Below the pieces are notes generated by a model. It searched no databases. It had not been told where the DNA came from and saw nothing but the letters and a program-made list of their open reading frames with translations. From Bacteroidales bacterium (GTDB taxonomy: Bacteria; Bacteroidota; Bacteroidia; Bacteroidales; UBA932): 64,000 nt of DNA. Shown here piece after piece: positions 1-64,000 of this stretch; within the stretch, counting starts at the first letter, position 1, and each line of letters begins with the position of its first letter. The DNA lies in the NCBI GenBank assembly GCA_028707695.1, contig JAQWAL010000003.1, positions 1 to 64,000 on the forward strand, in the 5' to 3' direction. Position numbers and translations under genes: made by a program.

Positions 1-264
1 ATATTCCCTTGCCTTATTTTGTCTCTTTACTATTGAAGCTGATGAGAATGAGAAATATAATCATTTATCCACTCGGGTCACAAATGAAACTGTGTGCCTG
101 ATTGGGATTTAATAAGCAGACCCTAATATAACTATTTTAATTTCTTTTTCAAATAAGGTAAAATATTCTAGTATTAGAAAAAAAACATTATCTTTGTTTA
201 TACGATTTTTAACCAAAATTTAACATAACCAAAATACTTAAATTACTAACCAAAACTTTTTTAC
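1..264. other. Spacer upstream of the SusC-like gene
   Basis: No convincing gene is visible here. A short open stretch at about 2-112 on the plus strand ends in a stop, but it has no recognisable protein signature. The last 70 bases are very AT-rich and contain a phylum-type -7 element at 189-196, described separately. The spacer therefore looks like the regulatory region of the SusC/SusD operon, with a leader of roughly 60 bases before the start codon at 265. Confidence 0.5.
189..196 (+). promoter_or_regulatory. Candidate -7 element for the SusC/SusD operon
   Basis: The octamer TATCTTTG matches the Bacteroidota -7 consensus TAnnTTTG. I see no clear TTG/TTTG -33 box at the usual 17-23 base distance, so either the promoter is weak or activated, or the match is fortuitous. 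No anti-sigma factor or ECF sigma gene lies within the visible sequence upstream. Confidence 0.4.
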
Positions 265-3200
265 ATGAAAAAAATTAAACTTCTCTTAACAGGCCTGTTG
301 CTTGTTTTGGCGTTTGGTATCACCAGTGCCCAAAACATTCAGGTAACAGGTACTGTGACAGATGCAAATACAGGTGAACCTGTATCTTTTGCATCGGTTC
401 AGCTGAAAGGGACAACAGTAGGAACTGCTACTGATTTGGATGGAAAGTACACTATCAGTGCACCTGGAAACGGCATCCTTGTCTTCAGCTTCATAGGTTA
501 CACAACAGTTGAAGTTCCTATTAACCAAAGAGCAGTGGTCAACCTTACAATGGCTCCCGATGCAGTTGCATTGGAAGATGTGTTGGTGGTTGCCTACGGT
601 ACAGCTAAAAAGGAGTCATTTACTGGTTCTGCTCAAGTTGTACGTGCCGATAAAATTGAAAAAAGAACAGTTGCCAATGTAACCAAAGCACTTGATGGTA
701 TGGCTGCCGGAGTACAAACAACTTCGGGTTCAGGACAGCCTGGTGCCGGAGCATCTGTTATAATCAGGGGATTTGGTTCAATGAGTGCGTCAACAGCACC
801 CCTTTATGTGGTTGACGGCATTCCATATGACGGTGCAATTAATGCGATCAATCCTAACGATATTGAATCAATGACAGTTATCAAGGATGCCTCTGCAGGT
901 GCTCTGTATGGTGCAAGGGGTGCCAATGGTGTTGTTATGATAACAACAAAAAAAGGGTCAGAAGGTACTTTGTCTGTTAACTTTAAAGGAAGTTGGGGGT
1001 TTGCTTCAAGGGCTATCCCTACTTACGAGACCATGGATGCATATGAGTGGACTGAGGATGTTTACTTTATGTATAAAAACAAGCTTATTGCAGATGGACT
1101 TGCGCCTGCTTCTGCGGGGTCAGCAGCCATGCAAGAGATGGCAACCGGAGCAACTAAAATATTTGGTAACCAACAGCAATACAACCCATTTAACAGAGCT
1201 GCAAATGATTTGATAGACCATAATACTGGACAAATTTATGATGGTACTACATTGAAGTGGAACGAAGACTGGTTGGATTTGGCTACTGCTAATGCACCTT
1301 TACGCCAGGAATACCAGATGATTGTCAGTGGTGGATCAAACAAAACAAACCATATGTTCTCCCTTGGTTATCTCAACGAAGAGGGTTTGGTTAAGTCTAC
1401 AAAATTTGAAAGGTTTTCTGGTCGTGCAAACGTAGATACTAAGGTAACTGAATGGTTCAAAACTGGGTTGAATGTGAACTTTGCTGGTAATACTACAAAT
1501 AGTACCACGTTAGGATCCGGATCTACAAGTAGTTCTGCATATTCAAATATTTTTTACAGTGCCATGCTTATGGCGCCAATATATCCGGTTTATTTGAAGG
1601 ATGAAGCTGGAAATACAGTTTATGACGATTCTGGTATTGCCCAATACGATTGGGGAGAAGACAGACCTGCAGGTGCAAGTGCCGGATGGAATCCTCTTGC
1701 TAACCTGGAAGAAGATAAATATTTGGGTACAACTGATAATATCAGTGGAAGAACATTTGTTGAATTGGGTGGTCTTGAGCAGGGAGCACTCAGAGGACTT
1801 AAGTTTTCATCAAATTTCGGTTTTGATTATGCTTTATCAAAGAGTAAAACATATTATAACCCATATTTTGGTAATGCAAACAACTTGGGTGGACTTTTGG
1901 CAATTTCAAACGGTAGGACATTCAGCTATACTTTCAACCAGTTGGTAACTTGGGATCGTACCTTTGGAAGGCACCATTTTGATATTTTGGCAGGTCATGA
2001 GTACTATAAGTACAACTACCAATATTTGTACGGAGAGAAGTCCGGATTCCCGTTTGGGGGTTTATATGAGCTTGATGCTGCTACAAATATTAGGGATGCG
2101 AGTTCATATGAGAACAATTATGCTATAGAATCATATCTCTCCAGGTTTAACTATGATTTTGACGATAAATATTACTTCTCTGCAAGTTATCGTAAAGATG
2201 GATCATCCAGATTCAATGAGGATGGACGTTGGGGAGATTTCTGGTCAGTAGGAGGTAGTTGGAGAATTTCACAAGAATCATTTATGCGCTCCATCGACTG
2301 GATAAACAATTTGACTCTAAAAGCTTCTTATGGTGTGCAAGGTAACGATAATATCGGATCACTTTATGCATGGCAAGCTTTCTATTCACTTGCTTATCCC
2401 AACCAAGCAATGCCGGGTGCCATTGTTTCTTCTCTAGAGAACAAAGATTTGAAATGGGAAAAAAATAATAACTTTAACGTGGGTATAGAAGCAAGGTTGT
2501 TGGATAAACTATCAATAACTGCCGAGTATTACCATCGTGAAACAGCAGATATGCTCATGGATTTCCCAATGGCGTTGTCTCTTGGTTTTAGTGGCTATTC
2601 AAAGAACGTTGGATCAATGCAAAATAGTGGTTTGGAACTTACATTATCTATGGATATTTTAAAGAAACATGATCTTTATTGGAATATGACATGGATGGGT
2701 TCTACAGTAAGTAACGAAGTTACAAACTTAGCTGACAAACCTGAGATTCTTTCTGGAAGTTATATTATTAAAGTCGGTGAGGCTATGAACTCGTTTTATC
2801 TTTCTGAATCTGCTGGTGTAGATCCAGCAACCGGAAACAAACTATACTGGGTATGGGATGAAACAGATGGTGTTAAGGGCGATAAATACATTAGCAGTGA
2901 TTACCAAAAAGCCCTGCAATGTCGTGATGTAGTTGGAAGTCGTATACCTGACTTGTACGGATCCTGGGCGAACGATTTTAAATATAAAGGGTTTGACATG
3001 AGTATAATGACTACATATTCAATTGGTGGTAAAATGTTGGATGGGGTTTATAATACTTTGCTATACAACACCTATGTAGGCCAGGCAGGTCATAAGGACA
3101 GACTTGAGAAAGCATGGAAAAAGCCAGGAGATATTGCAGAAGTCCCACGTATTGACGGAAACGGCTCTGCAAAAATTACACGAACTGCTGACGAATTATT

Positions 3201-3429
3201 CGATGCTTCCTATTTTGCTATTAAGAACATAACACTTGGTTATACGCTTCCGAAAAGATGGACAAATAGCATTAAATTACAGTCTGTAAGATTTACTGTA
3301 ACTGCAGATAATCTCCATGTGTTTACGGCTCTTAAGGGTATGGATCCTCAGTATAACTTTACAGGAGGTACAGGATATTCCTACACTCCTTCAAGGACAA
3401 TCTCAATGGGATTAGATATTAGGTTTTAA
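265..3429 (+). CDS. SusC-like TonB-dependent outer-membrane receptor
   Basis: This 1054-residue protein is an outer-membrane TonB-dependent transporter of the SusC/RagA family. It imports oligomers captured by its SusD partner. A Sec signal peptide occupies about residues 1-22. A carboxypeptidase-regulatory-like beta domain follows at about 24-110, then a plug domain at about 120-230 with the typical IIRGFGS and YVVDGIPY segments. The beta-barrel runs to the C-terminal FDIRF-like end, here GLDIRF. No N-terminal STN domain is seen, which argues against direct sigma/anti-sigma signalling through this receptor. The SusD-like gene starts 13 bases downstream, so the two are cotranscribed. The neighbouring genes point to peptide or glycoprotein substrates, but the substrate is inferred, not shown. 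Confidence 0.95.
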   Translation: MKKIKLLLTGLLLVLAFGITSAQNIQVTGTVTDANTGEPVSFASVQLKGTTVGTATDLDGKYTISAPGNGILVFSFIGYTTVEVPINQRAVVNLTMAPDAVALEDVLVVAYGTAKKESFTGSAQVVRADKIEKRTVANVTKALDGMAAGVQTTSGSGQPGAGASVIIRGFGSMSASTAPLYVVDGIPYDGAINAINPNDIESMTVIKDASAGALYGARGANGVVMITTKKGSEGTLSVNFKGSWGFASRAIPTYETMDAYEWTEDVYFMYKNKLIADGLAPASAGSAAMQEMATGATKIFGNQQQYNPFNRAANDLIDHNTGQIYDGTTLKWNEDWLDLATANAPLRQEYQMIVSGGSNKTNHMFSLGYLNEEGLVKSTKFERFSGRANVDTKVTEWFKTGLNVNFAGNTTNSTTLGSGSTSSSAYSNIFYSAMLMAPIYPVYLKDEAGNTVYDDSGIAQYDWGEDRPAGASAGWNPLANLEEDKYLGTTDNISGRTFVELGGLEQGALRGLKFSSNFGFDYALSKSKTYYNPYFGNANNLGGLLAISNGRTFSYTFNQLVTWDRTFGRHHFDILAGHEYYKYNYQYLYGEKSGFPFGGLYELDAATNIRDASSYENNYAIESYLSRFNYDFDDKYYFSASYRKDGSSRFNEDGRWGDFWSVGGSWRISQESFMRSIDWINNLTLKASYGVQGNDNIGSLYAWQAFYSLAYPNQAMPGAIVSSLENKDLKWEKNNNFNVGIEARLLDKLSITAEYYHRETADMLMDFPMALSLGFSGYSKNVGSMQNSGLELTLSMDILKKHDLYWNMTWMGSTVSNEVTNLADKPEILSGSYIIKVGEAMNSFYLSESAGVDPATGNKLYWVWDETDGVKGDKYISSDYQKALQCRDVVGSRIPDLYGSWANDFKYKGFDMSIMTTYSIGGKMLDGVYNTLLYNTYVGQAGHKDRLEKAWKKPGDIAEVPRIDGNGSAKITRTADELFDASYFAIKNITLGYTLPKRWTNSIKLQSVRFTVTADNLHVFTALKGMDPQYNFTGGTGYSYTPSRTISMGLDIRF

Positions 3430-3442
3430 AAAACGATAAGAA

Positions 3443-4999
3443 ATGAAAAAGATATATTTACTATTGTCAATTGTGAGTTTGTTCTTAATGAGCGGTTGTT
3501 CGGAAGACAGACTCAATACTGACCCAACAAACAGAGTTTCTGGAACTGCGATTTTTGCAGATGCCCAAAATTCACTTACAGCAATAAACGGAATGTATAG
3601 AATGATGTACACCGGTGGATGGGGTGGAGGATGGAATGATGAAAATGGCGGTTTGCCAGCTTTCATTTTGGTATTTGACCTTATGGCAGATGATCATTTG
3701 ATGGATGCATCAGGTTCAGGGTGGTTTTGGTATGATTACGGTTTCGATACATGGGGCGACTGGACGCATACATCCGGACACCAATACCATATCTGGAACT
3801 TCTTTTACAAGTTGATTGCCAATGCCAATTATGTAATTGCTCAAGAAGGAAATATCCCCGGTGATGAGAATGTAGCTAATTATTCAGTAGGACAAGCTTA
3901 TGCTATTCGTTCTTTTGCTTATATGTGGTTGGTTCAGATTTATGCTCAAAGCTGGGATGTTTCAAAACCTGGAGTGCCTCTTTATAATGAGCCTACTATT
4001 GCTGGTTCGGTTGGTAACCCAAGGGGTACTGTACAGGATGTGTTTACACAAGCAAATTTAGATATTGATAAGGCAATCGAATTGCTGGAATCTACTACAG
4101 TCGTTCAAATGCACCGTTCACACATAGACAAGTATGTGGCTTATGGATTAAAGGCAAGACATGCTCTGGTTCAAAAAAATTATCCGGTTGCTTTGGAGTT
4201 TGCTGTAAAAGCAATGGACTCACCAAGGAGTATTGCACCGTTTGCTGATATCAGGAACGTAAATGATATTTCAAAAAGAAATGTGCTATGGGGACTGGGT
4301 ATCCAGACAGACCAAGCAATGGGCAACTGGGATATCTATACGCATATGGATGCAGATTCAAAAACTACGTACTCAAAAGGCAGACACCTAATATCTTCAT
4401 GGCTTTACGACAGAATTCCAAATGAGGATGCAAGAAAAGAATGGTGGACAGCTCCATTACCACAAGAAGAGTGGGGTGAAGCGGGTACAGAAAATGGATC
4501 TAAAAGGTCTTGGTGTCAAACTAAAAAAGTTTTCATTGATGCTTCTTCGCAAACTGGAGATCATGTACTTATGAGGGTGGAAGAGATGGCTCTGATAGCC
4601 GCAGAGGCTGCGTGTCATTTGGAAAGGTATCCAGAAGCCCGTCAGTATGTTTCTATGGTCGGTTCAACACGTATGCCAGATTATGAAACTCGTTTGGAAA
4701 ACTTCTCAAATAGCAAGGTATACAACGCAAATACTCACGCAAATTTAGTAACCCTGATGGATGAAATATTATTTCAAAGGAGGGTTGAACTTTGGAGTGA
4801 AGTTCCTAGGTTGCACGACTTGTTGAGGCTGGGTTTAGGATTTGACAGGAATTATGATGGATCAAATCATACAATTAGGTTAAACAGCGTGAATACAAGC
4901 CCTAACTCTCCTGCTTTCATACTGTGGATTCCTCGTGCAGAATTTGACGGAAATGAGAATATGGATGCTACTACTGACCAAAATCCTCGTCAATATTAG
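3443..4999 (+). CDS. SusD/RagB-like surface lipoprotein
   Basis: This 518-residue protein is the lid-like substrate-binding partner of the upstream SusC transporter. A lipoprotein signal peptide ends at a lipobox with Cys19 (LMSGC). The N-terminal region NTDPTNRVSGTAIF and the helical pattern match the SusD-like N-terminal domain. The C-terminal RagB/SusD domain contains ILFQRRVELWSE, which resembles the conserved ERR-EL motif of the family, and ends in DQNPRQY, a typical SusD terminus (NPGY-like). It is the second gene of the operon, 13 bases after susC and 31 bases before a third lipoprotein gene. Ligand specificity cannot be read from the sequence. Confidence 0.95.
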   Translation: MKKIYLLLSIVSLFLMSGCSEDRLNTDPTNRVSGTAIFADAQNSLTAINGMYRMMYTGGWGGGWNDENGGLPAFILVFDLMADDHLMDASGSGWFWYDYGFDTWGDWTHTSGHQYHIWNFFYKLIANANYVIAQEGNIPGDENVANYSVGQAYAIRSFAYMWLVQIYAQSWDVSKPGVPLYNEPTIAGSVGNPRGTVQDVFTQANLDIDKAIELLESTTVVQMHRSHIDKYVAYGLKARHALVQKNYPVALEFAVKAMDSPRSIAPFADIRNVNDISKRNVLWGLGIQTDQAMGNWDIYTHMDADSKTTYSKGRHLISSWLYDRIPNEDARKEWWTAPLPQEEWGEAGTENGSKRSWCQTKKVFIDASSQTGDHVLMRVEEMALIAAEAACHLERYPEARQYVSMVGSTRMPDYETRLENFSNSKVYNANTHANLVTLMDEILFQRRVELWSEVPRLHDLLRLGLGFDRNYDGSNHTIRLNSVNTSPNSPAFILWIPRAEFDGNENMDATTDQNPRQY

Positions 5000-5030
5000 A
5001 AGAATTATATAACTAATAAAGAATTATTCT

Positions 5031-5786
5031 ATGAAAAAGATACTATATATTACAAGTATTTTGTGCGTTCTTCTATTCACATCTTCATGTGAACAGGAGA
5101 GGGTGCTGTACAGTGGAGATGGAGGAGCTGAGGTCTCCTTTCCTTCAAATGTTATAAGGTTCCAGATGGTTGCGGAAGATAATAATCAGTTTCAGGTTGA
5201 ACTCTGGAGGGGTAATACATCTGGAAGTTTATCTGTTCCTGTTACAATTTCAGGTGCAACCAGCTACTTTACACCAAATAAGAATCAGTTTGATTTTGCC
5301 GATGGTGAAAGCAAAGCTCTTTTAACCTTTAGTTATGATGACCTAAATAACTTTGCAGGGGAATCCTACTCAATAAAGGTTGAAATAACTGATGAAAGTC
5401 AATTATCTCCTTCTGGCAAGGGAGTTCTCAATATTACCACCCAACGGAAATTGACTTTTCAACCTGTAGGAACAGGTACATTTAATTCAATGTTTTTTGA
5501 AGAGGCTTGGTCTCAAGATCTCCTGAAGGCTGCTGAGGCGGATTATTACAGATTACCAAACCTATATTTTAATGGTTATCACCTTGAGTTTACTGTTGAC
5601 AATGGTGTAATTGGAATTGCAAAACAGCCAATGGGGTATAATCACTCATCTTATGGAATGGTTTCATGGGATCCAAGGTATCCAAGCGAATGCGTTGTAA
5701 CTGGAAAAGTTTATAATTTCACGGTTGCCTTTACTGTAAGTGCAGGATCCTTTGGTAAGTTTTTTGAAACATTGACAATGCCTTAA
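5031..5786 (+). CDS. SusCD-associated surface lipoprotein of unknown ligand
   Basis: This 251-residue protein has a lipoprotein signal with Cys20 (TSSC). A beta-rich domain at about residues 30-135 resembles the Calx-beta/immunoglobulin-like modules found in SusE-position proteins. A second beta-rich domain follows, with WxxD-type and aromatic residues. I do not recognise a precise family. Its place as third gene of the SusCD operon suggests a surface glycan- or peptide-binding accessory, by analogy with SusE/SusF. A terminator hairpin follows at 5804-5834, so the operon probably ends here and the peptidase gene downstream is a separate unit. Confidence 0.8.
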   Translation: MKKILYITSILCVLLFTSSCEQERVLYSGDGGAEVSFPSNVIRFQMVAEDNNQFQVELWRGNTSGSLSVPVTISGATSYFTPNKNQFDFADGESKALLTFSYDDLNNFAGESYSIKVEITDESQLSPSGKGVLNITTQRKLTFQPVGTGTFNSMFFEEAWSQDLLKAAEADYYRLPNLYFNGYHLEFTVDNGVIGIAKQPMGYNHSSYGMVSWDPRYPSECVVTGKVYNFTVAFTVSAGSFGKFFETLTMP

Positions 5787-5803
5787 AATTTATTTTTTTA
5801 TTC

Positions 5804-5834
5804 AAAAGGGGTCGTTTTACGATCCCTTTTTTTT
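5804..5834 (+). terminator. Intrinsic terminator after the SusCD operon
   Basis: An 11-bp stem (5804-5814 with 5820-5830, one G-T wobble) closes a five-base TTTTA loop and runs directly into a T tract. This is a classical rho-independent terminator on the plus strand after the third lipoprotein gene. Confidence 0.8.
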
Positions 5835-5886
5835 ATCATTTTTTTGGATTTTGAAGCAGATATTATTCTTGATGTGTATGTTCCCG

Positions 5887-5921
5887 TTTTGCTTTTAATT
5901 TAAAAAAAATTCATACATTTG
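5887..5921 (+). promoter_or_regulatory. Promoter of the M64 peptidase gene
   Basis: TTTTG at 5887-5891 is followed 22 bases later by TACATTTG at 5914-5921. This fits the Bacteroidota promoter pattern TTTG-N(17-23)-TAnnTTTG. Transcription would start near 5927-5930, about 30 bases ahead of the start codon at 5961. The peptidase therefore appears to have its own promoter despite sitting next to the SusCD operon. Confidence 0.7.
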
Positions 5922-5960
5922 TTAAATATATTAATGATAATTGTCTAGTATTTAAGTGAA

Positions 5961-7841
5961 ATGAAAAAAAATATAAAAGCAAGCATAATCTTAATAATAT
6001 CAATAGTTGCCTTATTTTCTTGTGAAAAAGAGGTCCCTACTGTTTTGGATTTATCTACAACAAATCTTTTGTTGCCAAATATTAATGCAGAAGCAACTGT
6101 AGAGATAACTGCAAATGGTAATTGGACAGCATCTGTTGCATCAACTTGGTGTACTGTATCACCAACAAGTGGTAACGGGAATGGAATCCTTAAAATTATA
6201 GCAACAGATAATGTTGGTGATAAGGAAAGGAGTGTTACTGTAAGTATCAACAGTAAGGAGATTACAAAATATGCCAAAATAACCCAAGATGTGCCATCTC
6301 TGGAATTGGATAACATACAATTCAATTTTTCTAAAGAGGCTAGTTCTGCATCTTTAACTATATCATCAAATACGGCATGGGAAATTGCCATTCCATCCAA
6401 TATTGGGTGGATTGCAGCAACTCCTGATAAAGGTGAAGGAAATGCAAACGTTTCGTTTTCAATTTCAAATAATATTGACGCTGAAAGAAGTGCTGATATA
6501 GAAATTTTGTACAGCAATAAAAGTAAGATAGTGACGATCGTTCAAGAGCGTGGTAAAAACGGTATTCCAAGTTCACCTGTCCTAAAGGCTCCTTTGGCTG
6601 ATGCTGTCAATATTTCAAGATTGCCTGCTTTTAGGTGGTCCACATCAAATGATCCAGATGGTGATCATGTTTCTTATATTTTTGAATACGGCATTAATCC
6701 TGATTCATGGGATGTTTCAATTCCTGTTGATGATACTGTTTATTATATGCCTGCTTATTTGGAATCAAATACAAAATATTTTTGGCAAGTAACTGCTGTC
6801 GATGAATTTGAAGGAAAGAGTTCTACAATCTCTCAAAATAGTTTCACAACAGGTATTTCAACTAGTTATTTCAATGGTGAGTACAGATTATACCAAGAGA
6901 ACACAAAGGGTCAGAAACCGTCTGTAATCATATTTATGGGCGATGGATACCAGGCAGAGGACCATGTTGACGGGGGAAGATATGACAATCATCTGGACGA
7001 AGGTATTGAAGCGTTCTTTTCGGTTGAGCCTTACAAATCTTACCGGGAATATTTTACTGTATACAAGGTTGGGGCATATTCAAGAGATAGCGGAGTTAAA
7101 CAGACCGACAAGAATTTGATGAAACATTCTGTTTTTGAAACCGATTTCCTTGGAGGATCTTCCCTTAGTACAAATACAGATAAAGTATTTGATTATGCAC
7201 GTGTTGTGCCCGGGATTGACGACGAGGCTCTAAAAAACACATTGATTGTGTTGGTTGTTAATGAAAACAGGTATGCAGGTACTTGCTGGATGTGGTCTGA
7301 CGGAAAGGCTATTGCTATAGTCCCTGTCAGTCGTTCCGGTCAAGATGAACAGGCATATCCCAATATTGTAAATCACGAGGCAGGTGGACATGGTTATGGA
7401 AGATTGGCAGACGAATATATAAGTTCCCAAAATATTGGTAAGACTCTACCGGAATCTGATGTTACCTCATTCCAATCATGGGTAAGAAATGGTTTTTATC
7501 CAAATGTAGATCTAACAGGAAACCTGAATGAGGTAAAATGGAAATATTTTCTTGGGGAACCAGGGTATTCGAGGGTAGGTACATACGAGGGTGCATATTA
7601 TTATGCATATGGAGCTTGGAGGCCAGAGACATCCAGCTGCATGGTACACAATGAACAATATTACAATGCTCCTTCCAGGGAAGCCATGGTTAAAAGAATT
7701 TTGAAAACTGCCGGGGAGACTTTTAGTTTTGAAATATTCTTGGAGAAGGATGTGCAAAAAAGTCCCGATGCCAAGATGGCTACTAAGTCGTTCAATCCAC
7801 TAACATTCATACCTTTGGCTCCGCCTGTAATGGTCAGGTAG
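5961..7841 (+). CDS. Surface lipoprotein with BACON domains and an M64 metallopeptidase domain
   Basis: This 626-residue protein is a predicted surface-anchored zinc endopeptidase of family M64, the family of the Clostridium ramosum IgA protease. It has a lipobox at Cys21 (LFSC), two BACON domains at about 30-110 and 112-196, and a fibronectin-III-like module at about 200-295 (SxxAFRWSTSNDPDGD, WQVTA). The M64 domain covers about 300-605. It begins near FMGDGYQAED and holds the metal site HEAGGHGYGRLADEY, with His472, Glu473 and His477. The two histidines are four residues apart from the glutamate side (HExxxH), one more than in HExxH. BACON domains are usually adhesion or mucin-binding modules. 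IgA or another host glycoprotein is a family-based guess, and the organism need not be host-associated. Confidence 0.9.
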   Translation: MKKNIKASIILIISIVALFSCEKEVPTVLDLSTTNLLLPNINAEATVEITANGNWTASVASTWCTVSPTSGNGNGILKIIATDNVGDKERSVTVSINSKEITKYAKITQDVPSLELDNIQFNFSKEASSASLTISSNTAWEIAIPSNIGWIAATPDKGEGNANVSFSISNNIDAERSADIEILYSNKSKIVTIVQERGKNGIPSSPVLKAPLADAVNISRLPAFRWSTSNDPDGDHVSYIFEYGINPDSWDVSIPVDDTVYYMPAYLESNTKYFWQVTAVDEFEGKSSTISQNSFTTGISTSYFNGEYRLYQENTKGQKPSVIIFMGDGYQAEDHVDGGRYDNHLDEGIEAFFSVEPYKSYREYFTVYKVGAYSRDSGVKQTDKNLMKHSVFETDFLGGSSLSTNTDKVFDYARVVPGIDDEALKNTLIVLVVNENRYAGTCWMWSDGKAIAIVPVSRSGQDEQAYPNIVNHEAGGHGYGRLADEYISSQNIGKTLPESDVTSFQSWVRNGFYPNVDLTGNLNEVKWKYFLGEPGYSRVGTYEGAYYYAYGAWRPETSSCMVHNEQYYNAPSREAMVKRILKTAGETFSFEIFLEKDVQKSPDAKMATKSFNPLTFIPLAPPVMVR

Positions 7842-7863
7842 TTTCATTTGAATAATATTTTAC

Positions 7864-7909
7864 AAAACAAAAAAGAGGGTGATTTTATTGTCACCCTCTT
7901 TTTTGTTTT
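7864..7909. terminator. Bidirectional terminator between the M64 gene and rpoC
   Basis: A perfect 19-bp inverted repeat (7864-7882 with 7891-7909) encloses an eight-base loop. Each arm carries an A run on one strand and a T run on the other, so it can terminate both the plus-strand peptidase gene and the minus-strand rpoC transcript. It fills the short gap between their stop codons. Confidence 0.9.
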
Positions 7910-7923
7910 GAGCAGGAACTACT

Positions 7924-10900
7924 CTAAAGCTCTTCTTTCTTGCTCTTGAATGCCCTTTGGTAGTCGTCCTTGGAAGTAACGATAATCTTTTCGTACTCCC
8001 TTGATCCTGTTCCGGCGGGAATAAGATGACCACAGATGACATTCTCTTTGAGTCCTTCCAGAGTATCTTTCTTTCCAAATGTGGCAGCTTCGGAAAGAAC
8101 TTTTGTTGTCTCCTGGAATGATGCTGCAGACATAAAGCTGTTTGTACGTAACGCAGCACGTGTGATACCCTGCAGAACCTGGTTGGAAGTGGCAGGAACT
8201 GCATCCCGTGCTTCTACAAGTTTCAAGTCCCTTCTTTTTAGCATTGAGTTTTCTTCACGTAACCTTCTTACAGATACAATCATACCTGGTTTCAATTCAG
8301 GTGAGTCTCCGGAATCCTGAACTACTTTTTTGTCGTAGATTTCGTCATTTTCCAGCATGAATTCCCATTTGTCCACAAGTTGTTCTGGCAGGAACCTGGT
8401 GTCACCAGGATCTACTATTTCCAGTTTGCGCATCATCTGCCTTACTATGACCTCAAAGTGTTTGTCATTTATTTTCACACCCTGCATACGGTAAACCTCT
8501 TGTACTTCGTTTACAATATACTCTTGTACCTTGGTTGGACCTTGGATAGCCAAGATATCGGTAGGGGAGATGGAGCCGTCTGATAAAGCCATGCCGGCTC
8601 TGATATAGTCGTTTTCCTGTACCAATATTTGTTTTGACAGAGGGACAAGGTATCTCATCTCTTCTCCGGTTTTGGATTTGATAATAATCTCCCTGTTACC
8701 ACGTTTGATTTTACCCATTTGTACCTCACCATTTATGGCAGAGACAACGGCTGGATTAGAAGGGTTACGCGCTTCAAAGAGTTCTGTTACCCTAGGAAGA
8801 CCACCAGTGATATCACCAGATTTTCCAATAGCCCTAGGTATCTTGAGAATAATGTCGCCAGATTTGATCTTTTTGCCGTTTTCTACAATGATATGGGCTC
8901 CTACAGGCAGGTTGTATTGGCGAAGTTCATTTTTGTTTTCGTCAACAATCTTGATTGTAGGGTTCTTGGATTTATCCCTTGATTCAATAACTACTTTTTC
9001 TTTGTGCAGAGAGTATTCATCGGCTGCCTCTTCGCGGAAGGTAACACCTTCAATAAGGTTGTCAAATACTACTTTACCACCCATCTCTGCAATGGTCAAG
9101 GCGTTGTAAGCATCCCACTCGCAAATCTTGTCGCCTTTTTTGACACTGTCTCCGTTCTTTGCAAAAAGGGTAGCTCCATAAGGGATGTGGTGGGTAGAAA
9201 GGACAATTGCTGTGTTTACATCAACAATACGCATTTCTGCTGTCCTGCCAATAACAACCTCTATTTGTTCGCCTGCAGCATTCTCTTTTACCAATGTCCG
9301 TAGCTCTTCGAATTCAAGACGGCCATCGTACCTGGCTAGAATTTCATTTTCTGAAGCAATGCTGGATGCAGTACCACCGACGTGGAATGTACGCAGGGTA
9401 AGCTGTGTACCAGGTTCTCCGATGGATTGTGCTGCAACAACCCCAACTACTTCTCCAATTTCTACCATCTTACCCCTTGCGAGGTTACGACCGTAGCATT
9501 TTGCACAAACACCTTTTTTGGATTCACAAGTCAGTACAGACCTTATTTCTACGTGTTCTATAGGAAGTGATTCAATAAGGGCTGCTATCTCTTCTGTTAT
9601 TTCCTGTCCAGTCTCTATGATGATTTCTCCGGTCAAAGGATTGTATACATCATGCACCGAAGTACGGCCAAGTATCCTGTCGTAAAGTGACTCTACAACT
9701 TCATCTTTGTTTTTGATTGCCGTTGCCACCAAACCTCTTAAGGTTCCGCAATCTTCTTCATTTATGATTACATCGTGAGAGACATCCACAAGCCTACGGG
9801 TCAGGTAACCAGCATCAGCTGTCTTTAACGCAGTATCGGCAAGACCTTTACGGGCACCGTGTGTAGAGATGAAGTACTCCAATACAGATAGACCCTCTTT
9901 GAAGTTGGAAAGGATAGGGTTTTCTATAATCTCTGCTGAAGAAGCACCTGATTTCTGTGGTTTTGCCATCAAACCCCTCATACCGGAGAGCTGGCGGATC
10001 TGTTCTTTGGAACCCCTGGCTCCTGAGTGTAGCATCATATATACAGGATTGAATCCTTGCCTGTCGGTAGCAATCCTTTTCTCTACTATATTGGTAAGTT
10101 TAGAGTTTGTTGCTGTCCATATGTCAATGATTTGATTGTACCTTTCATTATTGGTAATCAAACCATTATTATATGAGAACAGGATGTTCTCCACCTGTTT
10201 GTAGCCATCTTCGATGAGCGTTGCCTTTTCTTCCGGAATGATAACGTCATCCAGGTTGAAAGACAAACCTCCTTTGTATGCCATGCTGAATCCAATCTCT
10301 TTTATATCATCCAAAAACTGTGCTGTCCGTGCCACGCCGGAAACTTTCAGAACATTTCCGATGATATCCCTTAAAGATTTCTTTGTCAGGATTTCATTTA
10401 TATAACCAACCTCTTTGGGTACAACCTGGTTGAAAAGGATACGGCCTACAGTTGTTTTTATCATCCTGTTACCGGCAGATAAATCGGAATAATCTTTTGG
10501 TATTCTTACTTCTATCTCTGCATGCAGAGCTACGGTTCCTTCGTTGTAACCAATGATTACCTCCTCCGGTCCGTAGAACTTCATTCCTTCTCCTTTTGCC
10601 TGCGGGCGTGTTTTGGTTATGTAATAAAGCCCTAGTACCATGTCCTGGGAAGGAACGGTAATTGGTGCTCCGTTTGCAGGGTTAAGGATATTGTGTGAAC
10701 CCAACATAAGAAGTTGTGCTTCCAATATTGCTGCATTTCCCAATGGAAGGTGAACCGCCATTTGGTCACCATCAAAGTCGGCGTTGAATGCAGTACATGA
10801 AAGTGGATGTAGCTGGATTGCTTTTCCTTCTATCAGTTTAGGCTGGAATGCTTGTATACCAAGCCTGTGAAGGGTTGGTGCCCTATTCAGCATAACAGGG

Positions 10901-12192
10901 TGTCCCTTCATTACGTTTTCAAGGATATCCCAGATAACCGGATCTTTCCTGTCCACGATTTTTTTGGCAGATTTTACAGTCTTGACAATGCCTCTCTCAA
11001 TCAGTTTCCGGATTACAAAAGGTTTGAATAACTCTGCTGCCATATCTTTAGGGATACCACATTCGTGCATCTTAAGTTCTGGCCCAACTACAATTACTGA
11101 ACGTGCAGAGTAGTCAACCCTTTTACCGAGCAAGTTTTGGCGGAAACGTCCTTGTTTCCCTTTCAGGCTGTCAGAAAGTGATTTGAGCGTCCTGTTGGCT
11201 TCAGTTTTTACTGCATTTGATTTTCTTGAGTTATCAAATAGTGAGTCAACGGCCTCTTGAAGCATCCTTTTTTCATTTCTGAGGATAACTTCGGGAGCTT
11301 TGATCTCTATTAGTCTTTTGAGTCGGTTGTTCCTGATTATAACCCTTCTGTACAAGTCATTAAGGTCAGAGGTTGCAAACCTTCCCCCATCCAATGGAAC
11401 CAATGGTCGCAATTCGGGTGGAATGACAGGCACAACTTTGATGATCATCCATTCTGGTTTGTTGATCTCTTTGGATTCACGGAATGCTTCTACTACACTA
11501 AGTCTTTTTAGAGCTTCTGCCTTACGTTGCTGTGAGGTTTCGGTCTCTGTCTTGTGCCTTAGTTCGTAGGAGAGTTCGTCCAGGTTGATTCTCTCCAACA
11601 TTTTGAAGATTGCCTCGGCTCCCATTCCGGCAATGAATTTGTTTGGATCGGTATCATCCAGGTGCTGGTTATCTTTTGGAAGTGTGTCCAGAATTGCAAG
11701 GTATTCATCTTCTGTGAGAAAGTCAAGTTCTTTGACCCCATCAGTTGCTTTTACTCCTGCCTGGATTACCACATATCTTTCATAATAAATTATGGCTTCC
11801 AGTTTTTTGGAAGGAATTCCCAAAAGATATCCTATTTTGTTGGGTGTGCTGCGGAAATACCAAATGTGGGCTACAGGCACTGTAAGGGTTATATGTCCCA
11901 TACGTTCCCTACGTACCTTCTTCTCTGTAACTTCTACTCCGCAACGGTCACAAACAATGCCTCTGTACCTTATTCTTTTGTACTTCCCGCAATGACATTC
12001 GTAATCTTTGTACGGACCGAATATCCTTTCGCAAAACAAACCGTCCCTCTCTGGTTTGTAGGTCCTGTAGTTTACCGTTTCCGGTTTCAAAACTTCACCG
12101 GAGGATCTTTCCAGGATTTCTTCGGGAGAGGCCAGACTTATTGTAATCTGGTTGAAATTGCTTTTTACCTTTATATCTTTTTTTGTAGACAT
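7924..12192 (-). CDS. rpoC: DNA-directed RNA polymerase subunit beta'
   Basis: This 1422-residue protein is the catalytic beta' subunit of RNA polymerase. The N-terminal zinc-binding region has the CHCGKYK...CDRCG cysteines near residues 68-88. The catalytic magnesium loop NADFDGD is at 470-476. The second zinc site is in [15 protein letters not shown], and the trigger-loop/bridge region [17 protein letters not shown] is intact. The length is normal for the phylum. It starts 37 bases after the rpoB stop, is the last gene of the block, and is followed by the strong hairpin at 7864-7909. Confidence 0.99.
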
Positions 12193-12229
12193 GTTATTCT
12201 ATTTCAAAGATTCAAAAAACTATAAATAA

Positions 12230-15200
12230 TTAATCAAGGTTAATGCTCAATCCAAGTCCACGGAGTTCGTGGAGAAGAACATTGAGTGATTCCGGAATGC
12301 CGGCAGCCGGCATAGGGTCCCCCTTGACTATGGCTTCGTAAGCCCGTGATCTTCCTGTAACATCGTCCGATTTTATGGTCAGGATTTCCTGGAGGATATT
12401 GGATGCCCCGAAAGCTTCAAGAGCCCAAACCTCCATTTCTCCAAACCTTTGTCCACCAAATTGAGCTTTACCTCCGAGAGGCTGCTGCGTAATTAGTGAA
12501 TAAGGGCCAATTGAACGAGCATGCATCTTGTCATCAACCATGTGACCAAGTTTTAGCATATAGATAACACCTACGGTTGCAGGTTGGTCGAATGGCTCTC
12601 CGGTTCCTCCGTCCCTCAGATATGTCTTACCATATTTCGGAACACCGGCTTTGTCTGTGAAATCGGAAATTTCATCCAGCTCAGCCCCATCAAAAATAGG
12701 GGTGCTGAATTTAATTCCCAACTCTTTACCAGCCCAGCCCAGAACTGTTTCGTAGATTTGTCCTAAGTTCATACGCGATGGTACACCTAGTGGGTTTAGA
12801 ACAATGTCTACAATAGAACCGTTTTCAAGGAAAGGCATATCTTCGTCCCGGACTACTTTGGCAACGATACCTTTGTTACCATGCCTTCCGGCCATTTTGT
12901 CCCCAACCTTGATTTTACGTTTCTTGGCAATATAAACTTTTGCCAACTGCATGATTCCGGTTGGTAATTCGTCTCCGATTGTCAGGTTGTATTTGATCCG
13001 TTTCAGTTCTGCATCAAACTCTTTATGGGCAATAAGATAATTGTTTATAAGTAGTTTGACTTGGTTGTTAACGTTTTTGTCGGTAGTCCATTTGGTTGGA
13101 TTGATGTTTTCATAATCAATCTTTGCCAAAACATCTTTCTTGAAGTCCTCTCCTTTGGCTATGATTTCAACTCCGTAAAGGTCGCTGATTCCATTGGAAG
13201 TTGTTTTGAACAACAATGCCATAAGCCTTGTCAGGAAATCTTCCCTTAGGTTCCCTGTTTTACGAGCAAAGTTTTCCTCTGCTTGTTGGATTTGATTTTT
13301 GGAAACGCTTTTGCCTTTTTTGGAGCCCTCCTTTGCAACGCGTGAAAAGAGACGTTTGTCAATTACAGTACCTCTTAGGGAAGGAGATGCTTTTAGTGAT
13401 GCATCTTTTACATCTCCTGCTTTATCTCCGAATATTGCCCTTAGCAGTTTCTCTTCCGGAGATGGATCACTTTCTCCTTTAGGGGTGATTTTACCTATTA
13501 GGATATCTCCGGGTTCTACATTGGCACCAATCCTGATAATACCATTTTCGTCCAGATCTTTGGTTGCCTCTTCACTCACGTTAGGGATGTCTGATGTGAG
13601 TTCTTCCATACCTCTTTTGGTGTCGCGAACTTCCATTATGTATTCGTCTACATGTATAGAGGTGAACACATCTTCCCTGAGTAATCTTTCTGAGATTACA
13701 ATAGCATCTTCAAAATTGTAACCTTTCCATGGCATGAATGCTACTTTGAGGTTGCGCCCCAATGCAAGTTCACCTTGTTCGGTACCATAACCTTCCGTCA
13801 ATATTTGGCCTGGTTCTACTTTTTGTCCTTTCCTTACTATTGGTTTGAGGGTTACAGAGGTGTTCTGGTTTGTCTTACGGTATAGAGGAAGTTTGTAAAC
13901 AGTGATATCCGGGTCGAAACTAACAAATTTTTCGGCGTCGGTCATCTCATATTTAACATGTATTTCCTTGGCATCAACATATACGATTTCTCCTTTTGCC
14001 CTGGCTGTGATTTGAGTCCGTGAATCTTTGATTACAGGACCTTCCAATCCGGTTCCTACAATTGGAGCTTCTGGTTTGATAAGTGGTACGGCCTGCCTCA
14101 TCATATTGGATCCCATGAGAGCACGGTTTGCATCGTCATGTTCCAGGAATGGTATAAGTGATGCGGCAATTGAAGCAATTTGGTTTGGAGCCACATCTAC
14201 AAGATGGACTTCGTCCCGGCCTACTACAGGATAGTCAGCCTCAAAACGGCATTTTATCCTTTCGTCGGTAATCAGGCCATCCTCTGCAATATGTACATTT
14301 GCCTGTGCTACCATCTTTTCTTCTTCTTCCTCGGCACTCATATACACAATACCTTTGCCGGTCATATCTACTTTTCCTTCATCCACTTTTCTGTATGGCG
14401 TCTCAATGAATCCAAGGTCATTGATTTTTGCATATACACAAAGGGATGATATCAGACCGATATTGGGACCTTCGGGTGTTTCAATAGGGCAGAGCCTGCC
14501 ATAGTGGGTATAGTGTACGTCCCTTACTTCAAAACCTGCCCTGTCCCTTGAGAGACCTCCAGGACCCAAGGCAGAAAGCCTTCTTTTGTGAGTCATCTCT
14601 GCAAGAGGATTGGTCTGGTCCATGAATTGGGATAGTTGGCTTGTTCCAAAGAACGAGTTGATTACAGATGAGAGAGTTTTGGCATTTATAAGGTCTATTG
14701 GCGTAAACACCTCATTGTCCCTTACATTCATTCTCTCTCTTATTGTACGTGCCATACGGGATAGTCCTACACTGAATTGGTTTGCGAGTTGCTCACCTAC
14801 AGTGCGTATCCGCCTGTTACTCAAATGGTCGATATCATCAACCATTGCTTTTGAGTTGATTAGCTGTATGAGATATTTTATGATCTCAATAATATCTTGT
14901 TTGGTAAGAACGCGGGTATCTACAGGTATATCCAGGTTCAATTTATGATTGAGCCTGTACCTTCCCACATCTCCAAGGTCATATCTTTTATCGGAGAAGA
15001 ATAGCTTGTCAATGACATCCCTTGCAGTAGCTTCGTCAGGTGGTTCTGAGTTCCTAAGCTGCTTGTATGTATAAAAAATTGCCTCTTTCTCTGAATTAGT
15101 CTGGTCTTTTTGGAGGGTATTGTGAATGATTGCATAGTCATTGACATTGGCATCTTCTTTATGCAGAAGGATGGTGTCAACACCAGATTCCAGAATAATT

Positions 15201-16048
15201 TCTATATGTTCCTCTTCCAGAATGGTTCCCCTTTCCAGTGCAATCTCGTTTCTCTCTATGTAAACCACCTCACCGGTATCTTCATCTACGAAGTCCTCGT
15301 TCCAGGTTTTTAGAACCCTGGCAGCAAGTTTGCCTCCGATGCTTTTCTTGAGGTTGGTTTTGTTTACTTTTATTTCATTTGCCAATCCGAAGATGTCAAG
15401 GATATCCTTATCACCTTCATATCCAATGGCTCTTAAAAGAGTAGTTACAGGTAACTTTTTCTTCCGGTCTATGTATGCATACATGACATTGTTGATGTCA
15501 GTTGCAAATTCAATCCAGGAACCTTTGAACGGGATAATTCTTGCGGAATATAGTTTGGTTCCGTTAGCGTGGACACTTTGCCCAAAGAACACACCTGGCG
15601 ATCGGTGTAGTTGTGATACCACAATCCTTTCTGACCCGTTGATTACAAAGGTCCCCCTTGGTGTCATGTAAGGGATGGTGCCTAAATAAACATCTTGAAT
15701 AACTGTGTCGAAGTCTTCATGTTCAGGGTCTGTACAGTAAAGTTTGAGTTTCGCTTTTAACGGGACACTGTAGGTAAGTCCTCGGTCGAGACACTCTTCA
15801 ATCGTGTATCTGGGAGGGTCAATGAAGTAATCGATAAACTCCAATACAAAGTTGTTACGGGTGTCTGTTATTGGGAATATCTCTTGGAATACTTTATATA
15901 GACCTTCGTTTTCACGATTTTCGGGTGTTGTCTCAAGCTGGAAGAAATCTTTAAATGATTTCAATTGAACCTCTAAAAAATCTGGATAATCCAGAAGCGA
16001 TTTAGAAGTTGCGAATGTAATCCGCTGATTTTTATTTTTTTGCGACAT
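12230..16048 (-). CDS. rpoB: DNA-directed RNA polymerase subunit beta
   Basis: This 1272-residue protein is the beta subunit of RNA polymerase. The rifampicin-binding cluster is readable at residues 466-494 ([10 protein letters not shown], then [10 protein letters not shown]). Residues equivalent to E. coli Gln513, Asp516, His526 and Ser531 are Gln474, Asp477, His487 and Ser492, so the site looks wild type. The C-terminal half carries the GRHGNKG and [24 protein letters not shown] segments that contact beta'. The 102-base gap upstream from rplL contains an attenuator-like hairpin (16091-16120). Confidence 0.99.
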
Positions 16049-16090
16049 TGTTTTCGGATTGGTTGGAATTATAATAAAATAACGACAAAA

Positions 16091-16120
16091 AGGTTTAGAG
16101 CCCTAAACGGCCCTAAACCT
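16091..16120 (-). promoter_or_regulatory. rplL-rpoB attenuator-like hairpin
   Basis: On the minus strand a 12-bp stem (one G-T pair) closes a six-base GTTTAG loop and is followed at once by a TTTT stretch. It looks like an intrinsic terminator placed between ribosomal protein and polymerase genes. A smaller CCCG/CGGG hairpin lies at 16130-16142, directly after the rplL stop. In E. coli an attenuator in the same gap lowers rpoBC transcription relative to rplL. The same role here is inferred from position and structure. Confidence 0.65.
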
Positions 16121-16150
16121 GATGGTATCCCCGATAAACGGGTTGTGGAG

Positions 16151-16525
16151 TTATTTAATTTCAACTTCTCCGCCCGCTTCTTCAATTTGAGATTTTACTT
16201 GCTCTGCTTCTGCTTTAGATACTTTTTCCCTGATAGCTTTTGGAGCAGCATCAACTAGTTCTTTAGCCTCTTTTAGACCAAGACCAGTAATCTCTTTTAC
16301 TACTTTAACTATTTGTAATTTAGCTTGTCCAGCTGAAACAAGTACTACATCAAATTGAGTTTGTTCTGCTTCTGCTGCTGCACCTGCTGCTGCAGGGGCT
16401 GCTACTGCTACAGCTGCTGCTGCAGGCTCAATTCCGTACTCGTCTTTAAGGATTTGTGCTAATTCTTGTACTTCTTTAACAGACAGGTTTACTAATTCTT
16501 CTGCAAATTTCTTGATATCTGCCAT
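16151..16525 (-). CDS. rplL: 50S ribosomal protein L7/L12
   Basis: This 124-residue protein forms the flexible stalk of the large ribosomal subunit and recruits translation factors. It has an N-terminal dimerisation helix, an alanine-rich hinge at about 35-52, and the conserved C-terminal domain with [20 protein letters not shown]. It follows rplJ with a 34-base gap, as is usual because L12 is made in excess of L10. Confidence 0.98.
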
Positions 16526-16559
16526 GGTAATTATTGTTTTAAAATGATTAAATTTCTTG

Positions 16560-17084
16560 TTATTCTTTTTCTGATAGGGTCTTTACAATTCCTGCCAGCT
16601 TACCTCCGCCATTTGATTGAAGGGCAGAAATAACATTCTGAACAGGTGATTGGAGTAGACCAATGATGTCACCGATAAGTTCTTCACGTGACTTAATTGC
16701 AATAAGTGCTTCAAGTTGATTTTCACCAACATATGCACATTCTTGTATCAACGCACCTTTCAATACAGGTTTGCCGTGTTCTTTGCCAAATTCTTTGATT
16801 AGTTTGGCAGGGACGTTTACATTTTCTGTAAACATTACAGCGGTTGATCCTGCAAGGATCGGGAATAGATTTTCTGAGTCTGCAAGTCCTTTTTGTTCAA
16901 GAGCTTTACGCAGTAAAGTGTTCTTGACAACAAGCAACTTGATGTCTTTTTCAAAGCAAGCACGACGTAACATTGCAGTTTTTTCGGCGTTCAGACCGGA
17001 TATATCTGCAATATAAAAGTTTGGTGTTACATCGAATTGTGCTGCCAGACTTTCAATAATTTGTGTTTTCTCTTCTTTTCTCAT
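16560..17084 (-). CDS. rplJ: 50S ribosomal protein L10
   Basis: This 174-residue protein anchors L7/L12 dimers to the 23S rRNA at the stalk base. The N-terminal RNA-binding domain ([21 protein letters not shown]) and the C-terminal L12-binding helix are both present. Only 15 bases separate it from rplA, so there is no room for the long L10-binding leader seen in E. coli. Feedback control, if present, must act elsewhere. Confidence 0.98.
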
Positions 17085-17099
17085 AAAACATTAGTTATT

Positions 17100-17801
17100 T
17101 TATTCAGCAGCATTCAATGCTTTGTTATCTACATTTATTCCAGGACTCATTGTAGATGACAGGAATATGCTTTTTACGTAAGTACCTTTCAATGCCTGAG
17201 GTTTGAGTTTAATAACAGTGTTAATAAATTCCATTGCATTTTCTGCAAGTTTTTCAGGATCGAAAGAGACTTTACCTATAGAGGTATGTACAATTCCAGT
17301 CTTGTCTACTTTAAAGTCTATTTTACCGGCTTTTACTTCGGAAACAGCCTTACCAACTTCCATGGTAACAGTACCAGTTTTTGGGTTAGGCATCAGACCG
17401 CGAGGTCCGAGAATTCTTCCGATAGCACCAATTTTAGCCATAACAGAAGGAGTACAGATAATCACATCTACATCTGTCCATCCACCTTTGATTTTTTCTA
17501 TGTAGTCGTCAAGACCAACATAATCTGCTCCTGCAGCGGTGGCTTCGGCCTCTTTATCCGGAGTACAAAGTACCAAAACACGTACAGTTTTACCTGTTCC
17601 GTGTGGAAGAGTCACAACGCCGCGCACCATTTGGTTCGCTTTACGTGGATCGACACCCAGACGCATTGCAATATCAACTGAAGCATCAAATTTTGTAAAA
17701 GAAATTTCCTTTACAAGTTTGCAAGCTTCTGCCAGTTTATACTGCTTGTCAGGATCGACCTTGGCGTATACTATTTTTTGATTTTTTGTTAGCTTACTCA
17801 T
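17100..17801 (-). CDS. rplA: 50S ribosomal protein L1
   Basis: This 233-residue protein forms the L1 stalk that helps release deacylated tRNA from the E site. The family segment [15 protein letters not shown] is intact. It lies 16 bases after rplK in the conserved nusG-rplK-rplA-rplJ-rplL order. L1 often represses its own operon by binding the mRNA, but no L1-site mimic was identified here. Confidence 0.98.
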
Positions 17802-17817
17802 TATCGCAGGATTTTTT

Positions 17818-18264
17818 CTAGTTTACATCTTCGGGAAAATCCCCGGTAACAGTTATACCCATGCTACGTGCTGTTCCAGCCACCATGGTCATGGCAGACT
17901 TCAATGTAAATGCGTTCATGTCGGGCATTTTATCTGTAGCAATAGCGCGGATCTGATCCCATGTTACAGACCCAACTTTCTTACGGTTTGGTTCAGCCGA
18001 ACCTGATTGGATTTTAGCTGCTTCTTTAAGCTGCACTGCTACAGGAGGTTGTTTTACAATGAAAGTAAATGACTTGTCACTGAAAACAGTAATAATAACC
18101 GGTAATACTTTACCGGCTTTATCCTGTGTGCGAGCGTTGAACTGCTTGCAAAAATCCATTATGTTCACACCCTTGGAACCTAAGGCAGGTCCTACGGGAG
18201 GTGAGGGGTTGGCTGCACCGCCTTTAATCTGCAATTTAATGAGAGCGGCAACTTCTTTAGCCAT
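17818..18264 (-). CDS. rplK: 50S ribosomal protein L11
   Basis: This 148-residue protein sits at the GTPase-associated centre of the large subunit. The proline-rich N-terminal segment [15 protein letters not shown] and the C-terminal rRNA-binding domain ending in [12 protein letters not shown] are typical. It starts 14 bases after nusG. Confidence 0.98.
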
Positions 18265-18278
18265 AATGATTCAATTAT

Positions 18279-18833
18279 TTATTCTTTAATTACTTGAACA
18301 AAATTTAACTCCAGGAGAGTTTTCCTTCCAAATATTTTTACCATTACTTTGAGCTTCTTTTTGTCTTCGATAATCTCCTCTACAGTTCCGTCGAAACCGT
18401 TGAAAGGACCATCTATGACTTTTACAGGCTCTCCAATGATAAATGGTGTGATATTCTCTTCTTCCTTTTCGGCAAGCTCATCAACACGACCAAGTATCCT
18501 GTTGACTTCCGATTGGCGGAGAGGAACAGGCTCCTTGTCTTTTCCCGATTTTTCTGTCAAAAAACCGGACACATGTGGGAGATTACGAATAAGGTGTTGA
18601 ATTTCACCTGTTAAAGATGCCTCTATAAGGATATAACCAGGGTAAAAGATTCTTTCCATACTGATTTTTTTACCATTTTTTACTTGGTAGATTTTTTCAG
18701 TAGGAATAAGCACTTGAGAAACAAAGTCTTCCAGGTTTAGCCTTTTTACTTCGTTTTCTATGTATTCTTTTGCTTTTTTCTCTTTACCACCGGCAGCCCT
18801 AATGACATACCATTTTTTGGAATTATCACTCAT
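18279..18833 (-). CDS. nusG: Transcription termination/antitermination factor NusG
   Basis: This 184-residue protein binds RNA polymerase and couples it to ribosomes or Rho. An N-terminal NGN domain (KKWYVIRAAGGKEKK...VLIPTEK) is followed by a C-terminal KOW domain (GEPVKVIDGPFNGFDGTVEEI). It follows secE after three bases, the classical secE-nusG pair. Confidence 0.97.
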   Translation of the reverse strand: MSDNSKKWYVIRAAGGKEKKAKEYIENEVKRLNLEDFVSQVLIPTEKIYQVKNGKKISMERIFYPGYILIEASLTGEIQHLIRNLPHVSGFLTEKSGKDKEPVPLRQSEVNRILGRVDELAEKEEENITPFIIGEPVKVIDGPFNGFDGTVEEIIEDKKKLKVMVKIFGRKTLLELNFVQVIKE

Positions 18834-18836
18834 AGT

Positions 18837-19031
18837 CTAGTACAGCATGTTGTAAATAAAAGTCATTGTGTTTTTGAACCCTAGGTCCATTCCAAAAATG
18901 ACTAAAGCGAATATCAGAGATGCGATCATCACAACGATGGCCGAATTCTGAAGTTGAGCCCATGTGGGCCAGCTCACCTTTTTTACCAACTCAGTGTACG
19001 ATTCCTGAATGTACAATTTAATCTTGCTCAT
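18837..19031 (-). CDS. secE: Preprotein translocase subunit SecE
   Basis: This 64-residue protein is the small clamp subunit of the SecYEG channel. It has the short amphipathic helix ELVKKVSWPTWAQL followed by a single transmembrane segment at about 30-50. This is the short bacterial form. It lies between tRNA-Trp and nusG, the usual arrangement. Confidence 0.97.
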   Translation of the reverse strand: MSKIKLYIQESYTELVKKVSWPTWAQLQNSAIVVMIASLIFALVIFGMDLGFKNTMTFIYNMLY

Positions 19032-19113
19032 TTCTATATGATTGCGGCTTGAGACAATGGAAGCTTGACTCTTACCGGTTACTATAACTACCGGAGCGTA
19101 ACCTCCGATGTTG

Positions 19114-19184
19114 CAGGGGCAGAGCGATTCGAACGCCCATCAACGGTTTTGGAGACCGCTATTCTACCCTTGAACTATGCCCCT
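19114..19184 (-). tRNA. tRNA-Trp (CCA anticodon)
   Basis: A complete cloverleaf is read on the minus strand: acceptor AGGGGCA/TGCCCCT, anticodon loop with CCA, T-arm with GTTCGAATC, and discriminator G as expected for Trp. The terminal CCA is not encoded. It lies between tuf and secE, as in many bacteria. Confidence 0.96.
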
Positions 19185-19192
19185 ATTATAAA

Positions 19193-19228
19193 GCATAAGT
19201 TAGCCATGTTCTTTAGACTAACTTATGC
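19193..19228 (-). terminator. Hairpin between tuf and tRNA-Trp
   Basis: A perfect 11-bp inverted repeat (19193-19203 with 19218-19228) with a 14-base loop lies between the tuf stop and tRNA-Trp. On the minus strand it is followed by TTTATAAT, a poor T tract. It may act as a partial terminator, setting a high tuf to secE-nusG ratio, or as a processing site that releases tRNA-Trp. Confidence 0.55.
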
Positions 19229-19240
19229 ATTTTGCTATGA

Positions 19241-20428
19241 TTAGTCAAGCAATTCTGTAACCTGACCAGCACCAACTGTACGTCCACCTTCGCGGATAGC
19301 GAAACGAAGACCTTGGTTGATAGCTACAGGGTAGATAAGCTCAACTGTGATTGTTACGTTATCACCAGGCATAACCATTTCTGTTCCTTCCGGAAGCATG
19401 ATTTCTCCTGTAACGTCCAGTGTACGGATAAAGAACTGAGGACGATATTTATTGTGGAATGGAGTGTGACGGCCACCTTCATCTTTCTTCAAAACATAAA
19501 TTTCTGCTTTGAACCTCTTGTGAGGAGTGATGGTTCCTGGTTTTGCAATAACTTGTCCGCGTTTGATATCTTTTTTGTCGATACCGCGAAGAAGCAGACC
19601 AACGTTGTCACCAGCTTCACCTCTGTCAAGAATCTTGCGGAACATTTCTACACCAGTTACAGTAGATTTGCGAGGCTCTTCTCCAAGACCAATGATTTGG
19701 ATCTCTTCTCCGGTTTTGATAACACCTGTCTCGATACGGCCTGTGGCAACAGTACCACGACCTGTGATAGAGAATACGTCCTCTACAGGCATAAGGAATG
19801 GCTTTTCGTTTTCACGAGGAGGAATTGGAATGTATTCGTCTACCTGAGCCATCAGTTCCATAACAACATCTTCCCATTTGGAGTCACCGTTCAATGCACC
19901 AAGTGCAGAACCGCGGAGAACAGGAGTGTTGTCTCCATCAAAGTTGTAGAAGCTAAGAAGTTCACGAACCTCCATCTCTACAAGGTCAATCATTTCAGGA
20001 TCGTCAACAATGTCAACTTTGTTAAGGAAAACCACAATCCTAGGTACGTTTACTTGACGTGCAAGCAGGATGTGCTCGCGGGTCTGAGGCATAGGCCCAT
20101 CAGTTGCAGCCACAACAAGGATAGCACCGTCCATTTGGGCAGCACCAGTAACCATGTTCTTAACATAGTCGGCGTGACCAGGACAGTCTACGTGAGCATA
20201 GTGACGATTCTCTGTTTGATACTCAACGTGAGATGTGTTAATAGTAATACCACGCTCTTTTTCTTCAGGAGCGTTGTCAATAGAGTCGAATGAACGTACT
20301 TCTGAAAGACCTTTTCTTGCAAGCACTGTAGTGATAGCCGCAGTCAAAGTGGTCTTACCGTGGTCAACGTGACCAATGGTACCAATGTTTACGTGTGGCT
20401 TGTCCCTTTTAAAAGTTTCTTTTGCCAT
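19241..20428 (-). CDS. tuf: Elongation factor Tu
   Basis: This 395-residue GTPase delivers aminoacyl-tRNA to the ribosome. It contains the P-loop [10 protein letters not shown], the effector region [15 protein letters not shown] and NKVD. Domains II and III follow, ending in AGQVTELLD. It lies just downstream of four tRNA genes and is presumably cotranscribed with them, as tufB is in E. coli. Confidence 0.99.
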
Positions 20429-20472
20429 AATAATAGAATTTTAATTATAATTAAATTTTTACACACTTGTAG

Positions 20473-20544
20473 AGCCGGTGACGGGAATTGAACCCGTGAC
20501 CTCTTCCTTACCAAGGAAGCGCTCTACCTCTGAGCTACACTGGC
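20473..20544 (-). tRNA. tRNA-Thr (GGT anticodon)
   Basis: The cloverleaf on the minus strand has acceptor GCCAGTG/CACCGGC, D-arm GCTC/GAGC, anticodon stem CTTCC/GGAAG with loop TTGGTAA, T-arm ACGGG/CCCGT and discriminator T. Position 4-69 of the acceptor is an A-C mismatch. CCA is not encoded. It is the fourth tRNA of the cluster, immediately upstream of tuf. Confidence 0.94.
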
Positions 20545-20553
20545 TTACTAAAG

Positions 20554-20626
20554 AGCGGAAGACGAGATTCGAACCCGCGACCCTCAGCTTGGAAGGCTGA
20601 TGCTCTACCGACTGAGCTACTTCCGC
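20554..20626 (-). tRNA. tRNA-Gly (TCC anticodon)
   Basis: The acceptor GCGGAAG/CTTCCGC pairs fully. The anticodon loop CTTCCAA gives TCC, the T-arm carries GGTTCGAATC, and the discriminator is T. CCA is not encoded. It is the third tRNA of the tuf-linked cluster. Confidence 0.96.
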
Positions 20627-20642
20627 AATTATATAAAAAATG

Positions 20643-20725
20643 TGGGGAGAGCAGGATTCGAACCTACGAAGGCGTAAGCCAGCAGATTTACAGTCTGCCC
20701 CAGTTGGCCACTTTGGTATCTCCCC
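20643..20725 (-). tRNA. tRNA-Tyr (GTA anticodon)
   Basis: This is a class II tRNA with acceptor GGGGAGA/TCTCCCC, anticodon loop CTGTAAA and a long variable arm (GGCTTACGCC region), with discriminator A. CCA is not encoded. It is the second tRNA of the cluster. Confidence 0.96.
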
Positions 20726-20753
20726 ATATTTAAAACTTTCAAAAAACTTATAG

Positions 20754-20827
20754 AGCCGATGGAGGGATTCGAACCCCCGACCAGCTGATTACAAATCAGC
20801 TGCTCTGGCCAACTGAGCTACATCGGC
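20754..20827 (-). tRNA. tRNA-Thr (TGT anticodon)
   Basis: The acceptor GCCGATG/CATCGGC pairs fully. The anticodon stem GCTGA/TCAGC carries loop TTTGTAA, giving anticodon TGT, and the discriminator is T. CCA is not encoded. It is the first gene after the promoter at 20862-20893. Confidence 0.96.
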
Positions 20828-20861
20828 ATTATGTCAATTCCCCTGATCAATTTGGGGACTG

Positions 20862-20893
20862 CAAAGATATATGTTTTTGATTAAACTCCAAAA
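20862..20893 (-). promoter_or_regulatory. Promoter of the tRNA-tuf operon
   Basis: Read on the minus strand, TTTTG (20889-20893) is followed after 19 bases by TATCTTTG (20862-20869). Both boxes and the spacing match the Bacteroidota TTTG/TAnnTTTG promoter pattern. The predicted start is about 25-30 bases ahead of the first tRNA. It probably drives the tRNA cluster and tuf, with read-through into the ribosomal block. Confidence 0.8.
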
Positions 20894-20931
20894 AAAAATG
20901 AAAATTTGTTTGATGTACCATATGCATAATT

Positions 20932-22269
20932 TCAGTTTAGTAATAAAAGTGCAATCCTGTATGTAACAAACGAGGCTATCCAAGCGACAAGAATAGTGCT
21001 GAAAATTGATAACACAGCCCATTTCCATGTTCCTGTTTCTTTCCTGATTGTGTATGCTGTAGCAACACAGGGCATATATAAAAGGGCAAAAATCATAAAC
21101 GACAATGCGTTTGCTTTGTTGAATTGTTGTTCTTCCTTTATTCGTGAGGTAAGAGATGTTTCCAACTCTTTCTGGCCTGCATTTTCATCTGCTTTATATA
21201 CAACACCAAGAGTGCTTATTATAAATTCTTTGGCAGTTATGCCTGTGACAAGGCTGACACTCATTTTCCAGTCAAAGCCTAGTGGGGCAAGGGCTGGTTG
21301 TACTATTTTACCAAAGTTCTCAAGATAGGAGATTCGTTCATTATTTTTGTTTTCAATATCTTTTAGGGGAAAGTAATCTAATGCCCATACTATTACAACT
21401 GCCAGAAGTACTACAGTGCCAATTTTCTTGAGGTATTGCCATGCTGCGTCCCACATGTTGTAAATCGAGTACCCTAGTGATGGTCGTCTGTAACAGGGAA
21501 GGGGTATGGAAAAGTCCCTGATGCCAAAGTTGAAGAAAATCCTTTTGAAAAGTAGTGCCATCAGGATCCCAATGAAGATCCCTCCAAAATAGAGCAAACT
21601 AAGGACCAAAACTTGGCTGGATGGGAAAAAGATTCCGGCAAAAAGTAAAAATGTCGGGATTCTTGCACTGCATGGTATATATGGAATCATGAGCATTGTC
21701 AGGATCCTGTCTGATTTTCTTTTTATGGTCCTGGTTGCCATTATGGCGGGCACATTGCATCCAAATCCCATTAAAAGAGGGATAAAAGAGCTCCCATGTA
21801 AACCGATATGGTGCATGTACCTGTCCATTACTGTAGCCGCACGGGAGATATATTCTGTTTCTTGAAGTAACGAAAGGAAAAAGAATAGAATCAGGATGTT
21901 TGGCAAAAATGCCAGGACACTACCTACCCCCATGATCACTCCTTGGCTAAGGAAGTCTGAAAACCAACCATCGGGTATGTTTTCGCTTATATATTCAGCC
22001 CCGTAGTCCATGAGCCATTCTATTCCGGTTTGTGGGTATGATCCTAAACTAAATGTAGCATAAAATACAAGCCAAATTATGAGAATAAAAAAGAATACCC
22101 CCCATATGGGATGGGTAAGGATTTTATCTATCCGGTTTGTCTGTTCTTGTGAAAACTCCTTGAAGTATCGCCCTTTATGAGCTCTGCGACGTTTATTGCC
22201 ATGCTTTGTTTTCTTGCATGAGTCGCAGTTGGATGAATGTCTGGTACTATAGTGTTTTTCGTGAGACAT
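20932..22269 (-). CDS. FeoB-type permease domain without the GTPase domain
   Basis: This 445-residue integral membrane protein matches the C-terminal transport half of FeoB, the ferrous iron transporter. Characteristic segments are RIDKILTHPIWG, GFGCNVPAIMATRTI and IPCSARIP. About ten transmembrane helices and two Gate-type domains can be traced. The N-terminal G-protein domain of FeoB is absent: only about 45 residues, rich in His, Cys and basic residues (NCDSCKK), precede the first helix. The start overlaps the end of dxs by 23 bases, so no coding space is left for a missing domain. Transport of Fe(II) or another divalent metal is inferred from homology. How it would be energised is unclear. 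Confidence 0.82.
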   Translation of the reverse strand: MSHEKHYSTRHSSNCDSCKKTKHGNKRRRAHKGRYFKEFSQEQTNRIDKILTHPIWGVFFFILIIWLVFYATFSLGSYPQTGIEWLMDYGAEYISENIPDGWFSDFLSQGVIMGVGSVLAFLPNILILFFFLSLLQETEYISRAATVMDRYMHHIGLHGSSFIPLLMGFGCNVPAIMATRTIKRKSDRILTMLMIPYIPCSARIPTFLLFAGIFFPSSQVLVLSLLYFGGIFIGILMALLFKRIFFNFGIRDFSIPLPCYRRPSLGYSIYNMWDAAWQYLKKIGTVVLLAVVIVWALDYFPLKDIENKNNERISYLENFGKIVQPALAPLGFDWKMSVSLVTGITAKEFIISTLGVVYKADENAGQKELETSLTSRIKEEQQFNKANALSFMIFALLYMPCVATAYTIRKETGTWKWAVLSIFSTILVAWIASFVTYRIALLLLN

Positions 22270-24121
22270 TCAAGATTGTGTTAAATATTCCTGCTTCGTC
22301 AAATCCACATTCGCCCATCAATTCAGGTATTGTGCCCTGTTCTATGAACCTGTCCGGCACACCCATGCCTGTCAATTTGGTATTTATGACAGGATTTGAT
22401 GCAATGACCTCTGAAACTGCAGAATATAAGCCACCTTTTATGGATCCGTCTTCTATGGTAATGATTGAGTGACATTTACTTGATGCATTCAGGATCGCCT
22501 CTTGGTCTATGGGTTTTAAAAAGCGCATATTATAGTGCATTACACTAATGCCTTGATCTTGTGCCTTTTCTGCTGCTTTGGCAGCCAAATTACCTATGGG
22601 TCCTATTGTGAGAAGGGCTATATCATTACCATCCCTGAGTAATTGAGCTTTGCCTCTTTCAATTGATTTAAAGTCATTTCTCCATTCCAATCCTTCTCCC
22701 TGACCACGTGGATACCTTATAATGGTAGATCCATATTCGGGGGCCTGTACAGAATACATGATGTCCTTCAATTCAATCTCGTTCAAAGGAGAGAAGATCG
22801 TGAGGTTGGGAATGCAACGGAATGCCGCAAGGTCAAAAACTCCATGGTGGGTAGCTCCATCTTCACCAACAAGTCCGCCTCTGTCCAGGCAAAAGATGAC
22901 TTTTAGGTTTTGAGTTGCCACATCATGGATAACACTGTCGTAAGCCCTTTGTATAAAGCTGGAGTATATATTGCAGTAGGGTAGTAGCCCCTGGGTTGCA
23001 AGGCCTGCAGAAAAAGTTACTGCATGTTGTTCTGCAATACCTACATCAAAAGCTCTTTCAGGCATCTCCCTCATAAGTATGTTCATGGACGATCCCGATG
23101 GCATTGCAGGTGTTATGCCGTATATCTTGTCATTATCCTTTGCAAGTCTCAAAAGGGTCTCTCCAAATACATCCTGATACCTGCTATGGTTTATTCCGGT
23201 GGTTTTCCTTCTCTCTCCTGTGATTTTGTCAAATGTTCCAGGGGCATGCCACAAGATTTGATCTTCTTCGGCTGGTTTGAAACCTTTTCCTTTTTTGGTA
23301 ACTATATGGAGTAATTTTGGCCCCGGGATATTTTTAATGTCTTCTATCCTTTCCATTATAAGAGGAAGGTTATTGCCATCAATTGCCCCGAAATACCGGA
23401 ATCCAAGTGATTCAAAGATGGATCCTTTATCAAAAAAGGCCATTTTTGTGCTGAACATAAATTTACTAAAAAGAGCCCTCAGCTTCTTTGAAGTTAACAA
23501 ACTCCATACCTTGTTTTTTGTCTCGTTGTATATGTGGGAGGTGGTAATTTTCAACAAATAGTTGTGAAGAGCTCCTACATTCGGATCTATGGAGATATGA
23601 TTGTCATTGAGGATTACAAGAAGATTTGTTTTGAGTGCCCCTGCATTGTTTAGACCTTCGTATGCCAACCCACCGGTCAATGCGCCATCTCCTATCACAG
23701 CTACAACTTGTTCGTTTGTTTTGTTTTCCTGTGCTGCAATGGCCATACCCAATGCCGCAGATATTGATGTGGAAGAGTGTCCGACACCAAAACAATCGTA
23801 AGGCGATTCTGATATCTTTGGAAACCCGCTTAATCCCTTGTATTTTCGGTTGTATTTGAAAGATTCCCTACGTCCGGTCAATATCTTGTGTGAATAGGCC
23901 TGATGTCCCACATCCCAAACAATTTTGTCTTGTGGGGTATTGTACAGGTAATGAAGGGCAACTGTCAGCTCCACGGTTCCCAAACTAGCTCCGATATGCC
24001 CTGGGTTTCCGGAGCAAGCATCAATAATAAATTCACGGAGCTCTTTGCAGAGCTCCGGTAATTCATTCGGTGATAGTTTTTTCAAATCATCCGGAGATTC
24101 TATTTTATCCAGATATTTCAT
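22247..24121 (-). CDS. dxs: 1-deoxy-D-xylulose-5-phosphate synthase
   Basis: This 624-residue thiamine-diphosphate enzyme condenses pyruvate and glyceraldehyde 3-phosphate, the first step of the MEP isoprenoid pathway. The ThDP motif runs from GDGALTGG to LNDNHISI. HQAYSHKILTGR and the pyrimidine-side GIAEQHAVTFSAGLA and DRGGLVGEDGATHHG segments are present. Length is normal. The gene follows the MFS transporter after 53 bases and overlaps the FeoB-type gene. Confidence 0.97.
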   Translation of the reverse strand: MKYLDKIESPDDLKKLSPNELPELCKELREFIIDACSGNPGHIGASLGTVELTVALHYLYNTPQDKIVWDVGHQAYSHKILTGRRESFKYNRKYKGLSGFPKISESPYDCFGVGHSSTSISAALGMAIAAQENKTNEQVVAVIGDGALTGGLAYEGLNNAGALKTNLLVILNDNHISIDPNVGALHNYLLKITTSHIYNETKNKVWSLLTSKKLRALFSKFMFSTKMAFFDKGSIFESLGFRYFGAIDGNNLPLIMERIEDIKNIPGPKLLHIVTKKGKGFKPAEEDQILWHAPGTFDKITGERRKTTGINHSRYQDVFGETLLRLAKDNDKIYGITPAMPSGSSMNILMREMPERAFDVGIAEQHAVTFSAGLATQGLLPYCNIYSSFIQRAYDSVIHDVATQNLKVIFCLDRGGLVGEDGATHHGVFDLAAFRCIPNLTIFSPLNEIELKDIMYSVQAPEYGSTIIRYPRGQGEGLEWRNDFKSIERGKAQLLRDGNDIALLTIGPIGNLAAKAAEKAQDQGISVMHYNMRFLKPIDQEAILNASSKCHSIITIEDGSIKGGLYSAVSEVIASNPVINTKLTGMGVPDRFIEQGTIPELMGECGFDEAGIFNTILNVSRKTL

Positions 24122-24174
24122 TACTTGTAAACAAATTGTCTTGAAAAAAGTTTTTTTTGTTTATTGGTATTGGG

Positions 24175-25560
24175 TTAATTCTTTTTTTCCATGTTGGCAA
24201 ACTGTAACCCGTAACCCATTTTCTTGTCTATGAATTTGAGTACCAGTGAAACTACAATTGCAAGGGAACAGATTGCCGCAAATATTGACATTGTCAGGGT
24301 GTAGTCATATTGGTTTACCTCCATTCCGTCTTTTACAATTGTGCCCACTATACTGTATTTGTTTAGTACATTTCCAATTAGTATAGGTACCAACATCAAT
24401 CCAATATTCTGGATGTAGAAAGTAAGTGCATATGTTGTACCCAATTGTCTCTCTGGCATTATCTTGGCCAAAGAAGGCCACATTGCAGAAGGAACCATTG
24501 AAAATGCTATACCAAGCAATATCATAAGGATTATTGCCATCCACCATTGGTCGATGAAAGGCATCGCGAAAAGTACATGGACAGACACCAAAAGAACAGA
24601 CCCGGCAATCATAAGGTCGGCTCCATGTCCGATTTTATCGTAGATTCTTCCGAAAAGAGGTGTGAGGACAATTGCCCCGAATGGGAGCATACTTGGAATG
24701 AGACCCGATAGTTGCGGGTCAACTCCAAATTTGAACTCCATGAGTCCGGCTGCATATTTGAGAAAAGGGAATACTGCAGAGTAGAATACAACGCATAGTA
24801 TTGCTATCAGCCAAAAACCTTTGTTGTTAAGGACAGCTTTCAGGTCCTTTGCATTGAAAGATTCTTCTGGCTCCAATTCATCTGCTTTGATTTGAGTGTC
24901 AAGTTTTTTGTCATAAATTGAGTAAACGGCAAATGCCAGTGTTCCCAATACCAGTAACACCAATCCGAAAAGTACGGGTGCGCTTACATTGCTGTACCTT
25001 GTAGCAATCATGGGAGAGAAAGCCAAAGCTGCTGCAGAGCCAAGACGTGCCAATGAAAGTTGCATACCCATTGCTAGTGCCAGTTCTTTACCTTTGAACC
25101 ATTTTACTATGGATTTGCTGACTGTGATCCCGGCTACCTCGGCACCTACACCAAAGATACCGAAACCTACCACAGCCCAGACTACCTGCATTTTGTATTC
25201 GCTGCCAAGGAACATCATTGAGTTGCCTAGCAGAGAGTCATCAGTCACTGCCCAGTATTTTATTGCAATACCTATGACCATTAGGATACATGACATTAAT
25301 CCGCTGAACCTGATTCCTTTTTTGTCCAGGATTATACCTCCGAAAATCAACATTCCCAGAAAAACGTTGAAAATTGAGTATGATCCTGCGAACCAGCCAT
25401 ATTCAGAAGGATTCCACTGGTTGTGTCTTTCCAGCATGGTTTGCAGGGGAGAGAAGATATCCGATGCAACATAAGCTGCAAACATTGTGAGTGCTACCAA
25501 CAGGAGCATTAGCCACCTCATTGGTGCAGAGTCACGAAGTTGTACTGATGGGTTTTTCAT
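24175..25560 (-). CDS. Major facilitator superfamily transporter
   Basis: This 461-residue protein has about 12 predicted transmembrane helices in two six-helix halves separated by a charged loop (KKLDTQIKADELEPEE). A GG-xx-LDKKG loop after helix 2 resembles the MFS signature. Overall it resembles the MFSD1-like group more than sugar or drug exporters. The substrate cannot be assigned. It lies 17 bases downstream of purA and upstream of dxs in one direction. Confidence 0.85.
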   Translation of the reverse strand: MKNPSVQLRDSAPMRWLMLLLVALTMFAAYVASDIFSPLQTMLERHNQWNPSEYGWFAGSYSIFNVFLGMLIFGGIILDKKGIRFSGLMSCILMVIGIAIKYWAVTDDSLLGNSMMFLGSEYKMQVVWAVVGFGIFGVGAEVAGITVSKSIVKWFKGKELALAMGMQLSLARLGSAAALAFSPMIATRYSNVSAPVLFGLVLLVLGTLAFAVYSIYDKKLDTQIKADELEPEESFNAKDLKAVLNNKGFWLIAILCVVFYSAVFPFLKYAAGLMEFKFGVDPQLSGLIPSMLPFGAIVLTPLFGRIYDKIGHGADLMIAGSVLLVSVHVLFAMPFIDQWWMAIILMILLGIAFSMVPSAMWPSLAKIMPERQLGTTYALTFYIQNIGLMLVPILIGNVLNKYSIVGTIVKDGMEVNQYDYTLTMSIFAAICSLAIVVSLVLKFIDKKMGYGLQFANMEKKN

Positions 25561-25577
25561 AGATTTTTTTATTTGGT

Positions 25578-26840
25578 TTATCTTATAATGGTTTGTTCTC
25601 TGTCTGGCCCTAATGAGATTATTGATACGGGAACCCCGACCTCTTTTTCTATGAATCGTACATAACTCATGAATTCAAACGGCAGGTCCTCTTCTTTCTT
25701 GACCTTGGTGAGGTCTCTTTTCCATCCTTTGAATTCTTTGTAAACAGGTTCTATGGAAGCATATGTGTCGTATGGAACAGTTTCGGAAATGATTCCGTCA
25801 ACTTTGTAATGGGTAGCTATTTTTATGGTTTCGAAAGTGTCAAGCACATCTGCTTTCATCATAATAAGGTTGTCAACTCCGTTTATCATTACAGCATACT
25901 TGAGGGCAACAAGGTCCAGCCAGCCAGTTCTCCTTGGCCTTCCGGTAGTTGCACCGAATTCAGCACCCATTTTCCTTAGAAGGTCTCCTGTGCCGTCGTG
26001 TAATTCTGTAGGGAAAGGACCGCTGCCAACCCTTGTGCAGTAGGCTTTGAAAATACCAGATACTTTGCCAATGGAACTTGGCGCAACACCTAGCCCTATA
26101 CATGCACCGGCACAAATTGTATTTGAAGAGGTGACAAATGGATATGAACCAAAATCGACATCCAGCAAAGAGCCCTGAGCACCCTCTGCAAGGATCCTTT
26201 TGCTCTCCTGGAGGTATTGGTTTACTGCGTATTCTCCATCTATGAACTTGAAGCCTTTCATATATTGGGCGGCCTCCATCCATTCTGTTTCGTTTTCCCG
26301 GGGATTATATTGGTAGTCGAATTGTTTTAAAAATGAGATGTGTTTTTGTTTCAATGCTGAGTGCCTGTCTTCAAAATCAGGTGCAAGAAGGTCTCCGGTC
26401 CTGAGGCCGTTCCTACCTGTCTTGTCCATATATGCCGGGCCGATGCCCTTGAGTGTAGACCCGATTTTATTTGCACCTTTTGCATTTTCGGAGGCAGCAT
26501 CGATTATACGGTGTGTAGGAAGTATAAGATGTGCTTTTTTGGATATGAAAATCCTTTCCCTGACAGGAACACCTGCATCTTCCAGCATAAGGCATTCGTG
26601 CATGAATGTGATTGGGTCTATCACAACGCCGTTTCCTATGATGTTTATTGAGTTTTTACGGAATACACCTGATGGTATTGTGTGCAGGACATATTTTTTG
26701 TCATCGAAATGAAGGGAGTGCCCTGCATTTGGACCCCCTTGAAACCTGGCAATTACAGGATATTGCTGCGCTAAAACATCTACTATCTTTCCTTTCCCTT
26801 CGTCTCCCCACTGGAGTCCCAGAACTACGTCAACTTTCAT
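25578..26840 (-). CDS. purA: Adenylosuccinate synthase
   Basis: This 420-residue enzyme joins IMP and aspartate using GTP in AMP synthesis. The N-terminal GLQWGDEGKGKIVD loop, GGPNAGH, and the IMP-binding GTTTGRPRRTGWLD-like segment (GATTGRPRRTGW) are intact. It starts 12 bases after ssb. Confidence 0.98.
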   Translation of the reverse strand: MKVDVVLGLQWGDEGKGKIVDVLAQQYPVIARFQGGPNAGHSLHFDDKKYVLHTIPSGVFRKNSINIIGNGVVIDPITFMHECLMLEDAGVPVRERIFISKKAHLILPTHRIIDAASENAKGANKIGSTLKGIGPAYMDKTGRNGLRTGDLLAPDFEDRHSALKQKHISFLKQFDYQYNPRENETEWMEAAQYMKGFKFIDGEYAVNQYLQESKRILAEGAQGSLLDVDFGSYPFVTSSNTICAGACIGLGVAPSSIGKVSGIFKAYCTRVGSGPFPTELHDGTGDLLRKMGAEFGATTGRPRRTGWLDLVALKYAVMINGVDNLIMMKADVLDTFETIKIATHYKVDGIISETVPYDTYASIEPVYKEFKGWKRDLTKVKKEEDLPFEFMSYVRFIEKEVGVPVSIISLGPDREQTIIR

Positions 26841-26852
26841 TATTTAAAAATA

Positions 26853-27281
26853 TTAGAATGGCAGATCGTCACTGTTTGTGTCGTCTGTGTTTGTTTGATT
26901 GCTTATTTGGTTTGGTTGTTGGGCCAACTCCCTGTTGTCGGTTGAAGGAGCCCTGTCCAGCAATACAATAGAGTCCGCCTGAATTTCGGTAGAGTATCGT
27001 TTTTCCTGGGTAGTTTTGTCCAGCCAGCTGGATGTGCGTATGCGACCTTCTATGTATAGCCTTGATCCTTTTTTTATGTAGTTCTCTGCTAAGTTGGCCA
27101 ATGAACGCCAACAAACAATGTTGTGCCATTCTGTTTGTTCATTTACCTCTCCATTGTTCTTGGACCGGAACTTTTCTGATGTTGCAAGGGGAAACCTTGC
27201 TACTTTGACATCATTAGGCAGATCCCTGATTTCCGGGTCTCTCCCCACGTTCCCGATTAACATAACCTTGTTCAGTGACAT
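26853..27281 (-). CDS. ssb: Single-stranded DNA-binding protein
   Basis: This 142-residue protein has an OB-fold domain at about 1-105 (MLIGNVGRDPEIR, WHNIVCWRSLANLAENYIKKGSRLYIEGR). A Gln/Asn/Thr-rich linker leads to the acidic tip DDLPF that recruits repair and replication proteins. A -7-like element (TATCTTTG, minus strand, 27301-27308) lies about 20 bases upstream, so it may have its own promoter inside the lysS-aroE gene run. Confidence 0.96.
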   Translation of the reverse strand: MSLNKVMLIGNVGRDPEIRDLPNDVKVARFPLATSEKFRSKNNGEVNEQTEWHNIVCWRSLANLAENYIKKGSRLYIEGRIRTSSWLDKTTQEKRYSTEIQADSIVLLDRAPSTDNRELAQQPNQISNQTNTDDTNSDDLPF

Positions 27282-27300
27282 ACTTTTTTTTTAGCAGAAA

Positions 27301-27308
27301 CAAAGATA
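27301..27308 (-). promoter_or_regulatory. Candidate -7 element for ssb
   Basis: TATCTTTG on the minus strand matches TAnnTTTG and lies 20 bases before the ssb start, in the 34-base gap after aroE. No good -33 TTG box is seen at standard spacing, so this is tentative. Confidence 0.4.
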
Positions 27309-27315
27309 AAAAAAT

Positions 27316-28068
27316 TTACCCATTCTGTACCATTTCAAACATGGCTTTGGTGTCAGGTTCTTTGCCGGTTAAAAGTTTGAACCCTGGGATAGCTTGATGT
27401 ACAAGCCATTCTAAACCGTTAATATACTCTTTGCATTTAATTTTATCCAATACAGGTTTTTTGTAATTGGCTTCTGCTATAATGATGTTTTGAAAATCGA
27501 TTTGTTCTAGTTGTGTGATTGGAACAGGTATAGTATAGATGAAAATATCAAACTGTGTAATTTTATCTTGCAGGTCAAATAATTCAATTGTCCCTGAGTT
27601 GAATTTTTGTGCAACCTCCTTTGCTTTTTCCCAATTCCTGTTGACAATGGAAATTTCGAATCCTTTTTGGCTGAATATATAGGCTGCTGCTTTTGATGCT
27701 CCTCCGGCACCTGCAATAAGTACCCTGGACGGTTTGGTCCCCCTTGCTTCAAAAGGACCGTAAGCTCCAAAGGTGTCTGTGTTGAATGCTTTGAATGAAT
27801 CTCCTGATTTGACAATCAGGTTGGATGCCCCGGTTGCTTTGACACTTGGGTCAAATTCGTTGCAGTAAGCTAAAATCTCTTCTTTGAATGGAGCAGTAAT
27901 GTTTGCTCCGTCGTACATCCCGGTTTTAATGAATTCCATGGCCTTGGAAAGGATAGCACTGTCAATAAGATCGTAGCCGGAACCATCTTTTAGCAGGCCG
28001 GCTGCGTTGAAAAGTGCGGGACTGAGGCTATGGGAAATATCTTTTCCTATTAGTGCAAGTTTTTTCAT
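27316..28068 (-). CDS. aroE: Shikimate dehydrogenase
   Basis: This 250-residue NADPH-dependent enzyme reduces 3-dehydroshikimate to shikimate in aromatic amino acid synthesis. The substrate-binding SLSPALFN and NITAPFKE segments with the catalytic Lys are present. So are NTDTFGAYG and the nucleotide-binding loop VLIAGAGGASKAAAY. It is slightly shorter than the E. coli enzyme, as is common in this phylum. It follows the SpoU gene after 18 bases. Confidence 0.95.
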   Translation of the reverse strand: MKKLALIGKDISHSLSPALFNAAGLLKDGSGYDLIDSAILSKAMEFIKTGMYDGANITAPFKEEILAYCNEFDPSVKATGASNLIVKSGDSFKAFNTDTFGAYGPFEARGTKPSRVLIAGAGGASKAAAYIFSQKGFEISIVNRNWEKAKEVAQKFNSGTIELFDLQDKITQFDIFIYTIPVPITQLEQIDFQNIIIAEANYKKPVLDKIKCKEYINGLEWLVHQAIPGFKLLTGKEPDTKAMFEMVQNG

Positions 28069-28086
28069 TTCAAAAATATTCTCTGG

Positions 28087-28872
28087 TTAACCTTTCCTTT
28101 GCCTTATCGCTTCGTAGCAGAGGATTGCCGTAGATACCGAAACATTTAGGGAATCCAGGGATCCCATCATCGGAATCCTGATTTTGCTATCAGATTTTTC
28201 CCTCCAGTAAGAAGATAGTCCAAGTGACTCTGTTCCCATGACTATGGCACATGGTTCTTTGAAATTGGCTTTGTAATACAAATCGGAGTCTTGCAATTGG
28301 GCAGTGTGTATTGTGAGTTTGTTTCTCTTGAGCCAGTCATAGGCTTCGCTTGAAGAGCACAAAGCTATTTGGTTTGTGAAAAATCCACCCAGACTTGACC
28401 TTATCACATTTGGATTATAGATGTCGGTTTGGCTGTCGCAAACGATAACTGCATCTGCTTTTACTGCATCTGCAGTTCTTAGTACCGCACCAAGGTTGCC
28501 AGGTTTCTCCACAGATTCCAATACAATTACCAGAGGACTTTTGCCCAGGATTATTGACTCTATCTTCTTTTCTTTGGATTTGAATATACTTACAACGCCT
28601 TCCGTACTGCCCCTGTATGAGATTTTCTCATACAAAAACCTTGGAATTTCGTATATATGGGCATTTGCTTGTGATACTGTGAACTCCTCTGCAATATCCT
28701 TGCAAATGAATATTTCTGAGAGCTCATATCCCCATTCCAAAGCTATTGTTGTCTCCCGTATGCCTTCAACTACAAAAAGTCCGGACTCTTTCCGGACTTT
28801 TGATTTATCCCTTAAGAGCATCAAATCCTTGATTTTGGGATTCTTTGCAGAGGTTATGGTTTGGGGTTCCAT
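28087..28872 (-). CDS. SpoU/TrmH-family RNA 2'-O-methyltransferase
   Basis: This 261-residue protein has an N-terminal substrate-binding domain and a C-terminal SPOUT domain. The three SpoU motifs are readable: NLGAVLRTADA, IVMGTESLGLS and IPMMGSLDSLNVSVSTAI. It therefore methylates a ribose in rRNA or tRNA. The exact target (RlmB-like or TrmH-like) cannot be told. It lies eight bases after lysS. Confidence 0.92.
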   Translation of the reverse strand: MEPQTITSAKNPKIKDLMLLRDKSKVRKESGLFVVEGIRETTIALEWGYELSEIFICKDIAEEFTVSQANAHIYEIPRFLYEKISYRGSTEGVVSIFKSKEKKIESIILGKSPLVIVLESVEKPGNLGAVLRTADAVKADAVIVCDSQTDIYNPNVIRSSLGGFFTNQIALCSSSEAYDWLKRNKLTIHTAQLQDSDLYYKANFKEPCAIVMGTESLGLSSYWREKSDSKIRIPMMGSLDSLNVSVSTAILCYEAIRQRKG

Positions 28873-28880
28873 TTTATAAG

Positions 28881-30422
28881 TTATTCTTCTGTTGCCTCTT
28901 CTTTATTGAGTGGTTTTTCTGGTCTCATTTGAGGGAAGAAAAGGACATCCTGGATAGATGGGCTGTTGGTAAGCATCATGGTAAGACGGTCAATTCCAAT
29001 ACCCATTCCGGATGTAGGAGGCATCCCATATTCAAGTGCCCTGACAAAGTCCATATCTATGAACATTGCCTCGTCGTCCCCTTTGTCTTTGAGCTTAAGC
29101 TGTTCTTTGAACCTTTCCAATTGGTCAATCGGGTCATTGAGTTCACTATATGCGTTGGCTAGTTCTTTGCCGTTGACGAAAAGTTCGAACCTTTCTGTTA
29201 GTGCAGGATTGGACCTGTGTCTTTTTGTCAAAGGAGATGTTTCTACAGGGTAGTCGGTTATGAATGTTGGTTGGATCAGGTGGTGTTCACAATACTCTCC
29301 GAAGATAGCATCAATAAGTTTGCCAACACCCATTGTCTTGTCCACTTGTACATTTAATTTCTTGCATACTTCCAAAAGCCGGGATTCGTCCATGCCTGTA
29401 ACATCTACACCTGCATATTCCTTTATTGCATCCAGCATGGGCAGCCTCCTGTATGGAGCTTTGAATTCAATCTCTTTGTCTGCAAGCTGGAGCTTCGTTT
29501 TTTTGTGGAGGTTTAGTGCTATCTTTTCTATCATTTGTTCTACAAACTCCATCATCCAGAAGTAATCTTTGTATGCAACATATATTTCAAGTACGGTGAA
29601 CTCAGGGTTGTGTGTCCTGTCCATCCCCTCGTTGCGGAAATCTTTTGCAAATTCGTATACTCCCTGGAAGCCACCAACGATGAGCCTTTTAAGGTAGAGT
29701 TCATTTGCAATCCTAAGGTAAAGAGGCATATCCAGCGCATTGTGATGGGTTATGAAAGGTCTGGCAGAGGCACCCCCGGGTATTGGCTGAAGAATAGGAG
29801 TTTCTACTTCAAGATAGCCGTGTTGGTTGAAGTACTGGCGCATGGTGTTGACAATTTGGTTCCTTTTGACAAACACATCCTTGACAGATGGATTCACAAT
29901 GAGGTCTACATAACGCATACGGTATCTTTGCTCCGGGTCTGTGAAAGCGTCGTATTTTTGTCCCTCTTTTTCTTTTACTATGGGAAGTACCCTTAGTGAT
30001 TTGCTCAGAACTTTTAATTGTGAAGCATAAACTGAGAGCTCTCCAGCCTGGGTTATAAAGGCATGCCCTTTGATGCCAATAATATCTCCTATATCAAGTA
30101 GTTTTTTGAACACAGTATTGTATAGTGATTTGTCATCTCCGGGACATATGGAGTCACGTTTCACATAAACTTGTATCCTTCCTGTTTCGTCTTGCAGTTC
30201 CAGGAAAGATGCTGCACCCATAACCCTTCTTGTCATGATCCTTCCGGCAATAGATATATCCTGGAAATCATTGCTTTGTGCTTGGAATTTGTCCTTTATT
30301 TCCTTTGCGGTTGTATTTATTTCGTAAGATTCTGCAGGGTATGGATCTACTCCAAGATCCCTCATAGCTTTAAGAGAGTCCCTGCGGATCAACTCCTGTT
30401 CGTTCAATTCTGTAAATTCCAT
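28881..30422 (-). CDS. lysS: Lysyl-tRNA synthetase (class II)
   Basis: This 513-residue enzyme charges tRNA-Lys. An N-terminal OB-fold anticodon-binding domain (about 55-150) precedes the class II core, with motif 2 FRNEGMDRTHNPEFTVLEIY and motif 3 GMGIGIDRLTMML. Length is normal. It heads a run of same-direction genes reaching to the FeoB-type gene and is divergent from recJ across an 80-base spacer. Confidence 0.98.
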   Translation of the reverse strand: MEFTELNEQELIRRDSLKAMRDLGVDPYPAESYEINTTAKEIKDKFQAQSNDFQDISIAGRIMTRRVMGAASFLELQDETGRIQVYVKRDSICPGDDKSLYNTVFKKLLDIGDIIGIKGHAFITQAGELSVYASQLKVLSKSLRVLPIVKEKEGQKYDAFTDPEQRYRMRYVDLIVNPSVKDVFVKRNQIVNTMRQYFNQHGYLEVETPILQPIPGGASARPFITHHNALDMPLYLRIANELYLKRLIVGGFQGVYEFAKDFRNEGMDRTHNPEFTVLEIYVAYKDYFWMMEFVEQMIEKIALNLHKKTKLQLADKEIEFKAPYRRLPMLDAIKEYAGVDVTGMDESRLLEVCKKLNVQVDKTMGVGKLIDAIFGEYCEHHLIQPTFITDYPVETSPLTKRHRSNPALTERFELFVNGKELANAYSELNDPIDQLERFKEQLKLKDKGDDEAMFIDMDFVRALEYGMPPTSGMGIGIDRLTMMLTNSPSIQDVLFFPQMRPEKPLNKEEATEE

Positions 30423-30502
30423 TTCTCCTCTTGATTTTTGAAAGTTACAAAATTAATTTTTTTTAATGACTTATTGAAATTAATCTGTAACTTTGCGAAG
30501 AT

Positions 30503-32239
30503 ATGGCTGTAGAAAAAAAATGGATAGTAAGAGAACCTGGGAACCCAGCACTTGTAAGGCAATTGTCATCTGAGTTGGGTGTAGACCAGACTCTTGCAAA
30601 TTTATTAGTACAAAGGAACATAAAATCTGCCCATCAAGCCAGGGCGTTCCTAAGGCCTCAACTGGATCAACTTCATGATCCTTTTTTAATGAAAGATATG
30701 AACCTTGCAGTTGACCGACTGACAAGGGCATTGAACACAAGGGAGAGAATTCTCATTTATGGGGATTACGATGTTGATGGAACCACTGCGGTTTCATTGG
30801 TCTACTCTTTTTTAAGGAAGTACGGAGAGGAAAACCTGGATTATTATATTCCCAACAGGTATTCCGAGGGTTATGGTATTTCTTACAAAGGTATTGATTG
30901 GGCTCATGAAAATGGATTTACCCTGATCATTGCTTTGGATTGTGGTATCAAAGCTGTAGAAAAGGTGAGTTACGCTACCGAAAAAGGGATTGATTTCATT
31001 ATTTGTGACCACCATTTGCCCGATGATACTTTGCCGGCTGCTTGTGCTGTGCTGGATCCCAAAAGGAACGATTGCGACTATCCTTTCGATGACTTGTCTG
31101 GTTGTGGTGTTGGTTTCAAATTCATGCAGGCTCTTGCCATGATAAAGGGTATTCCTTTTGAAAACCTTTTGTCTTTATTGGATTTGCTGGTTGTCAGCAT
31201 TGCTTCGGATTTGGTTTCAATTACTGGTGAAAACAGGGTTTTGGCCTATTACGGATTGAAACAACTGAACCAGTCCCCAAGGAAAGGACTCTTATCTATC
31301 ATCAAGCTTGCCGGCCTAGAAAAACACATGATTACGATTGATGACATAGTCTTCAAGATAGGACCAAGGATTAATGCTGCAGGCAGGATGGAGTCCGGAA
31401 AAACTGCAGTAGATTTATTGACATCACGCAATGACAATGATGCCCGTATAATCGGGGATACCATAAATACCCACAATAACGACCGCAAACACGAAGACCG
31501 TAAGATTACCCTGGAAGCTATTGAGATGGCTGCAAAAGCAAAGGGTTTTTCGGACAAGAAATCTACAGTGGTTTATAACCCTGACTGGCATAAAGGTGTG
31601 CTGGGCATTGTGGCTTCCAGGCTTGTGGAAAACTATTACAGACCTACTATTGTGCTGTGCAAATCAAATGGCTTCATTACAGGTTCTGCCAGGAGTATTC
31701 CGGGTTTCGATTTGTATGAGGCAATAGAACATTGCTCTGACCTTCTTGAAAATTTCGGAGGCCATATGTATGCAGCCGGTCTTACATTAAAAGAGGAGAA
31801 CTTTGATGATTTCAAGGTCAAGTTTGAGCAATATGTATCGGAAAAAATTACGACAGAAATCCTGACTCCTGTCATCAACATAGACACCTATTTGGACTTT
31901 CGCCAAATCACTCCACGTTTTTTTAATGTATTAAAGCAATTCCAGCCCTTTGGTCCGGGTAACCTCTCTCCTGTATTCATTTCTGAGAAGGTGTATGACA
32001 ATGGAAACGGGCGTAAGGTTGGATCCGATTCCGGACATTTGAAGTTGGAGCTTATTCAAGAAGATGATTTTCACAGGCATATTTCTGCCATAGCTTTCAA
32101 CAGATCGGAACATTTTGAACATCTCAAATCGGGCAATCCTGTAGATATTTGTTATTCCATTGCAGAAAATTATTACAGGGGAATTGCCAATATCCAGCTT
32201 AGGGTTAGGGATATAAAACTTGTAGAGGAGACTCTTTGA
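30503..32239 (+). CDS. recJ: Single-stranded-DNA-specific exonuclease RecJ
   Basis: This 578-residue 5'-3' exonuclease acts in recombination and mismatch repair. The DHH domain contains YGDYDVDGTTA and DHHLPDD. The DHHA1 domain contains the GGHMYAAGLTL motif, and the OB-fold covers the C-terminal third. It is the only plus-strand gene between two minus-strand blocks. A -7-like TAACTTTG at 30488-30495 lies so close to the start codon that the mRNA would be almost leaderless. Confidence 0.97.
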   Translation: MAVEKKWIVREPGNPALVRQLSSELGVDQTLANLLVQRNIKSAHQARAFLRPQLDQLHDPFLMKDMNLAVDRLTRALNTRERILIYGDYDVDGTTAVSLVYSFLRKYGEENLDYYIPNRYSEGYGISYKGIDWAHENGFTLIIALDCGIKAVEKVSYATEKGIDFIICDHHLPDDTLPAACAVLDPKRNDCDYPFDDLSGCGVGFKFMQALAMIKGIPFENLLSLLDLLVVSIASDLVSITGENRVLAYYGLKQLNQSPRKGLLSIIKLAGLEKHMITIDDIVFKIGPRINAAGRMESGKTAVDLLTSRNDNDARIIGDTINTHNNDRKHEDRKITLEAIEMAAKAKGFSDKKSTVVYNPDWHKGVLGIVASRLVENYYRPTIVLCKSNGFITGSARSIPGFDLYEAIEHCSDLLENFGGHMYAAGLTLKEENFDDFKVKFEQYVSEKITTEILTPVINIDTYLDFRQITPRFFNVLKQFQPFGPGNLSPVFISEKVYDNGNGRKVGSDSGHLKLELIQEDDFHRHISAIAFNRSEHFEHLKSGNPVDICYSIAENYYRGIANIQLRVRDIKLVEETL

Positions 32240-32269
32240 AAGTGACCTTGCTTGGATTGCAATCCCTTT

Positions 32270-32791
32270 TTATATTTTTTCCAAAATCTTGATCAGGATC
32301 TCTTTTACAGATAGATTGTTTACATCTAATGTGAGTGATGCGCAATATTCGTAACCCTCTTCCCGTTCTTTGAAAAGTGTTGCTATTTTTTCGCTAAGGT
32401 ACATACCTTCATCATTTTTTACCAGAGGTCTCTGTTTCCTGCTTTTTTCCAATCTTTCCAAAAGAGTATCCAAAGATGCCTTGAGGTAAATACAGTAAGT
32501 TTTGTTTTTGATCAACTCCCTGTTTTTTTTTGATATCAATGCACCACCTCCCAAGGATAGTACCAAAACTTTTTCTTGGTTGTGGAATAGAAGGTTTTCC
32601 AGTGCTTGCTCCTCTTGTTTGCGAAACTCTTCTTCTCCCATGATTTTGAAAAGAGACTCTATTGAGAGTCCGTTGTTCAGCTCCTCTATGTGTCTGTCCA
32701 AATCTGTCAGTTTGCAATAAAGGTGTTTTGAAAGTGACGATGCTACCGTACTTTTTCCAACACCCATGAACCCTGTAAGTGAAATAATCAT
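32270..32791 (-). CDS. aroK: Shikimate kinase
   Basis: This 173-residue P-loop kinase phosphorylates shikimate at O3 in the aromatic pathway. GFMGVGKSTVA (Walker A), the DLDRHIE shikimate-binding segment, and LSLGGGA are intact. It starts 12 bases after the topoisomerase gene stop. Confidence 0.96.
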   Translation of the reverse strand: MIISLTGFMGVGKSTVASSLSKHLYCKLTDLDRHIEELNNGLSIESLFKIMGEEEFRKQEEQALENLLFHNQEKVLVLSLGGGALISKKNRELIKNKTYCIYLKASLDTLLERLEKSRKQRPLVKNDEGMYLSEKIATLFKEREEGYEYCASLTLDVNNLSVKEILIKILEKI

Positions 32792-32803
32792 TTGAAAAAC
32801 AGG

Positions 32804-35452
32804 TTAGAAAAGGGTAGGAGAGATATCTTTGTCCTCTGAATCCTGTTGTTCCAAAGGAGGCTCTTTTTGAACATTATTGTCAATACTTTCTTTTATCAGA
32901 GGCTCTACAAATGATATGTGACCAACTTCGAATGTAGTTACTCTTTTCCCTTTTGCCCTATAGCTTTTGCTAGCTATGAACTCTTGGGCATCTATTGTTT
33001 CCATATCCCTTTTTTGGTGTTTGCCGGCAAATATAATACTTACCTGAGGGTACTGGTCACTGGAGAAACCATGGAGGAACGACCCCTCTGATTCACTTAT
33101 AAATGATTGTACTTTGTTGTCACTTGCTTCAAATGTAAATCTTTTAAGATAATAGCATTTGGATTCATTATCAAAATACAACGCTGTGAAAATCTTTTCA
33201 GGATCAAATTTTTGTACCAATAATATTTCACCCTGGTACCTGTTGCTTAAATCGAAATCGGTAGTATAGAATTCGCCCTTTTTGTTGACAGCCAGTATTT
33301 TGTCTCCGTTGGAGAATTCGCCAAGGTAAAGCCCTCTGGAATCTGTATTCAATCTGTTGATATCTTGGTCGAACCAAATTGGAACCCCTCCAAATTGAGA
33401 TACTCCTTTGGTTTTTAGCTGTATCTTATGTACAGGGTTTTTGCTCAGGATATTACCCATGGAACCTTTGCCTTTTATTGCTAGTTTGGAGAAATCAAAC
33501 TCAAAGATAAGTTTTTTAAGTTTTGGCCTTGGTTTGAGGAAGATTTTCAGTATCTCTGCCTCTCCATTGGTGTTAGCAGTAAACCAAAGTATTTGGCTAC
33601 CCTCTTTACCTTGGGTAATGTCATATTCTTTGTCCCTAGTTGCTCCGGTGACGGCAAATCTTTTAACATAAACATCTCCCATTTTTCCATTGCGGTATAC
33701 AACGTTGTATATCGTCCGTTCGTCATTCCGTGCAAAAACTCCGGCATGTATTATGTTCCTTCCGACAAATTGCTTTTCGGATATTTTGGAAACCATGTAT
33801 TTCCCGTTTTTGAGAAAGACTATTATGTCGTCAATGTCGGAACATTCACATACAAACTCTGCATTTTCGTCCCTTTTCAGCTCCATTCCTATAAAGCCCT
33901 CTTCTCTGTTCACATAGAGTTTTGCGTTTGAGGCAACAACTTTGGTCGCTTCTATTGTCTCGAAATTGCACAGTTCTGTTTTGCGGGGGTATTCCTGACC
34001 ATATTTTTTCTTGAGGTTCTGGTAGTGTTTGATGCAGTATTGGGTCAAATGGTTTAAGTTGTATGTAACCTCTTCCATTTCACTTTCAATTTTCTGTATT
34101 GCATCTTCCAGTTGTTTGACATCGAATACTGAAATTTTCCTGACGGGCTTTTCTACCAGTTTTAGAACATCTTCTGGGGTGACTTCTCTTTTGAGTTGGT
34201 TTTCGTATGTTTTGAGTTCATCTTCGACCTCTTTTAGCTGAGTCTTCCAACTGTCCGATTTATTTTCCAAAAGACGATATACCCTTTTTTCGAAGAAGAT
34301 CTTTTCGAGTGATGTATAATGCCATGAATCAGTCAATTCGGATAATCTTATTTCAAGCTCTTGTTGGAGTAATTTTTGAGTGTGTTCTGTATTGTAACGA
34401 AGGATATAGTCAACTCCCAGGAAATGAGGTTGGTTGTCCATAATCACACATGCGTTTGGCGATATGGATATTTCGCAATCGGTAAAAGCATACAAGGCAT
34501 CTATTGTTTTGTCGGGAGAGATGTCATTGTGCAAGTGGATGACAATTTCTGCACCACTGGAGGTATTGTCATCTATTTTCCTGATTTTGATTTTTCCTTT
34601 GTCGTTAGCTTTCAGAATGGACTCAATAAGTTTGGATGTTGTGAGTCCAAAAGGTATTTCTGTTATTGATAGTGTTTTCTTATCTACTTTGTTGATACGG
34701 GCTCTCACTTTGACAACAGAACCTCTCAATCCTTGGTTGTATTTGCTGCAGTCGGCAAGCCCACCAGTGGGGAAGTCCGGCAAAATTGTGAATGTGTCTC
34801 CTTTTAAGTGAGCTATGGAAGCATCAATCAGCTCATTGAAGTTATGAGGGAGGATTTTTGAAGCTAAGCCTACTGCAATCCCTTCTACTCCCATTGTAAG
34901 TAACAACGGGAATTTGGAAGGTAAACTTATAGGTTCCTGATTCCTTCCATCATAAGATTTCATCCACGATGTGGTTTTTGGATTGAACAGGACTTCATTT
35001 GCAAATTTGGTGAGTCTTGCTTCTATGTACCTGGGAGCGGCAGCACTATCGCCTGTTAGTGTGTTTCCCCAGTTACCCTGGCAGTCTACAAGCAAATCCT
35101 TTTGACCTAACTGTACAAGGGCGTCTCCAATGGATGCATCTCCATGAGGGTGGAACTGCATGGTGTGACCTATGATGTTTGCCACTTTGTTGTAACGTCC
35201 ATCATCCATCCTTTTCATTGAGTGGAGAATTCTTCTCTGAACCGGTTTCAATCCATCATCTATGTGTGGTACAGCTCTTTCCAGAATGACGTACGACGCA
35301 TAATCGAGGAACCACTCTTTATACATGCCCGTAAGCTTGTATCTTTTGTCTCCCTCGTTTATGAGTTTGTCGTATTTATTGCTTTCTGAAGTTTCTGAAT
35401 TGTCAAGAGGCTCATCTGCCTCTAGCTCGTAGTCGATGTCCCGGTTACTCAT
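32804..35452 (-). CDS. parC: DNA topoisomerase IV / gyrase subunit A family protein
   Basis: This 882-residue protein is the DNA-cleaving subunit of a type IIA topoisomerase. The breakage-reunion domain has RRILHSMKRM, HPHGDASIGDALVQL and the active-site tyrosine in AAPRYIEARLT. The C-terminal half forms a degenerate beta-pinwheel. The acidic C-terminal tail ends in DSEDKDISPTLF. HPHGDASIG rather than HPHGDSAV and the pinwheel sequence favour ParC over GyrA, but the partner gene is not in the window. It follows era after 21 bases. Confidence 0.9.
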   Translation of the reverse strand: MSNRDIDYELEADEPLDNSETSESNKYDKLINEGDKRYKLTGMYKEWFLDYASYVILERAVPHIDDGLKPVQRRILHSMKRMDDGRYNKVANIIGHTMQFHPHGDASIGDALVQLGQKDLLVDCQGNWGNTLTGDSAAAPRYIEARLTKFANEVLFNPKTTSWMKSYDGRNQEPISLPSKFPLLLTMGVEGIAVGLASKILPHNFNELIDASIAHLKGDTFTILPDFPTGGLADCSKYNQGLRGSVVKVRARINKVDKKTLSITEIPFGLTTSKLIESILKANDKGKIKIRKIDDNTSSGAEIVIHLHNDISPDKTIDALYAFTDCEISISPNACVIMDNQPHFLGVDYILRYNTEHTQKLLQQELEIRLSELTDSWHYTSLEKIFFEKRVYRLLENKSDSWKTQLKEVEDELKTYENQLKREVTPEDVLKLVEKPVRKISVFDVKQLEDAIQKIESEMEEVTYNLNHLTQYCIKHYQNLKKKYGQEYPRKTELCNFETIEATKVVASNAKLYVNREEGFIGMELKRDENAEFVCECSDIDDIIVFLKNGKYMVSKISEKQFVGRNIIHAGVFARNDERTIYNVVYRNGKMGDVYVKRFAVTGATRDKEYDITQGKEGSQILWFTANTNGEAEILKIFLKPRPKLKKLIFEFDFSKLAIKGKGSMGNILSKNPVHKIQLKTKGVSQFGGVPIWFDQDINRLNTDSRGLYLGEFSNGDKILAVNKKGEFYTTDFDLSNRYQGEILLVQKFDPEKIFTALYFDNESKCYYLKRFTFEASDNKVQSFISESEGSFLHGFSSDQYPQVSIIFAGKHQKRDMETIDAQEFIASKSYRAKGKRVTTFEVGHISFVEPLIKESIDNNVQKEPPLEQQDSEDKDISPTLF

Positions 35453-35473
35453 TTTTATGTTTAAAGTTCTTCT

Positions 35474-36388
35474 CTAATCTTGTATGTACCCGAACTGTTT
35501 CAATTTTTTGCTGTCTTGCCTCCAATCCGGATTTACTTTGACAAATATCTGCAAAAATACCTTTTTTTCAAAAAAGGATTCCATATCTATCCGGGCTTGG
35601 GTTCCTACTTTTTTAAGGGATGAACCACCTTTACCAATAATGATCCCTTTTTGAGAATCCCTTGTCACATATATTATTGCTTCAATATTGTAAATATTTT
35701 CATTCTCTTTGAAAGACTCAATGACAACCTCTGTGCAATAAGGGATTTCCTTGCTGTAGTTAAGTAAAATCTTTTCCCTTATAATTTCGCTTGCAAAAAA
35801 CCTAAGATTCCGGTCTGTCAATATGCTTTTGTCATACCATGCAGGACTTTCGGGAAGGAGCCCCACAATCCTTGAAAAAAGAGCATCCAGGTTGAACTTT
35901 TCTGTTGCTGATATTGGGAAAATTTCGGCATTTGGCAGAAGTTCCTGCCACTGGTTGTATAAATCTTCTAACTTCTCTTGGGTAGAAATGTCAATTTTGT
36001 TTATGACCAACAAAACGGGAGTATGCAATGTGTTTAGTTTCTCAATATACTCCTTGTGCTTGGTGCTTTTTTCTACAGTGTCCGTAACATACAGGATGAT
36101 ATCTGCATCTGTGAATGCACCTTTCACAAAATTCATCATGCTCTCTTGCAACTTATACCCGGGTTTGAGTATACCGGGTGTGTCGGAATAGACTATTTGG
36201 TAATTGTCTCCGTTGACGAGCCCCATTATACGGTGTCTTGTTGTTTGAGCCTTTGATGTTACAATTGAAAGTTGTTCACCTACCAGTGCATTCATTAAGG
36301 TAGATTTGCCAACATTAGGGTTACCCATAATGTTGACAAATCCGGAATAATGTTTGTTTTCTTCCTTAACAATTTTATTCATAGGCAC
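35474..36388 (-). CDS. era: GTPase Era
   Basis: This 304-residue GTPase assists 16S rRNA maturation and 30S assembly. G1 (GNPNVGKSTL), G3 (DTPGI) and G4 (NKID) motifs are followed by a C-terminal KH domain (EAIIYVTRDSQKGIIIGKGGSSLKK). The predicted start overlaps the end of the pseudouridine synthase gene by 14 bases. A Met two codons later is an alternative start. Confidence 0.97.
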   Translation of the reverse strand: MPMNKIVKEENKHYSGFVNIMGNPNVGKSTLMNALVGEQLSIVTSKAQTTRHRIMGLVNGDNYQIVYSDTPGILKPGYKLQESMMNFVKGAFTDADIILYVTDTVEKSTKHKEYIEKLNTLHTPVLLVINKIDISTQEKLEDLYNQWQELLPNAEIFPISATEKFNLDALFSRIVGLLPESPAWYDKSILTDRNLRFFASEIIREKILLNYSKEIPYCTEVVIESFKENENIYNIEAIIYVTRDSQKGIIIGKGGSSLKKVGTQARIDMESFFEKKVFLQIFVKVNPDWRQDSKKLKQFGYIQD

Positions 36389-37751
36389 CCATTCTGAGCA
36401 TTGCCACCTCTTGTTCTGTCAAAAAGCGCCATTGTCCTCTTCTTAAATTCTTTTTTGTGAGTCCGGCAAAGAAGACCCTGTCAAGTTTCTTTACCTTGTA
36501 TCCCAAATGTTCAAAAATCCTTCTAACAACCCTGTTCCTTCCAGAATGAATTTCCAGACCCACTTGGTCTTTTTCTCCATCTACATAAGAAAGGGCATCT
36601 GCATGCACAGGTCCATCTTCAAGTGTCAAACCTTTCAAAATATTATCGAAATCGATTCCTGAAAGATTTTTGTCCAAAAAAACATGGTAAATCTTTTTTT
36701 GATTATTGGAAGGATGGGTTAACCTTTCGGCTATCTCTCCATCATTGGTAAGAAGTAACACACCTGTTGTCATTTTGTCCAAACGTCCAACAGGATAGAC
36801 TCTTTGGCTGCACTTTCCTTCGATAAGTTCCATTACTGTCCTTTCTGCATTTGGATCGGACATTGTTGTCACATAATCTTTTGGCTTGTTCAAAAGGATA
36901 TATACTTTTTCTTCTCCTTTCAATCTTTCTCCGTTGAAACGTATTTCATCGTTGTAAGTAACTTTCACTCCAAGTTGAGTTACTACTTCTCCGTTTACTG
37001 TTACAAGTCCTGCAGTTATGTATTCGTCAGCTTCTCTCCTGGAGCATATTCCGGAATTGGATATGAACTTATTTAGTCTTACAGTCCCGTCATTGGTTTT
37101 TTCTGGATTGTTCTTTGGGCGTCTGCTTCTCATGAAGGGAGCATTGTCCTTTACGGGAGTGCTTTCTGAATCGAATGGTTTACGGTCGCGGTCGAACGGT
37201 TTGCGGTCGCGGTCAAATGGTTTGCGGTCACGGTCGAACGGTTTGCTGTCACGGTCGAATGGTTTACGGTCGCGGTCGAATGGTTTACGGTCGCGGTCAA
37301 ACGGTTTGCTGTCACGGTCGAACGGTTTACGGTCACGGTCGAATGGTTTACGGTCGCGGTCGAATGGTTTACGGTCGCGGTCGAATGGTTTACGGTCGCG
37401 GTCAAATGGTTTACGGTCGCGGTCGAATGGTTTACGGTCGCGGTCAAACGGTTTGCGGTCGCGGTCAAACGGTTTGCTGTCACGGTCAAACGGTTTACGG
37501 TCGCGGTCGAATGGTTTACGGTCGCGGTCAAACGGTTTACGGTCACGGTCGAATGGTTTACGGTCGCGGTCAAATGGTTTACGGTCGCGGTCAAACGGTT
37601 TGCTGTCACGGTCATAAGGTTTCGCATCACTGCGATCTTTGTTGAAGGGTTTCGCATCACTGCGGTTACCTCCATAGGGCTTTTTGTAATCCCTTTTGTC
37701 TCTGCCAGAAGCACCAGCTCCTGCACGAGGTGAAAATTTGTTATTTCTCAT
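36375..37751 (-). CDS. RluB/RsuA-family pseudouridine synthase with long heptad-repeat N-terminus
   Basis: This 458-residue protein combines an unusual N-terminal tail with an S4 RNA-binding domain (VRLNKFISNSGICSRREAD) and an RsuA/RluB catalytic domain. The catalytic segment is VGRLDKMTTGVLLLTNDG, with the nucleophilic Asp in GRLD. It isomerises uridine in rRNA, probably 23S. Residues about 48-198 are about 21 copies of a seven-residue unit R/S-K-P-F-D-R-D, predicted disordered and with mixed charge. Basic low-complexity tails on RluB-like proteins are common in this phylum. The copy number and near-perfect DNA repetition here stand out. A -7-like element (TAACTTTG, minus, 37769-37776) lies upstream. 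Confidence 0.95.
   Translation of the reverse strand: MRNNKFSPRAGAGASGRDKRDYKKPYGGNRSDAKPFNKDRSDAKPYDRDSKPFDRDRKPFDRDRKPFDRDRKPFDRDRKPFDRDRKPFDRDSKPFDRDRKPFDRDRKPFDRDRKPFDRDRKPFDRDRKPFDRDRKPFDRDRKPFDRDSKPFDRDRKPFDRDRKPFDRDSKPFDRDRKPFDRDRKPFDRDRKPFDSESTPVKDNAPFMRSRRPKNNPEKTNDGTVRLNKFISNSGICSRREADEYITAGLVTVNGEVVTQLGVKVTYNDEIRFNGERLKGEEKVYILLNKPKDYVTTMSDPNAERTVMELIEGKCSQRVYPVGRLDKMTTGVLLLTNDGEIAERLTHPSNNQKKIYHVFLDKNLSGIDFDNILKGLTLEDGPVHADALSYVDGEKDQVGLEIHSGRNRVVRRIFEHLGYKVKKLDRVFFAGLTKKNLRRGQWRFLTEQEVAMLRMGAYE
37171..37617 (-). repeat. 21-bp tandem repeat array inside the pseudouridine synthase gene
   Basis: About 21 head-to-tail units of 21 bp encode the heptad R/S-K-P-F-D-R-D. Units differ by few bases: CGC/CGT at arginine, AAC/AAT-type silent changes on the opposite strand, and a C-to-A change that turns Arg (CGC) into Ser (AGC) in four units. 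Because the unit is a multiple of three, copy-number changes would keep the reading frame. The repeats also leave two other frames open, which produces spurious long ORFs. Confidence 0.95.
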
Positions 37752-37833
37752 TTATATATAATTCGGTGCAAAGTTATGCTAATAAGAGATATTTTCCTAC
37801 TTTTACACTTCTATTAAAGAATAAAATCTAAAA

Positions 37834-39108
37834 ATGGCCTCTTTTATCAATGGTAATTTTTCTTTGCCGGGCATAAATCCTTTGCTCAAGGAAAACTTTA
37901 GGGTCTCTATAAGGTCTATACAAAGTAGTAAATTGCGCTCTGTCCTGACCATATTGATAATTGCAATTGGAATTACATCTCTTGTTGGGATATTGACTGC
38001 AACTGACTCACTTAAAGCTGTCATGAATGATAGTTTTGGTAAAATGGGTGCCAATTCTTTTTCTATTAGGTCAAACTTTTCTGAGATGCAGTCGGCTGAA
38101 AGGAAAGCCAGGGTCATAAACAGAAGGAATATATCTTACAACCAAGCAGTAAGTTTTGTAAAAAATTACGACGTGCCTTCTGTAATAACAATATCTGCAA
38201 CAGCAGCCGGGAATGTTGTAATTAAAGCTGGCTCAGAAAAAACCAATCCGACTATCAACGTTATTGCTACTGACCAGAATAACCTCGATTTTATTGGAGC
38301 AAAGATTGCCAAGGGCAGGAATTTCCATGCAAGGGATATGGAGTCCTCTTCTTTTATGGCCATAATTGGATCTGGTGTGGCAAATGTTTTGTTCAGGAAT
38401 GGAGAGGCGGTAGGGAAAGTGATTACAGTAGGCGCAGTAAGGTATGAGGTAATTGGTGTCCTGGAGGCACAAGGTGCTACTTTTGGTGGAGGAGCCGATT
38501 CTCAGGTGTGGATCCCGTTGACTAATGCACGTTCAATTTTCTTGAACGAAAATTCATTTTTCACAATAGGAGTTACTCCATTGTCAGTCTCTCAAGAATT
38601 TGCAATGGAAGAGGCAGAGCAGGTGTTCAGGTCTGTGAGAAGGCTGACTCCTGTTGACAAATCTGATTTTAGGGTTACAAAGTCGGATGCAATGATGGAG
38701 GATGTCATGAAAATCATGTCTTATGTGACAATAGCAGCGTTTATCATTGGAAGCATTACATTGCTGGGAGCCGCTGTTGGTTTGATGAACATAATGCTGG
38801 TCTCTGTAAAAGAGAGGACAAGGGAGATTGGGACAAGAAAAGCATTAGGTGCAAACTCGGTGACAATCAAGCAGCAATTTCTTTTTGAATCTATTGTGAT
38901 TGGACAACTGGGAGGCATCTCGGGAATTGTATTAGGTGTTGTTATTGGAAACCTTACAGCACTGGTAATGAAGACTCCGTTTATAATACCTTGGCTTTGG
39001 ATTTTCAGTGGTATTATGGTATGCTTGTTGGTGAGTGTGTTATCGGGTTATGTCCCGGCAGTCAGAGCATCAAAATTAGACCCAATTGAAGCTCTCAGAT
39101 ATGAGTAG
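37834..39108 (+). CDS. MacB/FtsX-type ABC transporter permease
   Basis: This 424-residue protein has one transmembrane helix near residues 38-60, a large extracytoplasmic MacB-PCD domain at about 60-280, and three helices in the C-terminal FtsX domain (about 300-410). It ends in the typical PAVRASKLDPIEALRYE. The segment MLVSVKERTREIGTRKALGA is diagnostic of MacB/LolC-type permeases. It works with an ATPase not encoded next to it. Likely roles are export of peptides or lipoproteins or envelope stress response. Confidence 0.93.
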   Translation: MASFINGNFSLPGINPLLKENFRVSIRSIQSSKLRSVLTILIIAIGITSLVGILTATDSLKAVMNDSFGKMGANSFSIRSNFSEMQSAERKARVINRRNISYNQAVSFVKNYDVPSVITISATAAGNVVIKAGSEKTNPTINVIATDQNNLDFIGAKIAKGRNFHARDMESSSFMAIIGSGVANVLFRNGEAVGKVITVGAVRYEVIGVLEAQGATFGGGADSQVWIPLTNARSIFLNENSFFTIGVTPLSVSQEFAMEEAEQVFRSVRRLTPVDKSDFRVTKSDAMMEDVMKIMSYVTIAAFIIGSITLLGAAVGLMNIMLVSVKERTREIGTRKALGANSVTIKQQFLFESIVIGQLGGISGIVLGVVIGNLTALVMKTPFIIPWLWIFSGIMVCLLVSVLSGYVPAVRASKLDPIEALRYE

Positions 39109-39113
39109 GTTAT

Positions 39114-39881
39114 TTACTTCAATCTGAAAACATATGTTATGGTTCCCTCTTGTACAGGTGGTGCACTGCTGCTTAGATTAAACTTTGCCTTTAAGGCTGC
39201 TTTTTTTGCTGCTTCCCACAATGTCCTGTCCTGAACTGTTGTTCCGGTAGCTCCAGGCGTTGCATTAACAACTTTTCCATACTGGTCTACGGATATTTTC
39301 ACTATGACTTTCCCTGATTTGTTTACAGTGTATTCAGGTTCAGGCAACGATCCCATAACACTTCTGCCAGCAAGCCGAGCTTGTGGTTCTCCCTCTTTTG
39401 ATCCCGTTTGTGTGTTTCCTTGGGAGTGGCCAGCCCTTAGATCTTCACTTTGGTTGGTGGCTTTTTGTGGTGATGTTGAGTCTGCATTTGATGCAGAAGG
39501 GAACAGTGCCCTCTTGTCAATTTCTGTTTTCCTTGGAGCTTCAAATTGTTCTACATCCCCCTGTTCTCCCATCGTGCTCTCTTCTCCTTTGTTTTCGGAG
39601 GTTCCGGTTATGGCAGATTCTGATCTTTGGACAAGTCTTACCTCTTCCATGGGATTAGGTTGTTCTACCCTTGGCTCGTGTCCTGACCTAACTTGTACCG
39701 GTTTTTGAGGTTCCGGTTCGAGTTGGATCTCTATGCCTAGTTCTGCAGGAGGTGGATATATGACTTTAAATCCAGTGTTGAAAAAAAGCACTGCCAGCAA
39801 CAGATGGAAACCTGTTGCCAAGGAGACTCCTATGACTTTGCTCCTCTTTTGTGCAAATATGCTTTTTCTTGGTCCTTTCAT
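39114..39881 (-). CDS. TonB-like energy transducer
   Basis: This 255-residue protein has a basic N-terminus, a single transmembrane helix at about 17-40, and a Pro/Glu/Gln-rich periplasmic linker. A C-terminal TonB-type domain follows (KVIVKISVDQYGKVVNATPG, ending in ITYVFRLK). It would couple proton motive force from ExbBD to outer-membrane receptors such as the SusC protein, although many TonB paralogs are expected in such a genome. Its start overlaps the exbD stop (TAATG). Confidence 0.9.
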   Translation of the reverse strand: MKGPRKSIFAQKRSKVIGVSLATGFHLLLAVLFFNTGFKVIYPPPAELGIEIQLEPEPQKPVQVRSGHEPRVEQPNPMEEVRLVQRSESAITGTSENKGEESTMGEQGDVEQFEAPRKTEIDKRALFPSASNADSTSPQKATNQSEDLRAGHSQGNTQTGSKEGEPQARLAGRSVMGSLPEPEYTVNKSGKVIVKISVDQYGKVVNATPGATGTTVQDRTLWEAAKKAALKAKFNLSSSAPPVQEGTITYVFRLK

Positions 39882-40294
39882 TATTCCGGAGCGGTTGCAA
39901 GTATAATCCTGTACTGGTTTCTTTTTGCAATGTTCATAATATTGACTACCTGTTCCATTGGTACAGTTTTGTCAACATGTAAGGAGACAGTGGGGTCATC
40001 TTCCTCTTTCAGTTCGTTTTGGATGATAAGTTCAATTTCACTTAACCTTACGGGTGTGTTTTTGCCATTTATGTGATATGAGAAGGTGTTTGATTGCGGG
40101 TAATGTTTGATTGAAATACTTACCATTGGTTTTGCAGATACCTGGTTTGTGCTTTTTGGCAAGAGTAGTTTCAATGCATTTGGATTTACCAACGTGGAGG
40201 TTACAAGAAAGAAGATGAGTAGCAAAAATACAATATCTGTCATGGATGACATATTGAATGAAGCATCTACTTTTGATCTACGTTTAATTGCCAT
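39881..40294 (-). CDS. ExbD/TolR-family biopolymer transport protein
   Basis: This 137-residue protein has a cytoplasmic N-terminus (KRRSKVDASFNMSSM), one transmembrane helix carrying the essential aspartate Asp20 (MTDIVFLLL), and a periplasmic domain. It forms the proton-channel motor with the ExbB-like protein seven bases upstream in the same operon. Confidence 0.95.
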   Translation of the reverse strand: MAIKRRSKVDASFNMSSMTDIVFLLLIFFLVTSTLVNPNALKLLLPKSTNQVSAKPMVSISIKHYPQSNTFSYHINGKNTPVRLSEIELIIQNELKEEDDPTVSLHVDKTVPMEQVVNIMNIAKRNQYRIILATAPE

Positions 40295-40301
40295 AACTTC
40301 T

Positions 40302-41006
40302 TTATTTACCTGCAGGTTCGTGCAGGAGGTCCATGAATTCTATGGTGTTGCTTTCCATTTTATAAACAACGTTGTCTATTCTTGCTGCAAGGTAATTGTA
40401 CCCGAAGTAGGCCATAATACCAACTGTCAAACCAGCAACAGTAGTGACCATAGCAGTGTAGATTCCTCCGGAGAGGAGGGTTATGTCTACATTGCTGCCT
40501 GCCTGGGACATGTTGTAGAAAGCTTGTATCATTCCTATCACAGTTCCCAAAAAACCAAGCATTGGTGCTCCTCCGGCAATTGTGGCAAGCATTGGCAGTC
40601 CTTTTTCCAACCTGGAAACTTCCAGATTGCCCATGTTTTCCACAGCTGTCTGTATATCAATCAATGGGCGGCCTATTCTTTCTATTCCTTTCTCTATCAA
40701 ACGTGCAATTGGTGTCTCTTGTGATTGGCAAAGGCTTACAGCTGCCTTGATTTTACCTTCGTGTATGAAATCATTGATGTTTTTCATGAAGTTTTCGTCA
40801 ATCTGGGAAGCTTTGCGTATTGCCCACCACCTTTCGCCAAAAATATACAATGCGATGATAGACAGTGCCAACAAGGGAATCATTATCCATCCTCCCTTAA
40901 GCGCCATACTGATTAATGAAAAAGATAATTCCTCCGTAACAGGAGGTATTTGGGCAACACTCTCTGCAGCTTCTTGCCCGATTGCCATTAGGATGTGAGT
41001 CATCAT
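40302..41006 (-). CDS. ExbB/TolQ/MotA-family proton channel protein
   Basis: This 234-residue protein has three transmembrane helices and the MotA/TolQ/ExbB signature (LPMLATIAGGAPMLGFLGTV, GGIYTAMVTTVAGLTVGI). It is first in the exbB-exbD-tonB operon. The N-terminal helix is preceded by a short region ending near PPVTEELSF. Confidence 0.95.
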   Translation of the reverse strand: MMTHILMAIGQEAAESVAQIPPVTEELSFSLISMALKGGWIMIPLLALSIIALYIFGERWWAIRKASQIDENFMKNINDFIHEGKIKAAVSLCQSQETPIARLIEKGIERIGRPLIDIQTAVENMGNLEVSRLEKGLPMLATIAGGAPMLGFLGTVIGMIQAFYNMSQAGSNVDITLLSGGIYTAMVTTVAGLTVGIMAYFGYNYLAARIDNVVYKMESNTIEFMDLLHEPAGK

Positions 41007-41090
41007 AAATTAAGGGTTATTTTTCTAACTTTCCAATATTATACTAAAACAAACAAAAGTACAATAATTGAGCCACTCTTCAAAGATAAA

Positions 41091-41801
41091 TCAGAACCTT
41101 CTAATAACCGATCCTCCTGACAACTCTTGGTATATGTCCGGATTGCCAATATAAAAAACAGAACTCCCACCCGATGCGTAAACATCAAGGGTGTTTGAAA
41201 CATTCAAAACAGCCAATCCACCTCCTGAAATATCCAGGCTGCAATATTTGATTATCAAATCCCTGCAATCAATTTCTCCACCCCCTGATGATTCTGCCCA
41301 CGTATCGTCACTGTAACCTTCTAGATATGCAGAGGACCCGCCAGATAGAAGCAGTTGCATTTCCAGCAAATCTATGTAACCGTATATCTCGCCACCTCCG
41401 CTTAAACTGCATTTCAAACGGTTTCCGTACCATCCATTTTCAAATTCCACAATGCCACCACCACTGGACGATATTGATTCCAATTCTGGGCAGGAGAGAT
41501 ACACCCTTATGGTTGGCGAACCAGTGAATGAAACGCCTCTTTTGGGATAAATCCTCAAAGTTCCTCCAACTACCTCTGTTACCAAATATCTATGGATGTT
41601 TTCATTGGTTTCCACATATAGCCGGTAATCGTTTTCTTGCGTTACAATGAGTTCTATTCCACCTGCAGTGGAAACCGAATGAAAGGCTCTTGTGTATCTT
41701 TCATATGTGGTAACCCTGCCATGAGGCACTACGATGGTAAGGTCTACGCAAGAAGTTGTTAATAAAAGAAGTGTTAAAATTGGCAGTAATAATTTTTTCA
41801 T
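41091..41801 (-). CDS. DUF2807 (head GIN domain) lipoprotein
   Basis: The chosen start gives a 236-residue protein with a clean lipoprotein signal (MKKLLLPILTLLLLTTSC). An upstream Met at 41855 would add 18 residues that spoil the signal. The mature part is a right-handed beta-helix-like DUF2807 domain with repeated SGGG turns (ISSSGGGIV, LSGGGEIYG, LSGGSSAYL, SSGGGEIDC). Members are secreted or surface proteins of unknown function, sometimes called putative autotransporter adhesins. It sits 41 bases after the GNAT-nitrilase gene in the same direction. Confidence 0.87.
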   Translation of the reverse strand: MKKLLLPILTLLLLTTSCVDLTIVVPHGRVTTYERYTRAFHSVSTAGGIELIVTQENDYRLYVETNENIHRYLVTEVVGGTLRIYPKRGVSFTGSPTIRVYLSCPELESISSSGGGIVEFENGWYGNRLKCSLSGGGEIYGYIDLLEMQLLLSGGSSAYLEGYSDDTWAESSGGGEIDCRDLIIKYCSLDISGGGLAVLNVSNTLDVYASGGSSVFYIGNPDIYQELSGGSVIRRF

Positions 41802-41842
41802 TGGATATTGTTTGTAGTTCCTTGTTTGACGAATAAAGCGGG

Positions 41843-43381
41843 TCAAATGTTGCATTCTACCTTGTAAATATCCGTTCTTCTATCTTTCAGGTTGCGTACA
41901 CTGCCGTAGTTGTGCAATTCCCTTAGCAAATCAAGGTCCACATCGGAAATCAATATCATTTCTGTGTTGGGTGTTGCTTCCGATTTAATGCCGTTTACCG
42001 GAAAAGGGAAATCACATGGAGTGAATACCATGGATTGAGAGTACTGGATATCCATGTTTTGGACCTTTGGTAAATTGCCGACGCTTCCTGTTATTGCTAC
42101 AAAACATTCATTCTCGATAGCTCTAGATTGTGCACAGAACCTAACCCTGGAAAATCCATTTTGGGTGTCTGTCAAAAATGGAACAAACAGTATTTCCATA
42201 CCTTTCTCTGCCAATATCCTTCCAAGTTCTGGAAATTCAACATCATAGCAGATAAGTACTCCTATCTTGCCTGCATCTGTGTCAAAAACCTTGATTTGGT
42301 CTCCCCCTTTGAGCCCCCACACCCTGTCTTCGTCGGGAGTCACGTGAATCTTTTCGTACCGTTCCATTGTACCGTCCCTACGGCAAAGGTAGCCTACATT
42401 ATAGAGTTCACCTTTTATCATCTCTGGCATACTGCCGGTTATTATGTTTACGTTGTATGAGACAGCAAGCCGGGAGAGTTTATTGGCAATTTCCTGGGTG
42501 TATTTTGCAAGCTCCCTTATGGCATCGGGTTCACTTAGGTGATTGAATTCTGCCATTATTGGTGCATTGAAAAACTCCGGAAACAATACAAAGTCACTTT
42601 TGTAGCTGCTTAAGGCATCTACAAAAAATTCGGCCTGCTCCATGATCTCATCTACATTTTTGTATGGTCTCATTTGCCACTGGATGAGTCCCAACCTGAC
42701 AACCCTTTTGTTGAGTTGGGTTTTCAAAGAGCTTTTTTGGTAGTATATGTTGTCCCATCTAAGCAGCAGTGCAAATTCCTTTGACAAAATGTCTCCTTCC
42801 AAATATCCTTTAAGTATCCTCAAGGGATAGAAATCATTTGAAAGCTGGAAGTCGATTACAGGATCGGCAATTTCCCTGGATTTGACTTTTGCAATATACT
42901 CTTTTGGGGAAATTTCATTGGAGTATTTATGGTAGTTAGGCATCCTTCCTCCAAATACAATCCCTTTTAGGTTTTTTTGTTCACAAAGTTCCTTCCTGTA
43001 ATCGTATAGCCTTCTCCCAAGCCTTAGTCCCCTGAATTCCGGTTTTATGAAAACATCTATGCCATATAAAATATCTCCGTATTTGTTATGAGTGTCAAAT
43101 GTGTAGTTGGCTGTTATCTCTTTGTATGTGTGGGGCTCTTCTGTAAGAGGTTGCTTTACAATAATTGACAGTGCACAACCTGCAATATGGTTGTTCACTT
43201 TTACCACTACCTGTCCTTCCGGAAAAATCTTAAGCAATTTCTCTATGTGCGCTTCTTTCCAGTAAGAGCCAGGCATGTGTTTGTAAGATTCAATCATTGC
43301 CTCTTTGAGCTCTTGGTAATCTTCAATTGTAAGATATGCCAGTTCTATATTGATGTTTTGTTCGTTGTTGTCCTTTTCCAT
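41843..43381 (-). CDS. Bifunctional GNAT acetyltransferase / carbon-nitrogen hydrolase
   Basis: From the start at 43381 the protein is 512 residues. An N-terminal GNAT domain (about 10-200, with PEFRGLRLGRRLYDYRKEL as the acetyl-CoA loop) is fused to a nitrilase-superfamily amidohydrolase (about 225-500). The hydrolase triad is visible as Glu in LFPEFFNAP, Lys in RYEKIHVTP and Cys in LICYDVEFPE. The fusion is a recurring Bacteroidota architecture, and its substrate is unknown. A Met 20 codons upstream is possible but would run into the end of the Crp gene. Confidence 0.93.
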   Translation of the reverse strand: MEKDNNEQNINIELAYLTIEDYQELKEAMIESYKHMPGSYWKEAHIEKLLKIFPEGQVVVKVNNHIAGCALSIIVKQPLTEEPHTYKEITANYTFDTHNKYGDILYGIDVFIKPEFRGLRLGRRLYDYRKELCEQKNLKGIVFGGRMPNYHKYSNEISPKEYIAKVKSREIADPVIDFQLSNDFYPLRILKGYLEGDILSKEFALLLRWDNIYYQKSSLKTQLNKRVVRLGLIQWQMRPYKNVDEIMEQAEFFVDALSSYKSDFVLFPEFFNAPIMAEFNHLSEPDAIRELAKYTQEIANKLSRLAVSYNVNIITGSMPEMIKGELYNVGYLCRRDGTMERYEKIHVTPDEDRVWGLKGGDQIKVFDTDAGKIGVLICYDVEFPELGRILAEKGMEILFVPFLTDTQNGFSRVRFCAQSRAIENECFVAITGSVGNLPKVQNMDIQYSQSMVFTPCDFPFPVNGIKSEATPNTEMILISDVDLDLLRELHNYGSVRNLKDRRTDIYKVECNI

Positions 43382-43391
43382 ATTTAGAAAA

Positions 43392-44087
43392 TTATCCGTG
43401 TGCAGAAAGTTCTTTAAGGATATGCTTGTCAATAATAACAATGTCCTTGTCCCGGAGTTGAATTATCTTGTCTTTCTCCAATGCCTTTAACACTTTTATT
43501 GCGTTTTCGGTTGAAATCCCGGCAAAACCGGCAATCTCCTTTCTGCTTAAAAGTAAGAATATATCTGGGTGTTGTGCTTTTATGTCATTCAAATAGAGTA
43601 ACACTTTTGCCATTTTGCCATTCATTTGGTTGAACAACAATGTGTGAAGTGATGAGTACAAGATAGAGTTATTTTGGCAGTATTTGGTTACAATGGAAGT
43701 TGCAAATGATCCATTTATTTGGCAGACAGAAGAGATTGCAGCTTTCTCTACAAGCATGGTATGGCACTCCGAAAGGCAAACGGTGGAGTATTCAAAATTG
43801 CCTTTAGTGAAAACAGACGAAAGTCCAATGAAATCTCCTGGAGCGGATATCCTTATATTGAGATTTTTGCCCCTGTCTCCCTCTAAGTAAACTTTTGCCA
43901 CACCATTTACCAAAAAAAGAATGTAAGAGGCAAACATCCCTTGCTTTGTGAGGTTTTCCCCTTTCCTGAATTTTACTTGTGTCCTGGAAGATTTTACAAT
44001 GGCAAGCTCTTGAGGTGAAAGGTTTGAAAAACAGGGTGCAGTTATGTCACAAATATAATCTGTGTCGTTTTCCTTTATGTTTTTCAT
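43392..44087 (-). CDS. Crp/Fnr-family transcriptional regulator
   Basis: From 44087 the protein is 231 residues. An N-terminal cyclic-nucleotide-binding-like beta-roll (about 25-140) is followed by a winged helix with SRKEIAGFAGISTENAIKVLKALEKDKII. The only cysteines near the N-terminus (CDITAPC) do not make a clear Fnr iron-sulfur set. The start is chosen because a -7-like TAAATTTG (minus, 44115-44122) overlaps the alternative Met at 44117. It ends 10 bases before the GNAT-nitrilase start. Targets are unknown. Confidence 0.92.
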   Translation of the reverse strand: MKNIKENDTDYICDITAPCFSNLSPQELAIVKSSRTQVKFRKGENLTKQGMFASYILFLVNGVAKVYLEGDRGKNLNIRISAPGDFIGLSSVFTKGNFEYSTVCLSECHTMLVEKAAISSVCQINGSFATSIVTKYCQNNSILYSSLHTLLFNQMNGKMAKVLLYLNDIKAQHPDIFLLLSRKEIAGFAGISTENAIKVLKALEKDKIIQLRDKDIVIIDKHILKELSAHG

Positions 44088-44175
44088 GGTTGTTGCAACT
44101 ATTTGTGTAGAGTGCAAATTTAATTTTTTTTCCTATATTTAAGTTCTTATGCCAATGATCAAGTAAGCTAATATT

Positions 44176-45579
44176 ATGAAATTTATTAAAATACTCTTTT
44201 TTTTATTGTTTGTCACTAAAGTGTTGTTGGCAGACAATGATGTAACAAAATATTCCAAAGCAATCCAATTGTTGAGTGAGTATATTGGGATAGAGTCTGT
44301 TTCTGGGAATGAGAACGAGGCTGCATATTTCATGGCTAAAAAATGCAGGGATGCAGGATTTGTCGTAGAATATATAAATGACCAACCGGGGTCGGTCAAT
44401 TTTGCTGCTTCGTTGTATCCATTGTCTTGGGGAAAGCCTAATATCATATTCCATAACCACATGGATGTAGTGCCTGAGGGAAAACACGAAAATTGGAATT
44501 ATACTCCATATGGCGGCGTTGTGGACAGTGGCAAGGTTTGGGGCAGAGGTTCCATGGACAACAAAGGATTGGCTATTATACAGTTTTTTGCAGTAAGTAA
44601 TTTTATGGAGATTGCATATGAAAAAGAACTACCTTTCAATGTTACAATTCTTTTTGTATCCGGGGAAGAGACCGGAGGAGAGACGGGAAGCATGATTGTC
44701 TCAAATGTGTTGTTAAATAAATTTTCTCCCGCCGTTGTGATAGGAGAGGGTGGTGCAGGCATGGATGATTTGGGGTTTTTGACAAAGAAGAACCCTGTAT
44801 TTGGAATAACAATAGCTGAGAAACAAAATGTATGGCTAAAGTTAAGTTGGAAGACAGAAGTGGCGGGACACGCTTCAATTGCAGAGGGTGATTATGCAAG
44901 CATGTTGATGATTAATGGGTTGCATAAGTTATTAAACAGTTCCATGCCAGTTATTGTAACTCAAGAGGCCCAGCTGATGTTCTCTTCTTTGGGCGAGGTT
45001 GTTGGAGGTGTAAAGGGCTCTGTTATGAAAAAATCGGATTCCAAGGTCTTCCGGAAAATAATTGATGTAATTTCCAGGGATGATCCTGAAATCAGGGATT
45101 TGGTTACCAATAAAATCACTTTGACCTCTATTGACGGGGGCACACCCACAGCAATTAACCAAAGTTCCAATATAGAGAGTGCTTTTTTGGATGTCAGGCT
45201 ATTGCCCGGCACGTCTGTAGAAGAAATTATTGCTTATATCCATGAAGTTGTAGATGATTCTGTTCTTGAAATAGAAATCTTGACCGAAGGAGCTGCTTCC
45301 AGGGGTACAATGCCTGAGTATTTTTTTGATATGTTAGCGGATGCTTTGGTAGGGGAATATAAAAATTCAAAGGTTATACCAATGCTTTTCCCGGCATCTA
45401 CCGATAATAATTTTTTCAGGAAATTTGGTGTGCCTGTTTATGGTTTGAATCCGTTCATGGTCTCAGGCGAACAGTTAAAGGCTATTCATAACTACAATGA
45501 ATTCATAGATGTGGAAGATGTTGACAGAGGAATTTCTGTCTTTACATCTTTCTTGTCCAAGGTTCTTGATCAGGAATAA
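44176..45579 (+). CDS. Secreted M20-family metallopeptidase
   Basis: This 467-residue protein carries a Sec signal peptide (about 1-19) and an M20/ArgE/DapE fold. Metal-site segments are readable: FHNHMDVVPEG with the His-x-Asp pair, WGRGSMDNKG with the bridging Asp, and SGEETGGETGS with the catalytic Glu pair. The dimerisation domain lies at about 205-330 (WKTEVAGHASIAEGDYA). It is predicted to be a periplasmic di- or aminopeptidase. It stands alone on the plus strand. Confidence 0.93.
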   Translation: MKFIKILFFLLFVTKVLLADNDVTKYSKAIQLLSEYIGIESVSGNENEAAYFMAKKCRDAGFVVEYINDQPGSVNFAASLYPLSWGKPNIIFHNHMDVVPEGKHENWNYTPYGGVVDSGKVWGRGSMDNKGLAIIQFFAVSNFMEIAYEKELPFNVTILFVSGEETGGETGSMIVSNVLLNKFSPAVVIGEGGAGMDDLGFLTKKNPVFGITIAEKQNVWLKLSWKTEVAGHASIAEGDYASMLMINGLHKLLNSSMPVIVTQEAQLMFSSLGEVVGGVKGSVMKKSDSKVFRKIIDVISRDDPEIRDLVTNKITLTSIDGGTPTAINQSSNIESAFLDVRLLPGTSVEEIIAYIHEVVDDSVLEIEILTEGAASRGTMPEYFFDMLADALVGEYKNSKVIPMLFPASTDNNFFRKFGVPVYGLNPFMVSGEQLKAIHNYNEFIDVEDVDRGISVFTSFLSKVLDQE

Positions 45580-45627
45580 AACTGTTACATATCATTTTTT
45601 TTGTTGACCAGGCAGGAGAGTAATTTC

Positions 45628-45658
45628 TTGTCCGATAGTTTGTTGTTCAATATCTTTG
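45628..45658 (+). promoter_or_regulatory. Promoter of the thioredoxin-like/trxB operon
   Basis: TTG at 45628-45630 is followed after 20 bases by TATCTTTG at 45651-45658. This matches the phylum promoter pattern and lies about 35 bases ahead of the start codon at 45693. Confidence 0.7.
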
Positions 45659-45692
45659 CAGTGTAAAAATTATTTAACTAAAAAAAGAAAAG

Positions 45693-46046
45693 ATGTTGTA
45701 CACAAATTTGAATCATATTGAATCTGCATCTCAGCATGCAAAGATATTGTCAGAAAATGAGAACGTAATGGTAATATGTGGCAGGATGGGGCCAATGTGT
45801 ATTCCTGTATATGAAATAGCAGAGGAGTTGGAAGGAGATTACAAACATGTCAAGTTCTTTGATATGGAATTTGACAATCCGGAATCTCATGTGATAAGGA
45901 ATCTGCCGGAGGTGAGAGGTTTTATGGGTATTCCTTTTACCATTTATTACAAGAACGGTAAAGTGGTCAAGGCTACATCAAGTATCCAGAACAGAAGCCA
46001 AGTAACAGCAATCCTGAATGAATATTTCGGAGCTCCTTCAAAATAA
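45693..46046 (+). CDS. Thioredoxin-fold protein with a non-canonical active site
   Basis: This 117-residue protein has a thioredoxin-like fold: a beta strand leading to the active-site turn, then YEIAEELEGDYKHVKFFDMEFDN, and the cis-proline strand MGIPFTIYYKNGKVV. In place of WCGPC it reads RMGPMC (residues 31-36). The normal first cysteine is replaced by Met32 and the second by Met35. Cysteines occur instead at 29 and 36. It lies six bases upstream of trxB and surely shares its mRNA, so a redox or thiol role is likely. It cannot run the ordinary CxxC dithiol mechanism. Confidence 0.85.
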   Translation: MLYTNLNHIESASQHAKILSENENVMVICGRMGPMCIPVYEIAEELEGDYKHVKFFDMEFDNPESHVIRNLPEVRGFMGIPFTIYYKNGKVVKATSSIQNRSQVTAILNEYFGAPSK

Positions 46047-46052
46047 TTTGAT

Positions 46053-46988
46053 ATGGAAAGACCGAATCATTACGATGTGATAATATTAGGGGCAGGACCT
46101 GCCGGCTTGACTGCCGGCATTTACCTATCCCGTGCCAAAATGAAAGCTTTGGTTATAAGTGAAGGTGTGGTTGGAGGTCAAATGGTGCTTACCCATGAGA
46201 TTGCAAATTACCCGGGAGTTGAAAACATAAGTGGGTACCAGCTTGCCAACATCATGAAAAAGCAGGCAAAAAGTTTTGGCTGTGAAATCCGTTCAAACAC
46301 AAATATTGTGAACATGCAATTGGACGGAGATGTGAAAATGGTGGAAATAGAAAATGGGGAGAGTTTTACTTCTGATGCAATCATTATATCTTCCGGAGGC
46401 AGGTCGCGTACGCTTGGTGTAAATGGGGAGGATAAGTTCAAAGGAAAGGGTATATCTTATTGTGCGACCTGTGACGGAGATTTCTTTACAGGCAAAAGGA
46501 TTTTTGTTGTAGGAGGAGGTAACTCAGCCCTTGAAGAGGCGGTCTCATTGACAAAGTATGCTTCCCATGTTACAATAGTTCATCAATTTGATCATTTCCA
46601 GGCGTTTGAGCATGCAATTGAAGAGGCTAAGAAAAACCCCAAGATAGACTTTATCATGGAGTCAACGATAGTATCTTTTAACGGTGATGAAAAACTAGAT
46701 TCTGTGGATATAAAAAATATTCCTTCCGGAAAGATAGAAAACCATAAAACAGACGGGGTTTTCGTGTTTATCGGATATGTTCCAAACAGTGAATCTGTAA
46801 AGGATATTGTTGAAACAAACCAATGGGGGGAAATAGTCGTAAAAAGTGATATGTCAACTTCTTTGCCAGGAGTTTACGCTGCCGGTGACAGTACTGCAAA
46901 AAGGTACCGGCAAGTGACAACTGCTGTTGGAGATGGTACAATTGCAGCTCTTGCCGCTTCTGGCTACGTGAATGATCTTAAGAAATAG
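46053..46988 (+). CDS. trxB: Thioredoxin reductase
   Basis: This 311-residue FAD/NADPH enzyme reduces thioredoxins. The FAD-binding GAGPAGLTAGIYLSRA, the redox motif CATC (Cys137 and Cys140), the NADPH-binding VVGGGNSALEEAVSL and the C-terminal GVYAAGDSTAKRYRQVTTAVGDG are intact. Length is normal. It is followed by a hairpin terminator at 47012-47044. Confidence 0.97.
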   Translation: MERPNHYDVIILGAGPAGLTAGIYLSRAKMKALVISEGVVGGQMVLTHEIANYPGVENISGYQLANIMKKQAKSFGCEIRSNTNIVNMQLDGDVKMVEIENGESFTSDAIIISSGGRSRTLGVNGEDKFKGKGISYCATCDGDFFTGKRIFVVGGGNSALEEAVSLTKYASHVTIVHQFDHFQAFEHAIEEAKKNPKIDFIMESTIVSFNGDEKLDSVDIKNIPSGKIENHKTDGVFVFIGYVPNSESVKDIVETNQWGEIVVKSDMSTSLPGVYAAGDSTAKRYRQVTTAVGDGTIAALAASGYVNDLKK

Positions 46989-47011
46989 TTGAGGTCAAAG
47001 AACATCCTGAT

Positions 47012-47044
47012 AAGAACGGTTTTTAATCAAAATCGTTCTTTTTT
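47012..47044. terminator. Terminator between trxB and the PsiE-like gene
   Basis: An inverted repeat with a 12-bp stem (7 bp AAGAACG/CGTTCTT extended by a G-T pair and TTTT/AAAA) closes a five-base TAATC loop and is followed by TTTTTT on the plus strand. The stop codon of the minus-strand PsiE-like gene lies within it. It can serve both converging genes. Confidence 0.75.
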
Positions 47045-47442
47045 ATCAAATAGTATCCACCTGCCAAGGATATGATGAGGGCTGCCAATCCCAAGTTTGT
47101 CACACCATCAGTGTCGTTGAAATCAAAAGCTATGAGTTTGCGGCCTATTGCAATCAAACCAATCAACAATATGTTCAATACTTTTATGGAGTGTTTCTGA
47201 ACATAAACAGAGAAAGTATCTATGAGCTCTATTGCTATCAGGATATTGAAAAACACGGGCAATACCTCTTTTAGCAATGCATTTGATATGAGCAACCTGC
47301 CTTCTGTGTTGCTCCCACTTACTATGGAGACTCCAAACTGGTAGACCAGCTCAATTATTTCAACTACTATGTAGCTGACAAGGATAAAGACAAGGAAAGT
47401 AAATACTACTTTCTCGAACTTTTTTATAGTGTGCATCAACAT
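47023..47442 (-). CDS. PsiE-like small membrane protein
   Basis: This 139-residue protein has four predicted transmembrane helices and resembles the phosphate-starvation-inducible PsiE family (IEIIELVYQFG-like and FFNILIAIELIDTFSVYVQ segments). Function is unknown even in E. coli. It is the last gene of the long minus-strand run, 32 bases after the deformylase gene. Confidence 0.75.
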   Translation of the reverse strand: MLMHTIKKFEKVVFTFLVFILVSYIVVEIIELVYQFGVSIVSGSNTEGRLLISNALLKEVLPVFFNILIAIELIDTFSVYVQKHSIKVLNILLIGLIAIGRKLIAFDFNDTDGVTNLGLAALIISLAGGYYLIKKNDFD

Positions 47443-47474
47443 GGCAGTGTGTGTTTTATTATAGATTAATTGGA

Positions 47475-48098
47475 TTATAAATGGTCATAAAAGAGGATTC
47501 CCCTCAAATGGTCAATTTCATGCTGGAAAATCACTGCAGTATAACCCTCTACAAGCTCCCTTTTTATCTCTCCTGAAAGAGTATTGTATTCAATCATGAT
47601 TGCATACGACCTATTCTTGGTAGTGCCCCTGATATCAGGAACTGAAAGGCAACCCTCCCTGCAATCTTGTTTCATTTTTGAATAACCTGAAATCACCGGA
47701 TTCAGGTATGATTCAAAAGGTTCTCCTTCTTTGTCAAATCTTTGAACCAGAATAACATTCCGGGATATTCCAATTTGGGGGGCTGCTATACCAACTCCCA
47801 TTGAGGCAGAGTCAGTTACTGTTGAGTACATCCGTGCTATAAGATGTTCAATAGTTTGTATGTCTTTGCCTGGAATGATATCTCTGCTTTGTTTCCTAAG
47901 AACCAGTGAGTCTTGTAGGTTGTCAGTTTGCAAAACTCTCATTGGTTTGCTTGTATCTGCAGATTCAATGAGTTCTATTTCCAATTTATCCAAACTACCC
48001 GATATATTGTTGCCGGAGAGGTTTGTTAGTTGGGACTTGCAACCGATTATTGCAATAAGCAGTAATAATGATGCTAATATGGTTAGTGATTTTTTCAT
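47475..48098 (-). CDS. Peptide deformylase with a lipoprotein signal peptide
   Basis: This 207-residue protein carries all deformylase motifs: GVGIAAPQIG at 101-110, EGCLS with metal ligand Cys150, and QHEIDHLRG with His193, Glu194 and His197. Unlike the cytosolic housekeeping enzyme it begins with a clear lipoprotein signal (MKKSLTILASLLLLIAIIGC) and a predicted lipidated Cys20. It should therefore face the periplasm or cell surface, where it could act on N-formylated peptides. It starts three bases after the YrdC gene. A second, cytosolic deformylase is expected elsewhere in the genome. Confidence 0.92.
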   Translation of the reverse strand: MKKSLTILASLLLLIAIIGCKSQLTNLSGNNISGSLDKLEIELIESADTSKPMRVLQTDNLQDSLVLRKQSRDIIPGKDIQTIEHLIARMYSTVTDSASMGVGIAAPQIGISRNVILVQRFDKEGEPFESYLNPVISGYSKMKQDCREGCLSVPDIRGTTKNRSYAIMIEYNTLSGEIKRELVEGYTAVIFQHEIDHLRGILFYDHL

Positions 48099-48101
48099 TT
48101 T

Positions 48102-49079
48102 TCAATTATTGTAACGGAATGATGCTTTGGTGAGTTTGTCCATGATTGCCTTGGCAATTCCATCTCCTGGAACTGGCTCTGCAATGATAATATCTACGTT
48201 GGGATCTTCTTCCAGTCGGTGGAGTATATCAAAGAGGTTTACAGCAGCTTCTTTCAGGTCTGCTTTTGTGGATAGGAATTCTGTTTTTGAAAACCCTTCG
48301 TGCACGATTCCTGTAAATGATATGAAAGCTGCCTTTTTGGTGGGTTCGATTGAATCCAATATTTTACGTATGCTTTTAAAATCTTGATTGTCAGAAATGT
48401 AAATAGGCTTTTCGGGGCTATAGTGAGATTTTAGCAATCCTGGTGATGCAAGTGGTGCGCTACTGGTTTTGGTTTTGGAAGCAGGCAGAACTTGTTCCAA
48501 ATCCTTGAATGTTATGAAGCCTTCCCTTAGGATAACAAAACCATCTGGGTTAAGGGAAATTACTGTTGATTCTATCCCTACTTTACAGGGACCTCCATCC
48601 AAGATATAATCAATATCTTTAAGCTGTTTTTTGACATGGTTGGCTGTTGTGGGGCTGATTCTTCCAAATTTGTTTGCACTCGGAGCCGCTATAGGCTTGC
48701 CCGATTTTTCAATAAGGTTGAGTGCTATCTCATTGTCTGGCATTCTTATCCCTACTGTTGGCAACCCGGAAGTAACTACATCTGGTACCAAATCACTTTT
48801 TGGCAGAACGATTGTCAAAGGTCCTGGCCAGAATTTTTTTGCAAGTTCGGTTACCCGGTTGTCCTTGGTTGTTGTGAGACTGTGAATTTGTTCCATGGAT
48901 GCTATATGGACAATCAGCGGATCAAACGATGGCCGTTCTTTTTCTACAAAAATCCTGGCAACAGCTTGAGCATTTGTGGCATCAGCACCCAACCCGTATA
49001 CTGTTTCCGTGGGAAATGCTACCAAACCTCCTTGCTTTATGATTTGTGCGGCCTTATTGATATCTACATCTTTTCTCAT
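48102..49079 (-). CDS. Threonylcarbamoyl-AMP synthase (YrdC/Sua5)
   Basis: This 325-residue protein has an N-terminal YrdC domain ([42 protein letters not shown]) and a C-terminal Sua5 domain linked by [15 protein letters not shown]. It makes threonylcarbamoyl-AMP for the t6A modification of ANN-decoding tRNAs. The start overlaps the pyrophosphatase stop (ATGA). Confidence 0.95.
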
Positions 49080-49642
49080 TTGGAGTTGGAGTTGTCTGTT
49101 TGGTCACGTATAAGTTTATCGTAAAGATCGAAACTATCTTTGAGAATCTCTATAGCAGTCTCTTTGTCAAAGAAGTCCTTGACCACGACTGTCTTGTTTT
49201 CCAATTTTGTGTAATCTTCAAAAAAGTTCATCATCTCTGACCTTGAGTGCGGAGGTAGTTCTGAAATGTCGTTGTAATGGCTGACACTAGGGTCTCCTGC
49301 TGCAACAGCAATCAGTTTGTCATCTGCTTCTCCATTATCCAGCATTCTCATGACTCCGATGATTTTAGCTGGTACAATGCAGAGTGGTACCAATTCAATC
49401 TGGGATAAGATAAGGATGTCCAAAGGGTCTTTGTCGTCGCAATAAGTTTGAGGTATAAAGCCATAATTGGCCGGGTAATATACAGATGAATACAAAACCC
49501 TGTCAAGGATCAGCAGTCCGTTTTTTTTATCCAGTTCGTATTTTGCACGTGACCCTTTTGGGATTTCTATGATCCCGTTGACTATTTCGGGGGTGTTTTC
49601 CCCAGGGTTGACACAGTGCCATGGATTGTAATTAGCGCTCAT
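49076..49642 (-). CDS. ppa: Inorganic pyrophosphatase (family I)
   Basis: From 49642 this is a 188-residue soluble pyrophosphatase. The signature [11 protein letters not shown], with its metal-binding aspartates, and [13 protein letters not shown] are present, as is [12 protein letters not shown] Met eight codons upstream would deepen the overlap with the S41 gene and is less likely. The gene overlaps both neighbours, which indicates tight operon packing. Confidence 0.95.
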
Positions 49643-50678
49643 AACTATTGTCTGTTCTCTGTGCAAAGTTAGTTATTTTATCCAATGCAAGTTCCAATAT
49701 CTCATCCCTTGTGGAGTGAAGCCAATTCATCTGGCAGTAATGGTCTGGTTCAACACCTTCCTCTGCATAATTGACTTTTTTCAAATCATATGATTGTGTT
49801 ATGGAAAACCGGTATGTCCATCCGTTTGGAAGTTGTCCTCCGTTAGGCAAACCTCCTCCTCCGCCAGTTTTGTCTCCAATCAAATAAATATTGTCCATGG
49901 CTTTGGTAGCCAAAGCAAAAAATGTGGAGGCGCTGTATGACCCTCTGTCTATCAACACAATTATAGGCTTGTCAATATATCGTGCCTTTCCTGAAGGAGA
50001 GATGTAAAATGGTTCGAAGGGACCGAAATCTTCTCGTCCCGGGCCATTTCTTGTCCTGTTGTACATTACCAGTGATTTGGTGTTGGTAAAACGGCTCAGC
50101 AGTTTCAATATGTTTACAAAATTTCCTCCTCCATTTTCCCTTAGGTCAATTATTAAACCTATGGTATTCCCGTACCTTTCCAATATGTAGTCAAGGTCGC
50201 TTTCTGAGATATCCCCCAGGAAAGTCTTGTACCTTATGTATCCAATGTTGTGCTTTTTGACAAATCCATGTTGGAAAACTCCTGTGGTGTATTCGGTTTC
50301 GTATATGTAATATTTTTGGACAATCTTATAATCGAAGTTATCCATTTCGTTCTTGCTCTGGTTGTAACGGGAAATATTGAATGGGGACATAAGGTTTGTG
50401 TGGTCGTCCCTTAGTTCGTTTAGCATGCTTCCAAGTATATAGAAAAGTGAGTCTTGACTTATACCTGAATTTAATTTTGGTCGGTAAGCCTGCCTGACGG
50501 AATCCCAATCTACTTTTTTCAAGCTGAAGTAGGCATATTTCCGATCTACTTCGTTCCATAAGTAATCGAAATTGACAAACGGGTCTGTAGAGGCGAGGTC
50601 TTTTCCAAAAAACCATTTTGTGCATGAGCAATTTGCAAGAACAAGTATCAAAAATATTAATTTAAACCAGCTTTTCAT
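49632..50678 (-). CDS. S41-family peptidase, probable lipoprotein
   Basis: This 348-residue protein starts with a hydrophobic signal followed by CSC, giving a plausible lipidated cysteine at residue 17 or 19. The tail-specific-protease core contains [14 protein letters not shown] and the nucleophile segment DRGSYSAS, with a [14 protein letters not shown] loop after it. A separate PDZ domain is not obvious. S41 enzymes cleave C-terminal or unstructured regions of envelope proteins. It lies one base after the beta-barrel-like gene. Confidence 0.88.
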
Positions 50679-50679
50679 T

Positions 50680-51474
50680 TTACTTGTATTTGAATATCAG
50701 GGATAACGATACTGAATGTCTGGAATAGTTGAATGGTTCATACTTCCCGGGAGCGTTGTATACATCAAAGTTGTAGAACAAAGCCATCATATTACCATTG
50801 GGCAATTTTTTCCTGTATCCGGCCTTTGCTTTGAATCTGAAGCCACTCAAGGAAAAGTTGTATCCTGCCAATGCCCTTATGGTTGTTTCGTTGATTGCGG
50901 GCATATAACTGTATGCGTAACCAGGCCTGTAGTTCATGTTTGCAATGCCAGCCAGAAGCTCAACGAAGAATTTTGACCCCCTGTTGTGTCCAGAGGTGGT
51001 TCCTTTTTCTATGAGGCTTGCCAGCATTAGGTTGGTTATGTTTTCCAACCCGAATGAGTTGTTGTGAAGTGCTTTGTTTTCCCTGAAGTTAGTTGTTGTA
51101 ACCAGTGATCCTCCTGCATATAATGATGTTTTCTCACCTATTTTTATTTTTATTGGAAACAGTAGTTTATAAGAAAGATCTATTGAGTGGAATAAAGATG
51201 ATTCATTTGTACCGTTATAATTGCTTTTGTGCCCTCCGGTTGTATACTCAATGTTGATTCCCGATAGTCTCTCTTTTGATAATTTGAGATAACCTCCGGA
51301 AAATGAAATGGTGTTTCCTTTGTAGTAAAGTGGTGAAGTTGCAAGGTCCCTGAAATGACTTATACCTGGGGACGTGCATATATGTATGTATTTGGACTGT
51401 GAATAAGAAAGTGTTGCCCCTAAAAGAAGGACGACACTAATAATCAGGATTTTATATATTTTCCTGTCTTCCAT
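50680..51474 (-). CDS. Putative outer-membrane beta-barrel protein
   Basis: I do not recognise a named family. This 264-residue protein has a Sec signal peptide (about 1-26). Alternating aromatic/polar strands follow: TISFSGGYLKLSKERLSGINIEYTT, SLYAGGSLVTT, ALAGYNFSLSGFRFKAKAGY. The ending SVSLSLIFKYK is consistent with an 8-12-stranded barrel. It lies between the racemase-like and S41 peptidase genes, 14 bases after the first and one base before the second. Confidence 0.65.
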   Translation of the reverse strand: MEDRKIYKILIISVVLLLGATLSYSQSKYIHICTSPGISHFRDLATSPLYYKGNTISFSGGYLKLSKERLSGINIEYTTGGHKSNYNGTNESSLFHSIDLSYKLLFPIKIKIGEKTSLYAGGSLVTTTNFRENKALHNNSFGLENITNLMLASLIEKGTTSGHNRGSKFFVELLAGIANMNYRPGYAYSYMPAINETTIRALAGYNFSLSGFRFKAKAGYRKKLPNGNMMALFYNFDVYNAPGKYEPFNYSRHSVSLSLIFKYK

Positions 51475-51488
51475 TCATTTTTATGGAT

Positions 51489-52571
51489 TTACACTTTGTT
51501 GCGTTTGATGACTTTATCAACATACCTTGAATTGAGAAGTTTCAAAACAGCAGTATAGTCCATCTTGAATTCTATGAAATCACCAATTTTGTATCCTTTC
51601 TCATTTGTACCCAGGTCAATGACCGTAACATCCGAACTCACACCAACAACATTGATGTTCTTATCGGTAGGTTGGATATGTTGCCTGTCTACATCTAGTA
51701 ATCCCACATCCAATATTGCACGGCAACTATTAAGTCCATCCATATCTTCTGGGAATTCAATACTTTCCCCTTCCAGATTTGTGCCCAGCTCTCCAATAGG
51801 AACACTTGGCTTGTTTTTAAGTTCTATGATTTGTGCATAAAACTGGAAAAGGTCAACTTCCATACCTTCTATCACAGAGTCATTATAAACATCTGTTCCC
51901 AGGTACAGGGTTTCACCAACCCTGAAATGGTTGACCCCCTGCGGGAGTAAGTTTTTGAATATCAACGGTATGGTTACAGATGATCCTCCTGATATATATT
52001 TGATTTTCCTGTTGAATTTTGCCTCAATCAACTGTTTGTACAAACTTAGCTGGATAAGTTTATCATGGCTTGGCAACACACCATACATGCAGTTTAAATT
52101 GGTGCCGATACCAATTACCTCTATGTTTGGAAGTTCAAACACCTGTTCATAGAAATTCACGAAGTTTTCATGTAACACACCTTCACGAAGTTCTCCCATC
52201 TCCAGCATTATGATAACTTTATGGGTTTTGCCCTGTTTTACAGCTTCTGCAGAGATCATTTTGATTGTGGATATCTCTGTGTTCATACTGATATCGGCAT
52301 ATTTGACAACACTAGGGATAGCCCTTTTTGCCGGAGGTTTTATGTATATGGTCTCTATGCATGGATTAATATTTTTTATTACCTTGAGATTGGATACTCT
52401 TGAATCACTGGCTTGTTGAATATCCAGTTTAAGAAGTTCGGTCAAGAATTCTTTATGGCCGCATAGCATTTTGGTTACAACTGACCACTGTATTCCCCTT
52501 TTTTTGAAAAGGTTGTCCAGGAATTGGAAGTTGTTTTTTAGTTTGTCAATGTTTAATGTAATGTAGGCCAT
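51489..52571 (-). CDS. Ornithine/alanine racemase-family PLP enzyme
   Basis: This 360-residue protein belongs to the fold-type III PLP family that includes alanine racemase and clostridial ornithine racemase (Orr). The PLP lysine is Lys34 in VVTKMLCGH. GGSSVTIPLIF and FRVGETLYLGTDV are cofactor- and substrate-side segments. The length fits Orr-type enzymes rather than biosynthetic Alr. The amino acid it racemises is not evident. It starts three bases after a GNAT gene and faces an unknown polytopic membrane protein across a divergent spacer. Confidence 0.85.
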   Translation of the reverse strand: MAYITLNIDKLKNNFQFLDNLFKKRGIQWSVVTKMLCGHKEFLTELLKLDIQQASDSRVSNLKVIKNINPCIETIYIKPPAKRAIPSVVKYADISMNTEISTIKMISAEAVKQGKTHKVIIMLEMGELREGVLHENFVNFYEQVFELPNIEVIGIGTNLNCMYGVLPSHDKLIQLSLYKQLIEAKFNRKIKYISGGSSVTIPLIFKNLLPQGVNHFRVGETLYLGTDVYNDSVIEGMEVDLFQFYAQIIELKNKPSVPIGELGTNLEGESIEFPEDMDGLNSCRAILDVGLLDVDRQHIQPTDKNINVVGVSSDVTVIDLGTNEKGYKIGDFIEFKMDYTAVLKLLNSRYVDKVIKRNKV

Positions 52572-52574
52572 TTT

Positions 52575-53021
52575 TTATTTTTTGTTGATTAATCTCATTT
52601 CAAGATATTTGTTGGTAAAACCCAGGTTTTCGTAAAGTTTCTTTGCCGGATTATCCGGTTCTACGTGCAATGCAATGTTGCCTTGTGAATATGATATTGC
52701 CTCTTGCATTAATTTCCTGCCTATGCCTTGTCCCCTGAGTTTGTTGTGGGTTGCTATGTAAACCAGGATATTCTCTGGGATGTAACCTTCCATTCCAGTC
52801 CTGTTTATGACTACAGCTGCTGCTAGTTGTGATTCATGGTTGTATGTCATAACAAACCCTCCAAAAGATTTGTACTCTTCCAGTGAGTAATCAATTGATT
52901 TTAGGATATCTTCTTTGGCGTCACCGTATTTTTCCAAATGTTTGAACAAAAAGTCAACTACTTCATTTTTTTGTTCTGGCGTAGGTTTGTTCTCTTTGTT
53001 GAAAATTGTAATGTTGTTCAT
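52575..53021 (-). CDS. GNAT-family N-acetyltransferase
   Basis: From 53021 the protein is 148 residues. The acetyl-CoA loop HNKLRGQGIGRKLMQEAI and the C-terminal VEPDNPAKKLYENLGF motif are characteristic. The substrate is unknown; amino acids or peptides are plausible given the adjacent racemase-like gene. It heads an eight-gene minus-strand run that reaches the PsiE-like gene. Confidence 0.9.
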   Translation of the reverse strand: MNNITIFNKENKPTPEQKNEVVDFLFKHLEKYGDAKEDILKSIDYSLEEYKSFGGFVMTYNHESQLAAAVVINRTGMEGYIPENILVYIATHNKLRGQGIGRKLMQEAISYSQGNIALHVEPDNPAKKLYENLGFTNKYLEMRLINKK

Positions 53022-53202
53022 AATGTGTGTTTTAAGCATTATTTTAAATGCTATATTAGTAAAGTTCTTTTTTCAAACACACTAAATAAAGATAATGTTC
53101 ACAAAAAAAGTGAAAAATTGGCATGATTTGTAAAGTTAATTTAATAATTCGTTTTTTCATGGTTTAATCAAATGAAATGATATTTTTGTATTTGTATTAA
53201 CA
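53022..53202. promoter_or_regulatory. Divergent spacer between the racemase operon and a membrane protein gene
   Basis: This 181-base AT-rich spacer must hold promoters for both directions. On the plus strand TATTTTTG at 53181-53188 fits the -7 pattern but lacks a clear -33 box. A perfect 6-bp inverted repeat (AGCATT/AATGCT, 53035-53052) lies just upstream of the GNAT start and could be an operator or a chance hairpin. Confidence 0.4.
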
Positions 53203-54762
53203 ATGATAATAAATTTACAATCGATGGAAAATGTCACCGATTTTGTAGCCAATACTCACATTTTAAACCAGTTTTGGCTAACTTTTTTAATGGTTATTTC
53301 TATGGTTCTTGTTGCAAGGACATTTGTGGCTGGTACGCGTTATTCTCCAATTTTAATAATCGTTGTCTTTGGCCTTCTTATGGGCTTTGTATTGACACAA
53401 AGCGGGATGGCATCACCTGGCCTTAAAGAGTTCCCTATTGTGGACTTTACAAGTAAAGTCACAATTACTGCCCTGATAGCATCTTTCTTTATGGGTGGAC
53501 AAGAGATAAGGAAAATCATAAGCAAACAAGAACTGGACAAAACAGATATGGTTATGCCATCCAAAGAGGAGATATTCTTGGGTACAAAATTTACCCAGTT
53601 CATGTTTTTGATAAGGGCTTTCTTTATTTTGATTGGAATAGAGAGTATGAAAAGGGTGATAATAGGTCATAATACCAATGAACCACTTGATTCTTTTTAC
53701 CCTTTGCTTGGTTACCTTGGATTGGTAGGTTCCATAATCCTTATTGATTACAGAGCGAAAATTACAAATAAACCGTTGTACATAAGGAAAGGAATCATTG
53801 AAACGGCAGTGATTTTGACTATACTGGTAGTTTCATATTATATTTCTCAGTTGATCAAGCCAATAATAGCTCTGCCAGAGATATTCTTTGCAATGATACT
53901 CTCTGTTATTGCAGGATTGTTATTTTCCAATTGGAAGTTTGGTCCAACCATGAGGTCTTTGCTTTTTGCAGGAATACCGGTTGTCCTTGCAGCGAATTTT
54001 ATGGTAGGAGGTTCCAGGATTGCAGATGCATTCCAATTGACGGGAATGACTGCGGTACTCTCATACGGATTTTTTGGCCAACTTTTCTGGATGTTCGGTG
54101 GCCTGGCATTACTTATTTTTATTGGAAAGGCAAACCATATCAGGAACCTGGCCCCTGGTATGGCCGGATCATTGTCACACTCCGGACTTACCGGTGCTTG
54201 TACTGCCGGGGACCTTGGCGAAGATGCAATGGTAAGGGCTCCGATTATGATTAATGTACCGTTTATAGGACATATTTTTGTGTTTTCTGTCCTTGCCGCC
54301 AGTGCCTCTGCCGGGAAATTGATTATTCCCTATACTTTGATGATTGTAGCTGCCGGAATATTGTTTACAATTTGGTCTTTGAGGATTATGAAAAGGTCAT
54401 TTGGCAATGACTCGAAAGAGATCAAGGGATTGATGCTATTTTCACTGGGATGGCAATTGACAGCAGTATTTGGGGGATTACTGATCCTGGATTTGGGGGG
54501 AGTGGGTTTGAATGATGCTGTCATGGCAAACTCTTCTGCAATATCGCACTTTGGATTGTTTGCTGCCATACAGGGGGGGATGTTTGGGGGGCAAGCTGCA
54601 GAGATGATTGCGTTTGTATTTGCAATGCCATTCCTGGTCCATCCTTTGGTTTTTGGAATTTTTGGAAAAACTGCAGAAAACAATGGAATAATGCCGCAAA
54701 GAATTGTTTTTTCCCTTGCGGCATTGGGTGTTGCGGGTGTTTTATATGCCCTTTTTATTTAA
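53203..54762 (+). CDS. Unrecognised polytopic membrane protein, possible transporter
   Basis: I do not recognise the family. This 519-residue protein has about 12 predicted transmembrane helices. Charged loops include RAKITNKPLYIRKG and RKIISKQELDKTD. A conserved-looking polar segment, NHIRNLAPGMAGSLSHSG followed by CTAGDLGEDAMVRAP, sits between helices and could be a substrate or ion site. The topology suggests a secondary transporter. A shorter start at the internal Met near residue 8 (MENVTDF) is possible. It diverges from the GNAT/racemase operon and converges on hcp. Confidence 0.7.
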   Translation: MIINLQSMENVTDFVANTHILNQFWLTFLMVISMVLVARTFVAGTRYSPILIIVVFGLLMGFVLTQSGMASPGLKEFPIVDFTSKVTITALIASFFMGGQEIRKIISKQELDKTDMVMPSKEEIFLGTKFTQFMFLIRAFFILIGIESMKRVIIGHNTNEPLDSFYPLLGYLGLVGSIILIDYRAKITNKPLYIRKGIIETAVILTILVVSYYISQLIKPIIALPEIFFAMILSVIAGLLFSNWKFGPTMRSLLFAGIPVVLAANFMVGGSRIADAFQLTGMTAVLSYGFFGQLFWMFGGLALLIFIGKANHIRNLAPGMAGSLSHSGLTGACTAGDLGEDAMVRAPIMINVPFIGHIFVFSVLAASASAGKLIIPYTLMIVAAGILFTIWSLRIMKRSFGNDSKEIKGLMLFSLGWQLTAVFGGLLILDLGGVGLNDAVMANSSAISHFGLFAAIQGGMFGGQAAEMIAFVFAMPFLVHPLVFGIFGKTAENNGIMPQRIVFSLAALGVAGVLYALFI

Positions 54763-54768
54763 CACGGA

Positions 54769-56406
54769 CTAGTATGCAAGTCCAAACAATTCGAGGTCTT
54801 CCTGTACATTTTGGATTGTTTGGACTCCAAATTTCTCTTGAACAATCTTGAGCACGTTTGGTGTCATGAAACCAGGTAGTGTTGGCCCTATATGTGTGTT
54901 CTTGACTCCCAGGTACAGTAGCGCCATATGTACTATTATTGCTTTTTGTTCGTACCAAGCAATATTGAACACCAAAGGGAGTTTGTTGATGTCGTCCAGA
55001 CCCAATATCTCTTTTAGTTTAAGTGCTACATATGCCCATGAGTAGGAGTCGTTGCACTGTCCGGCATCCAGAACCCTTGGAATTCCCCCGATGTCTCCCA
55101 GCTGTAGTTTGTTGTAACGGTATTTGGCACATCCGGAAGTCAATATCACAGTGTCTTTAGGTAGTTTTTGTGCAAATTCGGTATAATATTGCCGTGTTTT
55201 TTGCCTGGCATCACAGCCAGACATAACAACCATTCTTTTGATTGCTCCGGAATTCACAGCGTCCAGGATTTTATCTGCAAGGGCAAGGACTTGTTCATGG
55301 GCAAAGCCTACAATTATTTCTCCTTGTTCTATCTCTTTTGGCGGAGGGCAGCTTTTTGCCATTTCAATAATCTCGGAAAAATCTTTATGCCCGTTTGGCA
55401 GTTTTTTGGTAAGGTGTTTCCATCCTGGCATTCCAGTAGCTCCTGTTGTGAAAATCCTTTGGTTGTATGTAGTAGTTTTTCTTGGAGGCACAAGGCAGTT
55501 TGTGGTAAACAACACCGGTCCGTTGAATGATTCGAAGTCTGTTAGCTGTTCGTGCCAGGCACCACCGTAGTTTCCAACCAAATGTTTGTATTTTTTTAAT
55601 TTTGGATATCCATGGGAAGGAAGCATTTCGGAGTGGGTATAGATATCTATTCCTTTTCCTTCTGTTTGTATAAGTAGTTGCTCCAGGTCTTTAAGGTCGT
55701 GTCCGCTTACAAGGATTCCCGGGTTTGTCTTTGTGCCAATATTTACTTTGGACATTTCCGGATTACCGAAGGTTTCTGTGTTGGCCTTGTCTAACAATGC
55801 CATGACTTTGACTCCATGCTCCCCGGTTTTCATCACCCAGTCCAGCATCTCTTCCTGGGTGGCGGGTTTGTGTATCATGACCAGTACTTGTTCCATGAAA
55901 TGGAAGATATCATCACTTTCGTAACCCAGGTTAAAAGCGTGCTCTGCATAAGCAGAGATTCCTTTTATTCCAAACAATACATATTGTTTAAGTGATCTTA
56001 TATCTTGGTTGGTATCGTATGTGAGGGTGCCGACAGTTTCGGCTTTCTGGTAAAACTCCTCTTTTGTATTGCAGTGCCATTCAGTGCAGTCGTGTGGAGG
56101 AACTTGAACCTTTGATTTTAGAATGTCCCTTAATTCTATTGTTTTCTGGATTTCCCTTATAATGGCGTCATCATCAAAATTTGCATTTGTGATGGTTGCA
56201 AACAAGCAGTTGGTGATGTGCTTGCTCTCTTTGTTAGTGTCAATTTTTTGCTTCCTGGCCTCTATGGTGAGCCTGGAAAGTCCCATGCAGGCGTAAATCA
56301 ACAAATCCTGAATGTTGGAGGTCTCTTCGGTTTTTCCGCATACCCCTTTGATTGTACAGCCTGTGTTTTTTGCTGTTTCTTGACATTGGTTGCAAAACAT
56401 ACTCAT
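54769..56406 (-). CDS. hcp: Hybrid cluster protein (hydroxylamine reductase)
   Basis: This 545-residue protein carries a [4Fe-4S] cluster and a hybrid Fe-S-O cluster and is linked to nitric oxide and hydroxylamine stress in anaerobes. The N-terminal cysteines 5, 8, 17 and 23 (CX2CX8CX5C) are the class I pattern of strict anaerobes, unlike the E. coli type. Later cluster ligands lie in [33 protein letters not shown] and [10 protein letters not shown]. No adjacent hcr reductase is present. The 95-base upstream spacer shows no HcpR-like palindrome that I can recognise. Confidence 0.97.
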
Positions 56407-56501
56407 GATAATAATGTGTTATGGTTGATGTATAATTGAGGAGAAAGTTAACTATTTTTTTCTTTACTTGCTATTCTTTGTGGTAACTTTGCTATGTTAA
56501 A

Positions 56502-57869
56502 ATGGAAAAAATCAAATCAGTATCGGAGTTAGGCTCAGGGGATATCAAGCAATTACTCTTAAAATATGCTATACCCTCTGTGATTGCCATGGTTGCATCA
56601 TCTGTTTACAATATTACAGATAGCATATTCATTGGTCAGGGAGTGGGTGCTTTGGCTATATCCGGTTTGGCCATCACATTCCCTTTGATGAACTTGGCTG
56701 CTGCTTTTGGATCCCTTGTTGGTGTAGGAGCTGCAACTCTTCTATCATTAAGGCTTGGCCAAAAGGACTACTCCAGTGCCCGCAAAATTTTAGGCAATGT
56801 GTTTATTCTCAATATTATATTTGGTGTTTTATATACTGTTGCCATATTGTCTTTTTTAAGCCCTATACTGTTGTTCTTTGGAGCAAGCCAGGATACCCTG
56901 CCTTATGCCAGGGAGTATATGGTTGTAATTACATTGGGAAATGTTATAACACATATGTATTTTGGTCTAAATGCATTACTGCGTGCATCCGGTGAGCCTA
57001 GGAAATCCATGATGGCTACTGTGTACTCTGTATTGATAAATGCAACTTTGACTCCTCTCTTTATATATAAATTGGAGTTGGGAATCATGGGGGCAGCAAT
57101 GGCTACGATTATCTCACAGTTTTGCATGCTGGTATGGCAAATAAACTTCTTCAGTAATAAGAAAAGGGATATTTATCTGGATAAGAGATCTTTCAAATTG
57201 GACGCCAAAATAGTAAAGGACTCTCTTTTGATTGGGACAGCACCTTTTTTGATGAACTCGGTTTCCAGTATAATTGTTATTGTTTTCAACCAAGGTTTGA
57301 TCAGGCACGGAGGTGATTTGGCAGTTGGAGCCTATGGAATCATAAACAGATTTGCAGCACTGTTTGTTATGGTTATAATGGGTATAACACAGGGTATGCA
57401 GCCTATTGCTGGCTATAATTTTGGAGCGCGTAACATGGCACGGGTAAATCAAGTCCTCAAATATTCAATTGTTTATGCAACAATAATTGTTTCAATTGGA
57501 TTTGTCATAGGAGAGTTGTTTCCCAGGCAAGTAGCCTCTGTGTTCACTACCGATAAGGAATTGATAGAGATTGTGGTTCCTGGTATGAGGGTTGTTTTCG
57601 CGATGTTTCCTATAATTGGATTCCAGATGGTTACTTCAAATTTTTTCCAAAGTATCGGTCATCCAGGAAAAGCAATTTTCATGTCTCTTTCCAGGCAAGT
57701 GATTTTCTTGTTGCCATTCCTCTTTCTGTTTCCATCAGTAATGGGAATAAAGGGGGTTTGGATTAGTATACCTGCTGCAGATTTGATGTCCTCCATGGTG
57801 GCCTCTTATATGCTTTTTGTTGAATACCGGAAACTTATCAATAAAACATCTAAACCCATAATACAATGA
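56502..57869 (+). CDS. MATE-family efflux transporter
   Basis: This 455-residue protein has 12 predicted transmembrane helices in two homologous halves, with the MATE features AIPSVIAMVASSVYNITDSIFIGQG and GMQPIAGYNFGARN. MATE proteins export cationic drugs or metabolites using Na+ or H+ gradients. Its stop overlaps the next start by four bases. A -7-like TAACTTTG at 56484-56491 lies just before the start codon. Confidence 0.94.
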   Translation: MEKIKSVSELGSGDIKQLLLKYAIPSVIAMVASSVYNITDSIFIGQGVGALAISGLAITFPLMNLAAAFGSLVGVGAATLLSLRLGQKDYSSARKILGNVFILNIIFGVLYTVAILSFLSPILLFFGASQDTLPYAREYMVVITLGNVITHMYFGLNALLRASGEPRKSMMATVYSVLINATLTPLFIYKLELGIMGAAMATIISQFCMLVWQINFFSNKKRDIYLDKRSFKLDAKIVKDSLLIGTAPFLMNSVSSIIVIVFNQGLIRHGGDLAVGAYGIINRFAALFVMVIMGITQGMQPIAGYNFGARNMARVNQVLKYSIVYATIIVSIGFVIGELFPRQVASVFTTDKELIEIVVPGMRVVFAMFPIIGFQMVTSNFFQSIGHPGKAIFMSLSRQVIFLLPFLFLFPSVMGIKGVWISIPAADLMSSMVASYMLFVEYRKLINKTSKPIIQ

Positions 57870-58486
57870 AAAACAAATTGGTAGTTACAATCGGAAGGGA
57901 GTATGGAAGCGGTGGAAGAGAAATAGGGGAAATTGTTTCCCGGTTGCTTGGATTGGACTTTTATGACAAGGAACTTATAGAGTTAGCTGCTCAAAAAAGT
58001 GGATTGAACAAGGAGCTGTTTGATAATGCCGATGAAAAGAAAAGTTTCTCTTTGCAGGGTGGTGTATTTGGCTTGAGGAGTTCTTTGATTGATGATGTCA
58101 ATGCCGGTTATTTTTTGAGCAATGAGTCCCTTTTCACAATCCAGAGTGAAGTAATCAGGGATGTTGCTCAGAGTGGAGGAGCGCTTTTTGTGGGTAGGTG
58201 TGCAGACTATGTTCTCAAAGAGATGAAATGCCTTTTTTCTGTTTTCATTATAGCGGACAAGCAGGAGAGGATTGAGAGGGTGTCGTCCAGGGTTAGTATA
58301 TCCAATGAAGAGGCTGCTGCGTTGATTGACAAAACAGACAAAAAGAGGGCCTCATACTATAACTACTTTAGTAACAAGAGATGGGGAGAACCACACTCTT
58401 ACGATCTATGTATAAATTCTTCCACTTTTGGTATAGAAGGAACTGCCAAAATGATTGCCGATTCAGTTTTGTTTAGGATATGTTAA
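57866..58486 (+). CDS. Cytidylate-kinase-like family protein
   Basis: This 206-residue P-loop protein resembles cytidylate kinase-like family members, with GREYGSGGREIG as the phosphate-binding loop, LGLDFYDKELIELAA and LFVGRCADYVL. It differs from the housekeeping Cmk, which recognises CMP, and the true substrate is unknown. Overlap with the MATE gene by ATGA indicates one operon. Confidence 0.88.
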   Translation: MKNKLVVTIGREYGSGGREIGEIVSRLLGLDFYDKELIELAAQKSGLNKELFDNADEKKSFSLQGGVFGLRSSLIDDVNAGYFLSNESLFTIQSEVIRDVAQSGGALFVGRCADYVLKEMKCLFSVFIIADKQERIERVSSRVSISNEEAAALIDKTDKKRASYYNYFSNKRWGEPHSYDLCINSSTFGIEGTAKMIADSVLFRIC

Positions 58487-58506
58487 GATTGTATGCAATG
58501 GCAGGA

Positions 58507-59523
58507 TTATTTTTTTTCTGTTTTGCCATTTGAATACTTTGCAAACCTGCCGGAATCCTTGGGGTGTATGTTGTCATACCTGTTCCATGGCCAACCACCG
58601 AAACTTGTGTTCCTGTAGTCTGTGAATGCCTGGAATATCTCTTCCTGTGTATTCATGACAAAAGGACCGTGTTGGACAACCGGTTCGTTGATTGGTTTAC
58701 CCTGAAGTATTAGCAAAAAAGCCTCTTTGCCTGTGTTATGGATAATAACAGGCTCTTCTGGAAGTAAATTGAGGGAATGGTATTCAGTAATCTCAATTCC
58801 GGCAACTGAAATCTCATCTCCTCTGTAAAAATAGAGTGTACGATTGATGTCCGGAGAGTCTGCCGGGATGGTCCATTTGGCATCGGCTTCCATTTTTACA
58901 AGCCATATTCCTACTTTGTTTTGGGGGTTGGCGGCCCATGAATCGGGTGCAGGCGGTACTGCCTTGTCGTTACCTATTTGACCAGCAATTAATGTGATTG
59001 CTGTCTCCTTGCCATTTTGGTCAAGTTCTTTTATTACCGGGACATCTTCTGCCCATAACATTTTGTAATGGGGTTTTACAAATTTGTCTTTTTTTGGCAG
59101 GTTGAGCCATATTTGGAAAAGTTCCAAATGATTTTCCTTGTCTTTGTTTACCAATGGGAACATTTCACTGTGTTGCAGCCCGGACCCCGCAGTCATCCAT
59201 TGTACGTCGCCATTGGAGTAACGGCCGGCTGCGCCGTGAGAGTCGGAGTGATCTACATTCCCTTTCAAGACTACGGTTACGGTCTCGAAACCTCTGTGTG
59301 GATGTGCGGGAAACCCGGGAATTGTTTCCCCGTGATACATTCTCCAACCATCCTTTGTTGTAAAATCTTGACCAAGATCCCTTCCTGCCAAGGATGCATC
59401 TGGCCCCATCTGTTCATTTCCCTTTGGGTAAAAATCTAAATGGTGGACACAGAATAAGAAAGGATCTATTGTATGCCAATTGAATCCAAGTTTTTTTATA
59501 TTGGAAATTAGTTTGTTGTACAT
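58507..59523 (-). CDS. Pirin-family protein
   Basis: From 59523 the protein is 338 residues with the bicupin pirin architecture. The N-terminal cupin holds HPHRGFETVTVVLKG and the metal-binding HSDSHGAAG...MTAGSGLQHSE segments. The C-terminal cupin is more divergent. Pirins can be quercetinase-like dioxygenases or redox-sensing regulators. The first in-frame Met at 59556 would add 11 residues and is less likely. Confidence 0.9.
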   Translation of the reverse strand: MYNKLISNIKKLGFNWHTIDPFLFCVHHLDFYPKGNEQMGPDASLAGRDLGQDFTTKDGWRMYHGETIPGFPAHPHRGFETVTVVLKGNVDHSDSHGAAGRYSNGDVQWMTAGSGLQHSEMFPLVNKDKENHLELFQIWLNLPKKDKFVKPHYKMLWAEDVPVIKELDQNGKETAITLIAGQIGNDKAVPPAPDSWAANPQNKVGIWLVKMEADAKWTIPADSPDINRTLYFYRGDEISVAGIEITEYHSLNLLPEEPVIIHNTGKEAFLLILQGKPINEPVVQHGPFVMNTQEEIFQAFTDYRNTSFGGWPWNRYDNIHPKDSGRFAKYSNGKTEKK

Positions 59524-59567
59524 AATGATTTTTTGTTTAAAGATACAAAAAATCATTGTTCAATTGC

Positions 59568-59750
59568 CTATGCTCCTATGAAAGATAGTAATTCATAAGT
59601 CAAAATTGCAGGCCATACGATTGCTTTTAAAATGGCAGTTACTATAGCCCAAAAGCCGCTTGCATTCATGATAAAATAGATGGCTGTACCAATAAGTCCC
59701 AGTCCATAAACCGCACCTGCAGGTGCCGATTGCTGCATTTCATTTTTCAT
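59568..59750 (-). CDS. Small membrane peptide of unknown function
   Basis: This 60-residue ORF lies tightly between truA (one base away) and the pirin gene (44 bases). Its sequence has a polar start (MKNEMQQSAPAG) and two hydrophobic stretches (GLGLIGTAIYFIMNASGF and WAIVTAILKAIVWPAILTYELL). It is probably a real small inner-membrane protein cotranscribed with truA. I know no function. Confidence 0.65.
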   Translation of the reverse strand: MKNEMQQSAPAGAVYGLGLIGTAIYFIMNASGFWAIVTAILKAIVWPAILTYELLSFIGA

Positions 59751-59751
59751 T

Positions 59752-60561
59752 TCAAATGTTTTTGTGGGTGAATATTTGATATGGATACTCTATCTTGGTG
59801 AGAAACAATGCATGTGCTGGTACCGAACTACCGGCAGCACCCCGTTCTTTTTTTTCGAGAACTTCCAGTATCCATTCCGGATCATGTTTTCCTTGACCAA
59901 TTTCCAGCAGGGTCCCGGTTATTGCCCTGACCATATTCCTTAAGAAGCGGTTTGCAGTAATCTCGAAAACATAATGGTTGCCATTGGTTTTAAAGCTGTT
60001 ATTGGAGATCTCTTGTGATATTGGAGATCCAAGACTCCAGAAAGCATTTTTCACATTGCAAATATTGGTTTTTGTTGGGGAGTGAAGTTTTGCCATTGAA
60101 GTAAAATCTTTATTGCCAATCAAATACTCAGCCGCTTTGTTCATTGCGCTTATATCCAGAAACTTTGGTGTGAAAAATGAGAACATACCTGCAAACGGAT
60201 CCTTGAATGTGTGGATAAAATATTTGTAGCTTCTTTCCATGGCATCGAATCGGGAATGTGCATTTTCATGTACCTGACAGATGTCATGAAATACAATGTC
60301 AGTTGGAAGAATGGCATTTATTTTGTAAATTATCATTTGCCGTTCTTTTGATAGTTCAAGGTTTGCAGAGTCGAAATGTGCAATGTACTCCATGGCATGG
60401 ACCCCTGTGTCGGTCCTGCCAGCACCAACTATGCCCACTTCTTCTTTCAAATAGACGGAGAAGGCATACTCCAGATGTTGTTGGACGGAAGCACCATTTT
60501 TTTGTTTTTGCCATCCGTTGTAATTGGAGCCGTTGTATGAAACTGAAATAAAGAAACGCAT
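59752..60561 (-). CDS. truA: tRNA pseudouridine synthase A
   Basis: This 269-residue enzyme makes pseudouridine at positions 38-40 of the anticodon stem-loop. SYNGSNYNGWQKQ and the catalytic-Asp segment GAGRTDTGVHAMEYIAHF are present, as is the C-terminal ANRFLRNMVRAITGTL. Length is normal. Confidence 0.97.
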   Translation of the reverse strand: MRFFISVSYNGSNYNGWQKQKNGASVQQHLEYAFSVYLKEEVGIVGAGRTDTGVHAMEYIAHFDSANLELSKERQMIIYKINAILPTDIVFHDICQVHENAHSRFDAMERSYKYFIHTFKDPFAGMFSFFTPKFLDISAMNKAAEYLIGNKDFTSMAKLHSPTKTNICNVKNAFWSLGSPISQEISNNSFKTNGNHYVFEITANRFLRNMVRAITGTLLEIGQGKHDPEWILEVLEKKERGAAGSSVPAHALFLTKIEYPYQIFTHKNI

Positions 60562-60630
60562 TATAAGCGAATTATCGTTAAATTTGTAGAATATGCAAGA
60601 ATTTATGACAAAAATACTAAATCATTCAAT

Positions 60631-61623
60631 ATGGAAACTGTAAATATTAAGGAACTAAATGAAAAAATCCAGAGGGAGAGTGCTTTTGTAGAGATGATAA
60701 CCATGGAGATGAATAAGGTTATTGTGGGACAGAAGCATTTGGTGGAAAACCTTTTGATTGGTCTGCTGGCAAACGGACATATTCTTTTAGAGGGTGTTCC
60801 TGGTTTGGCAAAGACTTTGGCAATAAATACTTTGGCTTCCATTGTCGATGCAAAATTCAGTCGTATTCAATTTACACCAGACCTTCTGCCTGCAGACCTG
60901 ATTGGTACATTAATATACAGTCAAAAGAGTGAGCAATTCCAAATCAAGAAAGGGCCGGTTTTTGCACACTTCGTATTGGCCGATGAGATCAACAGGTCTC
61001 CGGCAAAAGTGCAATCTGCATTATTGGAGGCAATGCAAGAGAGGCAGGTGACTATTGGGGATGAGAGTTTCAAGCTTCCCGAACCTTTTTTGGTCATGGC
61101 AACACAAAACCCTATCGAACAGGAGGGTACTTACCCATTGCCTGAAGCCCAGGTTGACAGGTTCATGTTGAAGGTGGTAGTGAGTTATCCTAAAAAAGAG
61201 GAAGAAAAGTTCATAATAAGGATGAATAACACCGGAGAATTTCCAAAGGCATCTACCGTGCTCAAGCCCGAAGACATCTTAAGGGCAAGGCAGGTAGTGC
61301 GTGAAGTTTACATGGACGAAAAGATTGAAAAGTATATAGTGGATATTGTGTATGCTACCAGGACCCCTCAGGATTACAATTTGTCAAGATTGAGTGATCT
61401 TATTTCTTACGGGGCATCCCCAAGGGCAAGCATTAGTCTGGCTATGGCTTCCAAGGCCTATGCATTTATAAAACGCAGAGGATATGTGATTCCAGAAGAT
61501 GTGAGGGCGGTTTGTTATGAAGTTTTAAGGCACAGGATTGGGTTGACATATGAAGCCGAGGCAGAAAACATCACAACAGAAAACATTGTTACGGATATTT
61601 TGAATTCAGTGGAGGTTCCTTAA
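60631..61623 (+). CDS. MoxR-family AAA+ ATPase
   Basis: This 330-residue ATPase has Walker A GVPGLAKT, Walker B VLADEINR, sensor motif ATQNPIEQEGTYPLPEAQVDRF, and a C-terminal lid. MoxR proteins act as chaperone-like activators of the von Willebrand factor A proteins encoded next to them. It is the first gene of the moxR-DUF58-bat operon. A -7-like TAAATTTG at 60579-60586 lies upstream without a clear -33 box. Confidence 0.95.
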   Translation: METVNIKELNEKIQRESAFVEMITMEMNKVIVGQKHLVENLLIGLLANGHILLEGVPGLAKTLAINTLASIVDAKFSRIQFTPDLLPADLIGTLIYSQKSEQFQIKKGPVFAHFVLADEINRSPAKVQSALLEAMQERQVTIGDESFKLPEPFLVMATQNPIEQEGTYPLPEAQVDRFMLKVVVSYPKKEEEKFIIRMNNTGEFPKASTVLKPEDILRARQVVREVYMDEKIEKYIVDIVYATRTPQDYNLSRLSDLISYGASPRASISLAMASKAYAFIKRRGYVIPEDVRAVCYEVLRHRIGLTYEAEAENITTENIVTDILNSVEVP

Positions 61624-61624
61624 T

Positions 61625-62509
61625 ATGTCTTCAAACTCTAACGATTTACTTAAAAAAGTCAGGAAGATAGAAATCAAAACCAGGCGGCTTTCCAAGCAAA
61701 TTTTTGCCGGAGAGTATCACTCTGCATTCAAGGGTAGGGGGATGGCCTTTAGTGAAGTGCGTGAATACCAGTTCGGGGATGATGTGAGGAATATGGACTG
61801 GAACGTAACAGCCCGTCTTAATGCTCCATATATCAAGGTTTTTGAAGAGGAGAGGGAGTTGACTGTTGTTTTGATGATTGATGTAAGTGGGTCCAGGCTA
61901 TTTGGTTCTACAACCATGACAAAGAAAGAACTGGTTACCGAAATCGCGGCTGTACTTGCTTTTTCGGCATCGGCAAATAACGATAAGGTTGGAGCCTTGT
62001 TTTTCAGTACCAAGGTAGAGAAGTTTATTCCTCCAAAAAAAGGCAGGAGCCATCTTTTGAGAATTGTAAGGGAACTTTTGGAGTTTGAACCAGAGGAAAA
62101 AGGCACTGACCTTTCGGAAGCTTTGCGATACCTGACTAACGCTATCAAAAAAAGGTGCACTGCATTTTTATTGTCGGATATGCTGGATGTTGACGAAGGA
62201 GCAACACCCAATTACGAGCATGCTTTGAGGATAGCTGCCTCAAGACATGATTTGCATGTGGTTTCTGTGTACGATAAACTGGAGAAAGAGCTTCCTGATG
62301 TGGGACTAGTAAGGATAGTGGATAGTGAAAGCGGAAAAGAAGAGTGGATTGACACTTCCAGTAAGAAAACCAGGGAAGGTTATGCAGAATGGAACAAGAT
62401 TGCAGACAGGAGACGTAAACAACTACTTAACAAATACAAAATCGGATCTGTAGCGGTTGCAACTGATGCGGATTATGTAAAGGGTCTTGTGAACCTGTTC
62501 AAAAAATAG
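61625..62509 (+). CDS. DUF58 domain protein
   Basis: This 294-residue cytoplasmic protein has the DUF58 signature (GRGMAFSEVREYQFGDDVRNMDWNVTAR) and a VWA-like domain with a MIDAS-type DVSGS (LMIDVSGSRLFG). It starts one base after the MoxR stop. It is a standard component of the Bacteroidota aerotolerance-type (Bat) operon. Confidence 0.94.
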   Translation: MSSNSNDLLKKVRKIEIKTRRLSKQIFAGEYHSAFKGRGMAFSEVREYQFGDDVRNMDWNVTARLNAPYIKVFEEERELTVVLMIDVSGSRLFGSTTMTKKELVTEIAAVLAFSASANNDKVGALFFSTKVEKFIPPKKGRSHLLRIVRELLEFEPEEKGTDLSEALRYLTNAIKKRCTAFLLSDMLDVDEGATPNYEHALRIAASRHDLHVVSVYDKLEKELPDVGLVRIVDSESGKEEWIDTSSKKTREGYAEWNKIADRRRKQLLNKYKIGSVAVATDADYVKGLVNLFKK

Positions 62510-62515
62510 GAAAAT

Positions 62516-63415
62516 ATGGAAAACTCAGCAAAAGATACAATTTTGATAGGAGACCAAGTAACTTTAAAGTTCAGGTCCAATATATTGAAAGGTGAGAAGT
62601 TCGTTTTTCCGGATATGAAGAATCCTGTTACAGAGGGAGTAGAGCTTATTTCACAACCAATAACAGATACGATTTCCGTGGATGGGAATTCCGTGAATCT
62701 CGAGAGCCGTGTCGTGGTGACTTCATTTGACAGCGGATCTTACAAATTACCATCTTTCACTGCATACAAATTCAAAATTGACGGGACCGTGGACACCTTG
62801 AATTTTGAAGGAGGCGAACTGGAGGTTACAACTATACAAATAGACACTTCATCTTTCCAGCCTTTTGAGGTCAAGGATCAGATGAACTATCCTTTTACAA
62901 TTAAGGAGGTTATGCCATGGGTTGGGATAATCCTTTTTGTCATGTTATTATTACTCCTGATAACAAGAACCGTTAAAAAGATAAGGGAAAGGAAAAATCT
63001 TTTTGGCAAGGGTGCAGAATTGGAACCTCCTCACATAATAGCTTTGAAAAAGCTTGAATCACTCAGGGAGCAAAAGCTTTGGCAAAAAAACCAAAAAGAG
63101 TTTTTCACAAATGTCACGGATATACTAAGGGAGTATCTGGAGTTCAGGTTTGAGATGCAAGCAATGGAGAAGACATCAAATGAAATTCTGTCGGAATTGT
63201 CAGTTTTGAACCTGGACAAGGAGGTGTTGAAACAATTGTCAGAATTATTCCGGATTGCAGATTTCGTGAAGTTTGCAAAGCATAGTGCCGAAACTGAGGA
63301 GTGTGAACATGCTGTTCCAATGGCTGTGAGATTTATCAATAGTGTTTATGTAAGACAAATAGAAGAGGAAAAAGAGGCAGAAGAAAAAGAAAACAAACCA
63401 AAAGGAGGAGTGTAA
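62516..63415 (+). CDS. BatD-like membrane protein of the moxR-bat operon
   Basis: This 299-residue protein has an N-terminal beta-sandwich-like domain (about 8-125), a single transmembrane helix near 135-158 (VGIILFVMLLLLLI), a basic stop (TRTVKKIRERK), and a cytoplasmic helical region ending in acidic coiled sequence. The topology calls for an exported N-terminus, but the ORF starts at MENSAKDTILIGDQ with no signal peptide. An in-frame TAG lies two codons before this Met, so the start cannot be extended. It may have lost its signal, or use N-out insertion. It sits six bases after DUF58. Confidence 0.75.
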   Translation: MENSAKDTILIGDQVTLKFRSNILKGEKFVFPDMKNPVTEGVELISQPITDTISVDGNSVNLESRVVVTSFDSGSYKLPSFTAYKFKIDGTVDTLNFEGGELEVTTIQIDTSSFQPFEVKDQMNYPFTIKEVMPWVGIILFVMLLLLLITRTVKKIRERKNLFGKGAELEPPHIIALKKLESLREQKLWQKNQKEFFTNVTDILREYLEFRFEMQAMEKTSNEILSELSVLNLDKEVLKQLSELFRIADFVKFAKHSAETEECEHAVPMAVRFINSVYVRQIEEEKEAEEKENKPKGGV

Positions 63416-63416
63416 A

Positions 63417-64000
63417 ATGTTTTTTGAGTATCCACAATTATTATATTTGGAGTTGTTGCTTATCCCTGTCATTGCACTTTACTTGTACAGGGAGATAAAA
63501 GGTCAAGATGCAGGATTGAATGTATCTACCCTGACACCTTGGTTAACTAAAGGCAGCAGGATAAAAAAGCATTTGAGGCACATCCCTTATATAATGAGGT
63601 TTATTGCCATATCAACCATAATTCTTGCTTTAGCCAGGCCAAGATCTTCGGATGATTTTGAAAAGATCAATACGGAAGGGATTGATATTGTGTTAGCCAT
63701 GGATGTTTCAACTAGTATGTTGGCGAGGGATTTCAATCCAGACAGGATAAGTGCGGCAAAGGATATTGCAATAGAGTTCATAGCTCAAAGGCCAAGTGAC
63801 AGGATGGGAATTGTTGTTTTTGCCGGAGAGAGTTTCACACAATGTCCACTGACAACAGACAGAGCGACCTTGATAAATCTTTTAAAAGAGGTTGAAACAG
63901 GTTTGATAGAAGATGGCACTGCAATAGGAAACGGATTGGCAACTGCCGTGGCAAGATTAAAGGATTCACAAGCAAAAAGCCGTGTTATAATTCTATTGAC
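63417..64000 (+). CDS. batA: BatA-like von Willebrand factor A protein (partial, runs off the window)
   Basis: The start codon at 63417 lies one base after the preceding stop. The visible 194 residues begin MFFEYPQLLYLELLLIPV, with one transmembrane helix, a basic loop, and a second helix (MRFIAISTIILALARP). A VWA domain follows with the MIDAS motif DVSTS (AMDVSTSMLARDF) and GIVVFAGESFTQCPLTTDR. This is the N-terminal part of BatA, which is about 330 residues long in relatives. The remaining Bat genes should follow outside the window. Confidence 0.93.
   Translation, partial: MFFEYPQLLYLELLLIPVIALYLYREIKGQDAGLNVSTLTPWLTKGSRIKKHLRHIPYIMRFIAISTIILALARPRSSDDFEKINTEGIDIVLAMDVSTSMLARDFNPDRISAAKDIAIEFIAQRPSDRMGIVVFAGESFTQCPLTTDRATLINLLKEVETGLIEDGTAIGNGLATAVARLKDSQAKSRVIILL

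Follow-up and report, generated by a model that had tools for sequence, protein, structure and literature searches.

The 64,000-nucleotide window carries, on the minus strand at 47475–48098, an ATG-started gene for a peptide deformylase (PDF) of 207 amino acids, predicted to be made as a lipoprotein precursor. Judged from sequence, exported deformylases of this kind form a family that recurs consistently in many genomes, which points to a so far undescribed step of envelope deformylation. In textbooks, deformylation is a reaction of the cytosol, carried out at the ribosome. In the open-access PMC papers searched, no description was found of an exported, periplasmic, secreted, extracellular or lipoprotein deformylase, and nothing relevant on a C90D deformylase or on a deformylase linked to rodA, mreB or Flavobacterium. 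If the envelope step is real, some bacteria process N-termini beyond the inner membrane as well, which would bear on the fate of the formyl groups whose retention on N-out membrane proteins has been proposed, and on which bacteria release or destroy formyl-peptides; deformylase inhibitors would then meet another target, one that lies outside the cytosol. In annotation, the exported genes would carry the plain label 'peptide deformylase'.

The features of the gene and its upstream neighbours are:

48039–48098, minus strand: type II signal peptide (predicted), residues 1–20, with lipobox IIGC and Cys20 (sequence; conserved in homologs)
47943–48038, minus strand: linker and conserved short helix, residues 21–52 (alignment, AlphaFold model)
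47478–47942, minus strand: deformylase catalytic domain, residues 53–207 (Pfam, Foldseek, structural alignment)
47775–47798, minus strand: motif 1, GVGIAAPQ, residues 101–108 (sequence and alignment)
47643–47657, minus strand: motif 2, EGCLS, residues 148–152, with metal ligand Cys150 (sequence and alignment)
47508–47525, minus strand: motif 3, QHEIDH, residues 192–197, with His193, Glu194 and His197 (sequence and alignment)
48102–49079, minus strand: sua5/tsaC threonylcarbamoyl-AMP synthase, directly upstream of the deformylase gene with a 3-base gap
49076–49666, minus strand: inorganic pyrophosphatase, upstream of sua5 and overlapping it by 4 bases

Catalytic domain and structure model

A first-pass annotation of this DNA had reported the catalytic motifs as kept, and Cys150, His193, Glu194 and His197 are indeed all present in the protein; in an alignment of 24 lipoprotein PDFs the catalytic residues are invariant. 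The protein matches Pfam family PF01327 (1.2e-34, 119.7 bits, cut-off 22.8) and scores 100.7 bits against TIGR00079, the housekeeping equivalog, just under the curated cut-off of 103.95. The catalytic domain stops right behind motif 3, the usual C-terminal tail being missing. Ahead of it, the linker after Cys20 is of low confidence in the AlphaFold model, and the conserved short helix is made up of residues 38–45; positions F36, L43 and I44 of this segment are conserved across the exported family. A second cysteine, Cys146 (window 47661–47663), is located four residues ahead of the metal-ligand Cys150 in 30 of 72 family members, where a disulfide or an extra ligand is possible.

The AlphaFold model of the complete protein (pLDDT 87.9, pTM 0.78) has the predicted fold of a PDF. 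Across residues 50–207 it superposes on solved PDFs with Z of about 21–24 and r.m.s.d. of 1.1–2.4, with a Z of 23.8 for the Acinetobacter class Ib enzyme, and a Z of 22.4 and an r.m.s.d. of 1.8 over 146 residues for the E. coli Fe-PDF with formate (1xen). The best Foldseek match is 1lme (TM on target 0.87), and the top rows of the Foldseek and VIA-align searches are all PDFs, with no other fold among them.

The nearest solved bacterial class I PDFs (PF01327, TIGR00079) are those of Acinetobacter baumannii (type Ib), Thermotoga maritima and Leptospira interrogans. The exported PDF has in common with class I enzymes the fold, the His-His-Cys metal site, the catalytic glutamate and motifs 1–3, but is set apart by its export signal, predicted lipid anchor, N-terminal extension, missing tail, a clade-specific QRxDK/PFE signature and the score just below the TIGR00079 cut-off. 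Among the residues conserved only in exported PDFs are R89, Q119, R120, K123, P127, F128, E129, Y131 and F191, and R163 is conserved in exported and housekeeping PDFs alike. A quick maximum-likelihood tree splits 100 exported from 47 housekeeping rows by one branch (SH-aLRT 99); as the label "exported" denotes which of two queries scored higher, irrespective of signal, and is close to a similarity label, this split is partly expected, and the informative part is that the signals follow it. The chloroplast and mitochondrial PDF1A/1B and parasite PDFs likewise have a targeting peptide ahead of the PDF domain. These enzymes serve organelle translation, whereas the exported PDF would sit where ribosomes are absent.

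Export signal and translation start

The amino-terminus of the protein is MKKSLTILASLLLLIAIIGC, followed by KSQ after the predicted cleavage site, and this segment has the n-region, h-region, lipobox and cysteine near position 20 of a bacterial lipoprotein. The start codon was placed by position: sua5, the gene upstream, ends with its stop at 48102, and the ATG at 48098 follows after 3 bases. The best 80 homologs from the genome collection are from Bacteroidota, Ignavibacteria and one Neomarinimicrobiota MAG, with identities to the query of 46–56% (72 aligned rows). A rule-based scan of N-termini picked up a lipobox-type N-terminus without manual inspection in 72 of 79 homolog rows. When the remaining seven were inspected by eye, six were seen to have a correctly placed cysteine behind a cysteine-containing or otherwise unusual h-region, and one (L076) is an over-extended open reading frame (ORF). 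A slightly wider rule detects such an N-terminus in 79 of 82 PDF rows. The same rule picks out 41 of 592 other ORFs conserved in the neighbourhood and 26 of 4,100 shuffled N-termini, a difference that rules out a chance lipobox. The lipobox signal ending at Cys20 that the first-pass annotation described is thus as stated and, in the survey of homologs that it called for, conserved at the sequence level.

An internal start at Met53, giving a cytosolic deformylase with an incidental signal, is highly improbable. Met53 is close to the start of canonical PDFs and invariant in the 24-sequence alignment; however, it is replaced by Leu or Phe in deeper family members, conservation extends to the signal and to the F36/I44 segment ahead of Met53, and the ATG at 48098 is only 3 bases behind sua5. 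The conserved upstream region and the fact that Met53 is not universal rule out a cytosolic form as the main product, and speak equally against a downstream start giving the only product, which the first-pass annotation had named as fatal to its reading.

Surface lipoproteins of Bacteroidetes have an acidic cluster right after the cysteine (positions +2 to +6) that serves as an export signal (PMC5080379). In our protein the sequence at the cysteine is CKSQLT, without this acidic surface-export signal (LES). Across the family, positions +2 to +6 are acidic in 1 of 72 members and basic in 65, with no acidic pairs. By the rule of that paper (PMC5080379), this suggests that the enzyme faces the periplasm. 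Periplasm-facing outer-membrane lipoproteins of Bacteroidetes (PMC5080379) resemble it in having a lipobox without the acidic signal, but no deformylase is known among them in the literature searched.

Housekeeping deformylase, distribution and gene neighbourhood

The source genome, a MAG of 1.885 Mb that is 88% complete, has a second def gene on contig 48, which codes for 187 amino acids without a signal and is located next to ruvX (named by reading of the sequence). This rules out the gene at 47475–48098 as the only def, and with it the objection, raised in the first-pass annotation, that it might have to be the housekeeping enzyme; the claim of an exported second copy is left intact, the signal being conserved among homologs. 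Within the genus, the exported copy is present in 15 of 25 genomes, 14 of which also have a housekeeping def (the exception, G402, is 88% complete), and the other 10 have the housekeeping def only. The exported gene is thus accessory and, given the second def, the export signal and the patchy occurrence, not a sole or core cytosolic def. The housekeeping Def beside ruvX has the same catalytic motifs as the exported PDF, but is signal-less and present in nearly every genome searched, whereas the accessory exported form lies across the 99%-supported branch. As fmt is found in 24 of 25 genus genomes, formylated starts are made in the genus. In the source MAG fmt is absent, and the PF00551 match there is a 235-residue protein that is PurN-like by its length and missing C-terminal domain. 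With fmt in 24 of the 25 genus genomes, a loss was rejected in favour of a gap in the 88%-complete MAG, which is most likely.

Strong matches (>160 bits) occur in 10 of 395 genomes of the phylum sample, including the source genome, matches above 260 bits in 44 of 299 genomes of family f7, and the exported form with at least 140 bits in 84 of 148 genomes of family f6. The named carriers are mostly marine Flavobacteriaceae and environmental MAGs. In f6, 17 rows with EGCLS, 12 with EGDLS and seven further EGDLS rows begin with apparent type I signals and have no lipobox, so export itself appears to be kept while the anchor changes. In the signal-bearing EGDLS forms (L086–L092, L182–L186, L188–L194) the metal-ligand cysteine is replaced by aspartate, with the two histidines and the glutamate kept. 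In another protein, of 411 amino acids (L085, G359:C12:194544-195092), a signal peptide, DUF1684 (PF07920) and the exported deformylase domain are combined. DUF1684 is absent from all 25 genus genomes; it was rejected as a general partner, and the fusion is local.

The sua5 and deformylase genes are probably co-transcribed, with the inorganic pyrophosphatase gene likely in the same operon; sua5 is also upstream in L003, which is of the same genus as judged by an identical protein. Directly downstream of the deformylase gene is a PsiE-family gene (PF06146, 2.7e-19; 47023–47442, minus strand). In 30 of the 80 loci, located between L012 and L078 and nearly all from Flavobacteriaceae, the exported PDF gene immediately follows mreB-mreC-mreD-pbp2-rodA in the same orientation, with a spacing of −67 to +195 bases when the ORFs are called mechanically. 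About 19 of these have gldC/gldB and nadE homologs further on (the mre, pbp2, rodA, gld and nadE genes were named by reading of the sequences). Only some of the Flavobacteriaceae show the rodA link; the source genome has sua5 upstream instead, and among the 80 loci no conservation of neighbour genes was found outside the rodA group.

Proposed role, alternatives and a further deformylase type

We infer that the exported PDF is active on the periplasmic side. The reading we prefer, with confidence about evenly balanced, is that of a catalytically intact envelope enzyme that deformylates N-formyl-Met ends missed by the cytosolic enzyme. It would leave the cytoplasm through Sec, be cut and lipidated at Cys20, and sit on the membrane by its lipid anchor, facing the periplasm. 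One substrate would be the N-termini of N-out inner-membrane proteins inserted via SRP ahead of deformylation: SRP binding keeps inner-membrane proteins from being deformylated during translation, and for those with N-out topology it has been proposed that a formyl group is retained on the periplasmic side, out of reach of the cytosolic PDF (PMC5454389). The other would be formyl-Met peptides from periplasmic proteolysis or external uptake, on which aminopeptidases could go on once the formyl group is removed.

The envelope reading is favoured by the rodA-linked partners, mreBCD-pbp2-rodA being inner-membrane and envelope growth genes; against it, an iron- and cysteine-containing enzyme would meet oxidation in an aerobic periplasm. 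Its patchy presence within one genus (15 of 25 genomes) means that the exported PDF is not essential for envelope growth. More tentative, and to be doubted more than the role itself, is a dedicated envelope deformylation step in many Bacteroidota, acting on N-out proteins during envelope growth, co-expressed with Rod in part of the Flavobacteriaceae and using His-His-Asp in one branch.

Nutrient scavenging, in which fMet-peptides of other (dead) bacteria would be deformylated in the periplasm for aminopeptidases and the cell's own membrane proteins would be incidental, agrees with the accessory, patchy distribution and with the environmental Bacteroidota among many carriers. We consider it unlikely: conserved peptidase, TonB or peptide-transporter genes were not found nearby, and the partners in 30 loci are mre/rodA growth genes. 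The tandem position behind rodA could also mean that the PDF fold has been reused for another envelope substrate linked to the Rod complex, such as a peptidoglycan- or lipoprotein-related amide, and the clade-specific QR-x-DK-xxx-PFE-x-Y, missing from housekeeping PDFs, the branch with cysteine changed to aspartate and the one fusion to DUF1684 can be read in the same way. However, all classical catalytic residues are kept, including EGCLS in the lipoprotein branch, R163 is kept too, and the rodA link is restricted; this reuse seems less probable still.

An enzyme at the surface or outside the cell that eliminates formyl-peptide signals, and so helps to avoid detection by leukocytes, has very little probability. 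The soluble f6 forms with type I signals are releasable in principle, but residues +2 to +6 are acidic in a single member of 72 and basic in 65 (PMC5080379 for the signal), and the named carriers are for the most part free-living or environmental; both points weaken the surface location and formyl-peptide receptor evasion that the first-pass annotation had put forward. That the protein is a decoy in the periplasm, capturing natural PDF inhibitors (for example actinonin) and so sparing the cytosolic enzyme, is scarcely to be expected: the inhibitor-binding fold is intact and the best structural matches include actinonin complexes, but a decoy that works by stoichiometric binding offers little against small inhibitors, and the context gives no support.

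A further PDF type of about 177–183 amino acids, with roughly 100–118 bits to the exported query, is present in f7 genomes such as G182:C16:897286-897780 (L094). No signal was seen in L094, which is located on the housekeeping side of the tree on a very long branch.
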